Below are positions 1 to 64,000 of a stretch of DNA of 64,000 nt, one piece after another. The position numbers and the translations under genes are program-made. The stretch comes from Actinomyces sp. Marseille-P3109 (GTDB lineage: Bacteria > Actinomycetota > Actinomycetes > Actinomycetales > Actinomycetaceae): the NCBI RefSeq assembly GCF_900323545.1, contig NZ_OOHN01000008.1:2118609-2182608 (forward strand), written 5' to 3'. A model generated the notes under the pieces. The model did not search any database, was not told where the DNA came from, and saw only the letters and a program-made list of their open reading frames with translations. Position 1 is the first letter of the stretch. Each line of letters begins with the position of its first letter.

Positions 1-875
1 AGGGCCTTGTCCAGGAGGGACCCGGCGTCGTTGACGGCGGCCTTGACGCCGACGTCGATGACGGGTTTGCCCGCGAAGCGCTCGCGTCCCTTGACGGGCA
101 GGTCGTGGGCGAAGATGACGGCGGTGGCCCGCTCGATGAGGTCGGGGTCGAGGGCGTCGATCTTGCCCGAGCCCTGGCCCTCGATGGCCACGGTGATGCC
201 GCGGTCCTTACCGGCCTGCTCCAGGGCCTCGGCGGCCATGAAGGTGTGGGCGATTCCGGTGGGGCAGGAGGAGACGCCCACGATGACGGTCTCGCCCGCC
301 GCCGGGGCCGACGACGCCGCGGCGGCCGCAGGCTTGTCGGCCGAGTCTTCTGCGTCTCCGGAGCCTTCGGCGGCTCCGCTCTTCTCAGCCTCTCCCCCGC
401 CGTCGAGCAGCTCGGGCTGGACCTGTCCGGTGACGATCCGGGCCGCCTCCTCGGCGTTGGGGGCCTGGCGCAGCGCGTCGGTGAACTCGGACTGCATGAG
501 GCCGCGGGCGAGCTTGGCCAGGAGCTGGAGGTGGAAGTCGTCGGCACCGTCGGGGGCCGCGATCATGAAGACGAGGTCGGCGGCCTGGCCGTCGGCGGCC
601 CCGAAGTCGACCGGCTCGGCCAGCCGGGCGAAGCCGAGGCTGGGAGCCAGGACGTGGGCGCTGCGGCAGTGCGGGATCGCGATGCCGCCGGGGATCCCGG
701 TAGGGGCGGTCGACTCGCGCTTCTTGGCGTCGGCGGCCAGGCCGTCGGGGCTGGAGGCCCTACCGGCCCCGGCCACGGTGGTGGCCAGGAACTCGATGAC
801 GTCTTCCTTACCCGGGCCGGCGTCGGCATCGAGCGCGACCAGCTCGGGGATGATCAGTGGGGTGTTCTCGGTCAT
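1..875 (-). CDS. fruA: PTS fructose transporter EIIA-EIIB part (truncated by window edge)
   Basis: N-terminal 291 residues of a fructose-specific phosphotransferase protein; the frame is open to the left window edge, so the EIIC membrane domain presumably lies outside. Residues 1-150 look like a type-2 EIIA domain with the phosphorylated histidine in GGIAIPHCRSAHV (His69). An Ala/Glu/Ser-rich linker (about 155-193) follows, then a fructose EIIB domain with its phospho-cysteine in VGVSSCPTGIAHT (Cys204). In the family, phosphate passes from HPr to EIIA, to EIIB and then to fructose entering the cell as fructose-1-phosphate. It lies 216 bp downstream of fruK on the same strand, giving the usual order regulator, kinase, transporter. 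Start chosen at the ATG before TENTPLIIPELV, which begins the EIIA fold. Confidence 0.93.
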   Translation of the reverse strand, partial: MTENTPLIIPELVALDADAGPGKEDVIEFLATTVAGAGRASSPDGLAADAKKRESTAPTGIPGGIAIPHCRSAHVLAPSLGFARLAEPVDFGAADGQAADLVFMIAAPDGADDFHLQLLAKLARGLMQSEFTDALRQAPNAEEAARIVTGQVQPELLDGGGEAEKSGAAEGSGDAEDSADKPAAAAASSAPAAGETVIVGVSSCPTGIAHTFMAAEALEQAGKDRGITVAIEGQGSGKIDALDPDLIERATAVIFAHDLPVKGRERFAGKPVIDVGVKAAVNDAGSLLDKA

Positions 876-1091
876 GGTCTTCCTTGGTGTCCGAGGTGCT
901 GCCGACCGGTGGGCGGCGGCGTGTCAGAGGTGGTCGGAGCGGTCAGGTGTGATGGGTGAGTGAGTGGCGGACTGGAGGAGGTTGCGAACGGTCGGGCTGG
1001 TCGGGGTGTTGGTGGCGTGGATGACGGTCAACGGCAGGAGGCGGGCGGTGGGCTGCGGCGGTTCCGGCGGCCCCAGCAACTCCGGGCCCCC

Positions 1092-2102
1092 TTAGGAGAG
1101 CCGGGTGACGACGGACGGCTGCTCGGGCAGGTCGGCGGGCGTGGGCAGGGTGGTGCCGGGCAGGGAGGCGGCGGCCGAGCCGTAGGCCATGGCGGTGCTC
1201 AGGCGCTCGGCCTCATCGCCGCCATTGACGTCGGCCAGGATGTAGCCGGCCACTGAGGAGTCCCCGGCGCCGACGGTGGAGACCACCGGGACCTCCGGGG
1301 CGGTGGCGTGCCAGGCGCCGTCGGCGGTCACCAGGACGGCGCCGGCGGGCCCGAGCGTCACCATGACGGCACCGATGCCCAGGGCCACCAGGAGGCGGGC
1401 GGCGTCGACGACGGGGCCATAATCCCCCTCGACGGCTCCCTCCTCGAGGGCCATGGCCCGCTCGGCGGGCAGGCCCGCGAGCTGGCCGAGCTCCTCACCG
1501 TTGGGCTTGATGAGGTCGGGGGCCGAGTCGGGCAGCTCGGCGGCCAGGGCGGACAGGGGCTCGTCGGAGGTGTCGACGGCGATGCGCAGCCCCGGAGCGG
1601 CCTCGCGCAGGAGCCCCACGAGGCGGGCGTACCAGTTGGTCGGGACGCCCGGCGGCAGGGAGCCGGACAGGACCGCCCAGTGGTGGGGGGAGGTTCCGGC
1701 CGGAAGCGGCGTGGTGGCCAGGGTCTCCAGGAGGGCGCGCTCGACGGCGTCGATCTCCTCCTCGCTCAGGCCGGCGCCCAGCTCGTTGAGCTTGGTGGTG
1801 GTGCCGTCGGGCTCGGTGACCGCGGTGTTGATGCGGGCGGCGCCGGCCACGGGCACCGGATGGACGGTGAGCCCGGGCAGCTCGAGGGCGTCGAGGGCGG
1901 TGAGAATGGGGTCGTGCTCGGCGGCGGGCAGGACGGTGGTGGCGGCGCGCCCGGAGTTGGACAGGACGCGGGCGACGTTGACGCCCTTGCCCCCCGGCTC
2001 CATGACGACGGTGGTCAGGCGCTGGACGGCACCGCGCTGGAGAGGGCCGGCCAGGGAGACGGTGCGGTCGAGGGACGGGTTGGGTGTGAGGGTCAGGATC
2101 AT
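1092..2102 (-). CDS. fruK: 1-phosphofructokinase
   Basis: 336-aa PfkB-family sugar kinase that would phosphorylate fructose-1-phosphate from the neighbouring PTS to fructose-1,6-bisphosphate. Visible marks are the N-terminal ILTLTPNPSLDRTV, the substrate-site PGGKGVNVARVL, and the ATP/catalytic GAGDSSVAGYI near the C-terminus with its catalytic aspartate. The start is the ATG at 2102, which overlaps the stop of the upstream regulator by four bases (ATGA), so translation is probably coupled. The reading frame stays open further upstream, but that part only shadows the regulator gene. Length and motifs are normal for FruK. Confidence 0.95.
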   Translation of the reverse strand: MILTLTPNPSLDRTVSLAGPLQRGAVQRLTTVVMEPGGKGVNVARVLSNSGRAATTVLPAAEHDPILTALDALELPGLTVHPVPVAGAARINTAVTEPDGTTTKLNELGAGLSEEEIDAVERALLETLATTPLPAGTSPHHWAVLSGSLPPGVPTNWYARLVGLLREAAPGLRIAVDTSDEPLSALAAELPDSAPDLIKPNGEELGQLAGLPAERAMALEEGAVEGDYGPVVDAARLLVALGIGAVMVTLGPAGAVLVTADGAWHATAPEVPVVSTVGAGDSSVAGYILADVNGGDEAERLSTAMAYGSAAASLPGTTLPTPADLPEQPSVVTRLS

Positions 2103-2869
2103 GCGACGAGGACCTCGGTTTCGGTGGTGGCGAGCTGTTCGGTGAGTGCGGGCGGGAGCTCGACGTCGGTGACCAGGAGGTCGACGTCGTCGAGGGAGGC
2201 GAAGGAGACCAGGTGCTCCTGGCCGATCTTGGAGGAGTCGACCAGGGCCACCACCTGGCGGGCGCTGCGCACCATGGCGCGTTTGACGGTGGCCTCGTCG
2301 GGGTCGGGCGTGGACAGCCCGTGAGCGGCACTGACGCCGTTGGCGCCCAGGAGGGCGACGTCGACGCGCAGGGTGGAGAGGGTCTCGACGGCCTCGGGGC
2401 CGACAGCGGCCTGGGTGAGTCCGCGCAGCTGGCCGCCCAGGATCCGCACCCGGGTCTGTCCTGCGGCGGCCAGGGAGGCGGCGGTCAGGACGGAGTTGGT
2501 GATGATGGTCAGGTTGCTCTCGGTGGGCAGGAGGCGGGCGAACGCCCCGGTGGTGGTGCCGGCGTCGACCAGGAGGGTGGTGCCGGGTTCCGGGCCCAAC
2601 CATTCCAGGGCGGCGCGGGCGATGGCCTGCTTGGCGGAGGTATTGACCTGCTCGCGCTGGGTCACGCCGGTCTCCGGCAGGGCGGGGGCCGGGATGGCGC
2701 CGCCGTGGACCTTGCGCAGGGAGCCGCAGCGGTCCAGGGCGGTCAGGTCGCGGCGGATCGTCTCAGGGGTGACGTCGAAGCGCTCGGCCAGCTCGGTGAC
2801 CAGGACGCGCCCTGCGCCGCGCACCTGCTCCACGATCCGGCTGTGCCTGTCCTCGATGCGCATGCTCAC
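2099..2869 (-). CDS. fruR: DeoR-family transcriptional regulator of the fructose operon
   Basis: 256 aa. The N-terminal winged helix (RIVEQVRGAGRVLVTELAERFDVTPETIRRDL) has the DeoR signature TPETIRRDL, and the rest is a DeoR-type sugar-phosphate sensor domain (around 75-240, with LLVDAGTTT and ALLGANGVS). It is the first gene of the operon with fruK and fruA and overlaps fruK by 4 bp. Family members usually repress fructose genes until fructose-1-phosphate (or fructose-1,6-bisphosphate) binds. The DNA just upstream carries three copies of a decamer that could be its operator. The gene symbol is inferred from context. Confidence 0.88.
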   Translation of the reverse strand: MSMRIEDRHSRIVEQVRGAGRVLVTELAERFDVTPETIRRDLTALDRCGSLRKVHGGAIPAPALPETGVTQREQVNTSAKQAIARAALEWLGPEPGTTLLVDAGTTTGAFARLLPTESNLTIITNSVLTAASLAAAGQTRVRILGGQLRGLTQAAVGPEAVETLSTLRVDVALLGANGVSAAHGLSTPDPDEATVKRAMVRSARQVVALVDSSKIGQEHLVSFASLDDVDLLVTDVELPPALTEQLATTETEVLVA

Positions 2870-2901
2870 CCCTGACGTCGATGTCGGCGGCAGATGATGC
2901 C

Positions 2902-2963
2902 TGTTCGGGCATCAATCCAACCTTTAATGTTTGAACAGACATCAGTGTATGCCCGTTCAGACA
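2902..2963. promoter_or_regulatory. Candidate FruR operator cluster
   Basis: Three related decamers precede fruR: TGTTCGGGCA (2902-2911), TGAACAGACA (2932-2941, inside TGTTTGAACAGACA) and, inverted, TGCCCGTTCA (2950-2959, followed by GACA). They fit a shared TGWWCRGRCA pattern. Placement 35-95 bp before a DeoR regulator gene suggests autoregulation of the fructose operon. That function is inferred. Confidence 0.5.
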
Positions 2964-3114
2964 CTCACGTCCACCCCTGAGTGACTCACAATACATTTCA
3001 TAGGCTGTTCTGAGAACAGGGTCCGCCCTCGACGTGAACCGCAGTTGCCACTGTCCCCCGATCACCTTCACCTTCCCCAGTGGCGCCCCACCCACGCAGG
3101 CACTCGTCACCCAG

Positions 3115-3157
3115 CACTCGTGCCCGCCACCCCTGCTGAGGGCGACGGGCACGAGTG
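3115..3157 (-). terminator. Hairpin terminator after nucleotidase gene A
   Basis: Perfect 12-bp arms CACTCGTGCCCG (3115-3126) and CGGGCACGAGTG (3146-3157) with a 19-nt loop, 60 bp beyond the stop of the gene ending at 3218. There is no clear U-tract. A near-copy follows the paralogous gene at 5758-5793, so the hairpin was duplicated with the gene. Confidence 0.65.
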
Positions 3158-3217
3158 TCGATTCGCGCATCGCTGCATCAGTCGGCATCAGACCGCATCA
3201 GCACGCGTCAATCCACG

Positions 3218-5629
3218 TCAGGCGACCTGCCGTCTGCGGCGCAGGATGAGGTAGCCGCCGACGATGAGGATCAGGGCGACGACGCCCGCACCCAGGGACG
3301 CACCTGTGCGGGCCAACGGCCAGCCACCCGAGCCGCCGACTGGCTGATCGCCGCTGCTACCGCGGGCCTCAGGAGCGGCGGCGGCTGCGGGCGGCGCGCC
3401 GCTCCCGGCGGACGGCTCGGTGCCGCCACCCACGGACGCCTCATCAGCATCACGACCGACCTGCGGGGTGGACGTCGCCTCGCCGCCGGCCTCGTCCGCC
3501 GTCCCGGCAGTACCCTCTGCCGTACTGTCACCCGTTTCCGCACCGGGGTCGGCCGCAGCCTCATCCTCGATCTCAACGGAGAAGCGATTGAGAACCGTGC
3601 CGGCGGAGTCGAGGGTCTCGACGGAGGCCCAGCGGCAGGTGGCGGCCTGGACCGTGCGGCAGGCGCGCGTGGGGGCGTCGGACGGGAAGGTGAGGTTGAA
3701 GTCGACCCGTCCGGTGGTCGGACCGGTGGGGTCGACGGTGAGGTCGAGGTCCTTGGTCAGGATCTCCTTGCCCCCCGAGCTCACGCGCACACTCCGGGCG
3801 CCGGCGGCCTGCTCGGAGGCGTTGGTGTAGGCCAGGGAGTCCAGGGTCACTGAGACCATGTCGGTGCTGCGCGCACCGCCTGAGCTGACGTACACGGGCC
3901 CCACGGTCATCCCGGTCTGCCGCTTGGAGTAGCCGGCCTTGACGGGCTGGTCGCCGAAGGAGGCCAGGTAGGCGGAGGTGACGTCGCGGTCGAGAACACC
4001 GGTGTTGGTCACGGGCTTGCCCTTGAGGACGGTGTAGCCGTCGCCGCCGGTCAGCAGGAAGGAGTTGGAGGCGACAACGACACTGTCGCCGTCGGCCAGC
4101 GGCTTGCCGTCGACGAGGATCTCGCGGATCGCGGGGGCGGCTCCGGCTTCAGTCCCATGAGCGGCATCGGTGCTGGCCTCGGTGAGGACGTCCACGTTGC
4201 TGGACAGCCCCAGGGTGAGGACGGGCCGGCTGGAGCCGGGCTGCCACTGCTGGGACAGCAGAGCCTTCAGCTCGGCGCCGGTGAGGGTCGTATAGGCCAT
4301 CTCGTTGCCGAAGGGCTGGACTGTGTATGCCTCCCCCGAGGTCAGGACGCCGTCGCCCTCGGAGCCGGAGGCGGCGTAGAGCAGGTCGGCGCGCACGCCG
4401 CCGGCGTTCATGATGCCCACGTAGCGGGTGGAGCCGGCCGGCTGGATGTCGGTGGCGAGCCAGCTGCGGAAGGACTCGGCGATGAGGTTGGAGGCGGTGG
4501 ACTCAGTGCCTCGGTTGGCGCCGGGGCCGGTGCCGTCCGAGCCGCGCAGGAAGTCCGAGCCGATCCGGGCCAGCGGCTTGCCGCCCTCGGTGGCGGAGTC
4601 CTTCTCTGCCTGGGACACGATCCCGGCGACGCCGTAGGCGTCGGTGGTGCAGTTCGAGCTGCGCAGGTCCTCGTTGTCGGCGCTGACCACAGTGGTCTTC
4701 CGGCTGGCGGGGTCGTAGCTGAGGCGGATGCGGCCCAGCGCCCAGCCGTAGTGGTCGGCCTGGACGACGGCGATCTGGTTGCCCTCAGCACCGGTGACGG
4801 TCTGGGCGAAGGGCACGTGGGTGTGTCCGGAGAAGACGGCGTCGACGCTCCCGCCAAAGCTGGTGGCAGTGGTGGCGGCGTCCTCGTGGCTCAGCGCGAC
4901 GACGACGTCGGCCTCACCGTTGGCGGGGTCGCCGTCCTTGAGCTCGGCGGCGCGGGCGTTGGCGGCGGCGATCGCGGGGCTCAGGGTGAGGGTGGACAGG
5001 GCCGAGGGCGACACGAGGGTGGGCAGCTCATCGGTGACGACGCCGACGAAGCCGACGCGCACGCCGCTGACCTCCTTGATGAAGGCGCCTTTGCCGCTGC
5101 CCTCGGCGGCAAGGGGCGCCGAGCCGGAGACATTGGCGGCCAGGATCGGGAAGTTCGAGGCGGGCAGGATGCGGCCCTCGAGGTCGGTCAGGCCCTGGTC
5201 GAGCTCGTGGTTGCCCAGGGCGGAGGCATCCAGGGACATCGCGTTGAGCGCCTCGATGGTGGGGCGGTCCTGAAGGATGGAGGAGACGTAGGCCGATCCG
5301 CCCACCGAATCGCCGGCGGAGACGAACAGGGTGTTCGGGTTGGAGGCGCGGGCGGCGGAGACCTCGCAGGCCAGAGTGACGGCGCCGGGGTCCTCGACGG
5401 AACTCTGCCCGGTGTTGCGGTCCGTTTGAGTGGTGCGGGAGATGTGGCCGTGCAGGTCGGTGATGCCCAGCAGGTCGATGGTGGTGGTGCCGCTGGCCGG
5501 AGCGTCAGCCGGCGTGGCCGGTTCGTCGGCACCGGCGGTCGGGGTGAGCGGGGAGGGACTGAGGGCTGCCAGAGTGAGCGCGCACATGACGGCGCCGACC
5601 TTGACGGCCCACGTGGGGTGCAGTCGCAT
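3218..5629 (-). CDS. Cell-wall-anchored 5'-nucleotidase / cyclic phosphodiesterase family protein (copy A)
   Basis: 803 aa, exported. An N-terminal signal peptide (about 1-35) precedes a calcineurin-like metallophosphatase domain with all metal-site motifs: GITDLHGH (Asp58, His60), SAGDS (Asp107), GNHELDQG (Asn140, His141), LSHED (His248) and GHTH (His269, His271). The C-terminal 5'-nucleotidase domain keeps NAGGVR and GGDGYTVLKG. The tail has a sortase-type LARTG motif, a hydrophobic segment and RRRR, so the protein is probably linked to peptidoglycan. Likely role: dephosphorylating extracellular nucleotides for salvage. Start at 5629 is chosen because AAGGA lies about 8 bases upstream and the signal peptide begins there. 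A diverged, apparently inactive paralogue lies directly upstream on the same strand. Confidence 0.92.
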   Translation of the reverse strand: MRLHPTWAVKVGAVMCALTLAALSPSPLTPTAGADEPATPADAPASGTTTIDLLGITDLHGHISRTTQTDRNTGQSSVEDPGAVTLACEVSAARASNPNTLFVSAGDSVGGSAYVSSILQDRPTIEALNAMSLDASALGNHELDQGLTDLEGRILPASNFPILAANVSGSAPLAAEGSGKGAFIKEVSGVRVGFVGVVTDELPTLVSPSALSTLTLSPAIAAANARAAELKDGDPANGEADVVVALSHEDAATTATSFGGSVDAVFSGHTHVPFAQTVTGAEGNQIAVVQADHYGWALGRIRLSYDPASRKTTVVSADNEDLRSSNCTTDAYGVAGIVSQAEKDSATEGGKPLARIGSDFLRGSDGTGPGANRGTESTASNLIAESFRSWLATDIQPAGSTRYVGIMNAGGVRADLLYAASGSEGDGVLTSGEAYTVQPFGNEMAYTTLTGAELKALLSQQWQPGSSRPVLTLGLSSNVDVLTEASTDAAHGTEAGAAPAIREILVDGKPLADGDSVVVASNSFLLTGGDGYTVLKGKPVTNTGVLDRDVTSAYLASFGDQPVKAGYSKRQTGMTVGPVYVSSGGARSTDMVSVTLDSLAYTNASEQAAGARSVRVSSGGKEILTKDLDLTVDPTGPTTGRVDFNLTFPSDAPTRACRTVQAATCRWASVETLDSAGTVLNRFSVEIEDEAAADPGAETGDSTAEGTAGTADEAGGEATSTPQVGRDADEASVGGGTEPSAGSGAPPAAAAAPEARGSSGDQPVGGSGGWPLARTGASLGAGVVALILIVGGYLILRRRRQVA

Positions 5630-5757
5630 GTCGTTCCTTGTCAGGCGGAGGGATGGTGACCCGGGAAAAGATGAGGAGAGGAACATGACTAACCGTATGT
5701 GACCACGTGGCACGGGACATTTTTTCACGGAAATTACTGACGTTCATCACCCAGCAG

Positions 5758-5793
5758 TCGTGCCCGCCTCCCCTGGCGGGGTGGCGGGCACGA
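5758..5793 (-). terminator. Strong hairpin terminator after nucleotidase gene B
   Basis: Arms TCGTGCCCGCC (5758-5768) and GGCGGGCACGA (5783-5793), with an inner CCCC/GGGG pairing around a TGGC loop. It lies 55 bp past the stop of the gene ending at 5848 and resembles the hairpin at 3115-3157. It separates gene B from the promoter region of gene A. Confidence 0.65.
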
Positions 5794-5847
5794 GTGTCGA
5801 TTCGCGCATCACTGCGTCAGTCTGTGTCAGAGCTGCCGCGATCCACG

Positions 5848-8337
5848 TCAGTCGACCTGCCGTCTGCGGCGCAGGATGAGGTAGCCGCCGACGATGAGGG
5901 TCAGGGCGACGACGCCCGCACCCAGGGACGCACCTGTGCGGGCCAGCGGCCAGCCTCCCGAACCACCGATCGGCTGACCACCAGAGCCGCGAGCCTCACG
6001 AGCGGCAGCACCCGCCCCGCTCGTGGCAGCAGGCAGACCACCCACACCGACCGGTGCCGTGGCACCGTCAGCACTCCCGCCTCCGGGTGAGGCCGCCGCC
6101 TTCCCATCCGGGACCGCACCGCTGCTGGGGCCCGCCGTCGCCGACGGAGCCGCCGTGGCACCCGCCGACGGCCCGGCGCCGGAAGTCGAGGACGGAGCCC
6201 CCATCGAAGGCGCAGCCGACGGCGTTGCCGTGGGCGCCGCATCGGCCGGCACCTCGACGTAGAAGCTGTTGAGGACCCGGCCGACGCCGTCAACGGACTC
6301 CAGGGTCACCCAGCTGCAGCTGTCCGCGGAGGCTGTGCGGCAGGCACTGGTGGGCGCATCGGCCGGGACCGTGAGGTCAAAGCTCGCCTCACCGGTGGTG
6401 GGGCCACTGCGGTCCACGGTCAGATCGATGTTCTGACTGAAGAACTCCTTGTCCCCGGAGCGGGCACGGACTCTCTGCGCACCGAGGGTCTGTTCGGAGG
6501 CGTTGGTGTAGGCCAGGGAGTCCATCGTCACTGTCACCGTGCCGGCCTGACCGGGCTTCGGGGTCACACTCATACCCACCTGACGCTTGGAGTAGGACGG
6601 CATCAAGGGCTTATCCCCGAAAGAGTGCAGGTAGGAGATGAAGACGCTGTGGTGGAGCGAGCCGACGTCGACGATGACCTTCTGGTCAGGAATGGCGAAG
6701 TCGACGCCGTCGTAGAGCAGCTCGTGGGTGGAGGCCACGACCACTGTGTCCGTGTCCTCCAGGACCTGCCCGTCGACCCGGATCTCACGCACTGTGGGAA
6801 CGGCTCCGCTCTGCGCCGTCGCCCCGGGATCGACAATGACGTCCATGTTGGAGGACAGTCCCAGGTTGAGCACGGCAGGATCGGCGTGGAATCTCCACTG
6901 CTGGGCGATGAGCGCCTTGAGCTCGGCACCATTCAGAGTGGTGTAGGAGAGCGCTTTATTGTCGGACTGGACGCCGAGTGCCTCCCCGTAGGAGACGAGG
7001 CCGTCCTGATCCGGGCGCGGGACGTCGTTGTCACTGCCGGACGCGAGGTAGGTGAGGTCCTTCTTGACATCACCGGAATTGACGATGCCGACGTAGTGGC
7101 TGGTTCCAGGAGGTTTGATGTCAGTGATCCAGCTGCGGTAGGACTCGGCGACCAAGTCGGCGGCCGTGGACTCCGTTGCCGCATTGGTGTCGGGGACGCT
7201 TCCATCGGAACCCCGCAGGAAGTCCGCCCCGATATGCGCCAGCGGCTGCTTCTTAGCATCCGTGACGGAGCTGTAGTACTCCCACATCGTATTCAGGACA
7301 TCGGGAGATGACCCTCGGCATTCAAAGCTTTGGATCGGTGTGCTATGCGCGTAGTAGGCGAATGTCTTCCGGGTCGTTCGATCGTACTCGAGGAGAACAT
7401 CCCCGAAGGTCCGTCCGTAACGGCCGGGCTGGACGACGGGAATCGCATTGCCCTCGAATCCGGTGACGACCTGCCCGTGGCCCTGTCCGCTGCGACCGGC
7501 GACGACGGCGTCGACGTTCTTGGAGAAACCGGTCGCCGTGGAGGTCATGTCCTCATGACTGAGCACGACGACGACGTCGGCCTCACCATTGGCTGAATCG
7601 CCGTCCTTGAGCTCGGCGGCGCGGGCGTTGGCCGTGGCCACCGCCGGGGAGACTGTCAGGACCGCCCGGTTCGCCACGGACGTCCGGGCGGGAAGGTCGT
7701 CGGTCACCACGCCGATGAAACCGACGCGCACCCCGTCGACCTCCTTGATGAAGACCCCCCGACCACTCCCCTCGGCACTCAGGGCATCGGAGCCGGACAC
7801 GTTCGCCGCCAGGATGGGGAAGTCGGAGGCGGGCAGGATTCTGTCCTCGAGGTCCTTCACTCCGCCATCGAGCGCGTGAACCCCCAGGGCCGAGGCATCC
7901 AGCTCCATCGTATTGAGCCCGCTGATGACGGGCCGGTCCTGCAGGAAGGAGGACGCGTGGGGCGAGGCCCCGATGTTGCCGCCGGAGGAGACGACGAGCG
8001 TATTGGGGAAGTCCTCTCGAATCCCACGGACAGCGCACTCGATCCCGACCAGGCCGGGGTCCTTGGGGAGGTCGTACTCCTCGGTATCCGGGTTGAACCC
8101 GCTCGTCTCCAGGTAGTGACCGTGAAGGCTGCCCAGGCCCACCAGCTTGATGCTCACCTTGTTGCCCGGATCGTCGGCCCCCTGAAGCCCATCAGCGCCG
8201 TCGGGAGGTTTCTCCACAGCGGCAGCCGGCGGCACGATCGATGCTGCCGGAACCGCGATCATGGGACTCAATGCAGCCACAACCAGAGCGCTCAACGCGG
8301 CGCAGACTCGTGCTCTGCGAGCTGGAAATATTCTCAT
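5848..8337 (-). CDS. Degenerate 5'-nucleotidase-like cell-wall protein (copy B, probable pseudoenzyme)
   Basis: 829 aa, intact frame, same architecture as copy A: signal peptide, metallophosphatase-like domain, 5'-nucleotidase C-terminal-like domain, low-complexity Ala/Ser/Gly linker, LARTG, hydrophobic segment, RRRR. Nearly every catalytic motif is altered: GITDLHGH is GLGSLHGH (Asp to Ser70), SAGDS is SSGGN (Asp to Gly120), GNHELDQG is GVHALDGG (Asn to Val153), and GHTH is GRSG (residues 281-284). Only the His of LSHED (His261) and of the first motif remain. The substrate motifs NAGGVR and GDGY have become NSGDVK and YDGVDF. It is therefore unlikely to hydrolyse nucleotides and may be a binding or surface protein. 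Start at 8337 has GAGGA five bases upstream; an ATG 12 bases earlier is possible. The last ~110 bp are almost identical to copy A. Confidence 0.9.
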   Translation of the reverse strand: MRIFPARRARVCAALSALVVAALSPMIAVPAASIVPPAAAVEKPPDGADGLQGADDPGNKVSIKLVGLGSLHGHYLETSGFNPDTEEYDLPKDPGLVGIECAVRGIREDFPNTLVVSSGGNIGASPHASSFLQDRPVISGLNTMELDASALGVHALDGGVKDLEDRILPASDFPILAANVSGSDALSAEGSGRGVFIKEVDGVRVGFIGVVTDDLPARTSVANRAVLTVSPAVATANARAAELKDGDSANGEADVVVVLSHEDMTSTATGFSKNVDAVVAGRSGQGHGQVVTGFEGNAIPVVQPGRYGRTFGDVLLEYDRTTRKTFAYYAHSTPIQSFECRGSSPDVLNTMWEYYSSVTDAKKQPLAHIGADFLRGSDGSVPDTNAATESTAADLVAESYRSWITDIKPPGTSHYVGIVNSGDVKKDLTYLASGSDNDVPRPDQDGLVSYGEALGVQSDNKALSYTTLNGAELKALIAQQWRFHADPAVLNLGLSSNMDVIVDPGATAQSGAVPTVREIRVDGQVLEDTDTVVVASTHELLYDGVDFAIPDQKVIVDVGSLHHSVFISYLHSFGDKPLMPSYSKRQVGMSVTPKPGQAGTVTVTMDSLAYTNASEQTLGAQRVRARSGDKEFFSQNIDLTVDRSGPTTGEASFDLTVPADAPTSACRTASADSCSWVTLESVDGVGRVLNSFYVEVPADAAPTATPSAAPSMGAPSSTSGAGPSAGATAAPSATAGPSSGAVPDGKAAASPGGGSADGATAPVGVGGLPAATSGAGAAAREARGSGGQPIGGSGGWPLARTGASLGAGVVALTLIVGGYLILRRRRQVD

Positions 8338-8693
8338 GTCAATCCTCATGGGACGTAGGGATGGAGATCGGGATCACGTGAGGAAGGGAACATCACCAAG
8401 GTACGCCTCTCCCGGGATTTTTGCAGTATTTTTTACGATCTCATCCAGTCGGTAGATTGCTCGGTCACGACTGCCCGTCACGGAACGACATTGAGGCGTA
8501 CGGGATCCACGTTCGCAGGCGTGGATGGGACTGGCGAGAGCGCGGCGAGGAACGAGCCACGCGGATGGCCGCCAAGAGCATCGACCGCGAGCGCCCCGCC
8601 CCCCTCCCACGGCACAACGACGACGTCCGCCACCTCGGAGAAGAGGTGACGGACGCCGTCGCTATGGCGCGCAGAGCCCGGATCAGCCAGGTA
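8338..8693. other. Intergenic region between gdhA end and nucleotidase copy B
   Basis: About 356 bp without a convincing gene. The part nearest 8338-8450 is AT-richer and presumably holds the promoter of copy B. A small inverted repeat ATCCACG/CGTGGAT (8505-8511 and 8520-8526) could help end gdhA transcription. Nothing else was recognised. Confidence 0.4.
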
Positions 8694-10046
<1,353 letters not shown>

Positions 10047-10217
10047 CTAGCGGAATAAGCTCAGCACCTGGCTGGTCGCCGCGGCGCCGCGAGAAGACTT
10101 CCACCGAGACGTTCACTGAGACGAAACATCTCGCTGTTCGGCGGAAACATGGACGTCGCAAAGACCGCATACCGGATGCTCACGCAGCGTAGATCACAGT
10201 TCCCGGAGGATCTGGTC

Positions 10218-11078
10218 ATGAACAGCCAGCCGTATTCAGACAATTCGGACAGTTCAGGCAGGTCAGGCGGCTCAGCCGGCGCGGCCCGCTACACCCACGG
10301 CCACGGGGCGGCGGTCCTGAGCGCGCACGCGCGCCGCAGCGCTGCGGACTCGGCCGCCCATCTCCTCCCCCACCTGAGCGCTGGGATGGATCTGCTCGAC
10401 GTCGGCTGCGGGCCGGCGACCATCACCGCGGACCTCACCGAGTGCGTCACCCCGGGGCGGGTCGTCGCCCTGGATGCCGCGGCCGACGCCCTGGAGGCCG
10501 CTCGGGCAACGCTGAGCGAACGGGGCCTGTCCGAGCAGGTGGAGCTGAGCTGCGGGGACGTCATGGCGTTGCCTTTCGAGGACGGTTCCTTCGACGTCGT
10601 CCACGCCCACCAGGTCCTCCAGCACCTGGCGGACCCGGTGGGCGCCCTGGTGGAGATGCGGCGCCTCACCCGATCCGGCGGGATCGTGGCCGTGCGCGAC
10701 GCCGTCTACTCCGCCATGACCTGGTTCCCCGATCCCGAGGGCATGGAGCAGTGGCGCTCGGTCTACATGACCACCGCCCGAACCAACGGCGGCGAGCCCG
10801 ATGCCGGGAGCAGGCTGCTGTCCTGGGCCCGGGCGGCGGGCTTCACCGACGTGACGGCCTCAGCCTCCACCTGGTGCTACGCCACTCCCGCCGACCGGGC
10901 CTGGCAGTCGGAGACCTGGGCGCAGCGGTGCCTGACCTCCTTTGGGCCCCAGGCCGTCGACCTGGGGCTGGCGCGCGAAGCAGACCTGGAGACGATGGCC
11001 GAGGCGTGGCGGCAGTGGGGCGGCAGCGAGGACTCATGGTTCGTCGTCGTGCACGGCGAGGTCATTGCCCGCGTCTGA
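10218..11078 (+). CDS. SAM-dependent methyltransferase
   Basis: 286-aa class I methyltransferase. SAM-binding motif I is LLDVGCGPATIT (about residues 57-68), followed by VALDAAADALEAA and the post-motif DVVHAHQVLQHLADP typical of the UbiE/Methyltransf_11 group. The substrate cannot be read from the sequence; the closest style is small-molecule or quinone C/O-methyltransferases. Start at 10218 is chosen because GGAGGA sits 7 bases upstream; a Ser/Gly-rich N-terminal stretch precedes the fold. Transcribed alone, divergent from gdhA, and followed by a strong hairpin. Confidence 0.85.
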   Translation: MNSQPYSDNSDSSGRSGGSAGAARYTHGHGAAVLSAHARRSAADSAAHLLPHLSAGMDLLDVGCGPATITADLTECVTPGRVVALDAAADALEAARATLSERGLSEQVELSCGDVMALPFEDGSFDVVHAHQVLQHLADPVGALVEMRRLTRSGGIVAVRDAVYSAMTWFPDPEGMEQWRSVYMTTARTNGGEPDAGSRLLSWARAAGFTDVTASASTWCYATPADRAWQSETWAQRCLTSFGPQAVDLGLAREADLETMAEAWRQWGGSEDSWFVVVHGEVIARV

Positions 11079-11095
11079 CGTCGGATGCACGAGAG

Positions 11096-11126
11096 CGGCC
11101 GGCACCATGAGTCGTTGTGCCGGCCG
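11096..11126 (+). terminator. Hairpin after methyltransferase gene
   Basis: Perfect 10-bp arms CGGCCGGCAC (11096-11105) and GTGCCGGCCG (11117-11126) with an 11-nt loop, 18 bases after the stop. No U-tract. It may act for the methyltransferase gene and for the convergent pseudogene. Confidence 0.6.
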
Positions 11127-11246
11127 GTGAGGAGGGCGGCTCCGGCATCGGGCCCCGTCGGGGCCAGGACCGCCGCCCCCTGCGGCCGGTGAGGCAGTCG
11201 ACACCGCGATGTCCGCATCATGGTCACCGCGGCGCCGGGACGGGAA

Positions 11247-12202
11247 TCAGGCGCCGAGCCCCCAGATCGAGGCCGCGCCGGGCGCAGTGAAGCGGAAGCC
11301 GGAGGCGAGCAGCGCCTGGGGGACAGCGCGCTGGGAGGCACCGAGCAGCTCGGCGAGCATGCCGCCGATGCTGCCGGTACCGCCGGCCGCCCCGGTCCTC
11401 CCCGCCCGGTCCAGCAGGACCTGGGGCACCACCGCCATCGAGGGAGGGCCGCAGGCGCGGGACAGCAGCCGGTGGAGGTCGCGGTTGCGCAGAGGCTCGG
11501 GCGCGGTCAGGTTGACCGGTCCATGGACGTCGTCGTGCTCGATGGCCCATAGGAGACCGGCCGCGGCATCCTCCAGCCCGATCCACGGCTGCCACTGGTC
11601 GCCGCGGCCGGTCTCCTATGGGCCATCGAGCACCGGGACTGGACCGTGCGCAGCCCTGCCCGCGCCGCCGGGCCCGCGGCGGCCTCCCAGCGCTGGCACA
11701 GCTCGGACAGGAATCCCTCGCCCGGGCCGCACGCCTCGGTGAGGATCTCATCCCCCCGATCCCCGTAGAAGCCGGTGGCCGACCCACTCAGCAGGACCCC
11801 GGGCCGCCCCGCCGGGGGCAGGCCCGCGGCGACCCGGGCGATGAGGGCGGTGGTGGACAGGCGCGAGGCCGCGAGCGCGCGACGGCGCGCCGGTGTCCAG
11901 GGGCGCGGCGCGATCGGGGCGCCCGACAGGCACACCACGGCTCTGGCCCCCTCCAGGGCTCCGGGCGCCAGGAGGCGCTCGGCTGGGGCCCACCAGGCGT
12001 GCTCCCTACCGGAGGCATCGACCTCGATGCCCTCCCGCGGCGCTCGGCCCCGTCTGCTGCGGTGGAGGATCCGGATCCTCCAGCCGCTGTCCCGGGCAAT
12101 GTCCGCCAAGCGGGATCCGATGAGGCCCGCCCCGGCCACGACGAGCAGCCCCGGGCCGCTGCGCCGGCCGGGCGGTGCTGAGGGGATGCCATGAGTGCCC
12201 AT
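11247..12202 (-). pseudogene. TIGR01777/YfcH-type NAD-dependent epimerase, broken by a fold-back rearrangement
   Basis: The N-terminal part (from 12202) encodes a Rossmann fold with VVAGAGLIGSRL and the family segments VVCLSGAPIAPRPWTP, SGSATGFYGDRG and FLSELCQRWEAAA, up to GLRTVQSR near 11634. The family's C-terminal part is found in another frame: DQWQPWIGLEDAAAGLLWAIEH, then a stretch ending AVPQALLASGFRFTAPGA and a stop at 11247. The roughly 45 residues expected between them (the RTGIVL... region) are missing; in their place lies a 33-base inverted copy of the sequence just downstream. The gene is thus deleted, partly inverted and frameshifted, and should give no functional enzyme. A sequencing or assembly artefact at the palindrome is the alternative. 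Confidence 0.8.
11535..11633. repeat. 33-bp perfect inverted repeat inside epimerase pseudogene
   Basis: Arms 11535-11567 and 11601-11633 are perfect reverse complements of 33 bases around a 33-base spacer. Only the arm at 11535-11567 is in its proper coding context (encoding AAAGLLWAIEH on the minus strand). The other arm is an inverted copy inserted at the deletion junction. Confidence 0.95.
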
Positions 12203-12327
12203 TGACCCACTCTAAGCCCTCGGCCGGCCCCTGGGCCCGCCCGGCCCCGCCTGCGCCCCTGGCACCGACCCGAGGACAGGATGGGGCCCTCCGCCTCCCG
12301 GGTGAGGAGAGAAGGCACTCCTGGCCT

Positions 12328-13377
12328 ATGCTCAGTCCGATGCCCGCTCACACCGCCGATCGCCGCCCCGTCCCGTCCTCCTCGGTGATGGACCTGCTGG
12401 CCCTGCGCTCCGTCACAGAGCTGCACGTCGTACAACGTCACCTCCTGGATCCCGAGGTCCTGCGGACGGTAGCAGTGGTCGACCGGATCGGCGACCTGAC
12501 GCGTTTCAACGTCGCCGAGGTGCCCGAGCTCGCCCACGTCTCCAGCCCCGAGGAGCTTCTCACGCCCGATGAGCACGGCTGGGCGCTGGGGCACGCGCTG
12601 TCCCTGGCGGTCGAGCACGGGCAGCGCCTGTGGCTGAGCGAGGTGAACCCGCAGCAGCTGGTCCGGTTGCACGCGGTTCTGGGCGAGGACCTCGTCCACG
12701 TCGTCTCCTTGGACGAGGACTCCCTGGACGAGCCCAAGAGCGCCGGAGCTCCTGAGCCCGGCAGCGCCGGCCAAGGCAGCGAAGGCAGCGGCACCGTCGT
12801 CGTCGCCGTGAGCCCGCGCCGGCTGCTGGATGAGTGGGCCACCGGGACGCCTGCGCAGATCAACTACCTGCGCACCGTCCTGGAGGGCACGGACCCGTTG
12901 AGGGTCTCACGGCACACCCTGGCCGCACTGCGCGAGGCGGAGGTGGATCTGGTGCCCCGCGCCGGCATCGTCCGGATGCTGCACAACCCGCGTTTCCTCG
13001 CCTACGCCACGGTGTTCGTCTACTCCTCGCTGAGGGCGCTGCCGGCCACCTTCGCCCCCGGTTTCCAGGGCAACCCCTGGGTGCTGTGGACCATCGACAT
13101 CGTCACCGCCGTGCCCTACACGTGGGGCATCATCGCGATGGTGGCGGGCCGACGGCGTCGTATCCGCTTCGCCGGTTTCCTCGTCACCCTCATCACCTTC
13201 GTGGCGCCCTATGTGTACTTCTTCCTGGCGGGCGACGACGGCCATGGCCACGGCTACCCCCAATGGGTCGTCCTGGTGGTCATCGGCCTGGTGCTGAGCA
13301 CCTTCCTGCTCGAGGGCGGGCGCTGGCTGCGGGACGTGGCCGTCGCCCGTGGCCTGCGCGCCCCTCGGAAGGGCTGA
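12328..13377 (+). CDS. Four-helix membrane protein of unknown function
   Basis: 349 aa, not recognised. The soluble N-terminal half (about 1-215) includes an acidic Ser/Gly-rich stretch (LDEDSLDEPKSAGAPEPGS). The C-terminal half has four predicted membrane helices around FLAYATVFVYSSLRALPA, WVLWTIDIVTAVPYTWGII, IRFAGFLVTLITFVAPYVYFF and WVVLVVIGLVLSTFLL, with a HGHGYP loop before the last. The ATG at 12328 is used; the one at 12340 is equally possible and neither has a close Shine-Dalgarno site. It is divergent from the epimerase pseudogene and convergent with the phosphatidyltransferase gene, so it is probably a single-gene unit. Confidence 0.7.
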   Translation: MLSPMPAHTADRRPVPSSSVMDLLALRSVTELHVVQRHLLDPEVLRTVAVVDRIGDLTRFNVAEVPELAHVSSPEELLTPDEHGWALGHALSLAVEHGQRLWLSEVNPQQLVRLHAVLGEDLVHVVSLDEDSLDEPKSAGAPEPGSAGQGSEGSGTVVVAVSPRRLLDEWATGTPAQINYLRTVLEGTDPLRVSRHTLAALREAEVDLVPRAGIVRMLHNPRFLAYATVFVYSSLRALPATFAPGFQGNPWVLWTIDIVTAVPYTWGIIAMVAGRRRRIRFAGFLVTLITFVAPYVYFFLAGDDGHGHGYPQWVVLVVIGLVLSTFLLEGGRWLRDVAVARGLRAPRKG

Positions 13378-13460
13378 CGACGGCCCTGCGGGTACGACGA
13401 AGCTGCCAGCCGCCGTGATGGCTGGGTGGCCGCTGTGCAGTCAGGAGTCTGCCGAGGGTG

Positions 13461-14225
13461 TCACGAGGAGGCGGAGCCAGCGGGCGCTGTATCCGGTTCT
13501 GCGTTCGGCTCGGCGCCGCGGATCGAACGCAGAACCCCGGCGAGCAGGAACCACCCGCCGGAGACGACGATGACCGCGACCAGGCTGAGGGGACGGTGTG
13601 GGTAGGTCGCCACGAGCCAGCAGGTGGCCAGGAACCATACCGCCACCGCGGCGATGTTGAGGGTGCGGAAGCGCTTGACGCGGGCCGGGTGCGCGTAGTG
13701 CGTGGGCACGAGGGTGAGCACCACGAAGACGAGGGTGATAATGATGTTGGCGGCTGCCGGGGTCTGGAGCACGTAGAACATGAGGGCCACGATGTTCCAG
13801 GCCGCCGGGAAGCCCACGAAGTAGTAATCGGTGGACTTCCACTGCTTGTTGGCGTAGCAGAACATCGACGAGCTCAGGATGAGGGCCATGAGCAGGCCAG
13901 CCACCAGCCTGGGCCCCATCGGCAGGGCCACGTACATGAAGACCGCCGGGATGAAGGTCCAGGTGAGGTAGTCGACGACGATGTCGACGATGCCGCCGTC
14001 GAACCAGGGGATGATCTCGGAGACCTTGGCACGCCGGGCCAGGGTGCCGTCCACACCATCGACGACGAGGGCGACGAGGAGCCAGAACCACATCCAGGCG
14101 AACTCCCGGCGAGGGTGGATGGTGGCCAGCATGGCCAGACTGGCCCATACCAGTCCCGACATGGTCAAGATGTGCACTGCCCAGGCGGCGACACGGGCAT
14201 GTGCCGGGTGCTGCGCCGTCGACAC
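13461..14225 (-). CDS. pcs: CDP-alcohol phosphatidyltransferase, phosphatidylcholine synthase-like
   Basis: 254-aa integral membrane enzyme. It carries the CDP-alcohol phosphotransferase signature DGVDGTLARRAKVSEIIPWF continuing into DGGIVDIVVDYLTW, matching D-G-x2-D-G-x2-A-R, G-x3-D-x3-D. The preceding AVHILTMSGLVWASLAML and following FIPAVFMYVALPMGP resemble Pcs of Sinorhizobium and Pseudomonas rather than PgsA or PssA. Pcs condenses CDP-diacylglycerol with choline to give phosphatidylcholine in one step, using external choline. Roughly seven hydrophobic segments. Other CDP-alcohol acceptors cannot be excluded, so the substrate is an inference from motif spacing. Confidence 0.75.
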   Translation of the reverse strand: MSTAQHPAHARVAAWAVHILTMSGLVWASLAMLATIHPRREFAWMWFWLLVALVVDGVDGTLARRAKVSEIIPWFDGGIVDIVVDYLTWTFIPAVFMYVALPMGPRLVAGLLMALILSSSMFCYANKQWKSTDYYFVGFPAAWNIVALMFYVLQTPAAANIIITLVFVVLTLVPTHYAHPARVKRFRTLNIAAVAVWFLATCWLVATYPHRPLSLVAVIVVSGGWFLLAGVLRSIRGAEPNAEPDTAPAGSASS

Positions 14226-14368
14226 AAACGTCCCCTCTCGGTGGATGAACTGATGGCGGGAAGTCTATGCGGTTCACAGCCTGAGCACATATCCGCGCGG
14301 GTCGCTCTCACCATGAACGCGCACGGGCCTCCGAGCGCCCCGAGCTGAGCACGCCGTTGCCCCTGAAA

Positions 14369-14406
14369 CGGTGTGTCCCCACACCTGCTGGTACGGGGAC
14401 ACACCG
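14369..14406 (-). terminator. Hairpin terminator after the WD40 gene
   Basis: Perfect 12-bp arms CGGTGTGTCCCC (14369-14380) and GGGGACACACCG (14395-14406) around a 14-nt loop, followed on the minus strand by a short TTT. It lies 38 bp past the stop at 14444. Confidence 0.75.
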
Positions 14407-14443
14407 GGCTGCTGGGCGCCCGCGGGCGCTCACAGGAGATGAC

Positions 14444-17400
14444 TCACATGCTCACGTGGCGGAAGTCGAAGGGGTAGATCCCCATGGGGTTCCAGTGGGC
14501 GACGAGCCGTGCCCCGGTGGACGCACCGTGGGCCCACAGCTCGCTGGCGATGACGACGCCGCCGCCCTCCAGCTCGCTCAGGCTCAGGCGGTGGTGGTCG
14601 TCGACGTAGTCGTCGGCCTGCTCCACCGGGTAGAGGGTCAGGTCGGAGGCGGGTGCGGAGAGCCCGGCCAGCTGCTCGTCGAGTCCGGCCAGGTCGTTGC
14701 CGGCGATCCCGTAGCGGCTCGCCAGCTCGTTGACGTCACGGCGCGCGATGGCGGCGACGAACTCCTGGACCTCGGTGTAGATCCGACGGCGCAGCTCCTC
14801 GTCCCCCCAGGGGATCGGGGCCGGCTCCTCGGGTGCGTCCGCGGTGCCGGCGACGGGCTCGGCGGAGCCGGCCGCGGTCTCATCGGTCTCACCGGGCCGT
14901 CCGACGACGGGCTCGGCGGGGGCGGCCTCCACCGCACGGCCCTCGGGCTGGTCCTCGGGAGTCGAGGCGGTCGACGCGGAGGCGGGCTCGGAGCCGGAGG
15001 CGCCCCGAGCCTCAGGGGCCGCCGCGTCAGCCGCGGGCGGCACCGCGCCCTCGACGGAGGCGGCGTACCAGGGAACCTCCGTCTGCACCGGCTCGCCGGA
15101 CTCCTCGGGGGCATCCATCGTGGTCTGCTCACCGACGTGGCCGACGGCGTCGGCAGGGGTCCGAGCGGAGACCGCCACGTTCTCCCAGGCCTCACCGGAG
15201 GAGGCCGTCGGCTGCTGCGCAGGGGCGACGGGGACACCCTCCCGGCCCGACTCGGGCTGGTCGGGGTAAGCCACGGTCTCACCGGTGGGAGCGGCCACGG
15301 GCTCACCGCCGGCGTGCTCGACGGTGGGAATCGCCACCGGCTCGTAGCCCGACTCGGCCGGCCCGGAGGGGGCGACCCGTGCGGGCTCAGCCGCGTCCGA
15401 TGCCACCGCAGGGGTCTCCGTGGCAACCGCCTCCGTGCCCGACTCGGGCGGGGTCTGGGCGGTGGCGGCCGCGTGCCGGGCCCTGCGCAAGGCAGCGGCC
15501 GATCCTGTCTGCGGCGATGGGGAGGCGGGCGTCTCGACGGCGCTCTCAGTGGCGGCCTCAGCTCCGGCCTCAGTGGGGACCTGAGCCTCCGGCGCCTCGG
15601 CACCGGCCTCGTTCGCGACCGGGGCCGCGACAGGAGCAGCAGGCGTCTCGACCATCGACGGCGTCGTCGCGGCGGGCGCCGTCACCTCGCCGTCCACGAG
15701 GCCCTGGTCGACGGGGAAGGGCTGGACGAGGAGGGTCTCACCCGTCGGCGCGGCGACCGGCTCGGTCTCGACCTGCTCGGCGCTGTGCTCCGGGACCTGC
15801 TCAGCCGGCTGCCCGGAGGCCGGTACGGCCTCGGCCGGCGTGTGGACGGCGGTTGCACCGTGCCGGACCTGCCCGGCAGCGGTCGCATCCTCCGTTTCGG
15901 GAACGGAGACCGGGGTGGCGATCGCGGCCTCGTCGGGGGCCTCCTCACCGGGGGCGGACTCGCCCGCCCCCGCGACGGACTCCGCAGTAGCCTCGGCGAG
16001 GAACTCGGCGGAGGTCTCAGAAGCGGCCTCGGACACAGCGTCCTTGGACGTACCGTCGGCGGCCGAGGGGACGGCCTCAGAGACCCCCTCCGCATCGGCC
16101 GACGCGGCGGAGACCGACGACGACACGGACGCGTCAGAGGAGGCCGGAGCCGCCGGCTGCTCGCCGGGCTCCGCAGGCTCCGATTCAGTGGGCTCCGCAG
16201 GCCCGGTGGCCTCGGCGACCTCAGCGGGTTCGGTGGGTTCTCCGCCTTCAGGCGCCTGAGGCGCCTCAGCGGCCTCCTCGGACTCCTCCGCGGCCGACCC
16301 GGCGGCGACATGGGGCACCGGGTTCGGATCGATGTACTGGCGCCGCTCCACGCCCACCCGGGTGAGCTGGCCGGCGAGGATCTCGGGACGGCCGAGGTAG
16401 TCCCAGACCTCGCCGGGCCCCGAGCGCAGACTCAGGGAGGGGGCGTCGAGGATGGCGACCCCGCCATCGGGCAGGAAGCACAGGAACAGGCCGGTCATCT
16501 CGCCGGTGGTGGCGTCCCACAGGCGCGCGGTGCCGTCCTCGGATCCGGTGAGGATCCGGGTGCCGTCGGGGCTCCACTGGGCGTCGGTGACGCCGAAGCG
16601 GTGGCCGGCCAGGGACAGGACGACCTTGCCGGAGACCTCGTCCCACACGCGCACGACACCGTCGTCGAAGCCGGCCAGGACCCGGGCGCCATCGGGGCTC
16701 CACGCGTAGGAGCGGACCATGGCGCCCTCATCGCGCAGCGTCACGAGCTCGCCGGAGGTGATGACGTCCCAGACGTGGGCGGCGCCGTCGGCGCTGCCGG
16801 TGACGACCCGGGGGCCGCCTTGGGTCCACACGACGTCGCGCACCCAGTTGCCGGTATAGGTGTGGATGACCTCGCCGGTGGTGGCATCCCAGATGCGGGC
16901 GGTCCCGTCCTGGGAGCCGGTCAGCACGCGCTGGCCGTTGGGACTCCAGGCCACCGAGGTGATCATGTCGCGGTGGCCCTCGAGCGTGAGGAGGCGCTCG
17001 CCGCGGGCGGCGTCCCAGATCGCGGCGCGGTCGTCGCCCAGGCCGGAGAGGATGCGCTCGCTGTCCGGGCTCCAGGCGACGTCGTTGACGTCGTCCTCGC
17101 CGGCGGTCAGGGCCTGGACGACGTCGCCGGTGGCGGCGTCGAGGATGAGGACGCGCGGTGAGAGATAGGAGGAGGTGGCCAGGCGGGTGCCGTCGGGGCT
17201 CCAGACGACCTCACTCAGCTCACGGGCACCGCTGTCCACCGTCAGCCGCGGCTCGCCGGTGGCGGCGTCCCAGACGCGGTTGCCGCCGATCTTGGCACCA
17301 ATGGTGATCCTCGAACCGTCGGGGCTCCAGGAGACGGTCTCGACGGAGTTGCCGGCCCCCAGGACCAGCTGGGTCTGGCCGGTGGCGGCGTCCCAGACCC

Positions 17401-18367
17401 GCACGGTGTCGTCGTGCGAGCCGGTGGCCACGCGGCGAGAGTCCGGGCTCCAGGCCAGGGAGCAGGCCCACTGGCTGTGACCGCGCAGGCTGAACAACTC
17501 CTCGCCGGTGGCGGCGTCCCAGATGTGGGCGGTGGTGCCGGAGATGTCGTCAGTGACGATGCGGCCGCCATCAGGGCTCCAGGAGACCACGCTCACCCAG
17601 CGGCGTTCGCGGCCGTGGAGGCTGAGGATCTCCTCGCCGGTGGCGGCGTCCCAGACCCGGGGCTCGGCCGAGTCGAAGGCGGTGATGATGCGGCGCGAGT
17701 CCGGGCTCCACGACAGTCCGGTCATCGGCTCGATGGGGCCGACGTGAGTCGGTGTGCCGTCGGGGCCCATCGCTCCACCGCGGCCCACGAAGGCCATGGG
17801 GCCCACGCGCAGCAGCTCGGTGCCGGTGGTGACGTCCCAGACCCGGGCGGTGCCGTCGTCGGAGGCGGTGGCCACGCGGGTCCCGTCGGGGCTCCAGGCC
17901 ACCGCGGTGAGGTGGTCGGTGTGTCCGGACAGGGTGCGCACCACCTGGCCGCCGGAGGCGTCCCAGATGCGGGCCGAGGCGTCGTCGAAGCTGGTGAGGA
18001 TGCGGGTGGAGTCGGGGCTCCAGGCCACCGCCCCGCCGACACCGGAACCACCGACGCCCAGGGTCAGCAGGTCGGCGCCGGTGGTCGCGTCCCAGACGCG
18101 CACGCTGTGATCCTCCGCCGCGGTGAGGAGGCGCGTGCCGTCAGGGCTCCAGGCCACCGCACTGATGGACAGACTGGGGCCCGCGAGCGCGAACAGCTCG
18201 ATGCCGCTGTTCGCGTCCCAGACACGGGCCGTGCCGTCATGCGATCCGGACAGGAGCCGCGTCCCATCCGGGCTCCAGGCCACTCCCCACAGTGCGTCGA
18301 AGTGGCCGGCATACAGTGACACCTCGCGAGGGTCGATCGTCCCCGAGGTCTCTGAAGGCACAGTCAT
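14444..18367 (-). CDS. Large WD40-repeat protein with long disordered region and C-terminal domain
   Basis: 1307 aa. Residues ~20-640 hold 14 WD40 repeats recognisable by WSPDGTR...D.TARVWDA.TGE, enough for two seven-bladed propellers. Residues ~690-1180 are an Ala/Glu/Pro/Ser/Thr/Val-rich, almost aromatic-free stretch, probably disordered. The C-terminal ~120 residues (from WGDEELRRRIYTEVQEFVAAI to WNPMGIYPFDFRHVSM) look like a compact folded domain of unknown type. No signal peptide or membrane segment, so probably cytoplasmic; the propellers suggest a protein-interaction scaffold. Transcribed alone with its own terminator. The propeller is a confident call; the role is unknown. Confidence 0.9.
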   Translation of the reverse strand: MTVPSETSGTIDPREVSLYAGHFDALWGVAWSPDGTRLLSGSHDGTARVWDANSGIELFALAGPSLSISAVAWSPDGTRLLTAAEDHSVRVWDATTGADLLTLGVGGSGVGGAVAWSPDSTRILTSFDDASARIWDASGGQVVRTLSGHTDHLTAVAWSPDGTRVATASDDGTARVWDVTTGTELLRVGPMAFVGRGGAMGPDGTPTHVGPIEPMTGLSWSPDSRRIITAFDSAEPRVWDAATGEEILSLHGRERRWVSVVSWSPDGGRIVTDDISGTTAHIWDAATGEELFSLRGHSQWACSLAWSPDSRRVATGSHDDTVRVWDAATGQTQLVLGAGNSVETVSWSPDGSRITIGAKIGGNRVWDAATGEPRLTVDSGARELSEVVWSPDGTRLATSSYLSPRVLILDAATGDVVQALTAGEDDVNDVAWSPDSERILSGLGDDRAAIWDAARGERLLTLEGHRDMITSVAWSPNGQRVLTGSQDGTARIWDATTGEVIHTYTGNWVRDVVWTQGGPRVVTGSADGAAHVWDVITSGELVTLRDEGAMVRSYAWSPDGARVLAGFDDGVVRVWDEVSGKVVLSLAGHRFGVTDAQWSPDGTRILTGSEDGTARLWDATTGEMTGLFLCFLPDGGVAILDAPSLSLRSGPGEVWDYLGRPEILAGQLTRVGVERRQYIDPNPVPHVAAGSAAEESEEAAEAPQAPEGGEPTEPAEVAEATGPAEPTESEPAEPGEQPAAPASSDASVSSSVSAASADAEGVSEAVPSAADGTSKDAVSEAASETSAEFLAEATAESVAGAGESAPGEEAPDEAAIATPVSVPETEDATAAGQVRHGATAVHTPAEAVPASGQPAEQVPEHSAEQVETEPVAAPTGETLLVQPFPVDQGLVDGEVTAPAATTPSMVETPAAPVAAPVANEAGAEAPEAQVPTEAGAEAATESAVETPASPSPQTGSAAALRRARHAAATAQTPPESGTEAVATETPAVASDAAEPARVAPSGPAESGYEPVAIPTVEHAGGEPVAAPTGETVAYPDQPESGREGVPVAPAQQPTASSGEAWENVAVSARTPADAVGHVGEQTTMDAPEESGEPVQTEVPWYAASVEGAVPPAADAAAPEARGASGSEPASASTASTPEDQPEGRAVEAAPAEPVVGRPGETDETAAGSAEPVAGTADAPEEPAPIPWGDEELRRRIYTEVQEFVAAIARRDVNELASRYGIAGNDLAGLDEQLAGLSAPASDLTLYPVEQADDYVDDHHRLSLSELEGGGVVIASELWAHGASTGARLVAHWNPMGIYPFDFRHVSM

Positions 18368-18872
18368 GGTTGAAGTCTAGAGATCTCTGCGAGATATCTG
18401 CGGCATCTTGAGCCGATGGCGAGCAGTTACCTGAGTGATATCTGGCAAATCCGGGGCTGAGAGGGCGCCACGCCGGGCGCGCGACACGCGGTAGCGGCCT
18501 CTTTGGCGCCGCACCGAGCCACCCGGGCGGGCGCGCGCAGAGCCGAAGCGACCGACGCGCGCCAACGCGTCGGCCGTTTCGATATCTCCCCGAGACACCC
18601 GGACATTTATCGACGGGTGCCGCCGAGGGCGTCGTGGCGGGCGTCGTCGGCGGGCTCGAGCCACTCGTGGGAAGGGGCCTCGCCGGGCACACCCAGGGCG
18701 ATGCGGGAGAGCCGGGAGTCGACCAGGCACGGCCGGCACCGTCGTCGGGCGGCCGTCTCCAACCTGGGTAGGAAGCGCGCCGAGCCCCGCCCTCCTTTGG
18801 ATGGATATGGGTCGTCGGAGAATCATTCGGCGGCCCGATGTCCCACGGGCCGCGATCACGCAGGCTGGAGTC
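18368..18872. other. Intergenic region upstream of the WD40 gene
   Basis: About 505 bp with no supported gene. Near the WD40 start lie a perfect palindrome AGAGATCTCT (18379-18388) and AGATATCT (18392-18399), with further GATATCT words around 18438 and 18584. These could be regulator sites or promoter parts of the WD40 gene. The rest shows nothing recognisable. Confidence 0.35.
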
Positions 18873-19061
18873 ATGACCGCGATCACGACCTCCCGCCCCA
18901 TGAGCCACGAGCTCGACCCCGCCGGCGAGCCCCTCGGACGTCGTTGGCTCAAGAACATCCTGACCGCCGCCCTTGCCGGCATTCTCTGCCTCGTGCTCAT
19001 CGGCGTCACACGCACCGCGTCCGCGCTCATCACCGGCGGGAGCGCGAAGGCCGGGCGGTAG
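18873..19061 (+). CDS. Small single-span membrane protein
   Basis: 62 aa, unknown. MTAITTSRPMSHELDPAGEPLGRRWLKN is followed by one hydrophobic segment (ILTAALAGILCLVLIGV) and a short tail ending GGSAKAGR. GGAG lies four bases before the ATG, and a good rho-independent terminator (19230-19257) follows on the same strand, which supports a real short transcript. An upstream in-frame ATG at 18801 has no ribosome site. No homologous family recognised. Confidence 0.5.
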   Translation: MTAITTSRPMSHELDPAGEPLGRRWLKNILTAALAGILCLVLIGVTRTASALITGGSAKAGR

Positions 19062-19229
19062 GCGCCGCCTTCCTATCCGTTTCACCAAGGCCCCGCTCCC
19101 CTACCCGGCTTACAGGGCACGCCTTGATCTGGGTGGCGCCGGCGCACCAAGGCCTCCGCCCCGACCTCCGCAACAGGCACCGGACGGGGACATTCCACGC
19201 GTCGGGGAGCGTTCTGCCCCGGCGGGGAC

Positions 19230-19257
19230 AACCCGCACGTGCAGGTGCGGGTTTTCT
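19230..19257 (+). terminator. Rho-independent terminator
   Basis: Perfect 9-bp arms AACCCGCAC (19230-19238) and GTGCGGGTT (19245-19253) with a 6-nt loop, followed by TTCT; within GC-rich DNA this is the most canonical intrinsic terminator of the region. The AA/TT ends make it usable on both strands: for the small membrane protein gene (+) and for the VOC gene ending at 19328 (-). Confidence 0.75.
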
Positions 19258-19327
19258 GTCACCGCACCCGTAAAAGGCCCCCGTCGACGGAGGGAGGTCG
19301 ACGGCGAGTGTGAGGCCGCGGACAGGC

Positions 19328-19720
19328 TCAGTCGCCGGTGCCGTGGAAGACGGCCTCGAGGTTGTTGCCGTCGGGGTCGAGAACGAAGGCCCCGTAGTAG
19401 CCGGGGTGGTAGTGCGCACGCTCGCCGGGCCCGCCGTTGTCCTTGCCCCCAGCCGCCAGGGCCGCCTTGTGGAAGGCATCCACCTGCGCCGTCGACGACG
19501 CCGTCACGGCAACATGGCAGGGCGTCGGGCTCTTGGTCGGAGACAGCCATAGATCCGGGGGCACCCGGGCGTCCTGCGGAGCTCCGGGCACGGAGGCCCC
19601 CAACCCGGTGACGGGCCCGAACTCCATGACGACGCGGTAGCCCAGCGGCGCGAGCGCCGCCTCGTAGAAGGCCTTCGAAGCCTCCGGATCGCTGACATTC
19701 ACAGAGATGTGATCGATCAT
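19328..19720 (-). CDS. VOC (glyoxalase/bleomycin-resistance) family protein
   Basis: 130-aa single-domain VOC protein. The N-terminal MIDHISVNVSDPEASKAFYEAALAPLGY and C-terminal YHPGYYGAFVLDPDGNNLEAVFHG are typical of the paired beta-alpha-beta-beta-beta modules; His4 and the Glu of NLEAV would be metal ligands in enzymatic members. The substrate is unknown. It is a single gene followed by the hairpin at 19230-19257, with a very long palindrome just upstream. Confidence 0.85.
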   Translation of the reverse strand: MIDHISVNVSDPEASKAFYEAALAPLGYRVVMEFGPVTGLGASVPGAPQDARVPPDLWLSPTKSPTPCHVAVTASSTAQVDAFHKAALAAGGKDNGGPGERAHYHPGYYGAFVLDPDGNNLEAVFHGTGD

Positions 19721-19789
19721 GCACCCAGGCTAGCGGTGCGCACCGGGACGCGTAAGGCCCGGCTGCCTCTTTCCGCACCTCTCGGACAT

Positions 19790-19856
19790 CGAGCCGGGCG
19801 TTTCTCGCGTAGCCCTACGGTATTTCTGTAGGGCTACGCGAGAAACGCCCGGCTCG
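19790..19856. repeat. 29-bp perfect palindrome with 9-nt loop
   Basis: Arms 19790-19818 and 19828-19856 are exact reverse complements of 29 bases; the loop is GGTATTTCT. It lies between the purL stop (19878) and the VOC start (19720). It can act as a purL terminator, but it is far longer than other terminators in the window and has no U-tract. Confidence 0.97.
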
Positions 19857-19877
19857 GTACGGAGTGGAGGGACGAGC

Positions 19878-22238
19878 TCAGAACAGGCCCGGCAGGACGC
19901 CCTCGACGTCGGCCCCGAGCTCGGCCAGGTCCAGGACGAGGGGCCGGCCGGCACCGCCGTCGGCGAGCAGGTCGCTGCCGGCCACGACGAGCAGGTCGCC
20001 ACCGGTGGTGCCCAGGCGGGCGACGGCGACGTCCTCGGCCTCGGCGGCCGCGGTCACGGCGGGCACGAGCTCCTCGCGCACGGCGACGATCGCGCGGGCC
20101 CCGGACTCGGAGAACAGGGCGGTGAAGTCGTCCACGCCCTCCTCCTGGATGGCGGTCAGGTCCACGCTGGCGCCGACGCCGCATCGCAGGCAGGAGTCCA
20201 CGAGGGTCTGGATGAGGCCGCCGGCGGAGCAGTCGTGGGCAGCGCGCACCAGCGGCTCGCCACCGGGCCCCTCCGCCTCGCTGAGAGCCAGCAGCACACG
20301 CCCGAGGGCCATCTCCGCCTCGAGGTCGACGCGAGGGGGCCGCCCGCCGAGGTGGTCGTGGACCACGCGGGACCAGGCCGAGCCGTCGAGCTCGTCGGCG
20401 GTGGCACCCAGGGCCATGATGGCCAGGCCCTCCTCGTGCCAGCCCGAGGGGTTGGCCCGGCGCACGTCGTCCATGACGCCCAGGACGCCGACGACGGGCG
20501 TGGGGTTGATCGAGGAGTCGATCTGCCCCTTGACCTTGCCGTGGGAGTTGTAGAGGGAGACGTTGCCGCCGGTGACCGGCACGCCCATGACGGCGCAGGC
20601 GTCGGCCAGGCCGGTGATGGCCTCGACGAGCTGCCACATGGCGTCGGGGTCCTCCGGCGATCCGAAGTTGAGGCAGTCGGTGACGGCCAGGGGCCGGGCG
20701 CCCACGGTGCACACGTTGCGGTAGGACTCGGCCAGGGCCTGGGCGGCGCCGGTGGCGGGGTCGAGCTTGGTGAAGCGGCCGTTGGCGTCGGTGGCGATGG
20801 CCACGCCTCGTCCGGTGGCCTCGTCGACGCGGATGACGCCGGCGTCGTCGGGCTGGCACAGGGCGGTGTCGCCGCGCACGAACCGGTCGTACTGGTTGGT
20901 GACCCAGGCGGTGGAGGCCTGGTTGGGGTTCGTCACGACGGCGCGCACCTGCTCGGCGAGCTCGACGGCACTGCCGGGGCGGGCCAGGCGCTCAGTGGTG
21001 TCCGCGTTGAGCTCGTCCTGCCAGGCGGGGCGGGCGTAGGGGCGATCGTAGGTGGGGCCCTCGTGCGCCACGGTGCGCGGGTCGACGTCGACGATCCGCT
21101 CCCCGAAGTGGTCGATGGTCAGGCGGCCCGATCCGTTGACCTCGCCGATGACGGCGGCCTCGACGTCCCACTTGTCGATGACGGCCATGAACTCCTCGAG
21201 CTTGTCGGGCGCGACGACGGCCATCATGCGCTCCTGGGACTCGCTCATGAGGATCTCGCCGGCGGTCAGGGTGGGGTCGCGCAGCAGCACCTTCTCCAGG
21301 TCGACGTGCATGCCGCCGTCGCCGTTGGAGGCCAGCTCGGAGGTCGCGCAGGAGATGCCGGCGGCGCCCAGGTCCTGGATCCCGAGCACGAGCCCGGCGC
21401 CGAACAGGTCCAGGCAGCACTCGATGAGGACCTTCTCCATGAAGGGGTCTCCCACCTGGACGCTGGGCCGCTTGGCGGGCATGCCATCCTCGAAGGACTC
21501 GGACGCCAGGATGGAGGCACCGCCGATCCCGTCGCCGCCGGTGCGCGCCCCGAAGAGCACCACCTTGTTGCCGGCGCCCGTGGCGTTGGCCAGGTGGATG
21601 TCCTCGTGGCGCAGCACGCCCACGCACAGGGCGTTGACCAGCGGGTTCTCCTGGTAGGAGGAGTCGAACTCGGTCTCGCCGCCGATGTTGGGCAGTCCCA
21701 GGGAGTTGCCGTAGGTGCCCACGCCGGCCACGACGCCGTGGACGACGCGCGCGGTGTCGGGATGGTCGACGGCGCCGAAGCGCAGCTGGTCCATGACGGC
21801 CACGGGCCTCGCCCCCATGGAGATGATGTCGCGCACGATGCCGCCCACACCGGTGGCGGCCCCCTGGTAGGGCTCGACGTAGCTGGGATGGTTGTGGGAC
21901 TCGACCTTGTAGGTCACGGCCCAGCCGTCGCCGATGTCGACGACGCCGGCGTTCTCCCCCATGCCGACCAGGAGGTGCTCACGCATCTCGGGAGTGGTCT
22001 TGGCGCCGAACTGGCGCAGGTGGACCTTGGAGGACTTGTAGGAGCAGTGCTCGGACCACATGACCGAGTACATGGCCAGCTCGGCGTTGGTGGGGCGCCG
22101 CCCCAGGAGCTCACGGATGGACTCGTACTCGTCGGCCTTGAGGCCCAGATCCTTCCAGGGCATCTCCCGCTCGGGGGTTGCGGCGGCGTCGGCAACGGTG
22201 TCGGGGTGGGCGGATGGGATCGCGGGCTCGGGCGCCAT
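19878..22238 (-). CDS. purL: Phosphoribosylformylglycinamidine synthase subunit II
   Basis: 786 aa, the small-PurL length that works with separate PurQ and PurS (both encoded at 26.4-27.4 kb). It converts FGAR to FGAM in the fourth step of purine synthesis. Visible: [15 protein letters not shown], the catalytic [38 protein letters not shown] and a C-terminal synthase half with TGGNVSLYN. The ATG at 22238 is chosen because AGGAG lies five bases upstream; the frame is open further up but without coding signs. It diverges from a glycosyltransferase gene starting at 22450. Confidence 0.96.
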
Positions 22239-22449
22239 GGGTGCTCCTGGTCGAAGAGGGAGTGCGGCCGGGCCAAGCCTACCCGCGCCCCGCGGCGCCC
22301 TCACATCACCAGCGCACCGACCCAGCGCTCCCTGCGCCCTCCATCACGCCGCCTGGATTCCGGCCGAGAAATATGCCGAAACGGCAACGAGGCGCCACGC
22401 CCGCCCTCAAAGTGCTGCGCCTCACACGATTTCGAGGGAAGATCGTGGC

Positions 22450-23862
22450 ATGAGAGATATCGACGTCGCCCCACTGCCCCTGTCGCATCTGGAGAGCCAC
22501 CTGGACGAGGTGGCCGTCAGGCGGTTGCGCACGAGCCTGGCGGGGGCCGAGGCCCTGCTGGAGGGACGCACCGTGTGGACGGTGACGCCGTCGGCCGCCG
22601 CCGGCTCGGGACCGGCGGAGACGGTCGCACCCCTCGTGGGCTACTCCTTGGGCGCCGGCCTCGACGTGCGCTGGCTGACCCTGGACGCGCCCGAGGAGTT
22701 CACCCAGATCGCGGACCGGCTGCACGCAGGCATCCACGGCGACCGCGGCGACGGCGGCAAGCTCGGGGACAAGCAGCGCGACATCTACGAGCACGTCCTG
22801 TCCTCCAACGCGGAGAACATCGTTGACGAGGTCCGCCCCGACGACGTCGTCATCCTCCACGACCCGCCCACAGCGGGCCTGGCCAAGGCACTCAAGGCCG
22901 TGGGCGCCACGGTCATCTGGCGCTGCCACGCCGGAGCCGAGGGCGCGGGCGAGGCCGCCGACTACGCCTGGGCCTTCCTGGACCGCTACCTGGAGGACGT
23001 GGACCTGGTGGTCGTCTCTCGCCCCGAGTACCGCCCGCCCTACATCGAGGCCGAGCACTGCGCGGTCCTGGCCCCCTCGATCGACGCCGACTCCCCCAAG
23101 AACCGGGTCCTGGACCTGGACGAGGCCTGGTCGGTGGCGCGCCTGTCCGGGATCTTCGCCGGCGAGCCGCCCTTCGAGGCCGTGCCCTTCATGCGTCACG
23201 ACGGGCGCGCCGACGCCTTCCGCGGCCTGGCCGACGACCCGGTCCTGGCCGGCGGCCCGGTGCCGCTGGGCGCCCGGGTCGTCACCCAGGTCAACCGCTG
23301 GGACCGCCTCAAGGGCGGTCTGGAACTGGTGGAGGCCTTCGCGGAGAGCATCGCCCTGCTGCCCGAGGACGCCCACCTGCTGCTGGTCGGCCCCTCCCCG
23401 GACGGGCCCGAGTCGCAGGCGACCCTGACCCAGATCGTGGAGCGCTGCTCAGTGCTGCCCGACTCGGTCGCCTCCCGGATCCACGTGGCCGCGGTGAGCA
23501 TGGAGGACCGGGAGGTCAACGCCACCGTCGTCAACGCTGTCCAGCGGGTCAGCTCGGTGGTCACCCAGCGCTCCCTGGTCGAGGCCTTCGGGCTGACCGT
23601 CGCCGAGGCGATGTGGAAGAAGGCCCCGGTGGTCGCCTCCGCGGTGGGCGGCATCCGCGACCAGATCGACGACGGCGTCGACGGCGTCCTGATCGACCCG
23701 GCCGACGGCGCCGCCTGGGCCGAGGCCGTGCGCGACCTGCTGCTCTTCCCCGAGCGGGCCCGGGAGATGGGGCTGGCCGCGCACGAGTCCGTGCGCCGGG
23801 AGTTCCTGTCCAACCGGCACCTGCAGGACCTCCTGCAGATCGTGGCCGACCTGGTGGGCTAG
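22450..23862 (+). CDS. GT4 glycosyltransferase, trehalose synthase (TreT)-like
   Basis: 470 aa. The GT-B fold is seen from VGYSLGAGLDVRWLTLDAPEEFTQI, through the middle DDVVILHDPPTAGLAKALKAVGATVIWRCH, to the C-terminal nucleotide-sugar half with VTQVNRWDRLKGGLELVEAF, SLVEAFGLTVAEAMWKKAPVVAS and VGGIRDQIDDGVDGVLIDP. The HDP, WRCH and EAFGLTVAEAMWK patterns match TreT, which makes trehalose from an NDP-glucose and glucose; other GT4 activities remain possible. ATG at 22450, with GAGGGA about 10 bases upstream. Stands alone. Confidence 0.8.
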   Translation: MRDIDVAPLPLSHLESHLDEVAVRRLRTSLAGAEALLEGRTVWTVTPSAAAGSGPAETVAPLVGYSLGAGLDVRWLTLDAPEEFTQIADRLHAGIHGDRGDGGKLGDKQRDIYEHVLSSNAENIVDEVRPDDVVILHDPPTAGLAKALKAVGATVIWRCHAGAEGAGEAADYAWAFLDRYLEDVDLVVVSRPEYRPPYIEAEHCAVLAPSIDADSPKNRVLDLDEAWSVARLSGIFAGEPPFEAVPFMRHDGRADAFRGLADDPVLAGGPVPLGARVVTQVNRWDRLKGGLELVEAFAESIALLPEDAHLLLVGPSPDGPESQATLTQIVERCSVLPDSVASRIHVAAVSMEDREVNATVVNAVQRVSSVVTQRSLVEAFGLTVAEAMWKKAPVVASAVGGIRDQIDDGVDGVLIDPADGAAWAEAVRDLLLFPERAREMGLAAHESVRREFLSNRHLQDLLQIVADLVG

Positions 23863-23890
23863 CGATCGACTGACTGACGGCACCTTCAGG

Positions 23891-23911
23891 CCCGAGCGAA
23901 TCCGGCTCGGG
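23891..23911 (+). terminator. Hairpin after glycosyltransferase gene
   Basis: Arms CCCGAGC (23891-23897) and GCTCGGG (23905-23911) with a 7-nt loop, 28 bp after the stop. No U-tract. Confidence 0.5.
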
Positions 23912-23990
23912 ACAGGCCTCAACCGCCAGATCGGGAGGATCAGTCCCTCATGCGGTTCGCCGCCCCGCAGGAAGCCACGTCATCAAGATA

Positions 23991-24020
23991 CAAATGGTCA
24001 TGAGTGCAAATGGTCATTTG
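23991..24020. promoter_or_regulatory. Candidate ArsR-type operator
   Basis: A perfect palindrome CAAATGGTCATTTG (24007-24020) is preceded 16 bp upstream by a repeated half, CAAATGGTCAT (23991-24001). It sits 36 bp before the GTG start of an ArsR-family gene, the usual place for autoregulation. Confidence 0.6.
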
Positions 24021-24055
24021 TGTTAGGGTGGGGTCGTCGATCTGAGGAGGAGCGT

Positions 24056-24391
24056 GTGGGAGCGGCAGAGGCGATCGATGTCGATGTGGCGCTGCGGGCG
24101 CTGGCCGATGGGAACCGTCGGGCGATCCTGCGGGTGATCCGTTCAGAGCCGCAGCCTGTCGGTGTCGTCGCGCAGGCGGTCGGGCTGTCGCAGCAGACCA
24201 CCTCGCACCATCTTCGAACCCTTCACAGGGCGGGTCTGGCGACCGTCACCGCCGATCACACGCGCCGCCTGTACGCGCTGAGCACGGATGGACTCGCGGC
24301 GGTGCGCTCCTACCTCGACGACTTCTGGCCCGAGAGGCTGGCGGCCCTCAAGTCCGCCGTCGAGCAGCGAGAGGAGAAGCAGCATGGCTGA
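24056..24391 (+). CDS. ArsR-family winged-helix regulator
   Basis: 111 aa. The winged helix spans DVALRALADGNRRAILRVIRSE, then VGVVAQAVGLSQQTTSHHLRTLHRAGLATV (recognition helix SQQTTSHHLRTL) and the wing HTRRLYAL. No cysteine metal site is visible, so it is probably of the SRPBCC-associated, non-metal ArsR type. The GTG at 24056 is chosen because GAGGAGGAG lies directly upstream; this start also leaves the palindromic operator outside the gene. It overlaps the next gene by 8 bp and heads a four-gene operon. Confidence 0.87.
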   Translation: MGAAEAIDVDVALRALADGNRRAILRVIRSEPQPVGVVAQAVGLSQQTTSHHLRTLHRAGLATVTADHTRRLYALSTDGLAAVRSYLDDFWPERLAALKSAVEQREEKQHG

Positions 24392-24818
24392 GTTCCGTGA
24401 CTCCATTGAGATCGAGGCGCCCCCGCAGGCGGTGTTCGAGTACCTGACCACCAACGAGGGCATGACGGCGTGGATGGGGCAGTACGCCGATCTCGACCCG
24501 ACGCCGGGTGGCCGGTTCGCGGTCGATATCGCCGGTTATCCCGTGCGGGGCGAGTACCTCGTGGTCGAGCCGTTCAAGCGCGTGGTGGTCTCGTGGGGGT
24601 TCGCCGGCAGTGACGAGCTGCCCGCCGGCGCCTCCAGGGTCGAGTTCCTCCTGACCCCGATCACTGGTGGCACGCGTGTGGACCTGTGCCACGTCGATCT
24701 GCCCGAGCCCGAGGTCCGCGGGCACGCGCACGGCTGGGCCCATTTCCTGCCCCGCCTCGCGATCGCCGGCGCAGGCGGGGACGCCGGTGCGGACCACTGG
24801 CGGCCCCTGACCGACTGA
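24384..24818 (+). CDS. SRPBCC (AHSA1-type) domain protein
   Basis: 144-aa START/AHSA1-like fold: MAEFRDSIEIEAPPQAVFEYLTTNEGMTAWMG opens the hydrophobic-pocket domain, followed by PGGRFAVDIAGYPVRGEYLVVEPFKRVVVSWGF and a C-terminal GWAHFLPRLAIAGAG helix. Such proteins are commonly paired with ArsR regulators in actinobacteria, and overlap of the two genes (ATGGCTGA) implies coupled translation. Ligand unknown. Confidence 0.88.
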   Translation: MAEFRDSIEIEAPPQAVFEYLTTNEGMTAWMGQYADLDPTPGGRFAVDIAGYPVRGEYLVVEPFKRVVVSWGFAGSDELPAGASRVEFLLTPITGGTRVDLCHVDLPEPEVRGHAHGWAHFLPRLAIAGAGGDAGADHWRPLTD

Positions 24819-24839
24819 CCGCCGATGGGAGGCGCAGCC

Positions 24840-25211
24840 ATGGCAGCAATGACGCCCGAGCAGCACCACCTCGTTCAGCGCGTCCGCGCGCTGGTCGATG
24901 ATGAACCGGACGTGCGCGAGGTGTCCATGTTCGGAGGCCGCGCGATCATGGTCAACGACAAGATGGTCGTCAGCGCCGGGAAGACCGGCGACCTCCTGGT
25001 ACGCGTCGCCGCCGGGCATCATGAGGCGCTTCTGGGCGAGCCGGGTGCCGCGCAGGCCCGGATGGGGGCCGGGCGAGGCATGGGGCCCGGCTGGATCACC
25101 GTCGCTCCTGAGGCCGTCGCCGATGACGGTCTCCTTGCCTTCTGGGTTGAGGTGGCCATGAGGCACAACCGCGCCATCACCGGCGGGGAATCGGGGAGCG
25201 AGGGATCATGA
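24840..25211 (+). CDS. TfoX N-terminal domain protein
   Basis: 123 aa resembling the TfoX/Sxy N-terminal domain: VREVSMFGGRAIMVNDKMVVSAGKTGDLLVRV is the typical MFGG...F/L core. The C-terminal TfoX domain is absent, as in many actinobacterial members of unknown role. The ATG at 24840 is preceded by GGGAGG at good spacing. It lies 21 bp after the SRPBCC gene and overlaps the next gene by four bases (ATGA). Confidence 0.85.
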   Translation: MAAMTPEQHHLVQRVRALVDDEPDVREVSMFGGRAIMVNDKMVVSAGKTGDLLVRVAAGHHEALLGEPGAAQARMGAGRGMGPGWITVAPEAVADDGLLAFWVEVAMRHNRAITGGESGSEGS

Positions 25212-25867
25212 GCGCCTTCCAGGGACTACCGACAGCCCTGTTCGAGTTCTTCGCCGACCTGGCGCAGGACAACTCGAAGGACTTCTGGAGCGTCAACAGG
25301 CAGCGTTGGCAGCGGGACGTGAAAGCCCCCATGAGTGCACTGGTTGACGAGCTCTCCAGCGAGTTCGGCCCGTTGCGCATGTTCCGCCCCAACCGTGACC
25401 TACGTTTCACCCAAGACAAGACCCCCTACAAGCTCTGGACAGGCGCCACCAGCACTCCTCAGGCCACCGGTGGAATCGGCTACTACCTCAGTGTGTCGGC
25501 CACCGGTATCACCACCGGTTACGGAGCCATGCGGATGACCGCCGACCAGCTCGGCCGTTTCCGGGGCGCCATCGACGCCGACGTCACCGGAATCCGGTTC
25601 GAGGAGATCACCCAAGAGCTCGCCGCACAGGGGCTGCCCGTCACACCCGGTGCCGACCAGCCACTGAAGAACGCACCGCGCGGCTGGCCGACCGACCATC
25701 CCCGCATCAACTTCCTCAGATGGAAAGGGGCAGCAGTCATTCAGGAGTGGCCCACCGACACCTGGATGCATACTCCCCGGGTGTGCGAGAGGATCCGAGA
25801 CATCTGGACCGCCGTCGGGCCTCTCAAGGCATGGCTCGACGAGCACGTCTCGCAGCACAATCACTGA
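25208..25867 (+). CDS. DUF2461 family protein
   Basis: 219 aa. The start FQGLPTALFEFFADLAQDNSKDFWSVNR and the central MFRPNRDLRFTQDKTPYKLWTGA are hallmark DUF2461 segments (an N-terminal helix pair followed by R-x-NRD-x-RFs-DK-PYK). Function unknown. It is the last gene of the ArsR-SRPBCC-TfoX-DUF2461 operon and is translationally coupled to the TfoX gene. Confidence 0.88.
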   Translation: MSAFQGLPTALFEFFADLAQDNSKDFWSVNRQRWQRDVKAPMSALVDELSSEFGPLRMFRPNRDLRFTQDKTPYKLWTGATSTPQATGGIGYYLSVSATGITTGYGAMRMTADQLGRFRGAIDADVTGIRFEEITQELAAQGLPVTPGADQPLKNAPRGWPTDHPRINFLRWKGAAVIQEWPTDTWMHTPRVCERIRDIWTAVGPLKAWLDEHVSQHNH

Positions 25868-26415
25868 CCAGTGAGCGGTCGACAGTCGTGTGCTGGAGAG
25901 TCGGTTCAGGGGACTTCGTCACATCATGAGCGGAGTTATCCACAGGCCGTGTCCACAGGCTTGTGCAGGGGTGTGTGGGTTCTTGGGATGTCGCCACTCC
26001 CCCTGTGCACAAGACCCGTTCGAGATCTCCAACCCGGGTGAGCGATCCTGCTGGAGGCTTCCCACAAACACCACCACGCACCTTGAGGCATCATCGCCAT
26101 AGACAGAGTTTTGCCTGAAAATGTGGGAAAACCGTCCGATCAGTCAGGCCCGGACCGCGTGCTTTCAGTGACATCGAGCCCGGCGGGGATGACAGCACAT
26201 TCTTCATCTTCGCGCAACCCGAGCGTGACCGCCGCACACCGGTCCGGGCAGCGAGTCGCCCCACCCTCTCCACAGTTCTACACAGGCCCTCGGCGGTCCT
26301 GTGGATAACTCGGAGGAGGGTGGGGCGAGGTGGTCCCCCACGTTGACGGTCATCCGGGAGCGGCGCAGCCGACGGCGCCCCGGGCGCGGGACGGGGCCCG
26401 GACGGGTCGGCGTCG
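25868..26415. other. Intergenic region with two perfect DnaA-box 9-mers
   Basis: 548 bp with no supported gene. It contains TTATCCACA at 25936-25944 and the inverted TGTGGATAA at 26300-26308, both exact consensus DnaA boxes, plus looser matches such as GTGTCCACA (near 25950) and CTGTGCACAAG (near 26004). No dnaA, dnaN or AT-rich unwinding stretch adjoins, so it is not an obvious replication origin. Confidence 0.5.
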
Positions 26416-27126
26416 TCAGGCGGCCAAAAGCGAGTCGATGGCCGAGCGGAAGACTCCCAGGCCGTCAGTACCGGTGCGCGGGCCGAGCTGCGAGCCGGGG
26501 CCGAATCCGGGCTCGACGGCGTGCTCGGGATGGGGCATGAGGCCGACGACGTTGCCGCGCTCGTTGCGCACGCCGGCGATGTCCCGGGCCGAGCCGTTGG
26601 GGTTGCCCACGTAGCGGAAGACGACGAGGCCCTCGCCCTCGAGGCGGTCGAGCTCCTCGGGCGCGGCGATGAAGTTGCCCTCCCCGTTCTTCATGGGGAC
26701 GACGATCTCCTCCCCGGCCGTGAACCGGTTGGTCCAGGCGGTCTGCGCGTTCTCGATGCGCAGGCGCTGCTCGACGCAGATGAAGCGCTGGTCCGCGTTG
26801 CGCAGGAGGGCACCGGGCAGGAGGTGGGCCTCGGCGAGGATCTGGAAGCCGTTGCAGATGCCGAGCACCGGCATGCCGCGCTCGGCGGCGGCCACGACCT
26901 CGCCCATGACGGGGGCGAAGCGGGCGATGGCGCCGCAGCGCAGGTAGTCGCCGTGGGAGAAGCCCCCGGGCACGACGACGGCGTCGACCCCGCGCAAGTC
27001 GGCATCCTTGTGCCACAGGCTCACCGGCTCGGCCCCGGCCAGGCGCACGGCGCGGGCGGCGTCGACGTCGTCGAGGGTGCCGGGGAAGGTGATGACGCCG
27101 ATGCGGGCGGTGGGAGAGTCACTCAC
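26416..27126 (-). CDS. purQ: Phosphoribosylformylglycinamidine synthase subunit I (glutaminase)
   Basis: 236-aa class I glutamine amidotransferase that feeds ammonia to PurL. The catalytic cysteine is in [12 protein letters not shown]; the His/Glu of the triad is in [14 protein letters not shown]-terminal [21 protein letters not shown] and [17 protein letters not shown] are typical. It starts 4 bp after the purS stop and so is in one operon with it, but separated from purL by about 4 kb. Confidence 0.95.
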
Positions 27127-27129
27127 GGC

Positions 27130-27384
27130 TCAGGCCTCCTCGTCGGCGGCCACGGAGACGACGTCCTCGATGATCGGGTTGGACAGGAGCGTGGCGGCGG
27201 CCTCGCGGGCGGCGGCCAGGTGCTCCTCGGTGACGGGACCGTCCACGGTCAGCTCGAAGCGGCGTCCCTGGCGCACGCCGGTGAACTGGTCGAATCCGAG
27301 GCGGGGAAGGCTCCCGACGACGGCCTTGCCCTGGGGGTCAAGGATCTCGGGCTTGGGCATGACCTCGACGACGATGCGTCCCAT
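27130..27384 (-). CDS. purS: Phosphoribosylformylglycinamidine synthase subunit PurS
   Basis: 84 aa, typical PurS length. MGRIVVEVMPKPEILDPQGKAV opens it and VRQGRRFELTVDG marks the ferredoxin-like dimer fold. PurS bridges PurL and PurQ in the FGAM synthase complex. First gene of the purS-purQ pair; AGGAG precedes the ATG. Confidence 0.95.
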   Translation of the reverse strand: MGRIVVEVMPKPEILDPQGKAVVGSLPRLGFDQFTGVRQGRRFELTVDGPVTEEHLAAAREAAATLLSNPIIEDVVSVAADEEA

Positions 27385-27538
27385 GGGTGCTCCTCAGATA
27401 AGGCGGGATGAGTGCGCAGACAAGACTACCCGGACTTGACCGGGAGCATTCGTCCAGCAGAGCGGCGGGCGATCCCGGGGCGGGGGCCGCAACAGTGTCG
27501 AAGCGCTCCCGGTGCGGTCCTGGCCGGCCCCGGTCGGA

Positions 27539-29431
27539 TCAGACCTGACCGAGCCACTCGCCGGCCAGGCGGATCGCGACGATCCCGCCCAGGGTCAGGG
27601 CTGCGGTGGCGATGAGCCAGCTGGGCCCCAGGATGAGGGCGACGACGGCGCAGACCACCGCACTGGCCAGCATGAAACCGCCCACGGCTCCGGCCACGCC
27701 CGCGGGGGCGCGGGTCGACTGGTCGACGGTGGAGGTTCCCATGACCGGCCTGGGGCCGGAGTCCACGGTGGGGGCCGTCTCGTCGGCGCGCTCGGAGGAG
27801 CCCAGCAGGAGCGGTCCGCGAGCGCGGGCCACCAGCCGGGCGGGGTCGTGAACCTTGACGGTCCCGGTTGTCAGGCCCGCGGCGGCGTCGAGCACGCCGG
27901 GTTTCCAGCGCTCGGCCTCGCGGCGCAGGGGTGTCCCTCCGGCCCAGGCCAGGTATCCGGCTGCGGCCACCAGCCCGGCGCCGCCCAGGACGGCGACGAG
28001 CCACGGCGGGATCCACAGGTGCCCGGCCTCGGCGTTGCGGGCCAGGTTCATGGCGGAGACGGTGGCCAGGACCAGGCCCATGAGGGCGAAGGCCACACCG
28101 GCCAGGCGCTGCCTGCGCACCGCTGCGGGCCAGGGGGAACGGGTGCGGTTGTTGCTGGATCCCTTGGCGGGGCCTCGCCCGACGCCCCAGTCGGTGCCGG
28201 AGGAGGGCCGGCGGGGGCCGCGCCCCTTGGCCGGTCCGTGCCCCACGCCCCAGTCGGTGCCACCGCCCTGGGCCTTGATCTCCTCGGTGTCGAGGGCGTT
28301 GGTGGCCGCCTCCCAGGCGCTTGACTCGGCCAGGATGCCGGCGTCCTCCTCGGGGTCGGCTGCGGCTGCCGTGCCCGAAGGCATGTTCGTAGACATGCGG
28401 GTGGTCGCGGCAGCGGCCTGGGAGGCCGCATCGGGGGCGGCGCCGGACGAGGCGCTGGGGCGCGCCTGGTACCCATAGCCGCTGGCGGGCGGCCTTCCGG
28501 CGTCGGGAGCCGGGGCGGAGGCCGCGGAGCGGGCGGCGGCCGGTGCCGGCTGCGGCGCGTCGGCCCCGGAGGCGTCGCTGGGCACGGAGGTGGGCCTGCC
28601 CTGGGAGATGGTGAAGACACGGGTGGTCGTCGTGGCGGTCTGGGGTGAGCTGGGGCCCTCGACAGCGGTGGGCCGTACGACGGGTCGGGAGCGGTTCTCA
28701 CTGGCGGCACTGCCGGCGGCGACACCGTCCTGCCCGTTTGCAGCGGCGGCAGCGGAGCTGCTGGCGCTGGCGGAGCTGTTGCCGGGGGGCGCGACCGGGG
28801 CCGCCGTCGGGACGGGCCCGCCGCGCTCCCGGGACTCGTCGACTGGGCCACCCGTGTCATCGGCGTCGTCGCTGTCTGCACGGTCACCGGCCGCGGTCTC
28901 GACCGCAGCCTCGTTCCCGACCCCGGTCCCGTTTGCGGTGTTGCCCAGGGCTGGCTCCGGCTCGACGGGTTCAGCGCTGTCCGCGATGCGGTCCTTGGTG
29001 GCGGAGTACCCGCGGGCGAAGCCCACGGAGGCCATGGAGACCGGGGAGGCGGGAGAGGCGGCGGAGCCGGCCCAGACGGTGTCGTCATCGGCCGCGTCGG
29101 CCAGGTCGATGGCGATGGCGGCATCAACGGCGTCGGCGGTGCCCGAGGCGATGGCCTGGGCCGCCGCAGAGCGCATGTCCTCCTCCGTCATGACCGCCGC
29201 CCTACCGGCACTGCCGACACTGCCGGCGCCGCCGTCGGCTGATCCGGTGGCGGATGCGGCGGACGCGCTTGAGCCGGAGGGAGCCGGGTTGTTGCCCGGG
29301 CGGATGACCTCGAGCCGCCCGTTGCCACCGGGCCGGGTTGAGGTGTTCTTCGCCCGAGGGGCCTTCTTGGGCACGATGCCCCAGTTAACGGGACCCCGCT
29401 CGTTGTCGGGACGTCGGTCGCGGGGAGTCAT
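27539..29431 (-). CDS. Large Ser/Ala-rich membrane protein with WG-PAKG repeats
   Basis: 630 aa, not recognised. Residues 1-430 are low-complexity Ala/Ser/Pro/Gly/Thr and probably disordered. A motif is repeated three times: VNWGIVPKKAPRAK near the N-terminus (15-28), and GTDWGVGHGPAKG and GTDWGVGRGPAKG around 390-425 just before the first membrane helix. Four hydrophobic segments follow (about 438-460, 472-495, 580-605, 608-628). The start overlaps the stop of the preceding membrane protein gene by 4 bp, and that gene is coupled to purC, so the three form one transcript. Possibly an envelope scaffold; no function can be claimed. Confidence 0.75.
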   Translation of the reverse strand: MTPRDRRPDNERGPVNWGIVPKKAPRAKNTSTRPGGNGRLEVIRPGNNPAPSGSSASAASATGSADGGAGSVGSAGRAAVMTEEDMRSAAAQAIASGTADAVDAAIAIDLADAADDDTVWAGSAASPASPVSMASVGFARGYSATKDRIADSAEPVEPEPALGNTANGTGVGNEAAVETAAGDRADSDDADDTGGPVDESRERGGPVPTAAPVAPPGNSSASASSSAAAAANGQDGVAAGSAASENRSRPVVRPTAVEGPSSPQTATTTTRVFTISQGRPTSVPSDASGADAPQPAPAAARSAASAPAPDAGRPPASGYGYQARPSASSGAAPDAASQAAAATTRMSTNMPSGTAAAADPEEDAGILAESSAWEAATNALDTEEIKAQGGGTDWGVGHGPAKGRGPRRPSSGTDWGVGRGPAKGSSNNRTRSPWPAAVRRQRLAGVAFALMGLVLATVSAMNLARNAEAGHLWIPPWLVAVLGGAGLVAAAGYLAWAGGTPLRREAERWKPGVLDAAAGLTTGTVKVHDPARLVARARGPLLLGSSERADETAPTVDSGPRPVMGTSTVDQSTRAPAGVAGAVGGFMLASAVVCAVVALILGPSWLIATAALTLGGIVAIRLAGEWLGQV

Positions 29432-30195
29432 GAGATCACCTGTCCCAGGATGGAGGCGAGCCCCAGGGCCACGAGCACGAAGCCGGTGGCGCCGAGCAGG
29501 AGCTGGCCGACGCGGATAAGGGTCTCGCCGGTGGAGGTCCCGGCCAGGCGCTCGTCGGCCGCACGCCCGAGTGACGTCGCGGCCAGCGCGGTGGTGACCG
29601 GGCCGGAGACCACGTCGAGGGTGGTCAGCTCGCGCCGCCCGGTCGACTCTGGAACCAGCACCTTGGTTCCCGGCACGGTGAGCGTCACCAGCTCGGTCCC
29701 GGGCTGGGGTGCTCCGACGCCGTCGGGTCCCGAGCCCCGCTGCGAGGACTGGGAGCCCTTGCCCGCCCTGCCCTTGGTGTTCCTGCCGTTCGAGGCGCTT
29801 GCAGCCTTCTTGGCGGCCTCGGCCTCGGCCTGCCGGCGAGCCTGGGCCGCGCGGACCCGGTTGCGCTCCAGGCGCAGGCGGGGGGCGTTGACCACCAGGG
29901 AGCGGGCGGAGACCCGCAGGGAGGAGAGCATGCCCAGCCCCACGAGGATGAGGGCGGTGCCGCCCAGGATGCGGGAGGTGCTGGTGACCCCGAGGGCGGA
30001 GGTGATGGCTGCTGACAGCGCCAGGACGATGGTCAGGACGATCAGGCCGATGAGGATGTAGAAGCCCGGGCCGGGCTTGAAGGCGCGGGCCGTGCTCCCG
30101 TCAGAGGCATCGGAGGGTGCCGACGAGTCGTACGAGCCGGCCGAGGACCTTCCCTGGGCCGACCGGGGGACGGAGGAGGGCGAGGTCGGGGTCAT
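29428..30195 (-). CDS. Membrane protein of unknown function, coupled to purC
   Basis: 255 aa. A Ser-rich N-terminal tail (1-42) leads to two hydrophobic segments ([21 protein letters not shown] and [18 protein letters not shown]), a basic, probably helical stretch rich in Arg/Ala/Glu ([21 protein letters not shown]), a short beta-like domain ([33 protein letters not shown]), and a final membrane helix ([20 protein letters not shown]). It overlaps purC by four bases upstream and the 630-aa protein gene by four bases downstream. No known family recognised. Confidence 0.72.
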
Positions 30196-31142
30196 GACAG
30201 CTCCAGGGGATGGCCGGTCAGTCGCTCGTAGGCCTCGAGGTAGCGCTCCCGGGTCCGCTCGACGACGTCGTCGGGCAGGGCCGGGGGCTCCTGACCGCCG
30301 TCGCGGTCCCAGCCGGAGGCCGGCGCGGTGAGCCAGTCGCGCACGTACTGCTTGTCGAAGGAGGGGGTGACCCGGCCGGGCTCCCAGGCGTCGGCGGGCC
30401 AGAAACGGGAGGAGTCGGGGGTGAGGACCTCATCGCCGAGGACCAGATCGCCGCTGGTATCGGTGCCGAACTCGAACTTGGTGTCGGCCAGGATGATGCC
30501 GCGGTCGCGGGCGATCTCGGCGGCCCGGCCGTAGAGGGCCAGGGTGGTCTCACGCAGGGCGGTGGCGGCCGGTTCCCCCACCATCTGGATGACGCGTTCG
30601 AAGGTGACGTTCTCGTCGTGCTCGCCGAGCTCGGCCTTGGCGGCCGGGGTGAAGATCGGCTCGGGCAGGCGGGAGGCCTCGGTCAGGCCCTCGGGCAGGG
30701 GCACGCCGCACACGGATCGGCCCTCCTGGTACTCGGCCAGGCCCGAGCCGGTGAGGTAGCCGCGGGCCACGCACTCCACCGGGTGCATCTCCAGGCGCCG
30801 GCAGATCATGGCGCGCCCGGCGACCTGGTCGGGGACGTCGAGGGAGACGAGGTGGTTCGGGACGACGTCGGCGAGCTGCTCGAACCACCAGGCGCTCAGG
30901 GCGGTGAGGACTCTGCCCTTGTCCGGGATCGGGGTGGACAGGATGTGGTCGTAGGCGCTGATGCGGTCCGAGGCGACCACGAGGAGCACGTCCTGTCCGC
31001 TCCAGGGGCCCTCGGCGACGGGAGCGTAGACGTCTCTCACCTTGCCGCTGGAGAGGTGCTCCCAGCCTGGGATGGTGGGGGCCTGGGACGCGGGTGCTGA
31101 GGCTCCGAGGCTGACGGAGGCGGAGCTCGCGGACTGAGTCAT
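30192..31142 (-). CDS. purC: SAICAR synthase
   Basis: 316 aa; joins aspartate to CAIR with ATP. Diagnostic pieces: [13 protein letters not shown] (ATP-site glycine loop), [32 protein letters not shown], and the C-terminal [11 protein letters not shown]...[17 protein letters not shown]. The ATG at 31142 is used because the longer frame adds 34 unconserved residues; a GGGGG stretch lies just upstream. It lies 284 bp after purD on the same strand and is coupled by ATGA overlap to two membrane protein genes. Confidence 0.95.
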
Positions 31143-31426
31143 ACCCCCATCCTGCCATCGGCGGGCACCGTGTGTCCGGTTCCGAGCGGCGGCGTCGTCT
31201 GCGTGAGTCGCCACTTCCTCCCTCTTCGCATACCGCGCCATCACGCCATTTCATTCGGGTCGCCTCAGGAACGGCCCCGGGTGCCGACCGGAGCAATTCC
31301 GACCGGTGGGAAGGAGACGAATCGAGCAGACGGGAGGCCTCGGACGGCCGACCCGGACGCTGACGTGGGTCAACACCGACGCCGGCGGGCACGGCGCAAC
31401 ACTGCCGGCGACGCCGCGAGAAAATA

Positions 31427-32713
31427 TCACGAACAGGTAACGGCTGTGCGCTTGGTCTCAGAAGAAGTCCGGGCGATGTCGGTGCGGTAGTGGGCGCCCT
31501 CCAACTCGATGCGCTCGACGGCCTCGTAGGCGCGCGCCCGCGCGTCCTCCACCGTGGGGCCCAGGGCGACGACGGACAGGACGCGCCCGCCGGTGGACAC
31601 CAGCTCGCCGCGCTCGGTGGTGCCGGTGCCGGCGTGCAGGACGTGGACGTCGTCGAGCTCCTCGGCGGCCTCGATCCCGGAGATGGCGCCGCCGGTGGTC
31701 ACGGTGCCGGGGTAGCCGGGGGCGGCGATGACGACGTCGACGGCGCACTGATCGGACCAGGTGGGTTCGGGGACTTCGGCCAGGGCGCTGGTGGCGGCGG
31801 CGTGGAGCAGTTCGGGCAGGGAGGAGGTCAGGCGGGCCAGGACGGCCTGGGTCTCGGGGTCGCCGAAGCGGACGTTGAACTCGACGACGCGCAGTCCGCG
31901 GCCGGTCAGGGCCAGGCCGCAGTAGAGCAGGCCGATGAAGCTGGTACCGCGGCGGGCCATCTCGTCGACGACGGGCTGGGCGACCTCGCGCACCACCTGC
32001 TCGGCCAGATCGGCCGGCGCCCATGAAAGGGGCGAGTAGGCGCCCATGCCGCCGGTGTTGGGGCCGGCGTCCTCGTCGAGGAGCCGCTTGAAGTCCTGGG
32101 CGGGAGCCAGGGGGCGGACAGTGGCGCCGTCGCACACGCAGAACAGGGATGCCTCGGGGCCGTCGAGGTAGTCCTCGACGACGACGCGGCCGCCGCCGCG
32201 GCTCAGGCAGGCGCGTCCGTGGGCCAGGGCGACGGGGTACTCGTCGGTGACGACGACGCCCTTGCCTGCGGCCAGGCCGTCCTCCTTGACGACGTAGGGG
32301 CTGCCGAAGCGGTCCAGCGCGGCGGCCAGCTCGGCCTCGGTGGTGCACACGGCGGCCTCGGCGGTGGGCACGCCGGCGGCGGCCATGACCTCCTTGGCGA
32401 AGGCCTTGGAGCCCTCCAGGCGGGCGGCCTCGGCGCCGGGGCCGAAGCAGGGGATCCCGGCGTCGCGCACGGCGTCGGCGACGCCGGCAACCAGGGGCGC
32501 CTCGGGGCCGACGACGACGAGGTCGGCCCCCATCTGGGTGGCCAGGGCGACGACCTCCTCGGGGACGCAGGGGTCGATGTTGAGGTTCGTGGCGATGGCC
32601 GCGGTCCCGGGGTTGCCCGGAGCGACGACGAGCTCGGTGGTCTGCGGATCACGGGCGAGGGCACGGGCCAGGGCGTGCTCGCGCGCGCCGGAGCCGAGGA
32701 GCAGGATCTTCAC
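31427..32713 (-). CDS. purD: Phosphoribosylamine-glycine ligase (GAR synthetase)
   Basis: 428-aa ATP-grasp enzyme of the second purine step. MKILLLGSGAREHALARAL and VAPGNPGTAAIATNLNID open the N-domain; ATP-grasp pieces include YVVKEDGLAAGKGVVVTDEY and VVEFNVRFGDPETQ. Normal length, ending with a slightly extended tail (RTSSETKRTAVTCS). It lies upstream of purC on the same strand, probably in a shared unit. The next 523 bp upstream hold a palindromic repeat element. Confidence 0.96.
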   Translation of the reverse strand: MKILLLGSGAREHALARALARDPQTTELVVAPGNPGTAAIATNLNIDPCVPEEVVALATQMGADLVVVGPEAPLVAGVADAVRDAGIPCFGPGAEAARLEGSKAFAKEVMAAAGVPTAEAAVCTTEAELAAALDRFGSPYVVKEDGLAAGKGVVVTDEYPVALAHGRACLSRGGGRVVVEDYLDGPEASLFCVCDGATVRPLAPAQDFKRLLDEDAGPNTGGMGAYSPLSWAPADLAEQVVREVAQPVVDEMARRGTSFIGLLYCGLALTGRGLRVVEFNVRFGDPETQAVLARLTSSLPELLHAAATSALAEVPEPTWSDQCAVDVVIAAPGYPGTVTTGGAISGIEAAEELDDVHVLHAGTGTTERGELVSTGGRVLSVVALGPTVEDARARAYEAVERIELEGAHYRTDIARTSSETKRTAVTCS

Positions 32714-33236
32714 GGCCTCAGCCTAGAGGATCGAGGCTGCATCACGCCCGGAATCACAGGCACCGCGCGTCCTGGCACCGATGTGTTGTCTCATGGCTTC
32801 TGAGGGTTTTGGGGGTCAGAGCACCTGAGACAGGGGCGAGGCGGGCCACCCGGGTGCCAGGGTTACTTGATCGCGTCGCTGAAGGGGCGCGCTTGGTGAC
32901 CCTGGTGGCGTTCGGCGCGTACTGCACGAGGGTCGGGGGCTACTGGCCGACAGTCGGGGGTACTCCACGGGGGTCCGGGTCTCGTGCAGTACGGACAATC
33001 CCTGGCCAGTACACCCCCACCCTCGTGCAGTAGCCGACCTACAGGTGCCCCAGTGGCCAGGGCGGCGATGTCCGCTCTGCCGGGGGCTCACAGGGCCCCT
33101 ACCGGCGCCCCAGCAGTGGAACCAGGCATCGGTCAGGTCTCGTTCCCCCGGGCGGCCCGCCCTGCCCGCGCCTCAGAAGCCATGACACTCACACGTCTCT
33201 GAGGTGAGGAGACACGACAGAGAGCACGACAGAGAG
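32714..33236. other. Intergenic region between purD and the two-domain VOC gene
   Basis: 523 bp with no supported gene. Most of it (32791-33185) is occupied by the palindromic element listed separately. The ~75 bp next to the purD start should hold the purD promoter and leader; no known riboswitch could be recognised by eye. Confidence 0.5.
32791..33185. repeat. Palindromic intergenic element, copy 1
   Basis: Bounded by a 14-bp terminal inverted repeat, TCATGGCTTCTGAG (32791-32804) and CTCAGAAGCCATGA (33172-33185). Inside, 29-base arms at 32920-32948 and 33004-33032 pair at 26 of 29 positions, and the word CTCGTGCAGTA occurs at 32981-32991 and 33022-33032 and inverted at 32920-32930. The first 243 bp align block for block with 39216-39469. 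No open frame of credible coding character. Element identity (non-coding RNA, MITE-like or protein-binding site) is unknown. Confidence 0.8.
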
Positions 33237-34019
33237 TCAGAAGGTGGTGAGCAGGAAGCGCGCCCCGTGCGGGTCGGCCACCTCCACCATGCGTCCGAAC
33301 GTGAAGTCGATGGGCTCGACGACGACGGTCCCCCCGAGCTCGCGCACCCGCCGAGCGGCGGCGTCCGCGTCCTCAACCCCGAAGTAGATGCGCCAGCGCG
33401 AGGGGACCTCCTCACTCCCGAAGTAGCCGGCCCGGCCGACGCCGCTCACAGACCGGCCCCCGACGACGCTCGTGTAGAAGGGCTGCTCCTGGTCGGCGAT
33501 GGTCAGCCGGCGGGTGGGCCACCCGGCGGCCTCCCGGTAGAAGCGCTCGGCCAGCTCCAGGTCGCTGGCCAGGACGTCGAACCACACCGGCATCCCGGCC
33601 TGGTAGGGGTAGGGACCCTCAAAGTCCTCATCTTGCAGGAGTCCGACGACGTTACCGTCGGGGTCGGAGGCGAGGGCGTAGGCCATGGTCTCAGTGACGT
33701 GAGTGGGCTCCACAACGACACCCCCACCGGCTCCCTTGGCGGCTCCGGCTGCGGCACGGACGTCGTCGACCATGAAGCTCACCCGCCAGCCGGGGTCCCC
33801 GTGCGCCTCCTCGGCAGGCTCGAAGGAGCCGATGAGCCGACCGTCGTGATGCACCTCGGTGGTCAGCGGCTCGCCCGGTTCGGCAGGGGTGATCTCCCAG
33901 CCGAGAAGGTTCCGGTAGAAGGCGGCCGAGGCGTCGATGTCCGGTGTGTACAGCTCGATCCAGCAGGGAAAGCCGGCAAGGCGCTCAGCGGGCAGGGCAT
34001 TGGCGGTGGTGTCGGTCAT
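33237..34019 (-). CDS. Two-domain VOC family protein
   Basis: 260 aa with tandem VOC modules: the first from FPCWIELYTPDIDASAAFYRNLLGWEI to DPDGNVVGLLQDEDFEG, the second from MPVWFDVLASDLELAERFYREAAGWPTR to DPHGARFLLTTF. This arrangement matches actinobacterial hydroxylase/glyoxalase-like proteins (for example CFP30-type); substrate unknown. The ATG at 34019 has AAGGAG upstream; the longer frame lacks conservation signs. It lies 137 bp downstream of an AraC-type regulator on the same strand, which may control it. Confidence 0.88.
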   Translation of the reverse strand: MTDTTANALPAERLAGFPCWIELYTPDIDASAAFYRNLLGWEITPAEPGEPLTTEVHHDGRLIGSFEPAEEAHGDPGWRVSFMVDDVRAAAGAAKGAGGGVVVEPTHVTETMAYALASDPDGNVVGLLQDEDFEGPYPYQAGMPVWFDVLASDLELAERFYREAAGWPTRRLTIADQEQPFYTSVVGGRSVSGVGRAGYFGSEEVPSRWRIYFGVEDADAAARRVRELGGTVVVEPIDFTFGRMVEVADPHGARFLLTTF

Positions 34020-34156
34020 CAGTGGCTCCTTACGTATCCAGCTGCGTGTCGAGGGACGTTGTGACGCTCCACGACGGTAGACCGGCCGGCGCACGGCGAA
34101 CGACTCCGATCCTGCTCTCTTGAGCGATGCCCGTTTCAGACCACCTCAGACGACCG

Positions 34157-34984
34157 TCAGACGACCATCGCCGCCAGGGCCACGAGGACCGCGGGATCCC
34201 AGGGGAGGGCGGCGCGCACCGGAAGGGTGACGGCGCCGATGACGGGTGCCGACGGGACACGGAGCCTCGCGACGAGAGGGCTTGTGGGGGCCAGGTGCTC
34301 GTGGACGCTGGCGCCGTCGGGAAGGATGGTGGCGAGGATCCAGGGGGCGCCCGGAACCACGGGCAGCTCCACCTCGTCAATACCGCGACGCAGCGTCCCG
34401 GTGGCCGGCAGCCCGCTGGGGACGGGGCGGGGAAAGGTACCGACCCACTGATGGGGGGCGGGTCCGAGTGCGCGGCGCATCTCCTCAGGGACTTCCGGGC
34501 GGACACGGATCCTCCCCGCCGCCGGCACCAGGAGGCTCACGGCCGGCAGGGTTCGCTCGGCGATCCGGTCGGCGATGCGACGCAGGGCGCCGGGCGGGAT
34601 TCCGACGTCGCGCAGGAAGCGCCGGCTGAAGGTACCCACCGAGGTGTAGCCGACTTCGTGACAGGTCTCGGCCACGCCCATCCGGTGGGCGACGAGGAGG
34701 TGCTTGGCCTCGTGCAGTCGCCAGGCAGCCAGGTAGTCCATGGGCGAGGTTCCGACGGCGGCCGTGAAGACCCGGGTGAGGTGGGAGGGGCTGTAGGCGA
34801 GGTGCGCCGAGAGGTCCCCGATGGTGACCCGATCGCGGAAATGGTTGCGCAGGTACCGGGTGGCTCGCAGCGCCAGATCGGCGGCGGTCTCGTCGAGCAG
34901 CCGACCCACCTGTGCGCCGTCGGCGGCTGGAGCCTCATGGGAGGAGCCTGGCGTCATGAGCCCGTCAGGTGAGTACTCGCGCAT
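34157..34984 (-). CDS. AraC-family transcriptional regulator
   Basis: 275 aa with an unusual N-terminal position of the double helix-turn-helix (about residues 40-135): IGDLSAHLAYSPSHLTRVFTAAVGTSPMDYLAAWRL and VAETCHEVGYTSVGTFSRRFLRDVGIPPGALRR. The C-terminal ~140 residues (PAVSLLVPAAG... to the end) form a beta-rich region that may bind a ligand. Upstream of and probably regulating the two-domain VOC gene, perhaps with itself. Confidence 0.88.
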   Translation of the reverse strand: MREYSPDGLMTPGSSHEAPAADGAQVGRLLDETAADLALRATRYLRNHFRDRVTIGDLSAHLAYSPSHLTRVFTAAVGTSPMDYLAAWRLHEAKHLLVAHRMGVAETCHEVGYTSVGTFSRRFLRDVGIPPGALRRIADRIAERTLPAVSLLVPAAGRIRVRPEVPEEMRRALGPAPHQWVGTFPRPVPSGLPATGTLRRGIDEVELPVVPGAPWILATILPDGASVHEHLAPTSPLVARLRVPSAPVIGAVTLPVRAALPWDPAVLVALAAMVV

Positions 34985-35298
34985 GACGTCACGTTACACA
35001 GCGGTGACCTCCGGGAGGAGGAGTGGCGCCCCAGCCACCAGGGACGGCTGGAGGGAAGGCCCGCCCAGCGCGGCGCAGCCGGGCCACGGTCGGACACCCG
35101 GCTCACGCTCGCATCCGTCGTCTTGAGTCTGGCTGTCACGTCTTGAGCGAGATAGGTTCCCACCCGCTCGTGGCGAAGGATCTGGAGTCTCCTATGTCGA
35201 GGGTTCCACCGGCCGATACGCCGAAATAGGCCGCCCCGTCAGAAAACCTGACTTGCTATGCTAGGACGACAACTGAAGCACGCCCAGAAAACAGATCG
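34985..35298. other. Intergenic region, divergent promoters
   Basis: 314 bp between the AraC gene (-) and a membrane protein gene (+). The end near 35240-35280 is locally AT-richer (AAAACCTGACTTGCTATGCTA) and likely includes the promoter of the rightward gene. No repeat or RNA gene seen. Confidence 0.35.
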
Positions 35299-35901
35299 AT
35301 GTCGACTCCCCAGAACCAACCCCCGTACCAGCCTCCCTATCAGGCTGTGCCCCCGTACGGACAGCAGCGCCCCCGCCCGACTCACGTGGGGAAGCTGATC
35401 ACGGCGATCATCCTGCTCGTCGCCGGCCCATTTCTGGGACTGCTCATCGCGGGCATCGGTTCCGCCATCGTCCTCGCCAACATCGCCACGAGTGGAGACG
35501 TCATCACCAACGGACAGCAGGTCACTCTGAGCAGCAACGATGAGCGCACCCTGTACGTACCGGAAGACGCCATCGCCAGCGCCTGCACCGTCACCGCCCC
35601 GGACGGCAAGGAGGTCCCCACCTCTCACAGCACCGGGTCGCACATCTCCAACAACTACGGCAGCTATGACTCTGTCCTGTCATTCAAAGTCACAAAGGCG
35701 GGAGATTATCGCGTCTCATGCGATGGCCTGAGTGACACCGATCCAGTCTTTGTAGGCCCCGGTCTCACCTTCCACCTATTCCACCTATTCGTGTGGCCGC
35801 TCGCGGCAGGGCTCTGCAGCGGCGTGGCCTGCTGGATCATCGCCGTCATTCTCCTCGTTCGACGCCACCGAGCCCTCGCCGCGCAGACTCAAGTGGGCTG
35901 A
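35299..35901 (+). CDS. Membrane protein with Pro/Tyr-rich N-terminus
   Basis: 200 aa, unknown. MSTPQNQPPYQPPYQAVPPYG is a cytoplasmic-style proline/tyrosine-rich tail; a membrane helix (LITAIILLVAGPFLGLLIAGIGSAIVLA) is followed by an outside domain of ~95 residues with two cysteines (SACTVTAP and YRVSCDG) that could pair, and a second helix (PLAAGLCSGVACWIIAVILLV). The arrangement recalls the tails of the LppM-like proteins at 42-48 kb, but no shared domain is evident. It is a single gene, bordered on the right by AT-rich DNA. Confidence 0.7.
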   Translation: MSTPQNQPPYQPPYQAVPPYGQQRPRPTHVGKLITAIILLVAGPFLGLLIAGIGSAIVLANIATSGDVITNGQQVTLSSNDERTLYVPEDAIASACTVTAPDGKEVPTSHSTGSHISNNYGSYDSVLSFKVTKAGDYRVSCDGLSDTDPVFVGPGLTFHLFHLFVWPLAAGLCSGVACWIIAVILLVRRHRALAAQTQVG

Positions 35902-35972
35902 CCCCGACGCGGAACCGCCAGGACACTCACACCCGGGAGACATCGAGTTCCCAGGAGATCGCGGGCAATCAA

Positions 35973-37553
35973 TTAGTACAACGAGTCGACATGCCACTCG
36001 TCGATAGCACCATTGGACGACCGCACCCGCGAGGGCAGTACAGGCGCCCCCGTTCCAGGAAGAACGATGTCGAACGTCTTCGCGATATATGCCCGTAGGT
36101 CGACGTCATAAGGACCAGGTTTACGAGGTTTCCCCGCCTCCGGCACCATCATCACAGCCCGCCGAGACCAGGGCTTCACCCAACCACTCCGGTCTTTTTT
36201 ACGAAGCACGACCCCAACGGGAAGTACTTCATTAACGATAGCAACAACATCCCGATCACCCCCAACCTCGCCAGAAAATAATTGCTCATAACTTTTTGCA
36301 AGCGATTCGATCTCTCTGCAAAGACGCATACTATTTAGGCTAGCGAGCATCGGAACCCTCCGAAGTATCCCGTAAAAATAAATAGGTACAATCCACCAAA
36401 AACCGGCCAAAACCGCCAAAAACGAGTCTTTCGAACGATTACTAACTTCCGTCATCCCCGCCCAGAATATTAGAAGTAGCGACACACAGAACAATCCAGA
36501 AAGCAACAGAAAGGCCGACCGCGAAAAACATGACCGAATGATGAGTTTAATCGAAAAATAAATCTTACAGCAAACGAAATAGACAGCGATCACTCCAACA
36601 TATAACGCTACAGCGACCACTGACACATTTCTACCACCCCACAACCACCAAGAAATTCCCATCGAAATAGAAGCAATAACGAAAATCGAAGCATACCGCA
36701 CCGCAATGCCTAGACGGGACAATTTTTTACACTCACCCCACCCTCGAACAACAGACATAAAGCGCGAATAGCTTATGATATCCTGCAAGGTACGCACGCG
36801 CTCGCGATGTGGGACATTTCCAGTTGTACTCAGAAGCAATGGCAATGAATACACCACCACCGACACAATAATAAGCACAGACCCGATGAGAATTGCGCCA
36901 CCCATATGGTCACCTTTTTGTCTTGCAGAGAAGACGCTTATCCAATACATAATTGTAAGCACGCCGAACAGCGAAGACAATACTACTGTGGCACAAAAAG
37001 AAACCATTTCCTTCAAGGAATCGTCAAGAATGTCAACGATCCACATTCGAGTGTGATGAGGGTTTTCAGGCCGCCGATGACGCACCCACGACAAGGCCGC
37101 TAAGGCCATTACTGCACCAATCACGAAACCGCAAACGCCAAGGATCTCCTCACGAAACAATCCTGACGAGGACTGGCTATATAGGGTTCTAACTCCTTCG
37201 ACAGTCACCCCACCCTTCCTTGTCGCGAAATACACAGAAAAGTATCCAACCGACAATAACAGCATTGGCGACATCACCAGCATTTGATACCACAAAACAA
37301 AAACGGGCTTTACATTTGATTTCAATTTAACATAAGGAATATATCCCGCAATTTCACCCCCACCTTCATTCGCTCTGTTTTCCATGAATTTCTTTTCGCA
37401 TTGCACACCCGCATCGCCTGCATGAGTCCTGGTGAGCTTTTGAGTCAGTTTCTCCTCTTCCGCAGAGCAAGGCTCCGGCACGTACTGGCAATAATGACAG
37501 CAACCATGCGATTCAGGCTTCTTCTTTGAAGATCTCCAGAGCATGACACTCAT
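35973..37553 (-). CDS. Low-GC multi-span membrane protein
   Basis: 526 aa, unknown. About eight to ten hydrophobic segments, beginning near FVLWYQMLVMSPMLLLSVGYF, and a soluble C-terminal ~110 residues (from SMRLCREIESLAKSYEQLFSGEVGG). The N-terminus carries clustered cysteines and a histidine (CCHYCQYVPEPC), possibly a metal site. Base composition is much lower in GC than the neighbours, and A/T-ending codons are common, which points to recent acquisition. No transposase or integrase is visible beside it. The start at 37553 is the first in-frame ATG with downstream coding character. Confidence 0.7.
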   Translation of the reverse strand: MSVMLWRSSKKKPESHGCCHYCQYVPEPCSAEEEKLTQKLTRTHAGDAGVQCEKKFMENRANEGGGEIAGYIPYVKLKSNVKPVFVLWYQMLVMSPMLLLSVGYFSVYFATRKGGVTVEGVRTLYSQSSSGLFREEILGVCGFVIGAVMALAALSWVRHRRPENPHHTRMWIVDILDDSLKEMVSFCATVVLSSLFGVLTIMYWISVFSARQKGDHMGGAILIGSVLIIVSVVVYSLPLLLSTTGNVPHRERVRTLQDIISYSRFMSVVRGWGECKKLSRLGIAVRYASIFVIASISMGISWWLWGGRNVSVVAVALYVGVIAVYFVCCKIYFSIKLIIRSCFSRSAFLLLSGLFCVSLLLIFWAGMTEVSNRSKDSFLAVLAGFWWIVPIYFYGILRRVPMLASLNSMRLCREIESLAKSYEQLFSGEVGGDRDVVAIVNEVLPVGVVLRKKDRSGWVKPWSRRAVMMVPEAGKPRKPGPYDVDLRAYIAKTFDIVLPGTGAPVLPSRVRSSNGAIDEWHVDSLY

Positions 37554-37769
37554 TCTACCCTGAAAAATAATATTGGTAGCCGTTTCGAGTCAGCTATACC
37601 CCCCGCACAACATCAGGTTGCACAGGCGTGCGTCATAGCTTTTCGGCTGTCAAGTACACGAACGTGCCAGTGACGGTAGTGCCCTACCGCAGCTCACGCT
37701 CCAGCCCGCCTCCGGCAGTCCTTACTCGACTCGCGTCAACTGACGCTCGGATCCCTGCTCCGAGTACCG

Positions 37770-39011
37770 CTATCTCTGACGAGGTACCGCCAAGCCAATG
37801 CCTCGTTCGAGGATCTCGCGCTCTTTCTGCATGCCCTCATCCGGAACGGTGACGTACCTGCCGGTCTCTCGAGTGGCGCCGCGGGCGACACCCCAGAGCC
37901 AGATAGCCTCGCATCTGGCAACCAGCTGCTCCTGCCGTCGCTGAAAGCTCCCCCACGCCACACCGGCGCCGTCCAAGGCGATGTGCCGCCCGTTGGCATA
38001 CACGACAAAGATCCGATCTCCGGCGACGAACAGTCCAGAACGGGACTCCGGCCAGGCGCAGGAGCGCCTTCCGGCGCGAATCCCTCGATCGTCCACGACG
38101 ACTCGTTGGAAGCATCCGTAGATCTTGTAGAGGGGATACGCCATGGTGACCGGTCCGAGCAGAAGGAAGAACACCACGAAGGTGAGGTCCGATCCACTGA
38201 CCGGAGCCGTCTCGAAGAACAGCTGCTGACCACCCATCACCATGAACAGCACCCCCATGCCGATGAGGAAGAGCCCACCGTTGCACAGGTGCTCCTTGAT
38301 TCTGCGCCAGAGCGGAGTGCGGAACACCAGGCGGCTGCGCTGCATCATCTTCTCCGCCCCGTGCCGGACCCGGGCCGCCACGAGACGGGGGTCCTCGCTG
38401 ACAGCGGCATCCTCCGAGATACTCCACCCCCGCGCGTAGATGTAGTACTGCAAGTCCCCCACAGCCGCAGAGGCGCGGTCCTCAGAGCTCCCCCAGGTCA
38501 TCCCGATGACGCATCCGGGAAGTCTGATGGCATCATTGCCGTCACCGTTCTCGATTGCGATCCGAGTCCGCTCAATGAATCCGCCGTACGACGACGGCCC
38601 GTCAGTCAGATTGAGCGTCGACAGCGTGAATCTCGAGGCCACCGATTCCCAGGGACGCCGCTCGGTGAACAGGAGGCGTCGCATGGCGATGCCCTCCGCA
38701 CTCAGCACCGTCTGACGCCGCAGGACATTGATCGCCCAGACCACCGGAATGCCGATTATGGTCACCACGATCATGGCGTCATTGGCTTCATAATCGGTGA
38801 TGTGGGAGCTCATCAGCGGCAGAGCCTTGCGGACCATGCCGGGCACTCCCACCACGAGCACCAGCAGCGCACAGCAGCGGATCATCACCGAGCGTCGCAG
38901 GAGCAGGCGCCCATCAGACTTCTCCGTCGCCCACCACCGCATCGACTTCCCCAGAGTCTCATCGAACAGGTCACCCCGACCGCCACCGACGTCGTTGTCC
39001 TGCCATTCCAT
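37770..39011 (-). CDS. Membrane protein with two PH-like segments
   Basis: 413 aa, unknown. Two pairs of hydrophobic helices (MIRCCALLVLVVGVP with MIVVTIIGIPVVWAI, and GGLFLIGMGVLFMVMG with LTFVVFFLLLGPVTMAYPLY) are each followed by a beta-rich stretch resembling bacterial PH domains: GIAMRRLLFTERRPWESVASRF and VVDDRGIRAGRRSCAWPE with FVVYANGRHIAL. The PH assignment is by eye. Start 39011 (MEWQDND) is preferred because GGAAGG lies upstream; 39047 is an alternative. It lies on the same strand as, and upstream of, the low-GC membrane protein. Confidence 0.65.
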   Translation of the reverse strand: MEWQDNDVGGGRGDLFDETLGKSMRWWATEKSDGRLLLRRSVMIRCCALLVLVVGVPGMVRKALPLMSSHITDYEANDAMIVVTIIGIPVVWAINVLRRQTVLSAEGIAMRRLLFTERRPWESVASRFTLSTLNLTDGPSSYGGFIERTRIAIENGDGNDAIRLPGCVIGMTWGSSEDRASAAVGDLQYYIYARGWSISEDAAVSEDPRLVAARVRHGAEKMMQRSRLVFRTPLWRRIKEHLCNGGLFLIGMGVLFMVMGGQQLFFETAPVSGSDLTFVVFFLLLGPVTMAYPLYKIYGCFQRVVVDDRGIRAGRRSCAWPESRSGLFVAGDRIFVVYANGRHIALDGAGVAWGSFQRRQEQLVARCEAIWLWGVARGATRETGRYVTVPDEGMQKEREILERGIGLAVPRQR

Positions 39012-39215
39012 ACTCGGCACCTTCCACGCTGCTGGGGTCACCGGCACGATGGGAAAGCAATCCGAACACTCACCATCGGCTCCTCGTCACTGTAATAGCG
39101 AGCGCGGCGCCGATTCGTGTCCTCCGATGGGCACCGTTCACCATCCCGTCTCCGACGTGCCCCACATGGACGCACCACACGGTTCGAGGACTGTCCCCGG
39201 CGCTCATACACTGCC

Positions 39216-39469
39216 TCATGACTTCTGAGAGTTTCGGATGTCATGACATCTCACGACACGGCTTGGGTGCCTCTGCCAGACGGGAAAGCTGCTGCTTCGA
39301 CCTGACGGAGCAGATTGACCCAGTCACTCTGGTGGCTGCCGGCCTCATCTGGATGCACTGTGCGAGGGTGGGGTGCTACCGGACGAGGGTTGAGGGTACT
39401 GCGGGTAGGTGGGGCCTTCGTGCAGTAAGCACACCCCTTGGCCAGTAGATCCCGACCCTCGTGGAGTAG
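39216..39469. repeat. Palindromic intergenic element, copy 2 (diverged, right end missing)
   Basis: Starts with TCATGACTTCTGAG (39216-39229), one base different from the boundary of copy 1. It keeps CTCTGGTGGC near 39327, a GCGAGGGTGGGGTGCTACCGG left arm (from 39362), TTCGTGCAGTA at 39417-39427 and the right arm GGCCAGTAGATCCCGACCCT onward (39440-39469). Order and spacing match copy 1 over about 250 bp. The right terminal inverted repeat of copy 1 was not found here. Confidence 0.75.
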
Positions 39470-39909
39470 GTAGGCCGACTCGAGGCGAGACTCAAAGCGG
39501 GACCGGAGTCGAGTCATAGCCTCCGGACCCCAGCGCAGACGGCGGTCAGGGGACGGTGGAGGAGGACCTGTGACGGAGGCACCGGGCTATACCGCAAGAA
39601 CCCCGGACTCACTCCTGCGCGGCCCGGTGTCCACAGCGCTGACATGAACGAGCCTGCCGCCGAAGCACCCAGCGAAAGTCGTTGGAATCCTGCGGTTCTT
39701 CTGCGGTGCGCAGCGCCGATGCGCCTGTGATGTCAGCACCATGGACACCAGCGACCTGCCAGGCCTTTTCCCTCCGCGCATCGTCGCTGACAGGACAGTC
39801 AACATGCCCCCCGGCGCTCAGTTGTCGAGCCAGAGAGTGCGTCCTCGACGCCGACACGGCGCGCAGCAGCCGCTGAGCCGGCGGCGAGGGCAGCAACAGC
39901 GGCAACAAG

Positions 39910-39945
39910 CGGGGGTTCCCACCGGCGAACCGGTGGGAACCCCCG
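39910..39945 (-). terminator. Hairpin terminator of pckG
   Basis: Perfect 15-bp arms (39910-39924 and 39931-39945; core GGGGGTTCCCACCG) around a 6-nt loop, 36 bp past the pckG stop. It has no U-tract but is very stable. Confidence 0.8.
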
Positions 39946-39980
39946 TCAGAGCCCTTCGCAGGGAAGGGTCTCAGCCGCGA

Positions 39981-41828
<1,848 letters not shown>

Positions 41829-42071
41829 GCGAGTCCCTTCCTTGGGTGTGTTGATCCGGTGAGCGCGCCGTTGCCGACCCGCTCGGTCGAGGGCAATACT
41901 CCCCCACCTGGAGCCCGAGGTCACATCGCCGAAGGTCCCAACTCGGCCACTTCGCCCGGCCAGAGCGGCATGTGATCGGCCACATTCGGGAGGATGACGG
42001 CTTTTAGCACCTTTAAAACGGCACCGTTCCGCCCTCAGTGAAGGTCCAGTGCGAGCGTGTAGCGTGCCCGC

Positions 42072-42908
42072 ATGCCCGCCGCGCCATCTTCCGCGTCCCG
42101 TCCAGCGAGCCCCTTCGTGCGCCCTCGACTCCGTCCGCTGATGCGCCCGATCCTGGTGGCCGCCTCCTGCCTGGCGCTGACCGCCTGCACCGCCCACATG
42201 GACATGACCATCAGCTCCCGGGGCAGTTACGACGTCGCCCTGGAGATACGGGACACGACCGGCACCGTCTTCCCCCAGGGCAAGACCCCCGACTGCTCCG
42301 CCTACTCCGACCCCACCACCCTGGGCGTGCCCGCGGGCACCACGATCAAGGCCGATCCTCTCACCGGCGACGACGGCCCCGGCTGCCAGGTGAGCATCAG
42401 CGGGGTCAAGGTCCCCCAGGCCTCGCAGGCCGAGCCGAACACCATCGTCATGCGCGACGGCGACGTCTACAAGGTGACGATCCAGCCCCTCGCCCCCGAT
42501 CCCTCTCAGGACTCGAGCGGAGCCGACGGCGCAGCGGGCACCGCACCGGAGGCGTCCGTCGCCCCGTCAGGCGCCCAGGGCGAGCCCCAGTCGGACAGCA
42601 CGTCCTTCAAGGGCGTCGTCGACACCAAGGTCTCGGTCACCTTCCCCGGTGCGGTGACGCAGTCCGGCGGGGGGAAGGTCTCAGGCACCACGGTCACCTG
42701 GGACGACCCCGACACGGTGGCCAAGGGCGTCAGCGCCTCGGGCTACGCCCAGGACTCCCGGGGCGTGTCCTGGTGGACCCGATCCGGCACCTGGCTGACC
42801 AGCGGCCTGGTGCTGCTCGGGGGCATTCTGACGGTAGCCGTCCTGCGGCGGCGAGCATGGCTGACGGCACGACGCAGGCCGTGGAGGCGAGGCTCGCGCG
42901 AGAAGTAG
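42072..42908 (+). CDS. LppM-like lipoprotein 1 of a six-gene array
   Basis: 278 aa. Signal peptide with lipobox LALTAC (Cys near residue 39). The exported domain shares the array's features: a cysteine pair (PDCSAYS and GPGCQVS) and the signature [25 protein letters not shown] Ser/Ala/Pro insert ([12 protein letters not shown]... to about 180) splits it. A membrane helix ([18 protein letters not shown]) ends it with a short basic tail and no long Pro-rich extension. The fold resembles the LppM domain of mycobacterial LppM (Rv2171); function is unknown here. First gene of the run at 42-48.3 kb. Confidence 0.8.
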
Positions 42909-43071
42909 CCACCTGTCGACGCCGAGGCGACAAACACCGCCTCCTCCGTCTGGACGGCCCTGCCGCCTCGGCGGCGAGCCGCTCGGCGCACCCGTACGTC
43001 CGTACGGGCCCGTGCACAGCGGATCCGGCGGTTGCTCCCGTGCCGCAATGCTCCCGATTTAGACTCGACGC

Positions 43072-44145
43072 ATGAATCATGCCTCCCGCACTGTTCCACG
43101 GCCTGTGGTCGCGACGGTTCTGGCCGGTCTCACGCTGCTCCTGGCCGGCTGCGGAGTCCGCTACGACTTCGTCATCCACAAGAACGAGACCGTCGACCTG
43201 ACCTACATCATGTGGGACTCCTCCAACCTGCGGCTCATCAACAATGAGAACTGCAGTGAGAAGGAGCTGGGGAAGTCAAGCCCTCTCCCCGACGGCGTCG
43301 AGGCGACCTACACCTTCACGTCCCACAACAACTACCCGGCCTGCCAGGTCACCGCCAAAGCGGTCCCGCTCAGCAAGCTGCAGACCGACACGTGGACGAT
43401 CAAGCACGAGGGCGGGCAGTACGTCTTCGATCTGTCCCCTGACTCGTTGAGCACGCTCAGCTCGAAGAACCCGCAACTGTCGAATCAGGACATCGCCGGA
43501 CGCACCAAGGTCTCCGTGTCGGTGACCTTCCCCGGTGAGGTGACGAAGTCCAACGGCAGAAACGACGGAAACAAAGTCACCTGGGACAACGCCCTGGAGA
43601 GCTCCGACGGCCTTCACGCCGAGGGCGAGGACGGCCAGTTCCACCTGCGCTGGTGGATGATCGTCTTGGCCGTCAGCGTCGTTCTCCTCATTGTCGCGGG
43701 TGTCGTGCTCTACCTCCTGAGGGTTCGTCGCGCCCAGCAGATGGTTCCCGTCGCCCCGTACGGGGAGGTCCCCCAGCACGTCGGAGCCGCCGGCTTCACT
43801 CCACCGGACGTCTACATCAGCGGCCCCTACCAGTCGCCTCTGCCCGGCGTCCAGCAGCCGACGTCGGGGCCCACCCAGACCTACCCTGTTGCCGATCTTC
43901 AGGCCGGCTACTCCCCGTACATCGATCCGGGCGCAGGTGCCGGCACCTTCCCACCTCAGGACCCCGGCTATGCTGCCTACCCGGCCGGCGCCAACATCTA
44001 CGGGGCCCAGGACGGCAATGGGATCTACTCCCCCGGGACGGGGCACGCGCAGATGCCCTATCAGGAGGGCAACGGGTACGCGGGCTTCCACCCCCCGCAG
44101 GAGGGGAGCGGCGATCAGTACTACCCGCCGTACCAGGGCGGGTAG
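43072..44145 (+). CDS. LppM-like lipoprotein 2
   Basis: 357 aa. Signal peptide and lipobox LLLAGC (Cys near 28), then the LppM-like domain with NENCSEKEL and YPACQVT cysteines and VSVSVTFPGEVTKSNGRNDGNKVTW. A membrane helix (WWMIVLAVSVVLLIVAGVVLYLL) is followed by a ~130-residue cytoplasmic tail rich in Pro/Gly/Tyr/Gln. Having both a lipid anchor and a helix, it should span the membrane with the domain outside and the tail inside. The stop codon lies inside a 22-bp tandem duplication and a hairpin. Confidence 0.82.
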   Translation: MNHASRTVPRPVVATVLAGLTLLLAGCGVRYDFVIHKNETVDLTYIMWDSSNLRLINNENCSEKELGKSSPLPDGVEATYTFTSHNNYPACQVTAKAVPLSKLQTDTWTIKHEGGQYVFDLSPDSLSTLSSKNPQLSNQDIAGRTKVSVSVTFPGEVTKSNGRNDGNKVTWDNALESSDGLHAEGEDGQFHLRWWMIVLAVSVVLLIVAGVVLYLLRVRRAQQMVPVAPYGEVPQHVGAAGFTPPDVYISGPYQSPLPGVQQPTSGPTQTYPVADLQAGYSPYIDPGAGAGTFPPQDPGYAAYPAGANIYGAQDGNGIYSPGTGHAQMPYQEGNGYAGFHPPQEGSGDQYYPPYQGG

Positions 44146-44148
44146 TAC
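44118..44148 (+). terminator. Hairpin across the stop codon of LppM-like gene 2
   Basis: Arms GTACTACCCGCC (44118-44129) and GGCGGGTAGTAC (44137-44148) with a 7-nt loop; the TAG stop (44143-44145) is in the right arm. It could act as a terminator or stabilise the mRNA end. Confidence 0.5.
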
Positions 44149-44186
44149 GGGTAGTACTGCCACTTAGTACGGGTAGTACTGCCACT
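44143..44186. repeat. 22-bp perfect tandem duplication at the stop codon
   Basis: The 22 bases 44143-44164 (beginning TAGTACGGGTAG) are repeated exactly at 44165-44186. The first copy contains the stop codon of the preceding gene. It looks like a slippage duplication between array genes 2 and 3. Confidence 0.95.
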
Positions 44187-44229
44187 CGAATAACCGACCG
44201 GCAGACGAGGCGACGGCTAGGGTGTCACC

Positions 44230-45117
44230 ATGAACTGCGCCCTCGCCATCAAGAGCATCCGCACAACGCTGGCTGCGCTGGCCGTCCTCGCCTTTGTCGC
44301 CGCCATGGCCCTGATCACTCCCCCGGGACAGGCGGCCGACGAGCTGAATGTCACCATCGACATGAAGGTGACTGTGAAGAGCGATGACACTTTTGAGGCG
44401 TCTTTCGTCATCACCGACCGGACGGACTACAGCTGGGCTCCCCCCATCAACGAGGAAAACTGCACCCTGGACTACTTCCTCGTAGAACCGAATATCTTTG
44501 CCAATGCTGAGCCGAAATTCGATGACGGGAAGGACAAACGAGTCTGCACCATCACGAAGAAGGGAAATATCTCCGAGACCAACGGCGCGATCAGTCACAG
44601 CAACGGCGAGTACGCCATCGATACCACCAGCCTGAACGAGCGCAAGACACCGTCCCCGAAGCTGCAGCAGTTCTACGCGGCCACTTTCCCGGGCGAGGTG
44701 ACCCAGAGCGAGGGCGGCAAGGTCGAGGGCAACACCGTCAGCTTCACCGAATTCACGGGCCGCGTGGTCAAGGGCAAGGACCGTCCCGCCTCCGAGATCA
44801 CGATCAGCAAGGTCCTTCCCTGGATCATCGGTGGCGTCGGCGCACTCGTGGCGGCCGGGCTCATCGTGACAGCGGTCATTGTCCGACGTCGCCAGCGAAG
44901 CGGGCAGGGTGCACCAGGGCCTGGTGCGCAGGCCGTCCCCACCCAGGGCCCTGTGCCGCAACAGCCCTACCTCGGCCAGCCAGCACCTCAGCAGTACCCC
45001 ATGCAGCCGACGCCGTCTCACTCCCCCTCCGGGACCGGCAACGGCACCTACCCGCCCTTGCCCGCACAGGCGCCCCAGCAGCACGGCCAGTGGTCCCCGC
45101 CGCCGCAGCCTCAGTGA
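44230..45117 (+). CDS. LppM-like membrane protein 3
   Basis: 295 aa. Signal peptide ending near QAADE, without lipobox cysteine, then the LppM-like domain: NEENCTLDYFL and KRVCTITKKGNISE cysteines, SHSNGEYAIDT, and the signature AATFPGEVTQSEGGKVEGNTVSF followed by RVVKGKDRP. The membrane helix WIIGGVGALVAAGLIVTAVIV and RRRQR are followed by a ~70-residue Pro/Gln-rich tail. It differs from proteins 1 and 2 in having no lipid anchor. Same strand as the neighbours with 84 bp spacing. Confidence 0.82.
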   Translation: MNCALAIKSIRTTLAALAVLAFVAAMALITPPGQAADELNVTIDMKVTVKSDDTFEASFVITDRTDYSWAPPINEENCTLDYFLVEPNIFANAEPKFDDGKDKRVCTITKKGNISETNGAISHSNGEYAIDTTSLNERKTPSPKLQQFYAATFPGEVTQSEGGKVEGNTVSFTEFTGRVVKGKDRPASEITISKVLPWIIGGVGALVAAGLIVTAVIVRRRQRSGQGAPGPGAQAVPTQGPVPQQPYLGQPAPQQYPMQPTPSHSPSGTGNGTYPPLPAQAPQQHGQWSPPPQPQ

Positions 45118-45187
45118 CAGCCCGGCGGGGAGCGGTCCCCACGAATATCTGGTTACAACCAAGCATCGGAACCGCTACTGTGGGCCC

Positions 45188-46159
45188 ATGACACCTGCCG
45201 CCGCTCGCCGCATCCCCGCGCCCTTTTCCGCGTTGACAGCTCTTGTCGTCCTTGTTGTGTCCGCCGCCCTGGCCCTGGCTGGGGCACCCGGGCACGCCGC
45301 TCCTCAAGCCGATCTGGACTTCAAGATCACCATGGACGTCGACCTCGTCATCAAGTCCAACGACTCGTTCACCATCAAGATGGAGATGGTCGACTCCTCA
45401 ACCGGCGTCGAGGCCATCTCCGAAGACGCCTGCACCGCAGAGAGCTTCAACAGCCTCAGCTCCGGCGACTACTACAAGAACGCCAAGTTCACCTTCAAGG
45501 ATGAAGGCGACACCCGCACCTGCACCATCGAGGGATCCGGCAAGATCGCTGACGCCAAGGGAATCACCCACAAGAACGGTGAGTACATCGTCGACGCCAC
45601 GTCCGGCGGCTCTGCCAGCGCCGACTCGGTGCCGGGCCTCGAGCTCAACTACTCAGTCACCTTCCCCGGCAAAGTCACCGAGGCCGACGGCGGCAAGGTC
45701 GACGGCAACAAGGTCACCTTCACCGACTCGATGAACCACAAGGTGAAGGGCAAGGACGGCTCCATCCCCATGTGGGTCTGGATTCTTGTCGGCGTCGGCG
45801 TCCTGGCCGTGGTCGCTGGAGGCGTTGCCGCCTTCGTCATCACCCGGAAGAAGAAGAACCAGGCCCAGGCCTCCCCCTACGCCGCTCCCGGTCAGGGCTA
45901 CGACCCCAACCAGCCCTTCCCGGCTCAGCCGGGTCAGCAGCCGGGCTACGGCGCCGCTCCCCAGGGCTCCGGGCAGCCGGGCTACGGCGCTCAACCCGAC
46001 AGCAGCCAGGCCTACGGCGCTCAACCCGACAGCAGCCAGGCCTACGGCGGCCAACCCGGTACCCAGCCCGGCTACGGAGCCCCTCAGGCCCAACCCGGGC
46101 AGCCCGGCTACGGCCCTCAGCCCGGCCAGCCCGGACAGCCCGGACAAGGCACCTACTGA
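45188..46159 (+). CDS. LppM-like membrane protein 4
   Basis: 323 aa. Signal peptide (to about GHAAPQA), LppM-like domain with EDACTAESF and TRTCTIEGSGKIADAKGITHKNGEYIVD, the signature YSVTFPGKVTEADGGKVDGNKVTF and HKVKGKDGS. Helix MWVWILVGVGVLAVVAGGVAAFVI and RKKK precede a tail of Gly/Tyr/Gln/Pro repeats, including two AYGAQPDSSQ-type units. Start taken at ATG 45188, where the signal peptide begins; the open frame upstream shadows gene 3. A strong terminator follows at 46179. Confidence 0.83.
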   Translation: MTPAAARRIPAPFSALTALVVLVVSAALALAGAPGHAAPQADLDFKITMDVDLVIKSNDSFTIKMEMVDSSTGVEAISEDACTAESFNSLSSGDYYKNAKFTFKDEGDTRTCTIEGSGKIADAKGITHKNGEYIVDATSGGSASADSVPGLELNYSVTFPGKVTEADGGKVDGNKVTFTDSMNHKVKGKDGSIPMWVWILVGVGVLAVVAGGVAAFVITRKKKNQAQASPYAAPGQGYDPNQPFPAQPGQQPGYGAAPQGSGQPGYGAQPDSSQAYGAQPDSSQAYGGQPGTQPGYGAPQAQPGQPGYGPQPGQPGQPGQGTY

Positions 46160-46178
46160 CATCTGCCCCACATCACTC

Positions 46179-46220
46179 GTGGCCCCGGAGTTACGCGACT
46201 CCGGGGCCACGGCCCTTTTT
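46179..46220 (+). terminator. Rho-independent terminator after LppM-like gene 4
   Basis: Perfect 13-bp arms GTGGCCCCGGAGT (46179-46191) and ACTCCGGGGCCAC (46198-46210), then GGCCC and TTTTT (46216-46220). It splits the array into at least two transcripts. Confidence 0.85.
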
Positions 46221-46320
46221 CGACCGCCGCCGGCCCTCCGCACTCATCCCGGGTCATCCCGGCCGATCTTCACCATCCGTTCAGCCCTCTTACCTCCGAC
46301 GATCGTCTAGGGTGAGGCTC

Positions 46321-47199
46321 ATGGCAGCAACCACTCCCCTGCGCCTTACCCTGCGCACACTGACATTCCTCCCACTTCTCGCATCCCTCGCGCTCGCCTC
46401 CTCCGCGGGCAACGCATTGACGCCCACCGCCACAAGTCGGGACAGCCGAGGCTCCTACACCGTTGACGTCACGATCAACAAGGACGATACCTACGACTAC
46501 AAGGTGGCCGTCGCGCGAGACAAGAAGAATTCTTCGGCATCATCAGACGATCTCAAAGAGAGCTGCGAAGAGTCGACGGGGTCGGGGGCCTTGGAGAACG
46601 CCAAGGCGACCTACTCCGAGCCCGGAGGGCGTCCCACCTGCACCTTCAGCGGGAAGGACAAGATCTCCGAGAGCAATGACCTCATCGAGCACGTGGGAGA
46701 CGAGTACGTCTTCGACACCGGGAACGGGGGACTGTCCAGTGCCGACAGCGACCTGGATTTCTCCCTGTCGGTCACCTTCCCCGGAAAAGTCACCAACTCC
46801 GACGGCGGCAAGATCGACGGAACCACCGTCACCTTCGATGAGGCCGGTGAGTACCGGGTGACCGGCAAGGACACCCCCGCCTTCCCGTGGGTCTGGGTGA
46901 TCATCGGAGTGCTGGTGGTCGCAGCCGCCGGAGGCGGCGCCTTCTGGTACCTGAACAATCGTAAGAAGGGGACTCAGCAGCAGGCGTACCAGGCTTCCCC
47001 AGCCGGAGCCGTAGGATACGCACCCGGACAGCCTCAGTCCCCTGTTCCCGGTCAGGCGCAAGCACCCGGTTCGGTCCCCCCGCCGGCCTCAGGCGCGGCC
47101 GGTCCGGGCTACGGGCAGCAGGAACACGGCGGTGCCGTGGCCCCCGGCCCCGTTCCCCCTCCTCCTGGCGGACAGCCCGACTCACCGGCCTCCCACTGA
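46321..47199 (+). CDS. LppM-like membrane protein 5
   Basis: 292 aa. Signal peptide (to about AGNALT), LppM-like domain with LKESCEESTG and RPTCTFSGKDKISES, EHVGDEYVFD, and the signature LSVTFPGKVTNSDGGKIDGTTVTF then YRVTGKDTP. Helix FPWVWVIIGVLVVAAAGGGAFWYL and RKK lead to a ~75-residue Gln/Pro/Gly-rich tail. The ATG at 46321 begins the signal peptide; the open frame upstream runs through gene 4 and its terminator. Closest in layout to protein 4. Confidence 0.83.
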   Translation: MAATTPLRLTLRTLTFLPLLASLALASSAGNALTPTATSRDSRGSYTVDVTINKDDTYDYKVAVARDKKNSSASSDDLKESCEESTGSGALENAKATYSEPGGRPTCTFSGKDKISESNDLIEHVGDEYVFDTGNGGLSSADSDLDFSLSVTFPGKVTNSDGGKIDGTTVTFDEAGEYRVTGKDTPAFPWVWVIIGVLVVAAAGGGAFWYLNNRKKGTQQQAYQASPAGAVGYAPGQPQSPVPGQAQAPGSVPPPASGAAGPGYGQQEHGGAVAPGPVPPPPGGQPDSPASH

Positions 47200-47209
47200 G
47201 GCCGACCGC

Positions 47210-47255
47210 GGCGGCCCTGAGCTCATGTTAGACATGTGATGTGCTCAGGGCCGCC
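47210..47255 (+). terminator. Hairpin after LppM-like gene 5
   Basis: Perfect 13-bp arms GGCGGCCCTGAGC (47210-47222) and GCTCAGGGCCGCC (47243-47255), 11 bases after the stop. No U-tract. Confidence 0.6.
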
Positions 47256-47314
47256 GACGCCGTTCAACGGAATCGGATGCCCTTCTTCTCGTCCACGCAG
47301 CTCTAAGGCGGCAC

Positions 47315-48283
47315 ATGCACCACCCCGCTCTTCGACATGCTCCGGCAACACCCCTGACCGCCCTTCTCTGTCTCGTCACCGTCGTCCTCACGGCGGGGGC
47401 TGCTCCCGCGAACGCCGCCGCCCCCTTGGCGAGTACTAACGAGGAGAAGGTCACCATCGAGATCGATATCAAATCGGATGATGAGGTGACGACGACCTTC
47501 CTCGCCACCGCGCCGTCCGATGGCGAGCAGACGCTCAAGGACTTCTGCACCGAGGAGAACTTCTCAACCGACACGGCGACACCGAAGGTGACCTTCTCCT
47601 CCAAGAACGGGACTCCCACCTGTACAGCCGTCATCACCGGGTCGGTGTCCGAGAACGAGTATGTGACACATGACGGAGACGAATACGTCGTCGACACCGC
47701 GGTGGCCTCGGCATCTGAGGAGGACAAGGAGAGCTCGCTGACGCTCTCGGTCGTCTTCCCCGGGAAGGTCACGGATGCCGGTGGCGGCACGATAGAGGGG
47801 GAGCACAAGAACAAGGTCTCGTTCGACTCCTTCTACGACAATAAGGCCCGCGGTCGAGACACTGCCGAGGCGGCGGTCAAGGAGTCCTCCGGGAACGCCG
47901 GGTTATGGATCATCATCATTCTGATGCTCATGGTGGTGGCCGCCAGCGGAGTCATCGCTCTCATCTCCAACAGCGCCAGGAAGAACCGGGAGCAGAAGTA
48001 CCTCGCCGCTCTGGAGCAGCAGTCGTTCAACGCAGCGGCGGCCGCACCGATGTACCAGCCTCTCCCCTACACCTCACCGACCCCTCCCGTAGGCGGTCCG
48101 CCCCAGCCGCAGGTCTACTACCCACAGGCCCCTCAGCAGAGCGGCTACCCTCCATCGCAGATGCCTCCGGTCGGCCAGGCCGGATACCTGGGAGCGCCGC
48201 AGCCCTATCAGCAGCCTCCTGGCTCGCCCCCGCCCGGAGCGGGTGGCCCGTACCCTCCGCCGGGGCAGGGCATATACGGCGGT

Positions 48284-48289
<6 letters not shown>
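47315..48289 (+). CDS. LppM-like membrane protein 6
   Basis: 324 aa. Signal peptide ending near ANAAA, LppM-like domain with KDFCTEENFS and TPTCTAVITGSVSE, THDGDEYVVDT, and a diverged signature LSVVFPGKVTDAGGGTIEGEHKNKVSF. Helix LWIIIILMLMVVAASGVIALI is followed by a ~105-residue Pro/Tyr/Gly/Gln-rich tail ending GQGIYGGG. The last gene of the array; its stop lies within a hairpin shared with the convergent purA gene. Confidence 0.82.
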
Positions 48290-49616
<1,327 letters not shown>

Positions 49617-49731
49617 TCAGTGACGGCGTGCCGGTGGACACACCGTCCTCTAGCCTACCGGAGCCGGACCGACAGCATCATGTCGCGATCATGTCGTGCT
49701 CACCTCCTGGCTTCATGAGGCGAGCGCGATG

Positions 49732-50517
49732 TCAGGAGGAGGGCTGGGCAGCGGCCGTGAGCCCGGCGATGGTGGAGCGCTGGAGCAGGGCGATGAGGTA
49801 GGCCTGGAAGGCCGGGCCGATGAGGACCATGAACCAGAGGGCGGCTGTCCTCATGGCGGGCAGCCCCCAGAGGGCGGCCACCGGAGCCGCCAGGACCGCC
49901 AGGCAGATAACCGTCAGCCCCAGGCGGCCGACGGCGAGCCGTGCGGCGTTGGACAGGTGCCGGGTCAGTGGCGCGTCGAAGAAGGCCGCCAGCGGCAGCA
50001 GCCAAGTGAGGATCGCGGCCAGGAGAGCTCCCCCGGCCAGCACCAGCCCGGCCACGGCGCTGCTCGCACCACCCAGGCCGCCTTGCTGGCTGCCGTGCTG
50101 GTCACCCGTGGCGATGCCGTCGGCCAGGACCAGGTACTCCCAGGAGCCGAGGGCCAGCAGCACGAGCACCGGCAGCCACCAGGCCAGCGACTGGCGCAGG
50201 TTGAGGCGGAAGGATCGCCACCAGGTGGCGGCAACCGCCGGGTCGTCGTCGGCCGCCATCTCACCGGCCACACGCGCACAGGCCGTCAGGGAGGCGCCGG
50301 CCGTCACCACCGGCAGGCAGCCGGCCAGGGTGAGGGCGTTGAGGATGACGACGTCGGCCGCCGCGGACCACGCCCGGTAGGCCGGGCTGTCGGGACCGGG
50401 GAACAGCGCCAACGGGACCTCCTTCAGGCAGGACTCATGCCATGTATGCGATAGCGGGACCTGCTGCCGGCGCGGTTGCCCGCGTTGAGCCGACAGCGGT
50501 GGGAGTGACGTGGACAT
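49732..50517 (-). CDS. YesL-like (DUF624) membrane protein
   Basis: 261 aa with about five membrane helices. The segment LFPGDSPAYRAWSAAADVVILNALTLAGCLPVVTAGAS (with P-G before D in the actual order FPGPDSP) is the characteristic start of YesL proteins, followed by PLAAFFDAPLTRHLSNAA. YesL-type genes often accompany CUT1 sugar ABC importers, as here; their role is not established. The start at 50517 is approximate, with GAGGA about ten bases upstream; a longer open frame belongs to the shadow of the permease gene. It lies 78 bp downstream of the permease gene. Confidence 0.8.
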   Translation of the reverse strand: MSTSLPPLSAQRGQPRRQQVPLSHTWHESCLKEVPLALFPGPDSPAYRAWSAAADVVILNALTLAGCLPVVTAGASLTACARVAGEMAADDDPAVAATWWRSFRLNLRQSLAWWLPVLVLLALGSWEYLVLADGIATGDQHGSQQGGLGGASSAVAGLVLAGGALLAAILTWLLPLAAFFDAPLTRHLSNAARLAVGRLGLTVICLAVLAAPVAALWGLPAMRTAALWFMVLIGPAFQAYLIALLQRSTIAGLTAAAQPSS

Positions 50518-50594
50518 GATACGGGCGGTCCTCGATGCCCGCGGTGGAGCATCGAGGACCGCCCGAGTAAGGGGGCGGGGCTCAGGCGCAGGCC

Positions 50595-51500
50595 TCAGCC
50601 CTTGACCGCGCCCGCGGCCACGCCCTCGATGATGTGCTTCTGACCGAAGAGGTAGAAGGCCACGATCGGGACGATGGCGAAGACGAGCATGGCCATCTGG
50701 GCGCCCATGTCTCGGTTGCCGTTGGACCCGACGAGCGACTGGATGACGATCGGAATCGTCTTGTACCGCTCGTCCTGGCCGATGACGAGGTTGGGCAGGA
50801 GGAAGTCGTTCCACACCCACATGGCGTTGAGGATCGCCACCGTGACCGCCGTCGGCTTGAGCAGCGGCATGACTACCTTGAAGTAGGTCTGCAGCGGGGA
50901 GCACCCGTCCATGTAGGCGGCCTCCTCGATCTCCATGGGGATCGACTTGATGAAGCCGGCGAACAGGAACACCGACAGACCGCCGCCGAAGCCGAGGTAG
51001 AGGACGATCATGCCCCAGGGCGTGGCCAGGCCGAGCAGATCGGCCACCTTGACGGTGGGGAACATGACCATCTGGAAGGGCGCGATCATGGAGAAGGCGA
51101 AGGCGTAGTAGATCGCCGAGGTCCACCAGGTCTTGATGCGGGTGATGTAGTAGGCGGTCATCGCCGTCAGGAAGACGATGACGACGACGGAGCCCACCGT
51201 GATGAACAGCGACCAGCCCATGGCGCTGGCGAAGCCGGACAGGGCCAGGCCGGTGGCATAGTTGTCCAGGCCGGCGAAGGTCTTCGCGGTCGGCAGGGCG
51301 AAGGGACTGTCGGCGATGTAGAACTTGCCCTTGAAGGAGTTGATGAGGATGAAGGCCAGGGGGACGACCCACACGAGGGCCAGGACGGCCAGCACCCCCA
51401 CGAGCGCATTCTGACCGGGCGTGTACCGGGCCGCTTTCCGACCCGCCTTGCTGGCGGACACGGCGGCTGCGGGGACATGGGTCTGGACGGCGGTGCTCAC
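50595..51500 (-). CDS. Sugar ABC transporter permease (MalG-type)
   Basis: 301 aa, six membrane helices. The cytoplasmic EAA loop reads EIEEAAYMDGCSPLQTYFKVVMPLLKP, which docks the ATPase in carbohydrate (CUT1) importers. The N-terminal TPGQNALVGVLAVLALVWVVPLAFILINSFK is typical of the MalG side. It overlaps the upstream permease gene by four bases (ATGA) and forms an importer with it and the lipoprotein at 52.5-53.9 kb. No ATP-binding protein is encoded here, so a shared MsmK/MalK-type ATPase elsewhere is expected. Confidence 0.93.
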   Translation of the reverse strand: MSTAVQTHVPAAAVSASKAGRKAARYTPGQNALVGVLAVLALVWVVPLAFILINSFKGKFYIADSPFALPTAKTFAGLDNYATGLALSGFASAMGWSLFITVGSVVVIVFLTAMTAYYITRIKTWWTSAIYYAFAFSMIAPFQMVMFPTVKVADLLGLATPWGMIVLYLGFGGGLSVFLFAGFIKSIPMEIEEAAYMDGCSPLQTYFKVVMPLLKPTAVTVAILNAMWVWNDFLLPNLVIGQDERYKTIPIVIQSLVGSNGNRDMGAQMAMLVFAIVPIVAFYLFGQKHIIEGVAAGAVKG

Positions 51501-52342
51501 GCGTCAACCTCCTTGGAACGAGTGGCGCGCAGCTGGATGAGCGCGATGGCGGCGACGATGAGGAAGAAGATGACGGCCTCGGCCTGGGCGACACCCTCCT
51601 GGCCGATCTTCTTGTACATCGTGTTGACGATGCTGAGCGCGGCCATCTGGGTCTGCTTGGCCGGGGCCCCGTTGGTCAGGGCGAGGTTCTGGTCGTACAT
51701 CTTGAAGGTGTTGGCCAGGGTGAGGAACAGGCAGATGGTGATCGAGGGCATGATCATCGGCAGGGTCACGTTGCGCAGCGTCTGCCACCTGCCGGCGCCG
51801 TCGATCTGAGAGGCCTCGATGAGCTCAGGCGGCACGTTCTGCAGGCCGGCGATGTAGATGACCATCATGTAGCCCATGAGCTGCCAGTTGACGAGCATGA
51901 CCAGGCCGGCCAGACCCAGACGCCAGTCGTTGACGATGGTCTGGCCCCAGCGCTGCAGGATCGCGTTGAGCATGACCTGCCAGGTGTAGCCCAGGACGAT
52001 GCCGCCGATGAGGTTGGGCATGAAGAAGACGGCGCGGAAGAAGTTGGTTCCACGCAGCTTGCGGGTCAGGAAGTAGGCCAGGGCGAAGGCGCCCAGATTC
52101 ACCGTGATGATGGAGATGATCGAGACGACGGCGGTGAAGAGGAGGGCCTGCGGGAAGTCACTGCGCTCCCCCAGGGCCCTGGCGTAGTTGTCAGTGCCCA
52201 CGAACCGCGCGTTGGTCAGGGTGCTGAACTTGGTGAAGGAGAGATAGAGCCCCATGAAGAAGGGGACGATGAACGCGATCATGAAGGCCAACAGGGTCGG
52301 CCCCGCAAATACTGGGAAGAACTTTTTCAGTGCCTTGGTCAT
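51497..52342 (-). CDS. Sugar ABC transporter permease (MalF-type)
   Basis: 281 aa, six membrane helices. PTLLAFMIAFIVPFFMGLYLSFTKF opens it and the EAA loop is PPELIEASQIDGAGRWQTLRNVTLPMI. The ATG at 52342 is chosen because GAGGT lies about 5 bases before it; the longer frame adds an unconserved 26 residues. It lies 195 bp after the binding-protein gene and overlaps the second permease gene. Confidence 0.93.
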   Translation of the reverse strand: MTKALKKFFPVFAGPTLLAFMIAFIVPFFMGLYLSFTKFSTLTNARFVGTDNYARALGERSDFPQALLFTAVVSIISIITVNLGAFALAYFLTRKLRGTNFFRAVFFMPNLIGGIVLGYTWQVMLNAILQRWGQTIVNDWRLGLAGLVMLVNWQLMGYMMVIYIAGLQNVPPELIEASQIDGAGRWQTLRNVTLPMIMPSITICLFLTLANTFKMYDQNLALTNGAPAKQTQMAALSIVNTMYKKIGQEGVAQAEAVIFFLIVAAIALIQLRATRSKEVDA

Positions 52343-52537
52343 ATCTACCTCGAGGTGCGACCGGTACCCGCTGAAGCGGCCGGGTGGCAGGGGGGGGCTC
52401 CCACCGGGGCGACGACGCACGAATCGATCGTTCGGGCGCGCCGCCCCGGACGGAGAGGGGATGGGGAGATGAGTCGCCGTCGCGCCGTCATCCGCGCACT
52501 CGGACGGGCCTGAACGGCCTTGGGCGACTCGACGGCG

Positions 52538-53881
52538 TCAGCCCTCCTTGGCCGACTTCTTCTCAGAGGCCCAGGTGGTCACAAAGAACTCCTTGACTTT
52601 CGCCCAGTCCGAGCTACCAGAGGCGTACTGAGCCAGGTGCTGGCCGAGCTGGTCCTTGAAGTCCTGGCTCGGGAAGGTCGGGAAGACCCACTTGACGGGA
52701 GTGAGGTCCTTGTTGGTGATGGCCGCGGCGACCTCCTTGCCCAGCGGGTCGGAGGGGGCCAGCTCGGCGTAGGCCTTGTAGGGCGCGATGATGCTGAGCT
52801 TCTCAGCGGCGAGCTTGGAGCCCTCGGCGTCGGTGAACAGCCAGGTGAGGAAGTCCTTGGTGGCCTTCTGGGCGTCGTCGGAGACCTGGGAGTTGATCGT
52901 CAGGTAGTTCTCGGTGCCGATGGCGATGTTGCTCTTGTCCTCGCCGGATACGCCGACGTAGATCGGCAGGAAGTGGACGTCCTCGGCCTTGACCGTGTTG
53001 CCGGAGACCTCAGAGATCTGCGACCAGCCCCAGTTGCCGTTCTGGACCATGGCCGCCTTGCCCAGGGCGAAGTCGGCCATGGAGTCGGTGACCGTCTTGG
53101 CGCTGGCCTCGGTGGGGGCGATCGTGGAGTTGTTGAGGTAGAGATCGAAGATCTGCTTGTAGTTGTCCGAGTAGGTCAGCTTGAGCTCGTCGAGGTCGTC
53201 GACCTTGGCATCGCGGTACTCGTAGTAGACCGGGTAGTTGGCCAGGTGGGTCTGCCAGCGCCAGTCCTCGCCCGGGGACAGGGAGGTCGCGGCGAAGACG
53301 CCCTCGATGCCGAGGTCGGCCTTCTTGGACTGCATGTCCTCGACGACCTCCTTGAGCTTGTCGAAGCCCTTGATCTGGTCGACGGCGGTGGCCTTGGCGC
53401 CCTCCATGGCGAAGTACTTGTTGAGGATGGCGGCGTTGTAGATGATGCCGTAGCCCTCGATGGCCAGCGGTACACCCACGACCTTGCCCTCGTCGCCCTT
53501 GAGGGCCAGGGACTCGTCCGTCATCTGCTTGGTGAAGTCGGCGTCGGACAGGTCGGAGGCGTACTCCTTCCAGTTCCCGTAGCCCACGGGGCCGTTGAGG
53601 TTGAACAGGGTGGGCGGGTTGGACTTGGCGACCTCGGACTTCAGGGTCTGCTCGTAGGTGCCAGAGGCGGCGGTGACGACCTTGACGGCCACGCCGGTCT
53701 TCTTGGTGTAGGCGGCCGCGATGTCCTTGAAGGCCTGCTCCGACTCGGGCTTGAAGTTGAGGAAGTAAACGCCCCCATCGCCGTCGGAGCCGGACGAGCC
53801 CTTGGAGCAGGCCGCCAGGGTGGCGGCGACGGCGATCGCAGCGGTTCCGCCCAGCATGGAGCGGCGGGAGATGAGTCGCAT
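52538..53881 (-). CDS. Sugar ABC transporter substrate-binding lipoprotein
   Basis: 447 aa. Twin-arginine-like start (MRLISRRSMLGG) and lipobox TLAAC (Cys25) followed by a Ser/Gly linker. The rest is a CUT1-type extracellular binding protein: FKDIAAAYTKKTGVAVKVVTAASGTYEQTLKSE, PTLFNLNGPVGYGNW, and C-terminal GSKLAAEKLSIIAPYKAYAE. Probably binds an oligosaccharide; which one cannot be read. First gene of the importer operon; a possible LacI-type operator lies upstream at 54015. Confidence 0.93.
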   Translation of the reverse strand: MRLISRRSMLGGTAAIAVAATLAACSKGSSGSDGDGGVYFLNFKPESEQAFKDIAAAYTKKTGVAVKVVTAASGTYEQTLKSEVAKSNPPTLFNLNGPVGYGNWKEYASDLSDADFTKQMTDESLALKGDEGKVVGVPLAIEGYGIIYNAAILNKYFAMEGAKATAVDQIKGFDKLKEVVEDMQSKKADLGIEGVFAATSLSPGEDWRWQTHLANYPVYYEYRDAKVDDLDELKLTYSDNYKQIFDLYLNNSTIAPTEASAKTVTDSMADFALGKAAMVQNGNWGWSQISEVSGNTVKAEDVHFLPIYVGVSGEDKSNIAIGTENYLTINSQVSDDAQKATKDFLTWLFTDAEGSKLAAEKLSIIAPYKAYAELAPSDPLGKEVAAAITNKDLTPVKWVFPTFPSQDFKDQLGQHLAQYASGSSDWAKVKEFFVTTWASEKKSAKEG

Positions 53882-54014
53882 TGGGGGTCCTCCTTTGGAC
53901 GCATGGGACAGGAGCGGACAAGGGCGTCCGCGAGGAGCGACTGCCGCATGGCCGGCGGCGGATCCGTCGGTTTAACGGCGATGGCCAATCATGACACATT
54001 TCAGCCCACATTGC

Positions 54015-54027
54015 TGCAAGGATTGCA
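54015..54027. promoter_or_regulatory. Candidate LacI-family operator of the sugar importer
   Basis: TGCAAGGATTGCA is a palindrome of TGCAA/TTGCA arms about 134 bp upstream of the binding-protein gene, within AT-richer DNA. LacI-type regulators of sugar operons in actinobacteria bind similar TTGCAA words. The regulator gene is not in the window. Confidence 0.4.
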
Positions 54028-54205
54028 ATCAGTGACCTGGGTCATGCTTTAATGCCGTCGACCCATCATCCCGTTTCCGCGAGATACCGAGACTTCACCG
54101 CCTCCTCTCACGAAGCGGCACCATTCCACGTCGCCCTGCAAGAATGTAACCGTTCGGCTGATTCATGAGCGGCCCCTCTCCCGGCCGCCTCGTGACGCAG
54201 ACACG

Positions 54206-54242
54206 ACGTGGCCCCGGCACCGTGATGGTGCCGGGGCCACGT
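54206..54242 (-). terminator. Hairpin terminator of fba
   Basis: Perfect 16-bp arms (54206-54221 and 54227-54242; core GTGGCCCCGGCACC) with a 5-nt loop, 48 bp past the fba stop. No U-tract. Confidence 0.75.
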
Positions 54243-54289
54243 GCAGCGGCGGACCGAGCTCGCCACTCACCCCTGTGTGGGGCAAAGGC

Positions 54290-55339
54290 TCACTTGCGGG
54301 CGGAGCCGACGGAGCCGAGGCGCTCGCAGGCCTCGACGACGCGGGCGGCCATGCCCTCCTCGGCGGCCTTGCCCCAGGCGCGCGGGTCGTACTGCTTCTT
54401 GTTGCCGACCTCGCCGTCGATCTTGAGGACGCCCTCGTAGTTGGTGTACATCCAGCCGGCGACTGGGCGGGTGAAGGCGTACTGGGTGTCGGTGTCGACG
54501 TTCATCTTGATGACGCCGTTGCGCACCGCGGTGGCGATCTCCTCGTCGGTAGAGCCGGAGCCGCCGTGCATGACCAGGTCGAAGGGCGAGCTCTTGTCAC
54601 CGACCTTGGAGGACAGACGGTCACCGAGGCGCTTGGCCACATCGTCCTGGATCTCACCGAGGATCTCCGGGCGGAGCTTGACGTGGCCGGGCTTGTAGGA
54701 GCCGTGCACGTTGCCGAAGGTCAGGGCGGTGATGTAGCGGCCGTTCTCGCCCAGGCCGAGGGCCTCGGCGGCCTTCCAGGCGTCGTCGGCAGTGGTGTAG
54801 AGGTTGGCGTTCTCCTCGCCCTTGATGCCGTCCTCCTCGCCGCCCACGGCGCCGATCTCGATCTCGAGGACGACGTTGGCGGCCTTGGCCCGCTTGAGCA
54901 TGTCGACGGCGATCTCGATGTTGTCGTCGAGGGCCTCGGCGGAGCCGTCCCACATGTGGGAGTTGAACATCGGCAGCTCGCCGTTCTTGACCTGCTCGGC
55001 CTCGATCTCCAGGAGCGGGTGGATCCAGTCGGCCAGGAGCTTCTTGGGGCAGTGGTCGGTGTGCAGACCGATGGTGACGGGGTAGAGGTCACCCACGGCG
55101 CGGGCGTAGGCGGCAAAGGCGATCGAGCCCTTGACGCGGTCGAGGCGCGAGGACCCGGACCAGTAGGCGGCACCACCGTTGGAGATCTGGACGATGCCGT
55201 CGGACTCGGCGTCGGCGAAGCCCTTGAGGGCGGCGGACAGAGTCTGGGACGAGGTGACGTTGATCGCGGGAATGGCGTACTTGCCGGCCTTCGCGCGGTC
55301 AAGCATGTCGGCGTAGGACTCCGGGGTTGCAATGGCCAC
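54290..55339 (-). CDS. fba: Class II fructose-bisphosphate aldolase
   Basis: 349-aa zinc aldolase splitting fructose-1,6-bisphosphate. Motifs: AIPAINVTSSQTLSAALKGF, the zinc site GLHTDHCPKKLL, GAVGGEEDG, VHGSYKPGHVKL and LVMHGGSGSTDEEI. The start is a GTG at 55339 (V-A-I-A-T-P-E-S-Y), chosen because AGGAGG lies six bases upstream; no ATG fits the conserved N-terminus. Single gene with its own terminator. Confidence 0.96.
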   Translation of the reverse strand: MAIATPESYADMLDRAKAGKYAIPAINVTSSQTLSAALKGFADAESDGIVQISNGGAAYWSGSSRLDRVKGSIAFAAYARAVGDLYPVTIGLHTDHCPKKLLADWIHPLLEIEAEQVKNGELPMFNSHMWDGSAEALDDNIEIAVDMLKRAKAANVVLEIEIGAVGGEEDGIKGEENANLYTTADDAWKAAEALGLGENGRYITALTFGNVHGSYKPGHVKLRPEILGEIQDDVAKRLGDRLSSKVGDKSSPFDLVMHGGSGSTDEEIATAVRNGVIKMNVDTDTQYAFTRPVAGWMYTNYEGVLKIDGEVGNKKQYDPRAWGKAAEEGMAARVVEACERLGSVGSARK

Positions 55340-55525
55340 TGGGTGCCTCCTGATTTCTGTATGAGTCAGTGGTGCGGGGCCGATTGTTCCACGAATTCGG
55401 ACCCACGTGAACCGGATCATGGTCCCGGACGGCGCAGGGCAGACCTGCTACGACCCCCAGATCCATGTCCGCGTCGGCCTGCGGTGACAACTCCCAACGG
55501 CGACTCGGAGCAGCCGATCAACGGC

Positions 55526-56281
55526 TCAGTCCGGGGCGGGGCCCGCGTGCTGGAGGATCCAGGTGTGCATGGCCACGGCCGCCGCGGCGGCCACGTTGAT
55601 GGAGCGGGTGGAGCCGTACTGGCCGATGCGCAGCAGACGGGCGCAGCCGGCGCTCAGCTCAGCACTGATGCCCTCGCCCTCGGAGCCGAAGACCATGAGG
55701 CACCGTTCGGGCAGTGCGGCGCTCTCGAGGGGCTGCGCTCCGGGGCCGTTGTCAATGCCGATGACCTCGTAGCCGCCTGCCGCCGCCCAGTCGAGCAGCT
55801 CGCCGGGCTCGGGGTGGTGGCGCACGTCCAGGTAGCGGTTGGTGACCATGGCACCGCGCTTGTTCCAGCGGCGTCGGCCGATGATGTGGACGCCGGCGAC
55901 GTTGAAGGCGTTGGCGCTGCGCACGATGGAGCCGATGTTGAGGTCCTGACTGACGTTCTCGATGGCGATGTGCAGCCGGTGGGCTCGGGCGGCCAGGTCG
56001 GCGCGGATCGCCGCGATGGTCCAGTAGCGGTAGCGGTCGACGACGTTGCGCCGGTCGCCTCCCGCGAGCAGCTCACGGTCGTAGCGGGGGTCGGTGGGCC
56101 AGATCTCGGCTCCGCCGGGCCAGGGCCCGACGCCGACCTGTCGGACATCGGCGGGCCGATCCTCCTCCAGGCTCAGCGCAGGAGCCGCGGGGGACGCCGA
56201 GAGCTCGGGGGACGATACCGGAGCCCGGGTGGACGTCGCGGGCCGGTGCTCCCCCTCGGGCAGGTCGACGGGCTGATCCAT
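55526..56281 (-). CDS. TrmH-family RNA methyltransferase (SpoU)
   Basis: 251 aa. The SPOUT fold shows NVSQDLNIGSIVRSANAFNVAGVHIIG (motif 1), LMVFGSEGEGISAEL (motif 2) and IGQYGSTRSINVAAAAAVAMHTW (motif 3), so it should 2'-O-methylate a ribose in tRNA or rRNA. A disordered N-terminal ~45 residues precede the domain. Start taken at ATG 56281 (MDQPVDLPEGEH); the frame upstream overlaps pyrE and lacks coding features. It lies 53 bp downstream of pyrE, probably co-transcribed. Confidence 0.88.
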   Translation of the reverse strand: MDQPVDLPEGEHRPATSTRAPVSSPELSASPAAPALSLEEDRPADVRQVGVGPWPGGAEIWPTDPRYDRELLAGGDRRNVVDRYRYWTIAAIRADLAARAHRLHIAIENVSQDLNIGSIVRSANAFNVAGVHIIGRRRWNKRGAMVTNRYLDVRHHPEPGELLDWAAAGGYEVIGIDNGPGAQPLESAALPERCLMVFGSEGEGISAELSAGCARLLRIGQYGSTRSINVAAAAAVAMHTWILQHAGPAPD

Positions 56282-56334
56282 GCGATCAGCGTCCTCGCCC
56301 CGGCGAGCAGATGCCGGCGGACGCCGTCGGGGAC

Positions 56335-56904
56335 TCACTCCAGGCCGAGGTCGGCCAGGCCGAGCGCCGCATAGTAGGGCAGCCCCGCGGCCTCGATGCG
56401 CTCGCGAGCACCGGTGGCCCGGTCCACGATGACGGCGACGGCCCGCACGTCGGCGCCCGCCTCGCGCAGTGCCTCGACGGCCTCCAGCGGAGAACCCCCG
56501 GTGGTGGAGGTGTCCTCCAGGACGACGACGGAGCACCCGGTGACGTCGGGGCCCTCGATGCGACGGCGCATGCCGTGGTCCTTGGCGGCCTTGCGCACGA
56601 CGAAGGCGTCCAGGTCCAGGCCGCGCGAGGCGGCGGCGTGCAGCATGGAGGCGGCCACGGGGTCGGCCCCCATGGTCAGGCCGCCGACGGCATCGATCTC
56701 ATCGGTGCCCAGACCGGCCTCCTCCAGCATGTCGAGCATGACGTGGCCGATGAGAGGCGCGGCCTCGTGGTGGAGGGTGGCGCGGCGCATGTCCACGTAG
56801 AAGTCGGACTCGAGGCCGGAGGCGAGGGTGACCTTGCCGCGGACGACGGACAGCTCGTTGACGAGCTCGGCCAGGCGGGCGATGTGGGAGTCGTTGGTGC
56901 TCAC
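56335..56904 (-). CDS. pyrE: Orotate phosphoribosyltransferase
   Basis: 189 aa; makes OMP from orotate and PRPP. The PRPP loop is VVVLEDTSTTGGSPLEAVEAL, and GKVTLASGLESDFYVDMRRATL is the conserved N-terminal segment with the orotate-contacting region. Start is a GTG at 56904 (V-S-T-N-D-S-H), the only codon that gives the normal N-terminus; no strong ribosome site is visible. Isolated from other pyrimidine genes. Confidence 0.93.
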   Translation of the reverse strand: MSTNDSHIARLAELVNELSVVRGKVTLASGLESDFYVDMRRATLHHEAAPLIGHVMLDMLEEAGLGTDEIDAVGGLTMGADPVAASMLHAAASRGLDLDAFVVRKAAKDHGMRRRIEGPDVTGCSVVVLEDTSTTGGSPLEAVEALREAGADVRAVAVIVDRATGARERIEAAGLPYYAALGLADLGLE

Positions 56905-56961
56905 GACGTCGATGGTAGTGGCCGTGGGCGCTTGCGCGTCGGGTAGACACTCACTGCGGCG

Positions 56962-57002
56962 AGAGCCCGCCCTCTTCCGCGTTGCGCGGAGGGGCGGGCT
57001 CT
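56962..57002 (-). terminator. Hairpin terminator of tpx
   Basis: Arms AGAGCCCGCCC (56962-56972) and GGGCGGGCTCT (56992-57002), 24 bp beyond the tpx stop and upstream of pyrE. No U-tract. Confidence 0.7.
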
Positions 57003-57025
57003 GGGCGACTCCCGGTAGAGAGAGG

Positions 57026-57523
57026 TCAGGACAGGGCGGCCACGGCGGCGTCGTAGTCGGGTTCCTGGCCGACCTCGGGAACCTGCTCGGTGTAGACGAC
57101 CTTGCCGGACTCGTCGAGGACGACGACGGCGCGGGACAGCAGACCGGCCAGCGGGCCGTCGGCCAGGGTGACGCCGTAGTCGGCACCGAAGGTGGAGCGG
57201 AAGCTGGAACCGGTGACCACGTTGTTCAGCCCCTCGGCGCCGCAGAAGCGGGAGCCGGCGAAGGGCAGGTCGGCGGAGACGCAGACCACGGTCGTGTTGT
57301 CCAGCTCGGAGGCCAGCTTGTTGAACTGGCGCACGGAGGCGGCGCACACCCCGGTGTCCACCGAGGGGAAGATGTTGAGGACCACGCGGCGGCCGGCCAG
57401 GGACTGGCTGGTCACCGGCGCGAGGTCGGCGCCCACGAGGTCGAAGGCGGGCGCGGGCGATCCCACAGCGGGCAGCTCGCCGACGGTGCTGACAGGGTCT
57501 CCATGAAAGGTAATTGAAGCCAT
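57026..57523 (-). CDS. tpx: Thiol peroxidase
   Basis: 165-aa atypical 2-Cys peroxiredoxin. Peroxidatic cysteine in [19 protein letters not shown] (Cys59 region), resolving cysteine in [44 protein letters not shown] is the usual Tpx start. It reduces hydroperoxides with thioredoxin. Single gene followed by a hairpin, upstream of pyrE. Confidence 0.95.
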
Positions 57524-57604
57524 GACGCGATCGTTGCAGGTCGCGGCCCTCCTGACCAGCGGGAGCCCTCAGCCCTGCGCGATTTTCCGGAGGGCTCGCC
57601 GGCC

Positions 57605-58381
57605 TTACTCCGGCTGACGGCCGGAGCGCTCGGGATCGTCGGCCATTCGACGCACGAGCCAGCGGGGAGCCAGCCGCAGAGCGGCGTTGACGCTGCGGTA
57701 GCGCAGGCTCGGGGTGCAAATGACCTGGCCGCGGCGCACCGCCGCCAGTCCTTCGACGGCGACCCGCTCGGCATCCAGCCACACCGGCCCCTTCCACTGG
57801 GTCTCATCGATGCCGGCCGCCGCGTGGAAGCCGGTGTGGACGAGCCCGGGGCACAGCGCCGTCGCGGTCACGCCGGTGCCCGCGAGCTCAACGGCCAGCC
57901 CCTCGGTGAACCGGAGCACCCAGGCCTTGTGGGCCGCGTAGGTGCCCACGACGGTGTGCGCAGCAATGGAGGAGACGTTGAGGATGGCGCCGCGGCCGCG
58001 CTCGACCATGGCGCCGGCGGCCGCGTGTGAGGCCACCATCACGGCCCGCACCATGGCGTCAAGAGCCTGCTCCTCCCGGGCCAGGTCCCCACCGACGAAG
58101 CTCTGCCCCAGGCCGAAGCCGGCGTTGTTGACCAGGAGCCCGACGGGCCTGCTCTTCTCACGCAGACGCTCGGCGACGAGCTCGAGCTCGTCACGCTGAG
58201 ACAGGTCGGCCTGCAGGACCTCCACCTGAACGCCGGCGAACTGCCGCATCTCCTCGGCCACCTCCCGCAGGCGCTCGGGCGTGCGCGCAACGAGGACGAG
58301 ATCATGACGTGCCTGAGCCAGCTGCCAGGCGAACTCCAGACCGAGGCCACTGGTGGCCCCGGTGACAAGTGCTGTTCCCAT
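57605..58381 (-). CDS. Short-chain dehydrogenase/reductase
   Basis: 258 aa, classical SDR. Cofactor motif TGATSGLGLEFA (TGxxxGxG), NNAG in LLVNNAGFGLG, and the active site SSIAAHTVVGTYAAHKAW (Ser and YxxxK). The C-terminal tail is basic (RLAPRWLVRRMADDPERSGRQ), as in DltE/YqjQ-type ketoacyl reductases. Substrate unknown. Divergent from the exonuclease gene at 58451. Confidence 0.9.
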   Translation of the reverse strand: MGTALVTGATSGLGLEFAWQLAQARHDLVLVARTPERLREVAEEMRQFAGVQVEVLQADLSQRDELELVAERLREKSRPVGLLVNNAGFGLGQSFVGGDLAREEQALDAMVRAVMVASHAAAGAMVERGRGAILNVSSIAAHTVVGTYAAHKAWVLRFTEGLAVELAGTGVTATALCPGLVHTGFHAAAGIDETQWKGPVWLDAERVAVEGLAAVRRGQVICTPSLRYRSVNAALRLAPRWLVRRMADDPERSGRQPE

Positions 58382-58450
58382 GACGGCAGGCTACGCGCGC
58401 TTGTTGAGTGATCGATGGGAACCAGCTCCACCACCGGTTACCCTGCTGCC

Positions 58451-59260
58451 ATGCGCCTGGCCACCTGGAACGTCAACTCCGTCCGCACCCGCGTCGACCG
58501 CGTCCTGGCCTTCTTGGAGCGGGAGAACATCGACGCCCTGGCCATGCAGGAGATCAAGTGCCGACCAGACCAGTTCCCGGTCGAGCCCTTCGAGACAGCC
58601 GGCTATCAGCTGGCGATCCACGGCCTCAACCAGTGGAACGGGGTGGCGATCGCCTCACGTGTCGGACTCGACGACGTCGTCACCTCCTTCCCCGGTCAAC
58701 CCGGGTGGGCCACCGGGCCCGAGACCGAGCCGACCGTTGAGGCCCGGGCTCTCGGGGCGACGGTGGGCACGGCGTCGGGGGCGACTCCGGTGCGCCTGTG
58801 GAGCCTGTACGTGCCCAACGGCCGCGAGCTCACCCACCCGCACTACACGTACAAGCTGGACTGGCTGCGGGTCCTGTGCGACGACGTCGCCACCTGGCTG
58901 GAGGCCGAGCCCGACCTGCCGCTGGCGCTGGTGGGCGACTGGAACGTGGCGCCGAGGGACGAGGACGTGTGGGACATGAGCGCCTTCGAGGGCGCCACCC
59001 ACGTCTCAGAGCCGGAGCGGGAGGCCTTCACCGCCTTCGCCGAGGCGGGCATGCACGAGGTCACGCGCGAGCGGGTCACCAACTACACGTACTGGGACTA
59101 CCAGAAACTGCGCTTCCCGAGGAACGAGGGCATGCGCATCGACTTCGTCTACGCCTCGCCGGCCCTGGCGGATCGGGTCACCGGCGCCGCCATCGACCGC
59201 AACGAGCGCAAGGGCAAGGGCGCCTCCGACCACGTCCCCGTCATCGTCGAGGTCGACTGA
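58451..59260 (+). CDS. xthA: Exodeoxyribonuclease III (AP endonuclease)
   Basis: 269 aa of the exonuclease III/AP endonuclease family acting in base-excision repair. MRLATWNVNSVRTRVDRVL, QEIKC (metal Glu), VPNGRELTHPHYTYKL, GDWNVAPRDEDVW and GMRIDFVYASPAL with the final SDHVPV are all present. Start at ATG 58451 gives the exact family N-terminus. Confidence 0.95.
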   Translation: MRLATWNVNSVRTRVDRVLAFLERENIDALAMQEIKCRPDQFPVEPFETAGYQLAIHGLNQWNGVAIASRVGLDDVVTSFPGQPGWATGPETEPTVEARALGATVGTASGATPVRLWSLYVPNGRELTHPHYTYKLDWLRVLCDDVATWLEAEPDLPLALVGDWNVAPRDEDVWDMSAFEGATHVSEPEREAFTAFAEAGMHEVTRERVTNYTYWDYQKLRFPRNEGMRIDFVYASPALADRVTGAAIDRNERKGKGASDHVPVIVEVD

Positions 59261-59431
59261 GGCCGCGGAGCACGAGCGGAAGAACGGACAGAGAGCCGGT
59301 GCGTGGCCAGCACACTGCCGCAGGACGACTGACACCCAGGCTGGCAGAACTCAATCGACAAATCAGCCAAAATAATTTGTGAATAATTATGTGAAAATGA
59401 AGTCTTGCATCCCTTAGAACCTAGATATATC

Positions 59432-59446
59432 GGACATATTATGTCC
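59432..59446. promoter_or_regulatory. Palindrome immediately before the NPCBM-like lipoprotein gene
   Basis: GGACATA-T-TATGTCC, perfect 7-bp arms, ends two bases before the ATG at 59449 and takes the place of a ribosome-binding site within locally AT-rich DNA. It could be an operator, or the mRNA could be leaderless. Confidence 0.5.
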
Positions 59447-59448
59447 AT

Positions 59449-60108
59449 ATGAAATATTCGACGTGGTCTGTCAGTCGGCGCACAGCCCTCACCCTCTCCT
59501 CCTTCGCGGCACTCACCCTGGTGGCCTGCTCGGGACAGCCCACCACCTCCGACCCCACCCCACAGCCAACGACCCCCCCCCCCTCCTCCACAGCCAGCAC
59601 CACAGCAACCGCCCCGTCAGCACCGTCGACGAGCTTCACCGACAACAGACCACCCTCGGGACCGACGTCCGCCACCGGGGCGCCAGTGAACACCCAAGGG
59701 CGCGACCTGACACTAGATGATTTCTTCGAGCCGCCAACAAAACTCAGGCAAGACCTTTTCAACGTGGCCACCACTAGCGACACGAACGGCATCGGAGCAG
59801 ACCTGGAGGGGAGCCAGGGCGTGCAGGCCGAGCTCCGACTGGAGAATCGATTCCGGAAGCTCACCTTTAAAGCCGGACAGGCGAATACCTCAAAGTCCTC
59901 AGACCTCATCCTGCGAGTAGGTATCTACAAAGACGGCAAGAACGACCAGCTCATCGACATCCCCTTCAACGAAGTTAAGCCGGTCGAGGTTGACGTCTCG
60001 AACGTCAATGCACTAAGGATCGACCTCCTTCCCCTGACACAGGAAGGAAAAAGTCACTACGGGCCAGGCTCCATCACCGGAGTCATGTTCGACATGAGGC
60101 TCGAGTAA
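59449..60108 (+). CDS. Lipoprotein with NPCBM-like domain
   Basis: 219 aa. Signal peptide (MKYSTWSVSRRTALTLSSF...) with lipobox LTLVAC, then a Thr/Ser/Pro-rich linker (~30-90) and a beta-sandwich-like domain: FRKLTFKAGQANTSKSSDLILRVGIYKDGKNDQ and VEVDVSNVNALRIDLLPL match the NPCBM/NEW2 carbohydrate-binding pattern. The base composition of the second half is lower in GC than average. It lies 14 bp before the next envelope gene, so they may be co-transcribed. Confidence 0.75.
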   Translation: MKYSTWSVSRRTALTLSSFAALTLVACSGQPTTSDPTPQPTTPPPSSTASTTATAPSAPSTSFTDNRPPSGPTSATGAPVNTQGRDLTLDDFFEPPTKLRQDLFNVATTSDTNGIGADLEGSQGVQAELRLENRFRKLTFKAGQANTSKSSDLILRVGIYKDGKNDQLIDIPFNEVKPVEVDVSNVNALRIDLLPLTQEGKSHYGPGSITGVMFDMRLE

Positions 60109-60122
60109 CAGGAACCGGCGGA

Positions 60123-60995
60123 ATGAAGATCTTCAGATCCAAAGCCGAACACGCATCAGATGAACCGCGCTTCTTCACGGAACAGGAGTCCAGGGCCGCC
60201 ACTGTCGAGCAGGCAAAAGACAGCAAACGAGGCGTGAGGGCTACCATTATCAACATTGCGCTAACCGCAGTGATCGGCATCGCATCACTTGCTATCGCCT
60301 GGCTGACGTACTCCCTCCAGACCGAGCAGTCCTCGCCCACCTCCCTCCAGCCCTCACCTTCTGATCACTTCCCCACCTCACCCGCCACGGAACCTCGCCC
60401 CGCCTCGACGACTGAGAGCTCCGCGCAAACAGGCTCATCAGCGTCGGGCTGCTACGACGGCGACACTCCGACACCGTGCGGCTCGCCGCACTCCCGGGAG
60501 GTATTCGCCAAACCAGACGGCGCATCCTGTGATGAGGGCGCGCTTGTCCTCCACATGGGCGGGGTCCCCGGCATCGATCTCCTCGCCTCCGGTATCGACA
60601 TCGAGCCCCTTGAGAACACGGACGACCTGTGCGTCGTCGAGAAGCGGTCCGGGATGCCGAGCGTCTCACTCAAGGACATCTGGACGGTCGACAATGACCA
60701 CAACGGTTACAAGGACGGCGGCGAGTTCCGTCGGTGCCTCAACCGTCAAGGACAGCAGGTCTCCTGCGATACCGAGCACGCCTCCGAGGAGTTCTTCGAC
60801 GCACCGATCGACGTCGACTGCTTCAAGAAGTACGAGGAGTTCTCCGGGCGCCCGGTCGACCGCAGTATCCGAATAGCCCCGGACACCAGAGACAACCACA
60901 TCATCTGCCGTGCAGAGGTGCAGGTGAGCACCGACAGGCTGACCGCATCGGTCCGCGACCTGGAGAACGCCTCCCTCCCCATCAAGCAGAGCTAG
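60123..60995 (+). CDS. Septum_form-like membrane protein
   Basis: 290 aa. A short cytoplasmic start, one membrane helix (ATIINIALTAVIGIASLAIAWLTY), a Ser/Pro/Thr linker, and an outside domain with two C-x-x-x-H-x-x-E modules: PCGSPHSREVFA and VSCDTEHASEEFF, plus CFKKYEEFSG. These resemble the actinobacterial Septum_form (PF13845) family. The role is otherwise unknown. Its last four bases overlap the end of a convergent regulator gene. Confidence 0.72.
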   Translation: MKIFRSKAEHASDEPRFFTEQESRAATVEQAKDSKRGVRATIINIALTAVIGIASLAIAWLTYSLQTEQSSPTSLQPSPSDHFPTSPATEPRPASTTESSAQTGSSASGCYDGDTPTPCGSPHSREVFAKPDGASCDEGALVLHMGGVPGIDLLASGIDIEPLENTDDLCVVEKRSGMPSVSLKDIWTVDNDHNGYKDGGEFRRCLNRQGQQVSCDTEHASEEFFDAPIDVDCFKKYEEFSGRPVDRSIRIAPDTRDNHIICRAEVQVSTDRLTASVRDLENASLPIKQS

Positions 60996-61867
60996 CAGGA
61001 GGCCTGGGCGGAAAGGAGACTCAGCGCCTTGCGCGAGGAGTCGTCTCGAGGCGTGTACACCTCGAGACGGTGATCGGGACTGTCCGGTTGAAGCCAGATC
61101 TGGTAATCGACATCCACGCGGCCGACATCCGGGTGGCTCAGATCCATCGGGCCGGTGGTGCAGTCGGCGACTCCGCCGGAGGACCACAGCCCGGCGAAGA
61201 CCTGGCTGTGCATGACGAGCTCTCCGATGAGCCCGGCCAACTGCGCGTCCATGGGATGCGCGCCAGCGGTCAGACGCAGGTAGCCCACGTGGATACGCGC
61301 CAGGTAGTCCCAGTTGCGGTACAGGCTGCGGTGCACGGGGTCCAGGAAGAACATCCGCGGAATGGATGGCCTGGTGTCAGGATCGCGCGGCGAGTCTTCA
61401 TCCAGGTGCGGAGCCAGCAGAGCATGCCCGGTCCGATTCCAGGCCAGCACATCTCCTCGCCGCCCCAGCAGGATCGCCGGGACACTCTCGCCCAACGCAT
61501 GCAGCAACGCGAGCACATGGGAGCCGGGCTCCTCCTCATCCGGCGTCTCCAGCCGGGACAGGGCGGGACCGCGGGCGAGGTTGTGCAGGTGCGCCGTCTC
61601 GGTATCGTCGAGATGAAGGACCCGAGCCAGGGCATCAAGCACCTGGGCGGAGACGCGACCCGCCTGCCCCTGCTCAAGGCGGGTGTAGTAGCCCGCGCTC
61701 AGCCCGGCCAGCTGGGCCAGCTCCTCACGCCGCAGCCCCGGGACGCGTCGAGGAGTTCCGTACGAGCTCAAACCGAGGGCCTGAGGGGTCACCCCGTCTC
61801 GACGAGTCCTCAGGAACGCTCCCAGCGTCTCGCCGGAGACCCCCGCCGCGGCCACCACTGTCTCCAC
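60992..61867 (-). CDS. XRE-type regulator with MmyB-like ligand domain
   Basis: 291 aa. N-terminal helix-turn-helix: RRVPGLRREELAQLAGLSAGYYTRLEQGQ is the hallmark of the MmyB/XRE group. The C-terminal ~180 residues (VPAILLGRRGDVLAWNRTGHALLAPHL, ARIHVGYLRLTAGAHPMDAQLAGLIGEL, FAGLWSSGGVADCTTGPMDLSHPDVG) are the MmyB-like PAS-related domain that binds a hydrophobic ligand. It is divergent from an MFS exporter gene, the usual arrangement for a regulator and its efflux target. Confidence 0.9.
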   Translation of the reverse strand: METVVAAAGVSGETLGAFLRTRRDGVTPQALGLSSYGTPRRVPGLRREELAQLAGLSAGYYTRLEQGQAGRVSAQVLDALARVLHLDDTETAHLHNLARGPALSRLETPDEEEPGSHVLALLHALGESVPAILLGRRGDVLAWNRTGHALLAPHLDEDSPRDPDTRPSIPRMFFLDPVHRSLYRNWDYLARIHVGYLRLTAGAHPMDAQLAGLIGELVMHSQVFAGLWSSGGVADCTTGPMDLSHPDVGRVDVDYQIWLQPDSPDHRLEVYTPRDDSSRKALSLLSAQASC

Positions 61868-61921
61868 GCTGCCTCCCCGTCATCACCACTTGCAGGTAAT
61901 CCTTGGCCGATGTCCTTCTCA

Positions 61922-61968
61922 GGGTAGGCACCCATCAACTATCGCGCCTATCCCTGCCGGGTGTACCC
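61922..61968. promoter_or_regulatory. Candidate operators between MmyB-type regulator and MFS exporter
   Basis: GGGTAGGCACCC (61922-61933) and GGGTGTACCC (61959-61968) are two palindromes with GGGT/ACCC arms, 26 bp apart, in the 140-bp divergent region. Likely binding sites for the neighbouring regulator; inferred only. Confidence 0.45.
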
Positions 61969-62007
61969 GCCCCAGGGAACTGGCTGCCTGGATTGGTAAC
62001 TCCGAGC

Positions 62008-63507
62008 ATGATGAACATGGATACGCAGGCTCACTCTCCCGCAGCATCCAGCTCCTTCGACGACGTCGACCATGTCCCACGACGCGCCTGGCTCGGTCTG
62101 CTCGTGGTGCTCGGCCCGGTGCTGCTGGTCTCCATGGACGGTTCGGTGCTGTTCCTGGCGATGCCCACCATCACCCGGTCCCTGGGGCCCAGCGCCGATC
62201 AGGCGCTGTGGATCCTTGACATCTACGGTTTCGCCGTCAGCTCGCTGCTCATCACCTTCGGCAGCCTCGGAGACCGCTACGGGCGCCTGAGGTTCCTGAT
62301 CGGCGGCGCCCTCGTTTTCGGTGCCGGCTCGACCCTGGCCGCCCTGTCCGCGTCCCCGGGCTGGCTGATCGTCTCGCGCGCGATGATGGGCCTGGGAGGA
62401 TCAACGCTCCTGCCCTCCGGGCTCGCGGTGCTCAGCGAGCTGTTCGCCAGCCCCCGCCTGCGGTCCCGGGCGATCGGGATCTTCGCGGCCACCTTTGCCG
62501 CGGGCTTCGCCATCGGCCCTGTCATCGGGGGACTGCTGCTGAGCCGCTTCTTCTGGGGCTCAGTGTTTCTCATCAACCTGCCCGTCGTCGCGATCTTTCT
62601 ACTCACTGCGCCATTCGTGCTGCGCGAGGTGAGAGCCACCCGTCCCGGCACTGTCGACCTCCCCAGCATCGGACTGTCCGCCTCGGGCATGTTCCTAGCC
62701 GTCTACGCCGTCAAGCGGGCGGCGGCCTACGGCCCGTCTCCTCTGGTCGCTGTATCAGCAGCTGCGGGGGCCGGCTTGCTGACCTGGTTCCTCATGAGAC
62801 AGCGCCGACTGGAGCACCCTCTGGTCGACGTCGACCTGTTCAAGGGCCGGGTCTTCACCATCGCCATCCTTACCGGTGTGATCTCCCTAGTCGTGTGGTC
62901 CGCAGCGGCCTACCTGAGCGGCGTCTACCTGCAGTCCGTCCTGGGACTGTCCGTCCTGGCCGCCGCCCTGCTGGCCCTTCCCGGTGCGGTCGTCCTGACA
63001 GCCACCTGCGTCCTGACTCCCGCACTGGCGGACCGGATCGGGCAGCGCCGGGCACTGCTCACCTGCCATATCGCCATGGCGGCAGGTCTCGCTCTGCTCC
63101 TGGCCACTCGTGTCACCGAAGGCGTCGGCTGGTTCATGACCTCCACCGTCGTCGCAGGGCTCGGCTACGGGATCTCCTTCTCCCTGGTGGCCGACACCGC
63201 CGTCGGGGCTGTTCCCACAGAGCGGGCCGGAGCCGCCGGTGCGATCGCCGAGACCTCCAACGAGGTCGGGAACGCTCTGGGCATCGCTCTGCTCGGTTCG
63301 ACGGCGACCTTCGTGTTCCGTCTTCGCGGCCCCGGCGTGGCTCCCACTCTCGGGGAGACGCTCGACGTCGGAGCGACCTCCTCCGCCATCAACCAGGCGA
63401 AGGAGGCCTTCGTTGACGGGTTTCACCTGGCCGTGGCCCTGGCCGTACTCCTGTGCGCGGGCCTGGGCACCCTCGCCTTCAGATGGCTGCCTCACCCCGG
63501 AGAGTAG
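62008..63507 (+). CDS. MFS drug exporter, DHA2 (14-TM) type
   Basis: 499 aa with about 14 membrane helices. The segment VSMDGSVLFLAMPTITRSLGPSADQALWILDIYGFAVSSLLITFGSLGDRYGRLR corresponds to helices 1-3 with motif A (GSLGDRYGR) and motif D1-like MDGSVL of QacA/SmvA exporters; LMRQRRLEHPLVDVDLF is the typical central loop. Likely a proton-driven exporter of cationic or hydrophobic compounds. Start: ATG 62008 (MMNMD), with 62011 and 62017 as alternatives. Divergent from its presumed regulator. Confidence 0.9.
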   Translation: MMNMDTQAHSPAASSSFDDVDHVPRRAWLGLLVVLGPVLLVSMDGSVLFLAMPTITRSLGPSADQALWILDIYGFAVSSLLITFGSLGDRYGRLRFLIGGALVFGAGSTLAALSASPGWLIVSRAMMGLGGSTLLPSGLAVLSELFASPRLRSRAIGIFAATFAAGFAIGPVIGGLLLSRFFWGSVFLINLPVVAIFLLTAPFVLREVRATRPGTVDLPSIGLSASGMFLAVYAVKRAAAYGPSPLVAVSAAAGAGLLTWFLMRQRRLEHPLVDVDLFKGRVFTIAILTGVISLVVWSAAAYLSGVYLQSVLGLSVLAAALLALPGAVVLTATCVLTPALADRIGQRRALLTCHIAMAAGLALLLATRVTEGVGWFMTSTVVAGLGYGISFSLVADTAVGAVPTERAGAAGAIAETSNEVGNALGIALLGSTATFVFRLRGPGVAPTLGETLDVGATSSAINQAKEAFVDGFHLAVALAVLLCAGLGTLAFRWLPHPGE

Positions 63508-63571
63508 GTCGACATCGCCACTGCAATAACCCCATCATGATGGGAACGACTTAAGAAAGATATTCGTATTC

Positions 63572-63817
63572 TCATGTCAGCCACGACGGTGAGTATCCAG
63601 ACAAATAAGACCAAAGCCCTAGGAGAATACTCCCCATCCCGGCAAAGAGGCCTAAAACACGCGCCCGCGACAGGCCCCTAAAATCACCCCCACCACCCAG
63701 ATCCACCAATGACGTCAACGCTTCATGCGACCCATAAAATATATTATCCCATTCGGTCGGAGCCAAATAATTCCCTCTTTCCGTCGCGTCAGACTCCGGA
63801 TTCACAGCAGAACTCAC
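63572..63817 (-). CDS. Small membrane protein, low GC
   Basis: 81 aa, unknown. A polar N-terminus (NPESDATERGNYLAPTEWDNIFYGSHEALTSL) and one hydrophobic segment (VLGLFAGMGSILLGLWSYL) near the C-terminus. The region is AT-richer than the average. It is divergent from the next lipoprotein gene with 25 bp between starts, which is very short for two promoters. Confidence 0.5.
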   Translation of the reverse strand: MSSAVNPESDATERGNYLAPTEWDNIFYGSHEALTSLVDLGGGGDFRGLSRARVLGLFAGMGSILLGLWSYLSGYSPSWLT

Positions 63818-63842
63818 TGACCAGCGTCGCTATTCTCGCGCC

Positions 63843-64000
63843 ATGAGCTCCTCACAACTCTCTCCGATGCGTCGAACCGTCATCGCCCTCATTCCCGTCT
63901 CCGTCCTGTCCCTGGCCGCCTGCGGCAGTCTGCCCTTCGTTTCCGCCCCGGAGTCCACCTCCGCGGCCCCGGAGGCGACGACCGCCTCCGCCTCTGCGGC
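63843..64000 (+). CDS. Lipoprotein, start only (runs off right edge)
   Basis: First 52 residues of a lipoprotein: MSSSQLSPMRRTVIALIPVS then LSLAACGS with lipobox cysteine near residue 27, followed by a Ser/Ala/Thr/Pro-rich linker. The mature domain lies outside the window, so the function cannot be assigned. Confidence 0.8.
   Translation, partial: MSSSQLSPMRRTVIALIPVSVLSLAACGSLPFVSAPESTSAAPEATTASASA

Follow-up and report, generated by a model that had tools for sequence, protein, structure and literature searches.

LppM (Rv2171) of Mycobacterium tuberculosis, represented by the structure PDB 2NC8 and the Pfam family PF21946, occurs as one copy, whereas a 64,000-nucleotide stretch of the genome of Actinomyces sp. 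Marseille-P3109 (contig NZ_OOHN01000008.1; hereafter the window) carries six such genes in tandem. The locus raises the questions of what these six proteins are, how they came to be so many and what a multiplied LppM family might do for the cell. The six plus-strand ORFs occupy the whole interval between pckG (GTP-type phosphoenolpyruvate carboxykinase; 39981..41828, minus strand), which is divergent from gene 1, and purA (adenylosuccinate synthetase; 48315..49601, minus strand), which is convergent with gene 6, and the tandem is found just where a preliminary description of this DNA had placed it, at 42072..48289.

Each of the six proteins begins with an export signal and continues with a single LppM domain, which contains two cysteines; a hydrophobic helix, basic residues and a tail come after it. 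Hydropathy analysis detects in all six a hydrophobic segment at the N terminus and another, a 19-mer, downstream of the domain, and the C-terminal helix is also present in the structure models, which cover two of the six domains; all six thus read as exported proteins with a C-terminal transmembrane helix. Gene 1 (42072..42908; class A in the scheme given below) has its domain at 42192-42740, its helix at about 42789-42845, a lipobox that we read as LTAC (Cys39), domain cysteines Cys75 and Cys105, and a short tail of 20 residues, many basic. Gene 2 (43072..44145; class B; domain 43156-43638, helix about 43660-43716) has the lipobox LAGC (Cys27), domain cysteines Cys61 and Cys91, and a tail of 142 residues. 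The others belong to class C: gene 3 (44230..45117; domain 44356-44787, helix about 44824-44880, Cys78/Cys106), gene 4 (45188..46159; domain 45332-45763, helix about 45782-45838, Cys82/Cys112), gene 5 (from 46312 with GTG or 46321 with ATG to 47199; domain 46456-46878, helix about 46888-46944) and gene 6 (47315..48289; domain 47450-47866, helix about 47909-47965). Plain signal peptides are seen in genes 3, 4 and 6, and the tails of genes 3 to 6 comprise 78, 106, 84 and 107 residues, respectively, all rich, like that of gene 2, in Pro, Gln, Gly and Tyr; the gene 4 tail includes the motif QGYDPNQ. With the lipobox confined to genes 1 and 2 and the helix common to all six, the two anchoring modes proposed earlier are borne out, as are the differing tails; since genes 3 to 6 have no lipobox, they are better called LppM-domain proteins than LppM-type lipoproteins. 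The V-F-P-G signature, said to be general, is literal in genes 1, 4, 5 and 6, and genes 2 (VTKSNGRN) and 3 (AATFPG) deviate from it. The conserved cysteine pair holds throughout, both in these six domains and in all 90 of the domains compared below.

Membership of the LppM family follows from profile searches, in which genes 1 to 6 score 27.4 (E 4.7e-6 for this gene), 62.4, 24.2, 32.1, 44.9 and 32.5 bits against PF21946. Five of the six pass the curated cut-off of 27 bits and gene 3 falls below it, so that the proposed relationship to LppM is upheld by Pfam for all but that gene; against a profile built for the genus (A5), gene 3 scores 111.8 bits, though it is itself a row of that profile. 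A PF21946 search of the whole genome returned five places, every one of them within the array. The best fold match of the modelled domains is LppM, as in 2NC8, to which the identity is only 12-16% and which a profile of the six domains reached only at E 0.059; a fold held in common with 2NC8 does not demonstrate function.

How general is this arrangement? Within the genus, PF21946 matches 48 of 49 genomes (29 with at least three copies, 15 with two and four with one; range 1-7), the one genome in which it was not found being 89% complete. As 44 of the 49 have at least two copies, the array is not peculiar to its source genome. In a class-wide draw, by comparison, 84 of 394 genomes match, 77 with one copy, six with two and the source genome with five, and a draw of 200 genomes from the family gave 91 matches. 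The more sensitive A5 profile raised the latter to 117. Eighty of these belong to other genera: 62 have one copy, 15 two and three more than two (three in G051, four in G089 and 18 in G085). Multiple copies are accordingly typical of the genus, where a single gene is usual elsewhere, but not unique to it, and the expansion that had been proposed is confirmed. Some genomes of the genus, such as G004 and G048, have extra copies away from the array.

At 24 named Actinomyces loci, the number of LppM ORFs runs from one to seven, which supplies the count of array genes in relatives that had been called for; pckG is present at 23 of these loci, purA at 20 and both at 19. Four of the five loci that lack a flank end with their contig (L190, L193, L202 and L205), and in A. 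oris WE8B-23 purA is at a greater distance; in A. viscosus it lies about 10 kb past the array. Nine of 12 loci fetched from other genera of the family have pckG or purA. With the flanks shared in this way, the array most likely grew in place. In A. urogenitalis (L192:11163-12029), one array gene is split into two half-ORFs, each with a single cysteine, probably through a frameshift or sequencing error, so that its four LppM ORFs are probably three genes. Upstream of pckG in the window lies a minus-strand gene, 37770-39047, which by eye encodes a membrane protein; it matched no Pfam family at E 0.001 and has relatives in eight of the 21 compared sources, the window included.

To the history of the array we can bring 90 domains, taken from the window and 20 fetched loci of 19 genomes (L039 and L040 being of the same genome). 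Sorting by signal and tail gives 19 genes with lipobox and short tail (class A), 15 with lipobox and long tail (class B) and 56 without lipobox (class C), the thresholds having been fixed after inspection of the feature table and six class C rows counting as short-tailed (13-44 residues). A tree of the LppM domain alone, with 11 outgroup ORFs that we selected from 43 matched, recovers the first two lists exactly, class A as one clade (100/99) and class B as another (93/88). Class C forms three groups in the free tree, though holding it as a single clade costs 0.86 log units (p-AU 0.25), and the lipobox state changes twice; a long-branch warning leaves the order of the groups uncertain. In 19 of 21 sources the first gene of the array is of class A, and the remaining two sources are contig fragments; the order A, B, C on one strand holds wherever these classes occur in the compared arrays. 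Depending on the species, an array has between zero and five class C genes, and their turnover can be read from the tree, for example in L045, which has no orthologue of gene 6, and L035, which has none of gene 3. Among the outgroups, the matched domain is free of cysteine in the class-level ORFs (L071 on) and in six lipobox-bearing family loci (L055-L060), and nine family loci from three genera (L061-L069) have two cysteines there, or in one case (L068) three. Neither of the observations that would speak against the preliminary description, a lack of similarity among the six domains or of the array in relatives, was made.

The reading that we prefer, to which we assign a probability of about 0.5 as a whole, combines a history of expansion with binding of envelope lipids and cytoplasmic partners for the tails. 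The first part, a tandem expansion of the LppM family throughout the genus at its old pckG-purA locus, is almost certainly correct. On this well-supported view it began with a single lipoprotein composed of an LppM domain with a cysteine pair, a transmembrane helix and a Pro/Gln/Gly/Tyr-rich tail; class A arose by loss of the tail and class C by loss of the lipobox, possibly once, class B retained the ancestral layout, and class C then multiplied separately in different species groups. The beta-rich domain is predicted to sit against the cytoplasmic membrane on its outer side, anchored by lipid and helix in classes A and B or by the helix alone in class C, with a disordered tail in the cytoplasm. 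The invariance of the cysteine pair, together with export, suggests that it forms a disulfide; Actinomyces oris has an oxidative folding pathway. By analogy with M. tuberculosis LppM, the domain may bind or hand on envelope lipids of the phosphatidylinositol-mannoside (PIM) type, a role that we put forward tentatively and with slightly more doubt than belief; the paralogues would differ in their choice of lipid or partner, and the tails would recruit partners in the cytoplasm. A GYDP motif is present in 12 of the 50 long class C tails, and the tails, being of low complexity, may be mere spacers.

In favour of a lipid-binding role are the fold and several statements in the accessible parts of the literature: that LppM can bind phosphatidylinositol mannoside, according to a review (PMC6151718), that an lppM transposon mutant grows in clumps and is more often found in acidified phagosomes (PMC2936551), and that, when mutants in mycobacterial lipoproteins were screened (PMC12802301), one in lppM belonged to the strains most depleted by antibiotic, the locus tags suggesting M. 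marinum as the species. The source genome also encodes a PIP synthase and a PIM acyltransferase, each over its NCBIfam cut-off; these are preceded by an ORF that we read as thrS and by a HIT-type gene below cut-off, and are followed by a glycosyltransferase claimed by no model. The gene order appears to resemble that of the mycobacterial thrS-pimA cluster. PF21946 was not found in 310 of the 394 class genomes or in any of 14 control genomes, among them Corynebacterium glutamicum, in which the acyltransferase family was matched, and LppM is thus no general partner of PIM synthesis.

A different role would be diversifying surface recognition, in which the domains are directed at partners, phages or host factors, the gain, loss and change of copies varies what is recognised and lipid binding is incidental. 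Variable copy number in nearly every genome of the genus and class C clades specific to species groups fit this proposal, as does the contrast in conservation with the flanks. In comparisons with A. naeslundii, A. viscosus, oral taxon 170, A. johnsonii and A. oris, protein identity is 97-99% for pckG in all five and 95-96% for purA in four (the A. viscosus row was dropped, no true purA having been matched), whereas the best matches of the six array proteins, some of them non-orthologous, are 40-82% identical. For 15 pairs judged orthologous by the tree (genes 1, 2, 3, 5 and 6 against A. viscosus and A. oris CCUG 34288; genes 1 to 5 against A. naeslundii), the domain dN is 0.06-0.38 and dN/dS 0.10-0.41, the lowest value having a saturated dS. 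Comparisons with species that have no copy of the gene were left out as non-orthologous (for instance genes 4 and 5 with oral taxon 170, gene 6 with A. naeslundii and gene 3 with A. johnsonii). Against recognition, dN/dS is below 1 in every computable pair, and silent sites are fast as well: dS is 0.25-1.29 in the array genes but 0.09-0.13 in pckG and 0.09-0.25 in pckG and purA together, so that recombination or weak codon bias may explain part of the divergence. Most neighbours have a dN of 0.005-0.05 (two more reach 0.12-0.15 against A. viscosus), but two nearby genes, 35299-35901 (dN 0.14-0.21) and 37770-39047 (dN about 0.24, dS about 1.2), evolve as fast as the LppM genes, and the constant class A gene at the head of the array is not what varied recognition would lead one to expect. 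As judged by these rates the array genes are fast, constrained and not decaying, and we consider a recognition set unlikely, at perhaps one chance in five.

Equally unlikely, in our view, is a hetero-oligomeric envelope complex of six subunits joined through their helices, with the tails as a cytoplasmic scaffold. The conserved same-strand order of the classes would suit such an assembly, and so would the helices, rich in small residues, and the low-complexity tails, as read from the sequences; the variable number of class C genes would not, nor would the single-copy relatives, which manage alone, or a terminator inside the array. The latter, of the intrinsic type, lies between genes 4 and 5 (46177..46212, plus strand), where a 16-bp stem is followed by CCCTTTTT, with a T tract; the long GC-rich hairpin of the gene 5-6 spacer (47200..47314, plus strand) has no T tract. 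A scan of the whole region gave two terminator-like sites against 2.6 in shuffled sequence, and since that number is not above chance, it is the quality of the gene 4-5 hairpin that argues for one strong internal terminator out of the several first suggested. The gene 2-3 spacer holds two exact, direct copies of a 19-base repeat, TACGGGTAGTACTGCCACT (44146..44186, plus strand), which contains an inner near-palindrome and of which no further copy was found in the genome at up to two mismatches.

Less probable still are largely redundant birth-and-death paralogues, kept for dosage or through neutral drift with no division of labour. Such a process would produce the turnover seen in class C, but classes A and B stay separate clades with separate architectures across the genus, and the domains are under purifying selection. 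Sortase-anchored or pilin-like surface proteins, suggested by the exported domain, the C-terminal helix with its basic residues and a stray match of the genus profile to a pilin-like gene (G000:C8:207263, E 4.8e-5), are largely refuted, as no LPxTG-like motif precedes the helix in any of the six proteins, long tails extend beyond it, the best fold match is LppM, and the stray gene, whose matched part lacks cysteine, is missed by PF21946. In this part of the source genome (L165:6412-10021, about 206-210 kb of C8), two adjacent ORFs, pilin-like by eye, match the LppM profile weakly and probably have an unrelated beta domain.

Set beside known systems, the expanded family differs from Rv2171 in its conserved cysteine pair, which the class-level rows lack in the matched domain, in the long Pro/Gln/Gly/Tyr-rich tails of five members and in the missing lipobox of four. 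Closer are the single-copy lipoproteins of three sister genera (L061-L069), which likewise have lipobox, cysteines, helix and tail, most resemble gene 2 and have purA or pckG nearby in the six longer loci (L100-L105), but which have neither a tail-less class A nor a non-lipidated class C partner. A separate expansion within the family is the 18-copy set of G085 (genus g4), with two cysteines per domain and two copies at the pckG-purA locus (L151); it differs in having a lipobox-like cysteine in 18 of 18, mostly short tails, and 16 copies dispersed in seven clusters (L150, L152-L157).

Each of these seven clusters adjoins, convergently, a Ser/Gly/Arg-rich gene of about 560-620 amino acids starting MATPNADRL, and in four a small partner gene, from another single family, was seen as well. 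The Ser/Gly/Arg-rich family gave 11 profile matches in G085, read as ten genes of which eight are in LppM clusters; it has no Pfam family over cut-off and matches six of the 200 family genomes, none of them of the window's genus. Of the distant relatives in G104, one (L221:10009-15159) has a sub-threshold WXG100_2 match (E 8e-4), and near it is a 908-amino-acid gene with a sub-threshold T7SS_signal match (E 1e-4), hinting at a possible link to type VII secretion. The two other genomes of G085's genus show no linkage of LppM with this family, and the linkage is thus a single-genome case in which the clusters may have arisen by duplication of a single unit. A bolder proposal, which we regard as a long shot, is that the Actinomycetaceae turned a single PIM-binding lipoprotein into a system of envelope paralogues, in which doubly anchored A and B proteins and singly anchored C proteins would be lipid-binding receptors with disordered cytoplasmic tails, would jointly form a lipid-presenting or lipid-sensing surface whose repertoire is varied by class C turnover, and would have been recruited separately in the sister genus beside WXG100-like exported gene pairs.

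The LppM family is already known and its individual proteins are named in databases, where relatives appear as 'LppM family (lipo)protein' and Pfam covers five of the six, so that the array does not represent an undescribed family, and the preliminary description is only partly sustained: the proteins are LppM-like, exported, anchored in two ways, expanded and differently tailed, but neither undescribed nor specific to one genome. The genus-wide tandem set, its division into three architecture classes in line with the tree, the tails and the lost lipidation of class C appear to have no description in the accessible portions of the literature searched. In those same sources, LppM has a solved structure and known infection phenotypes, and its molecular role is not settled. 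A family in which LppM has been multiplied, lipidation separated from the helix and tails added, with the parts kept under selection, is a natural test of the job that each part does, and the present analysis would give a name to a rapidly evolving set of exported genes, of which 44 of the 49 genus genomes have at least two copies.
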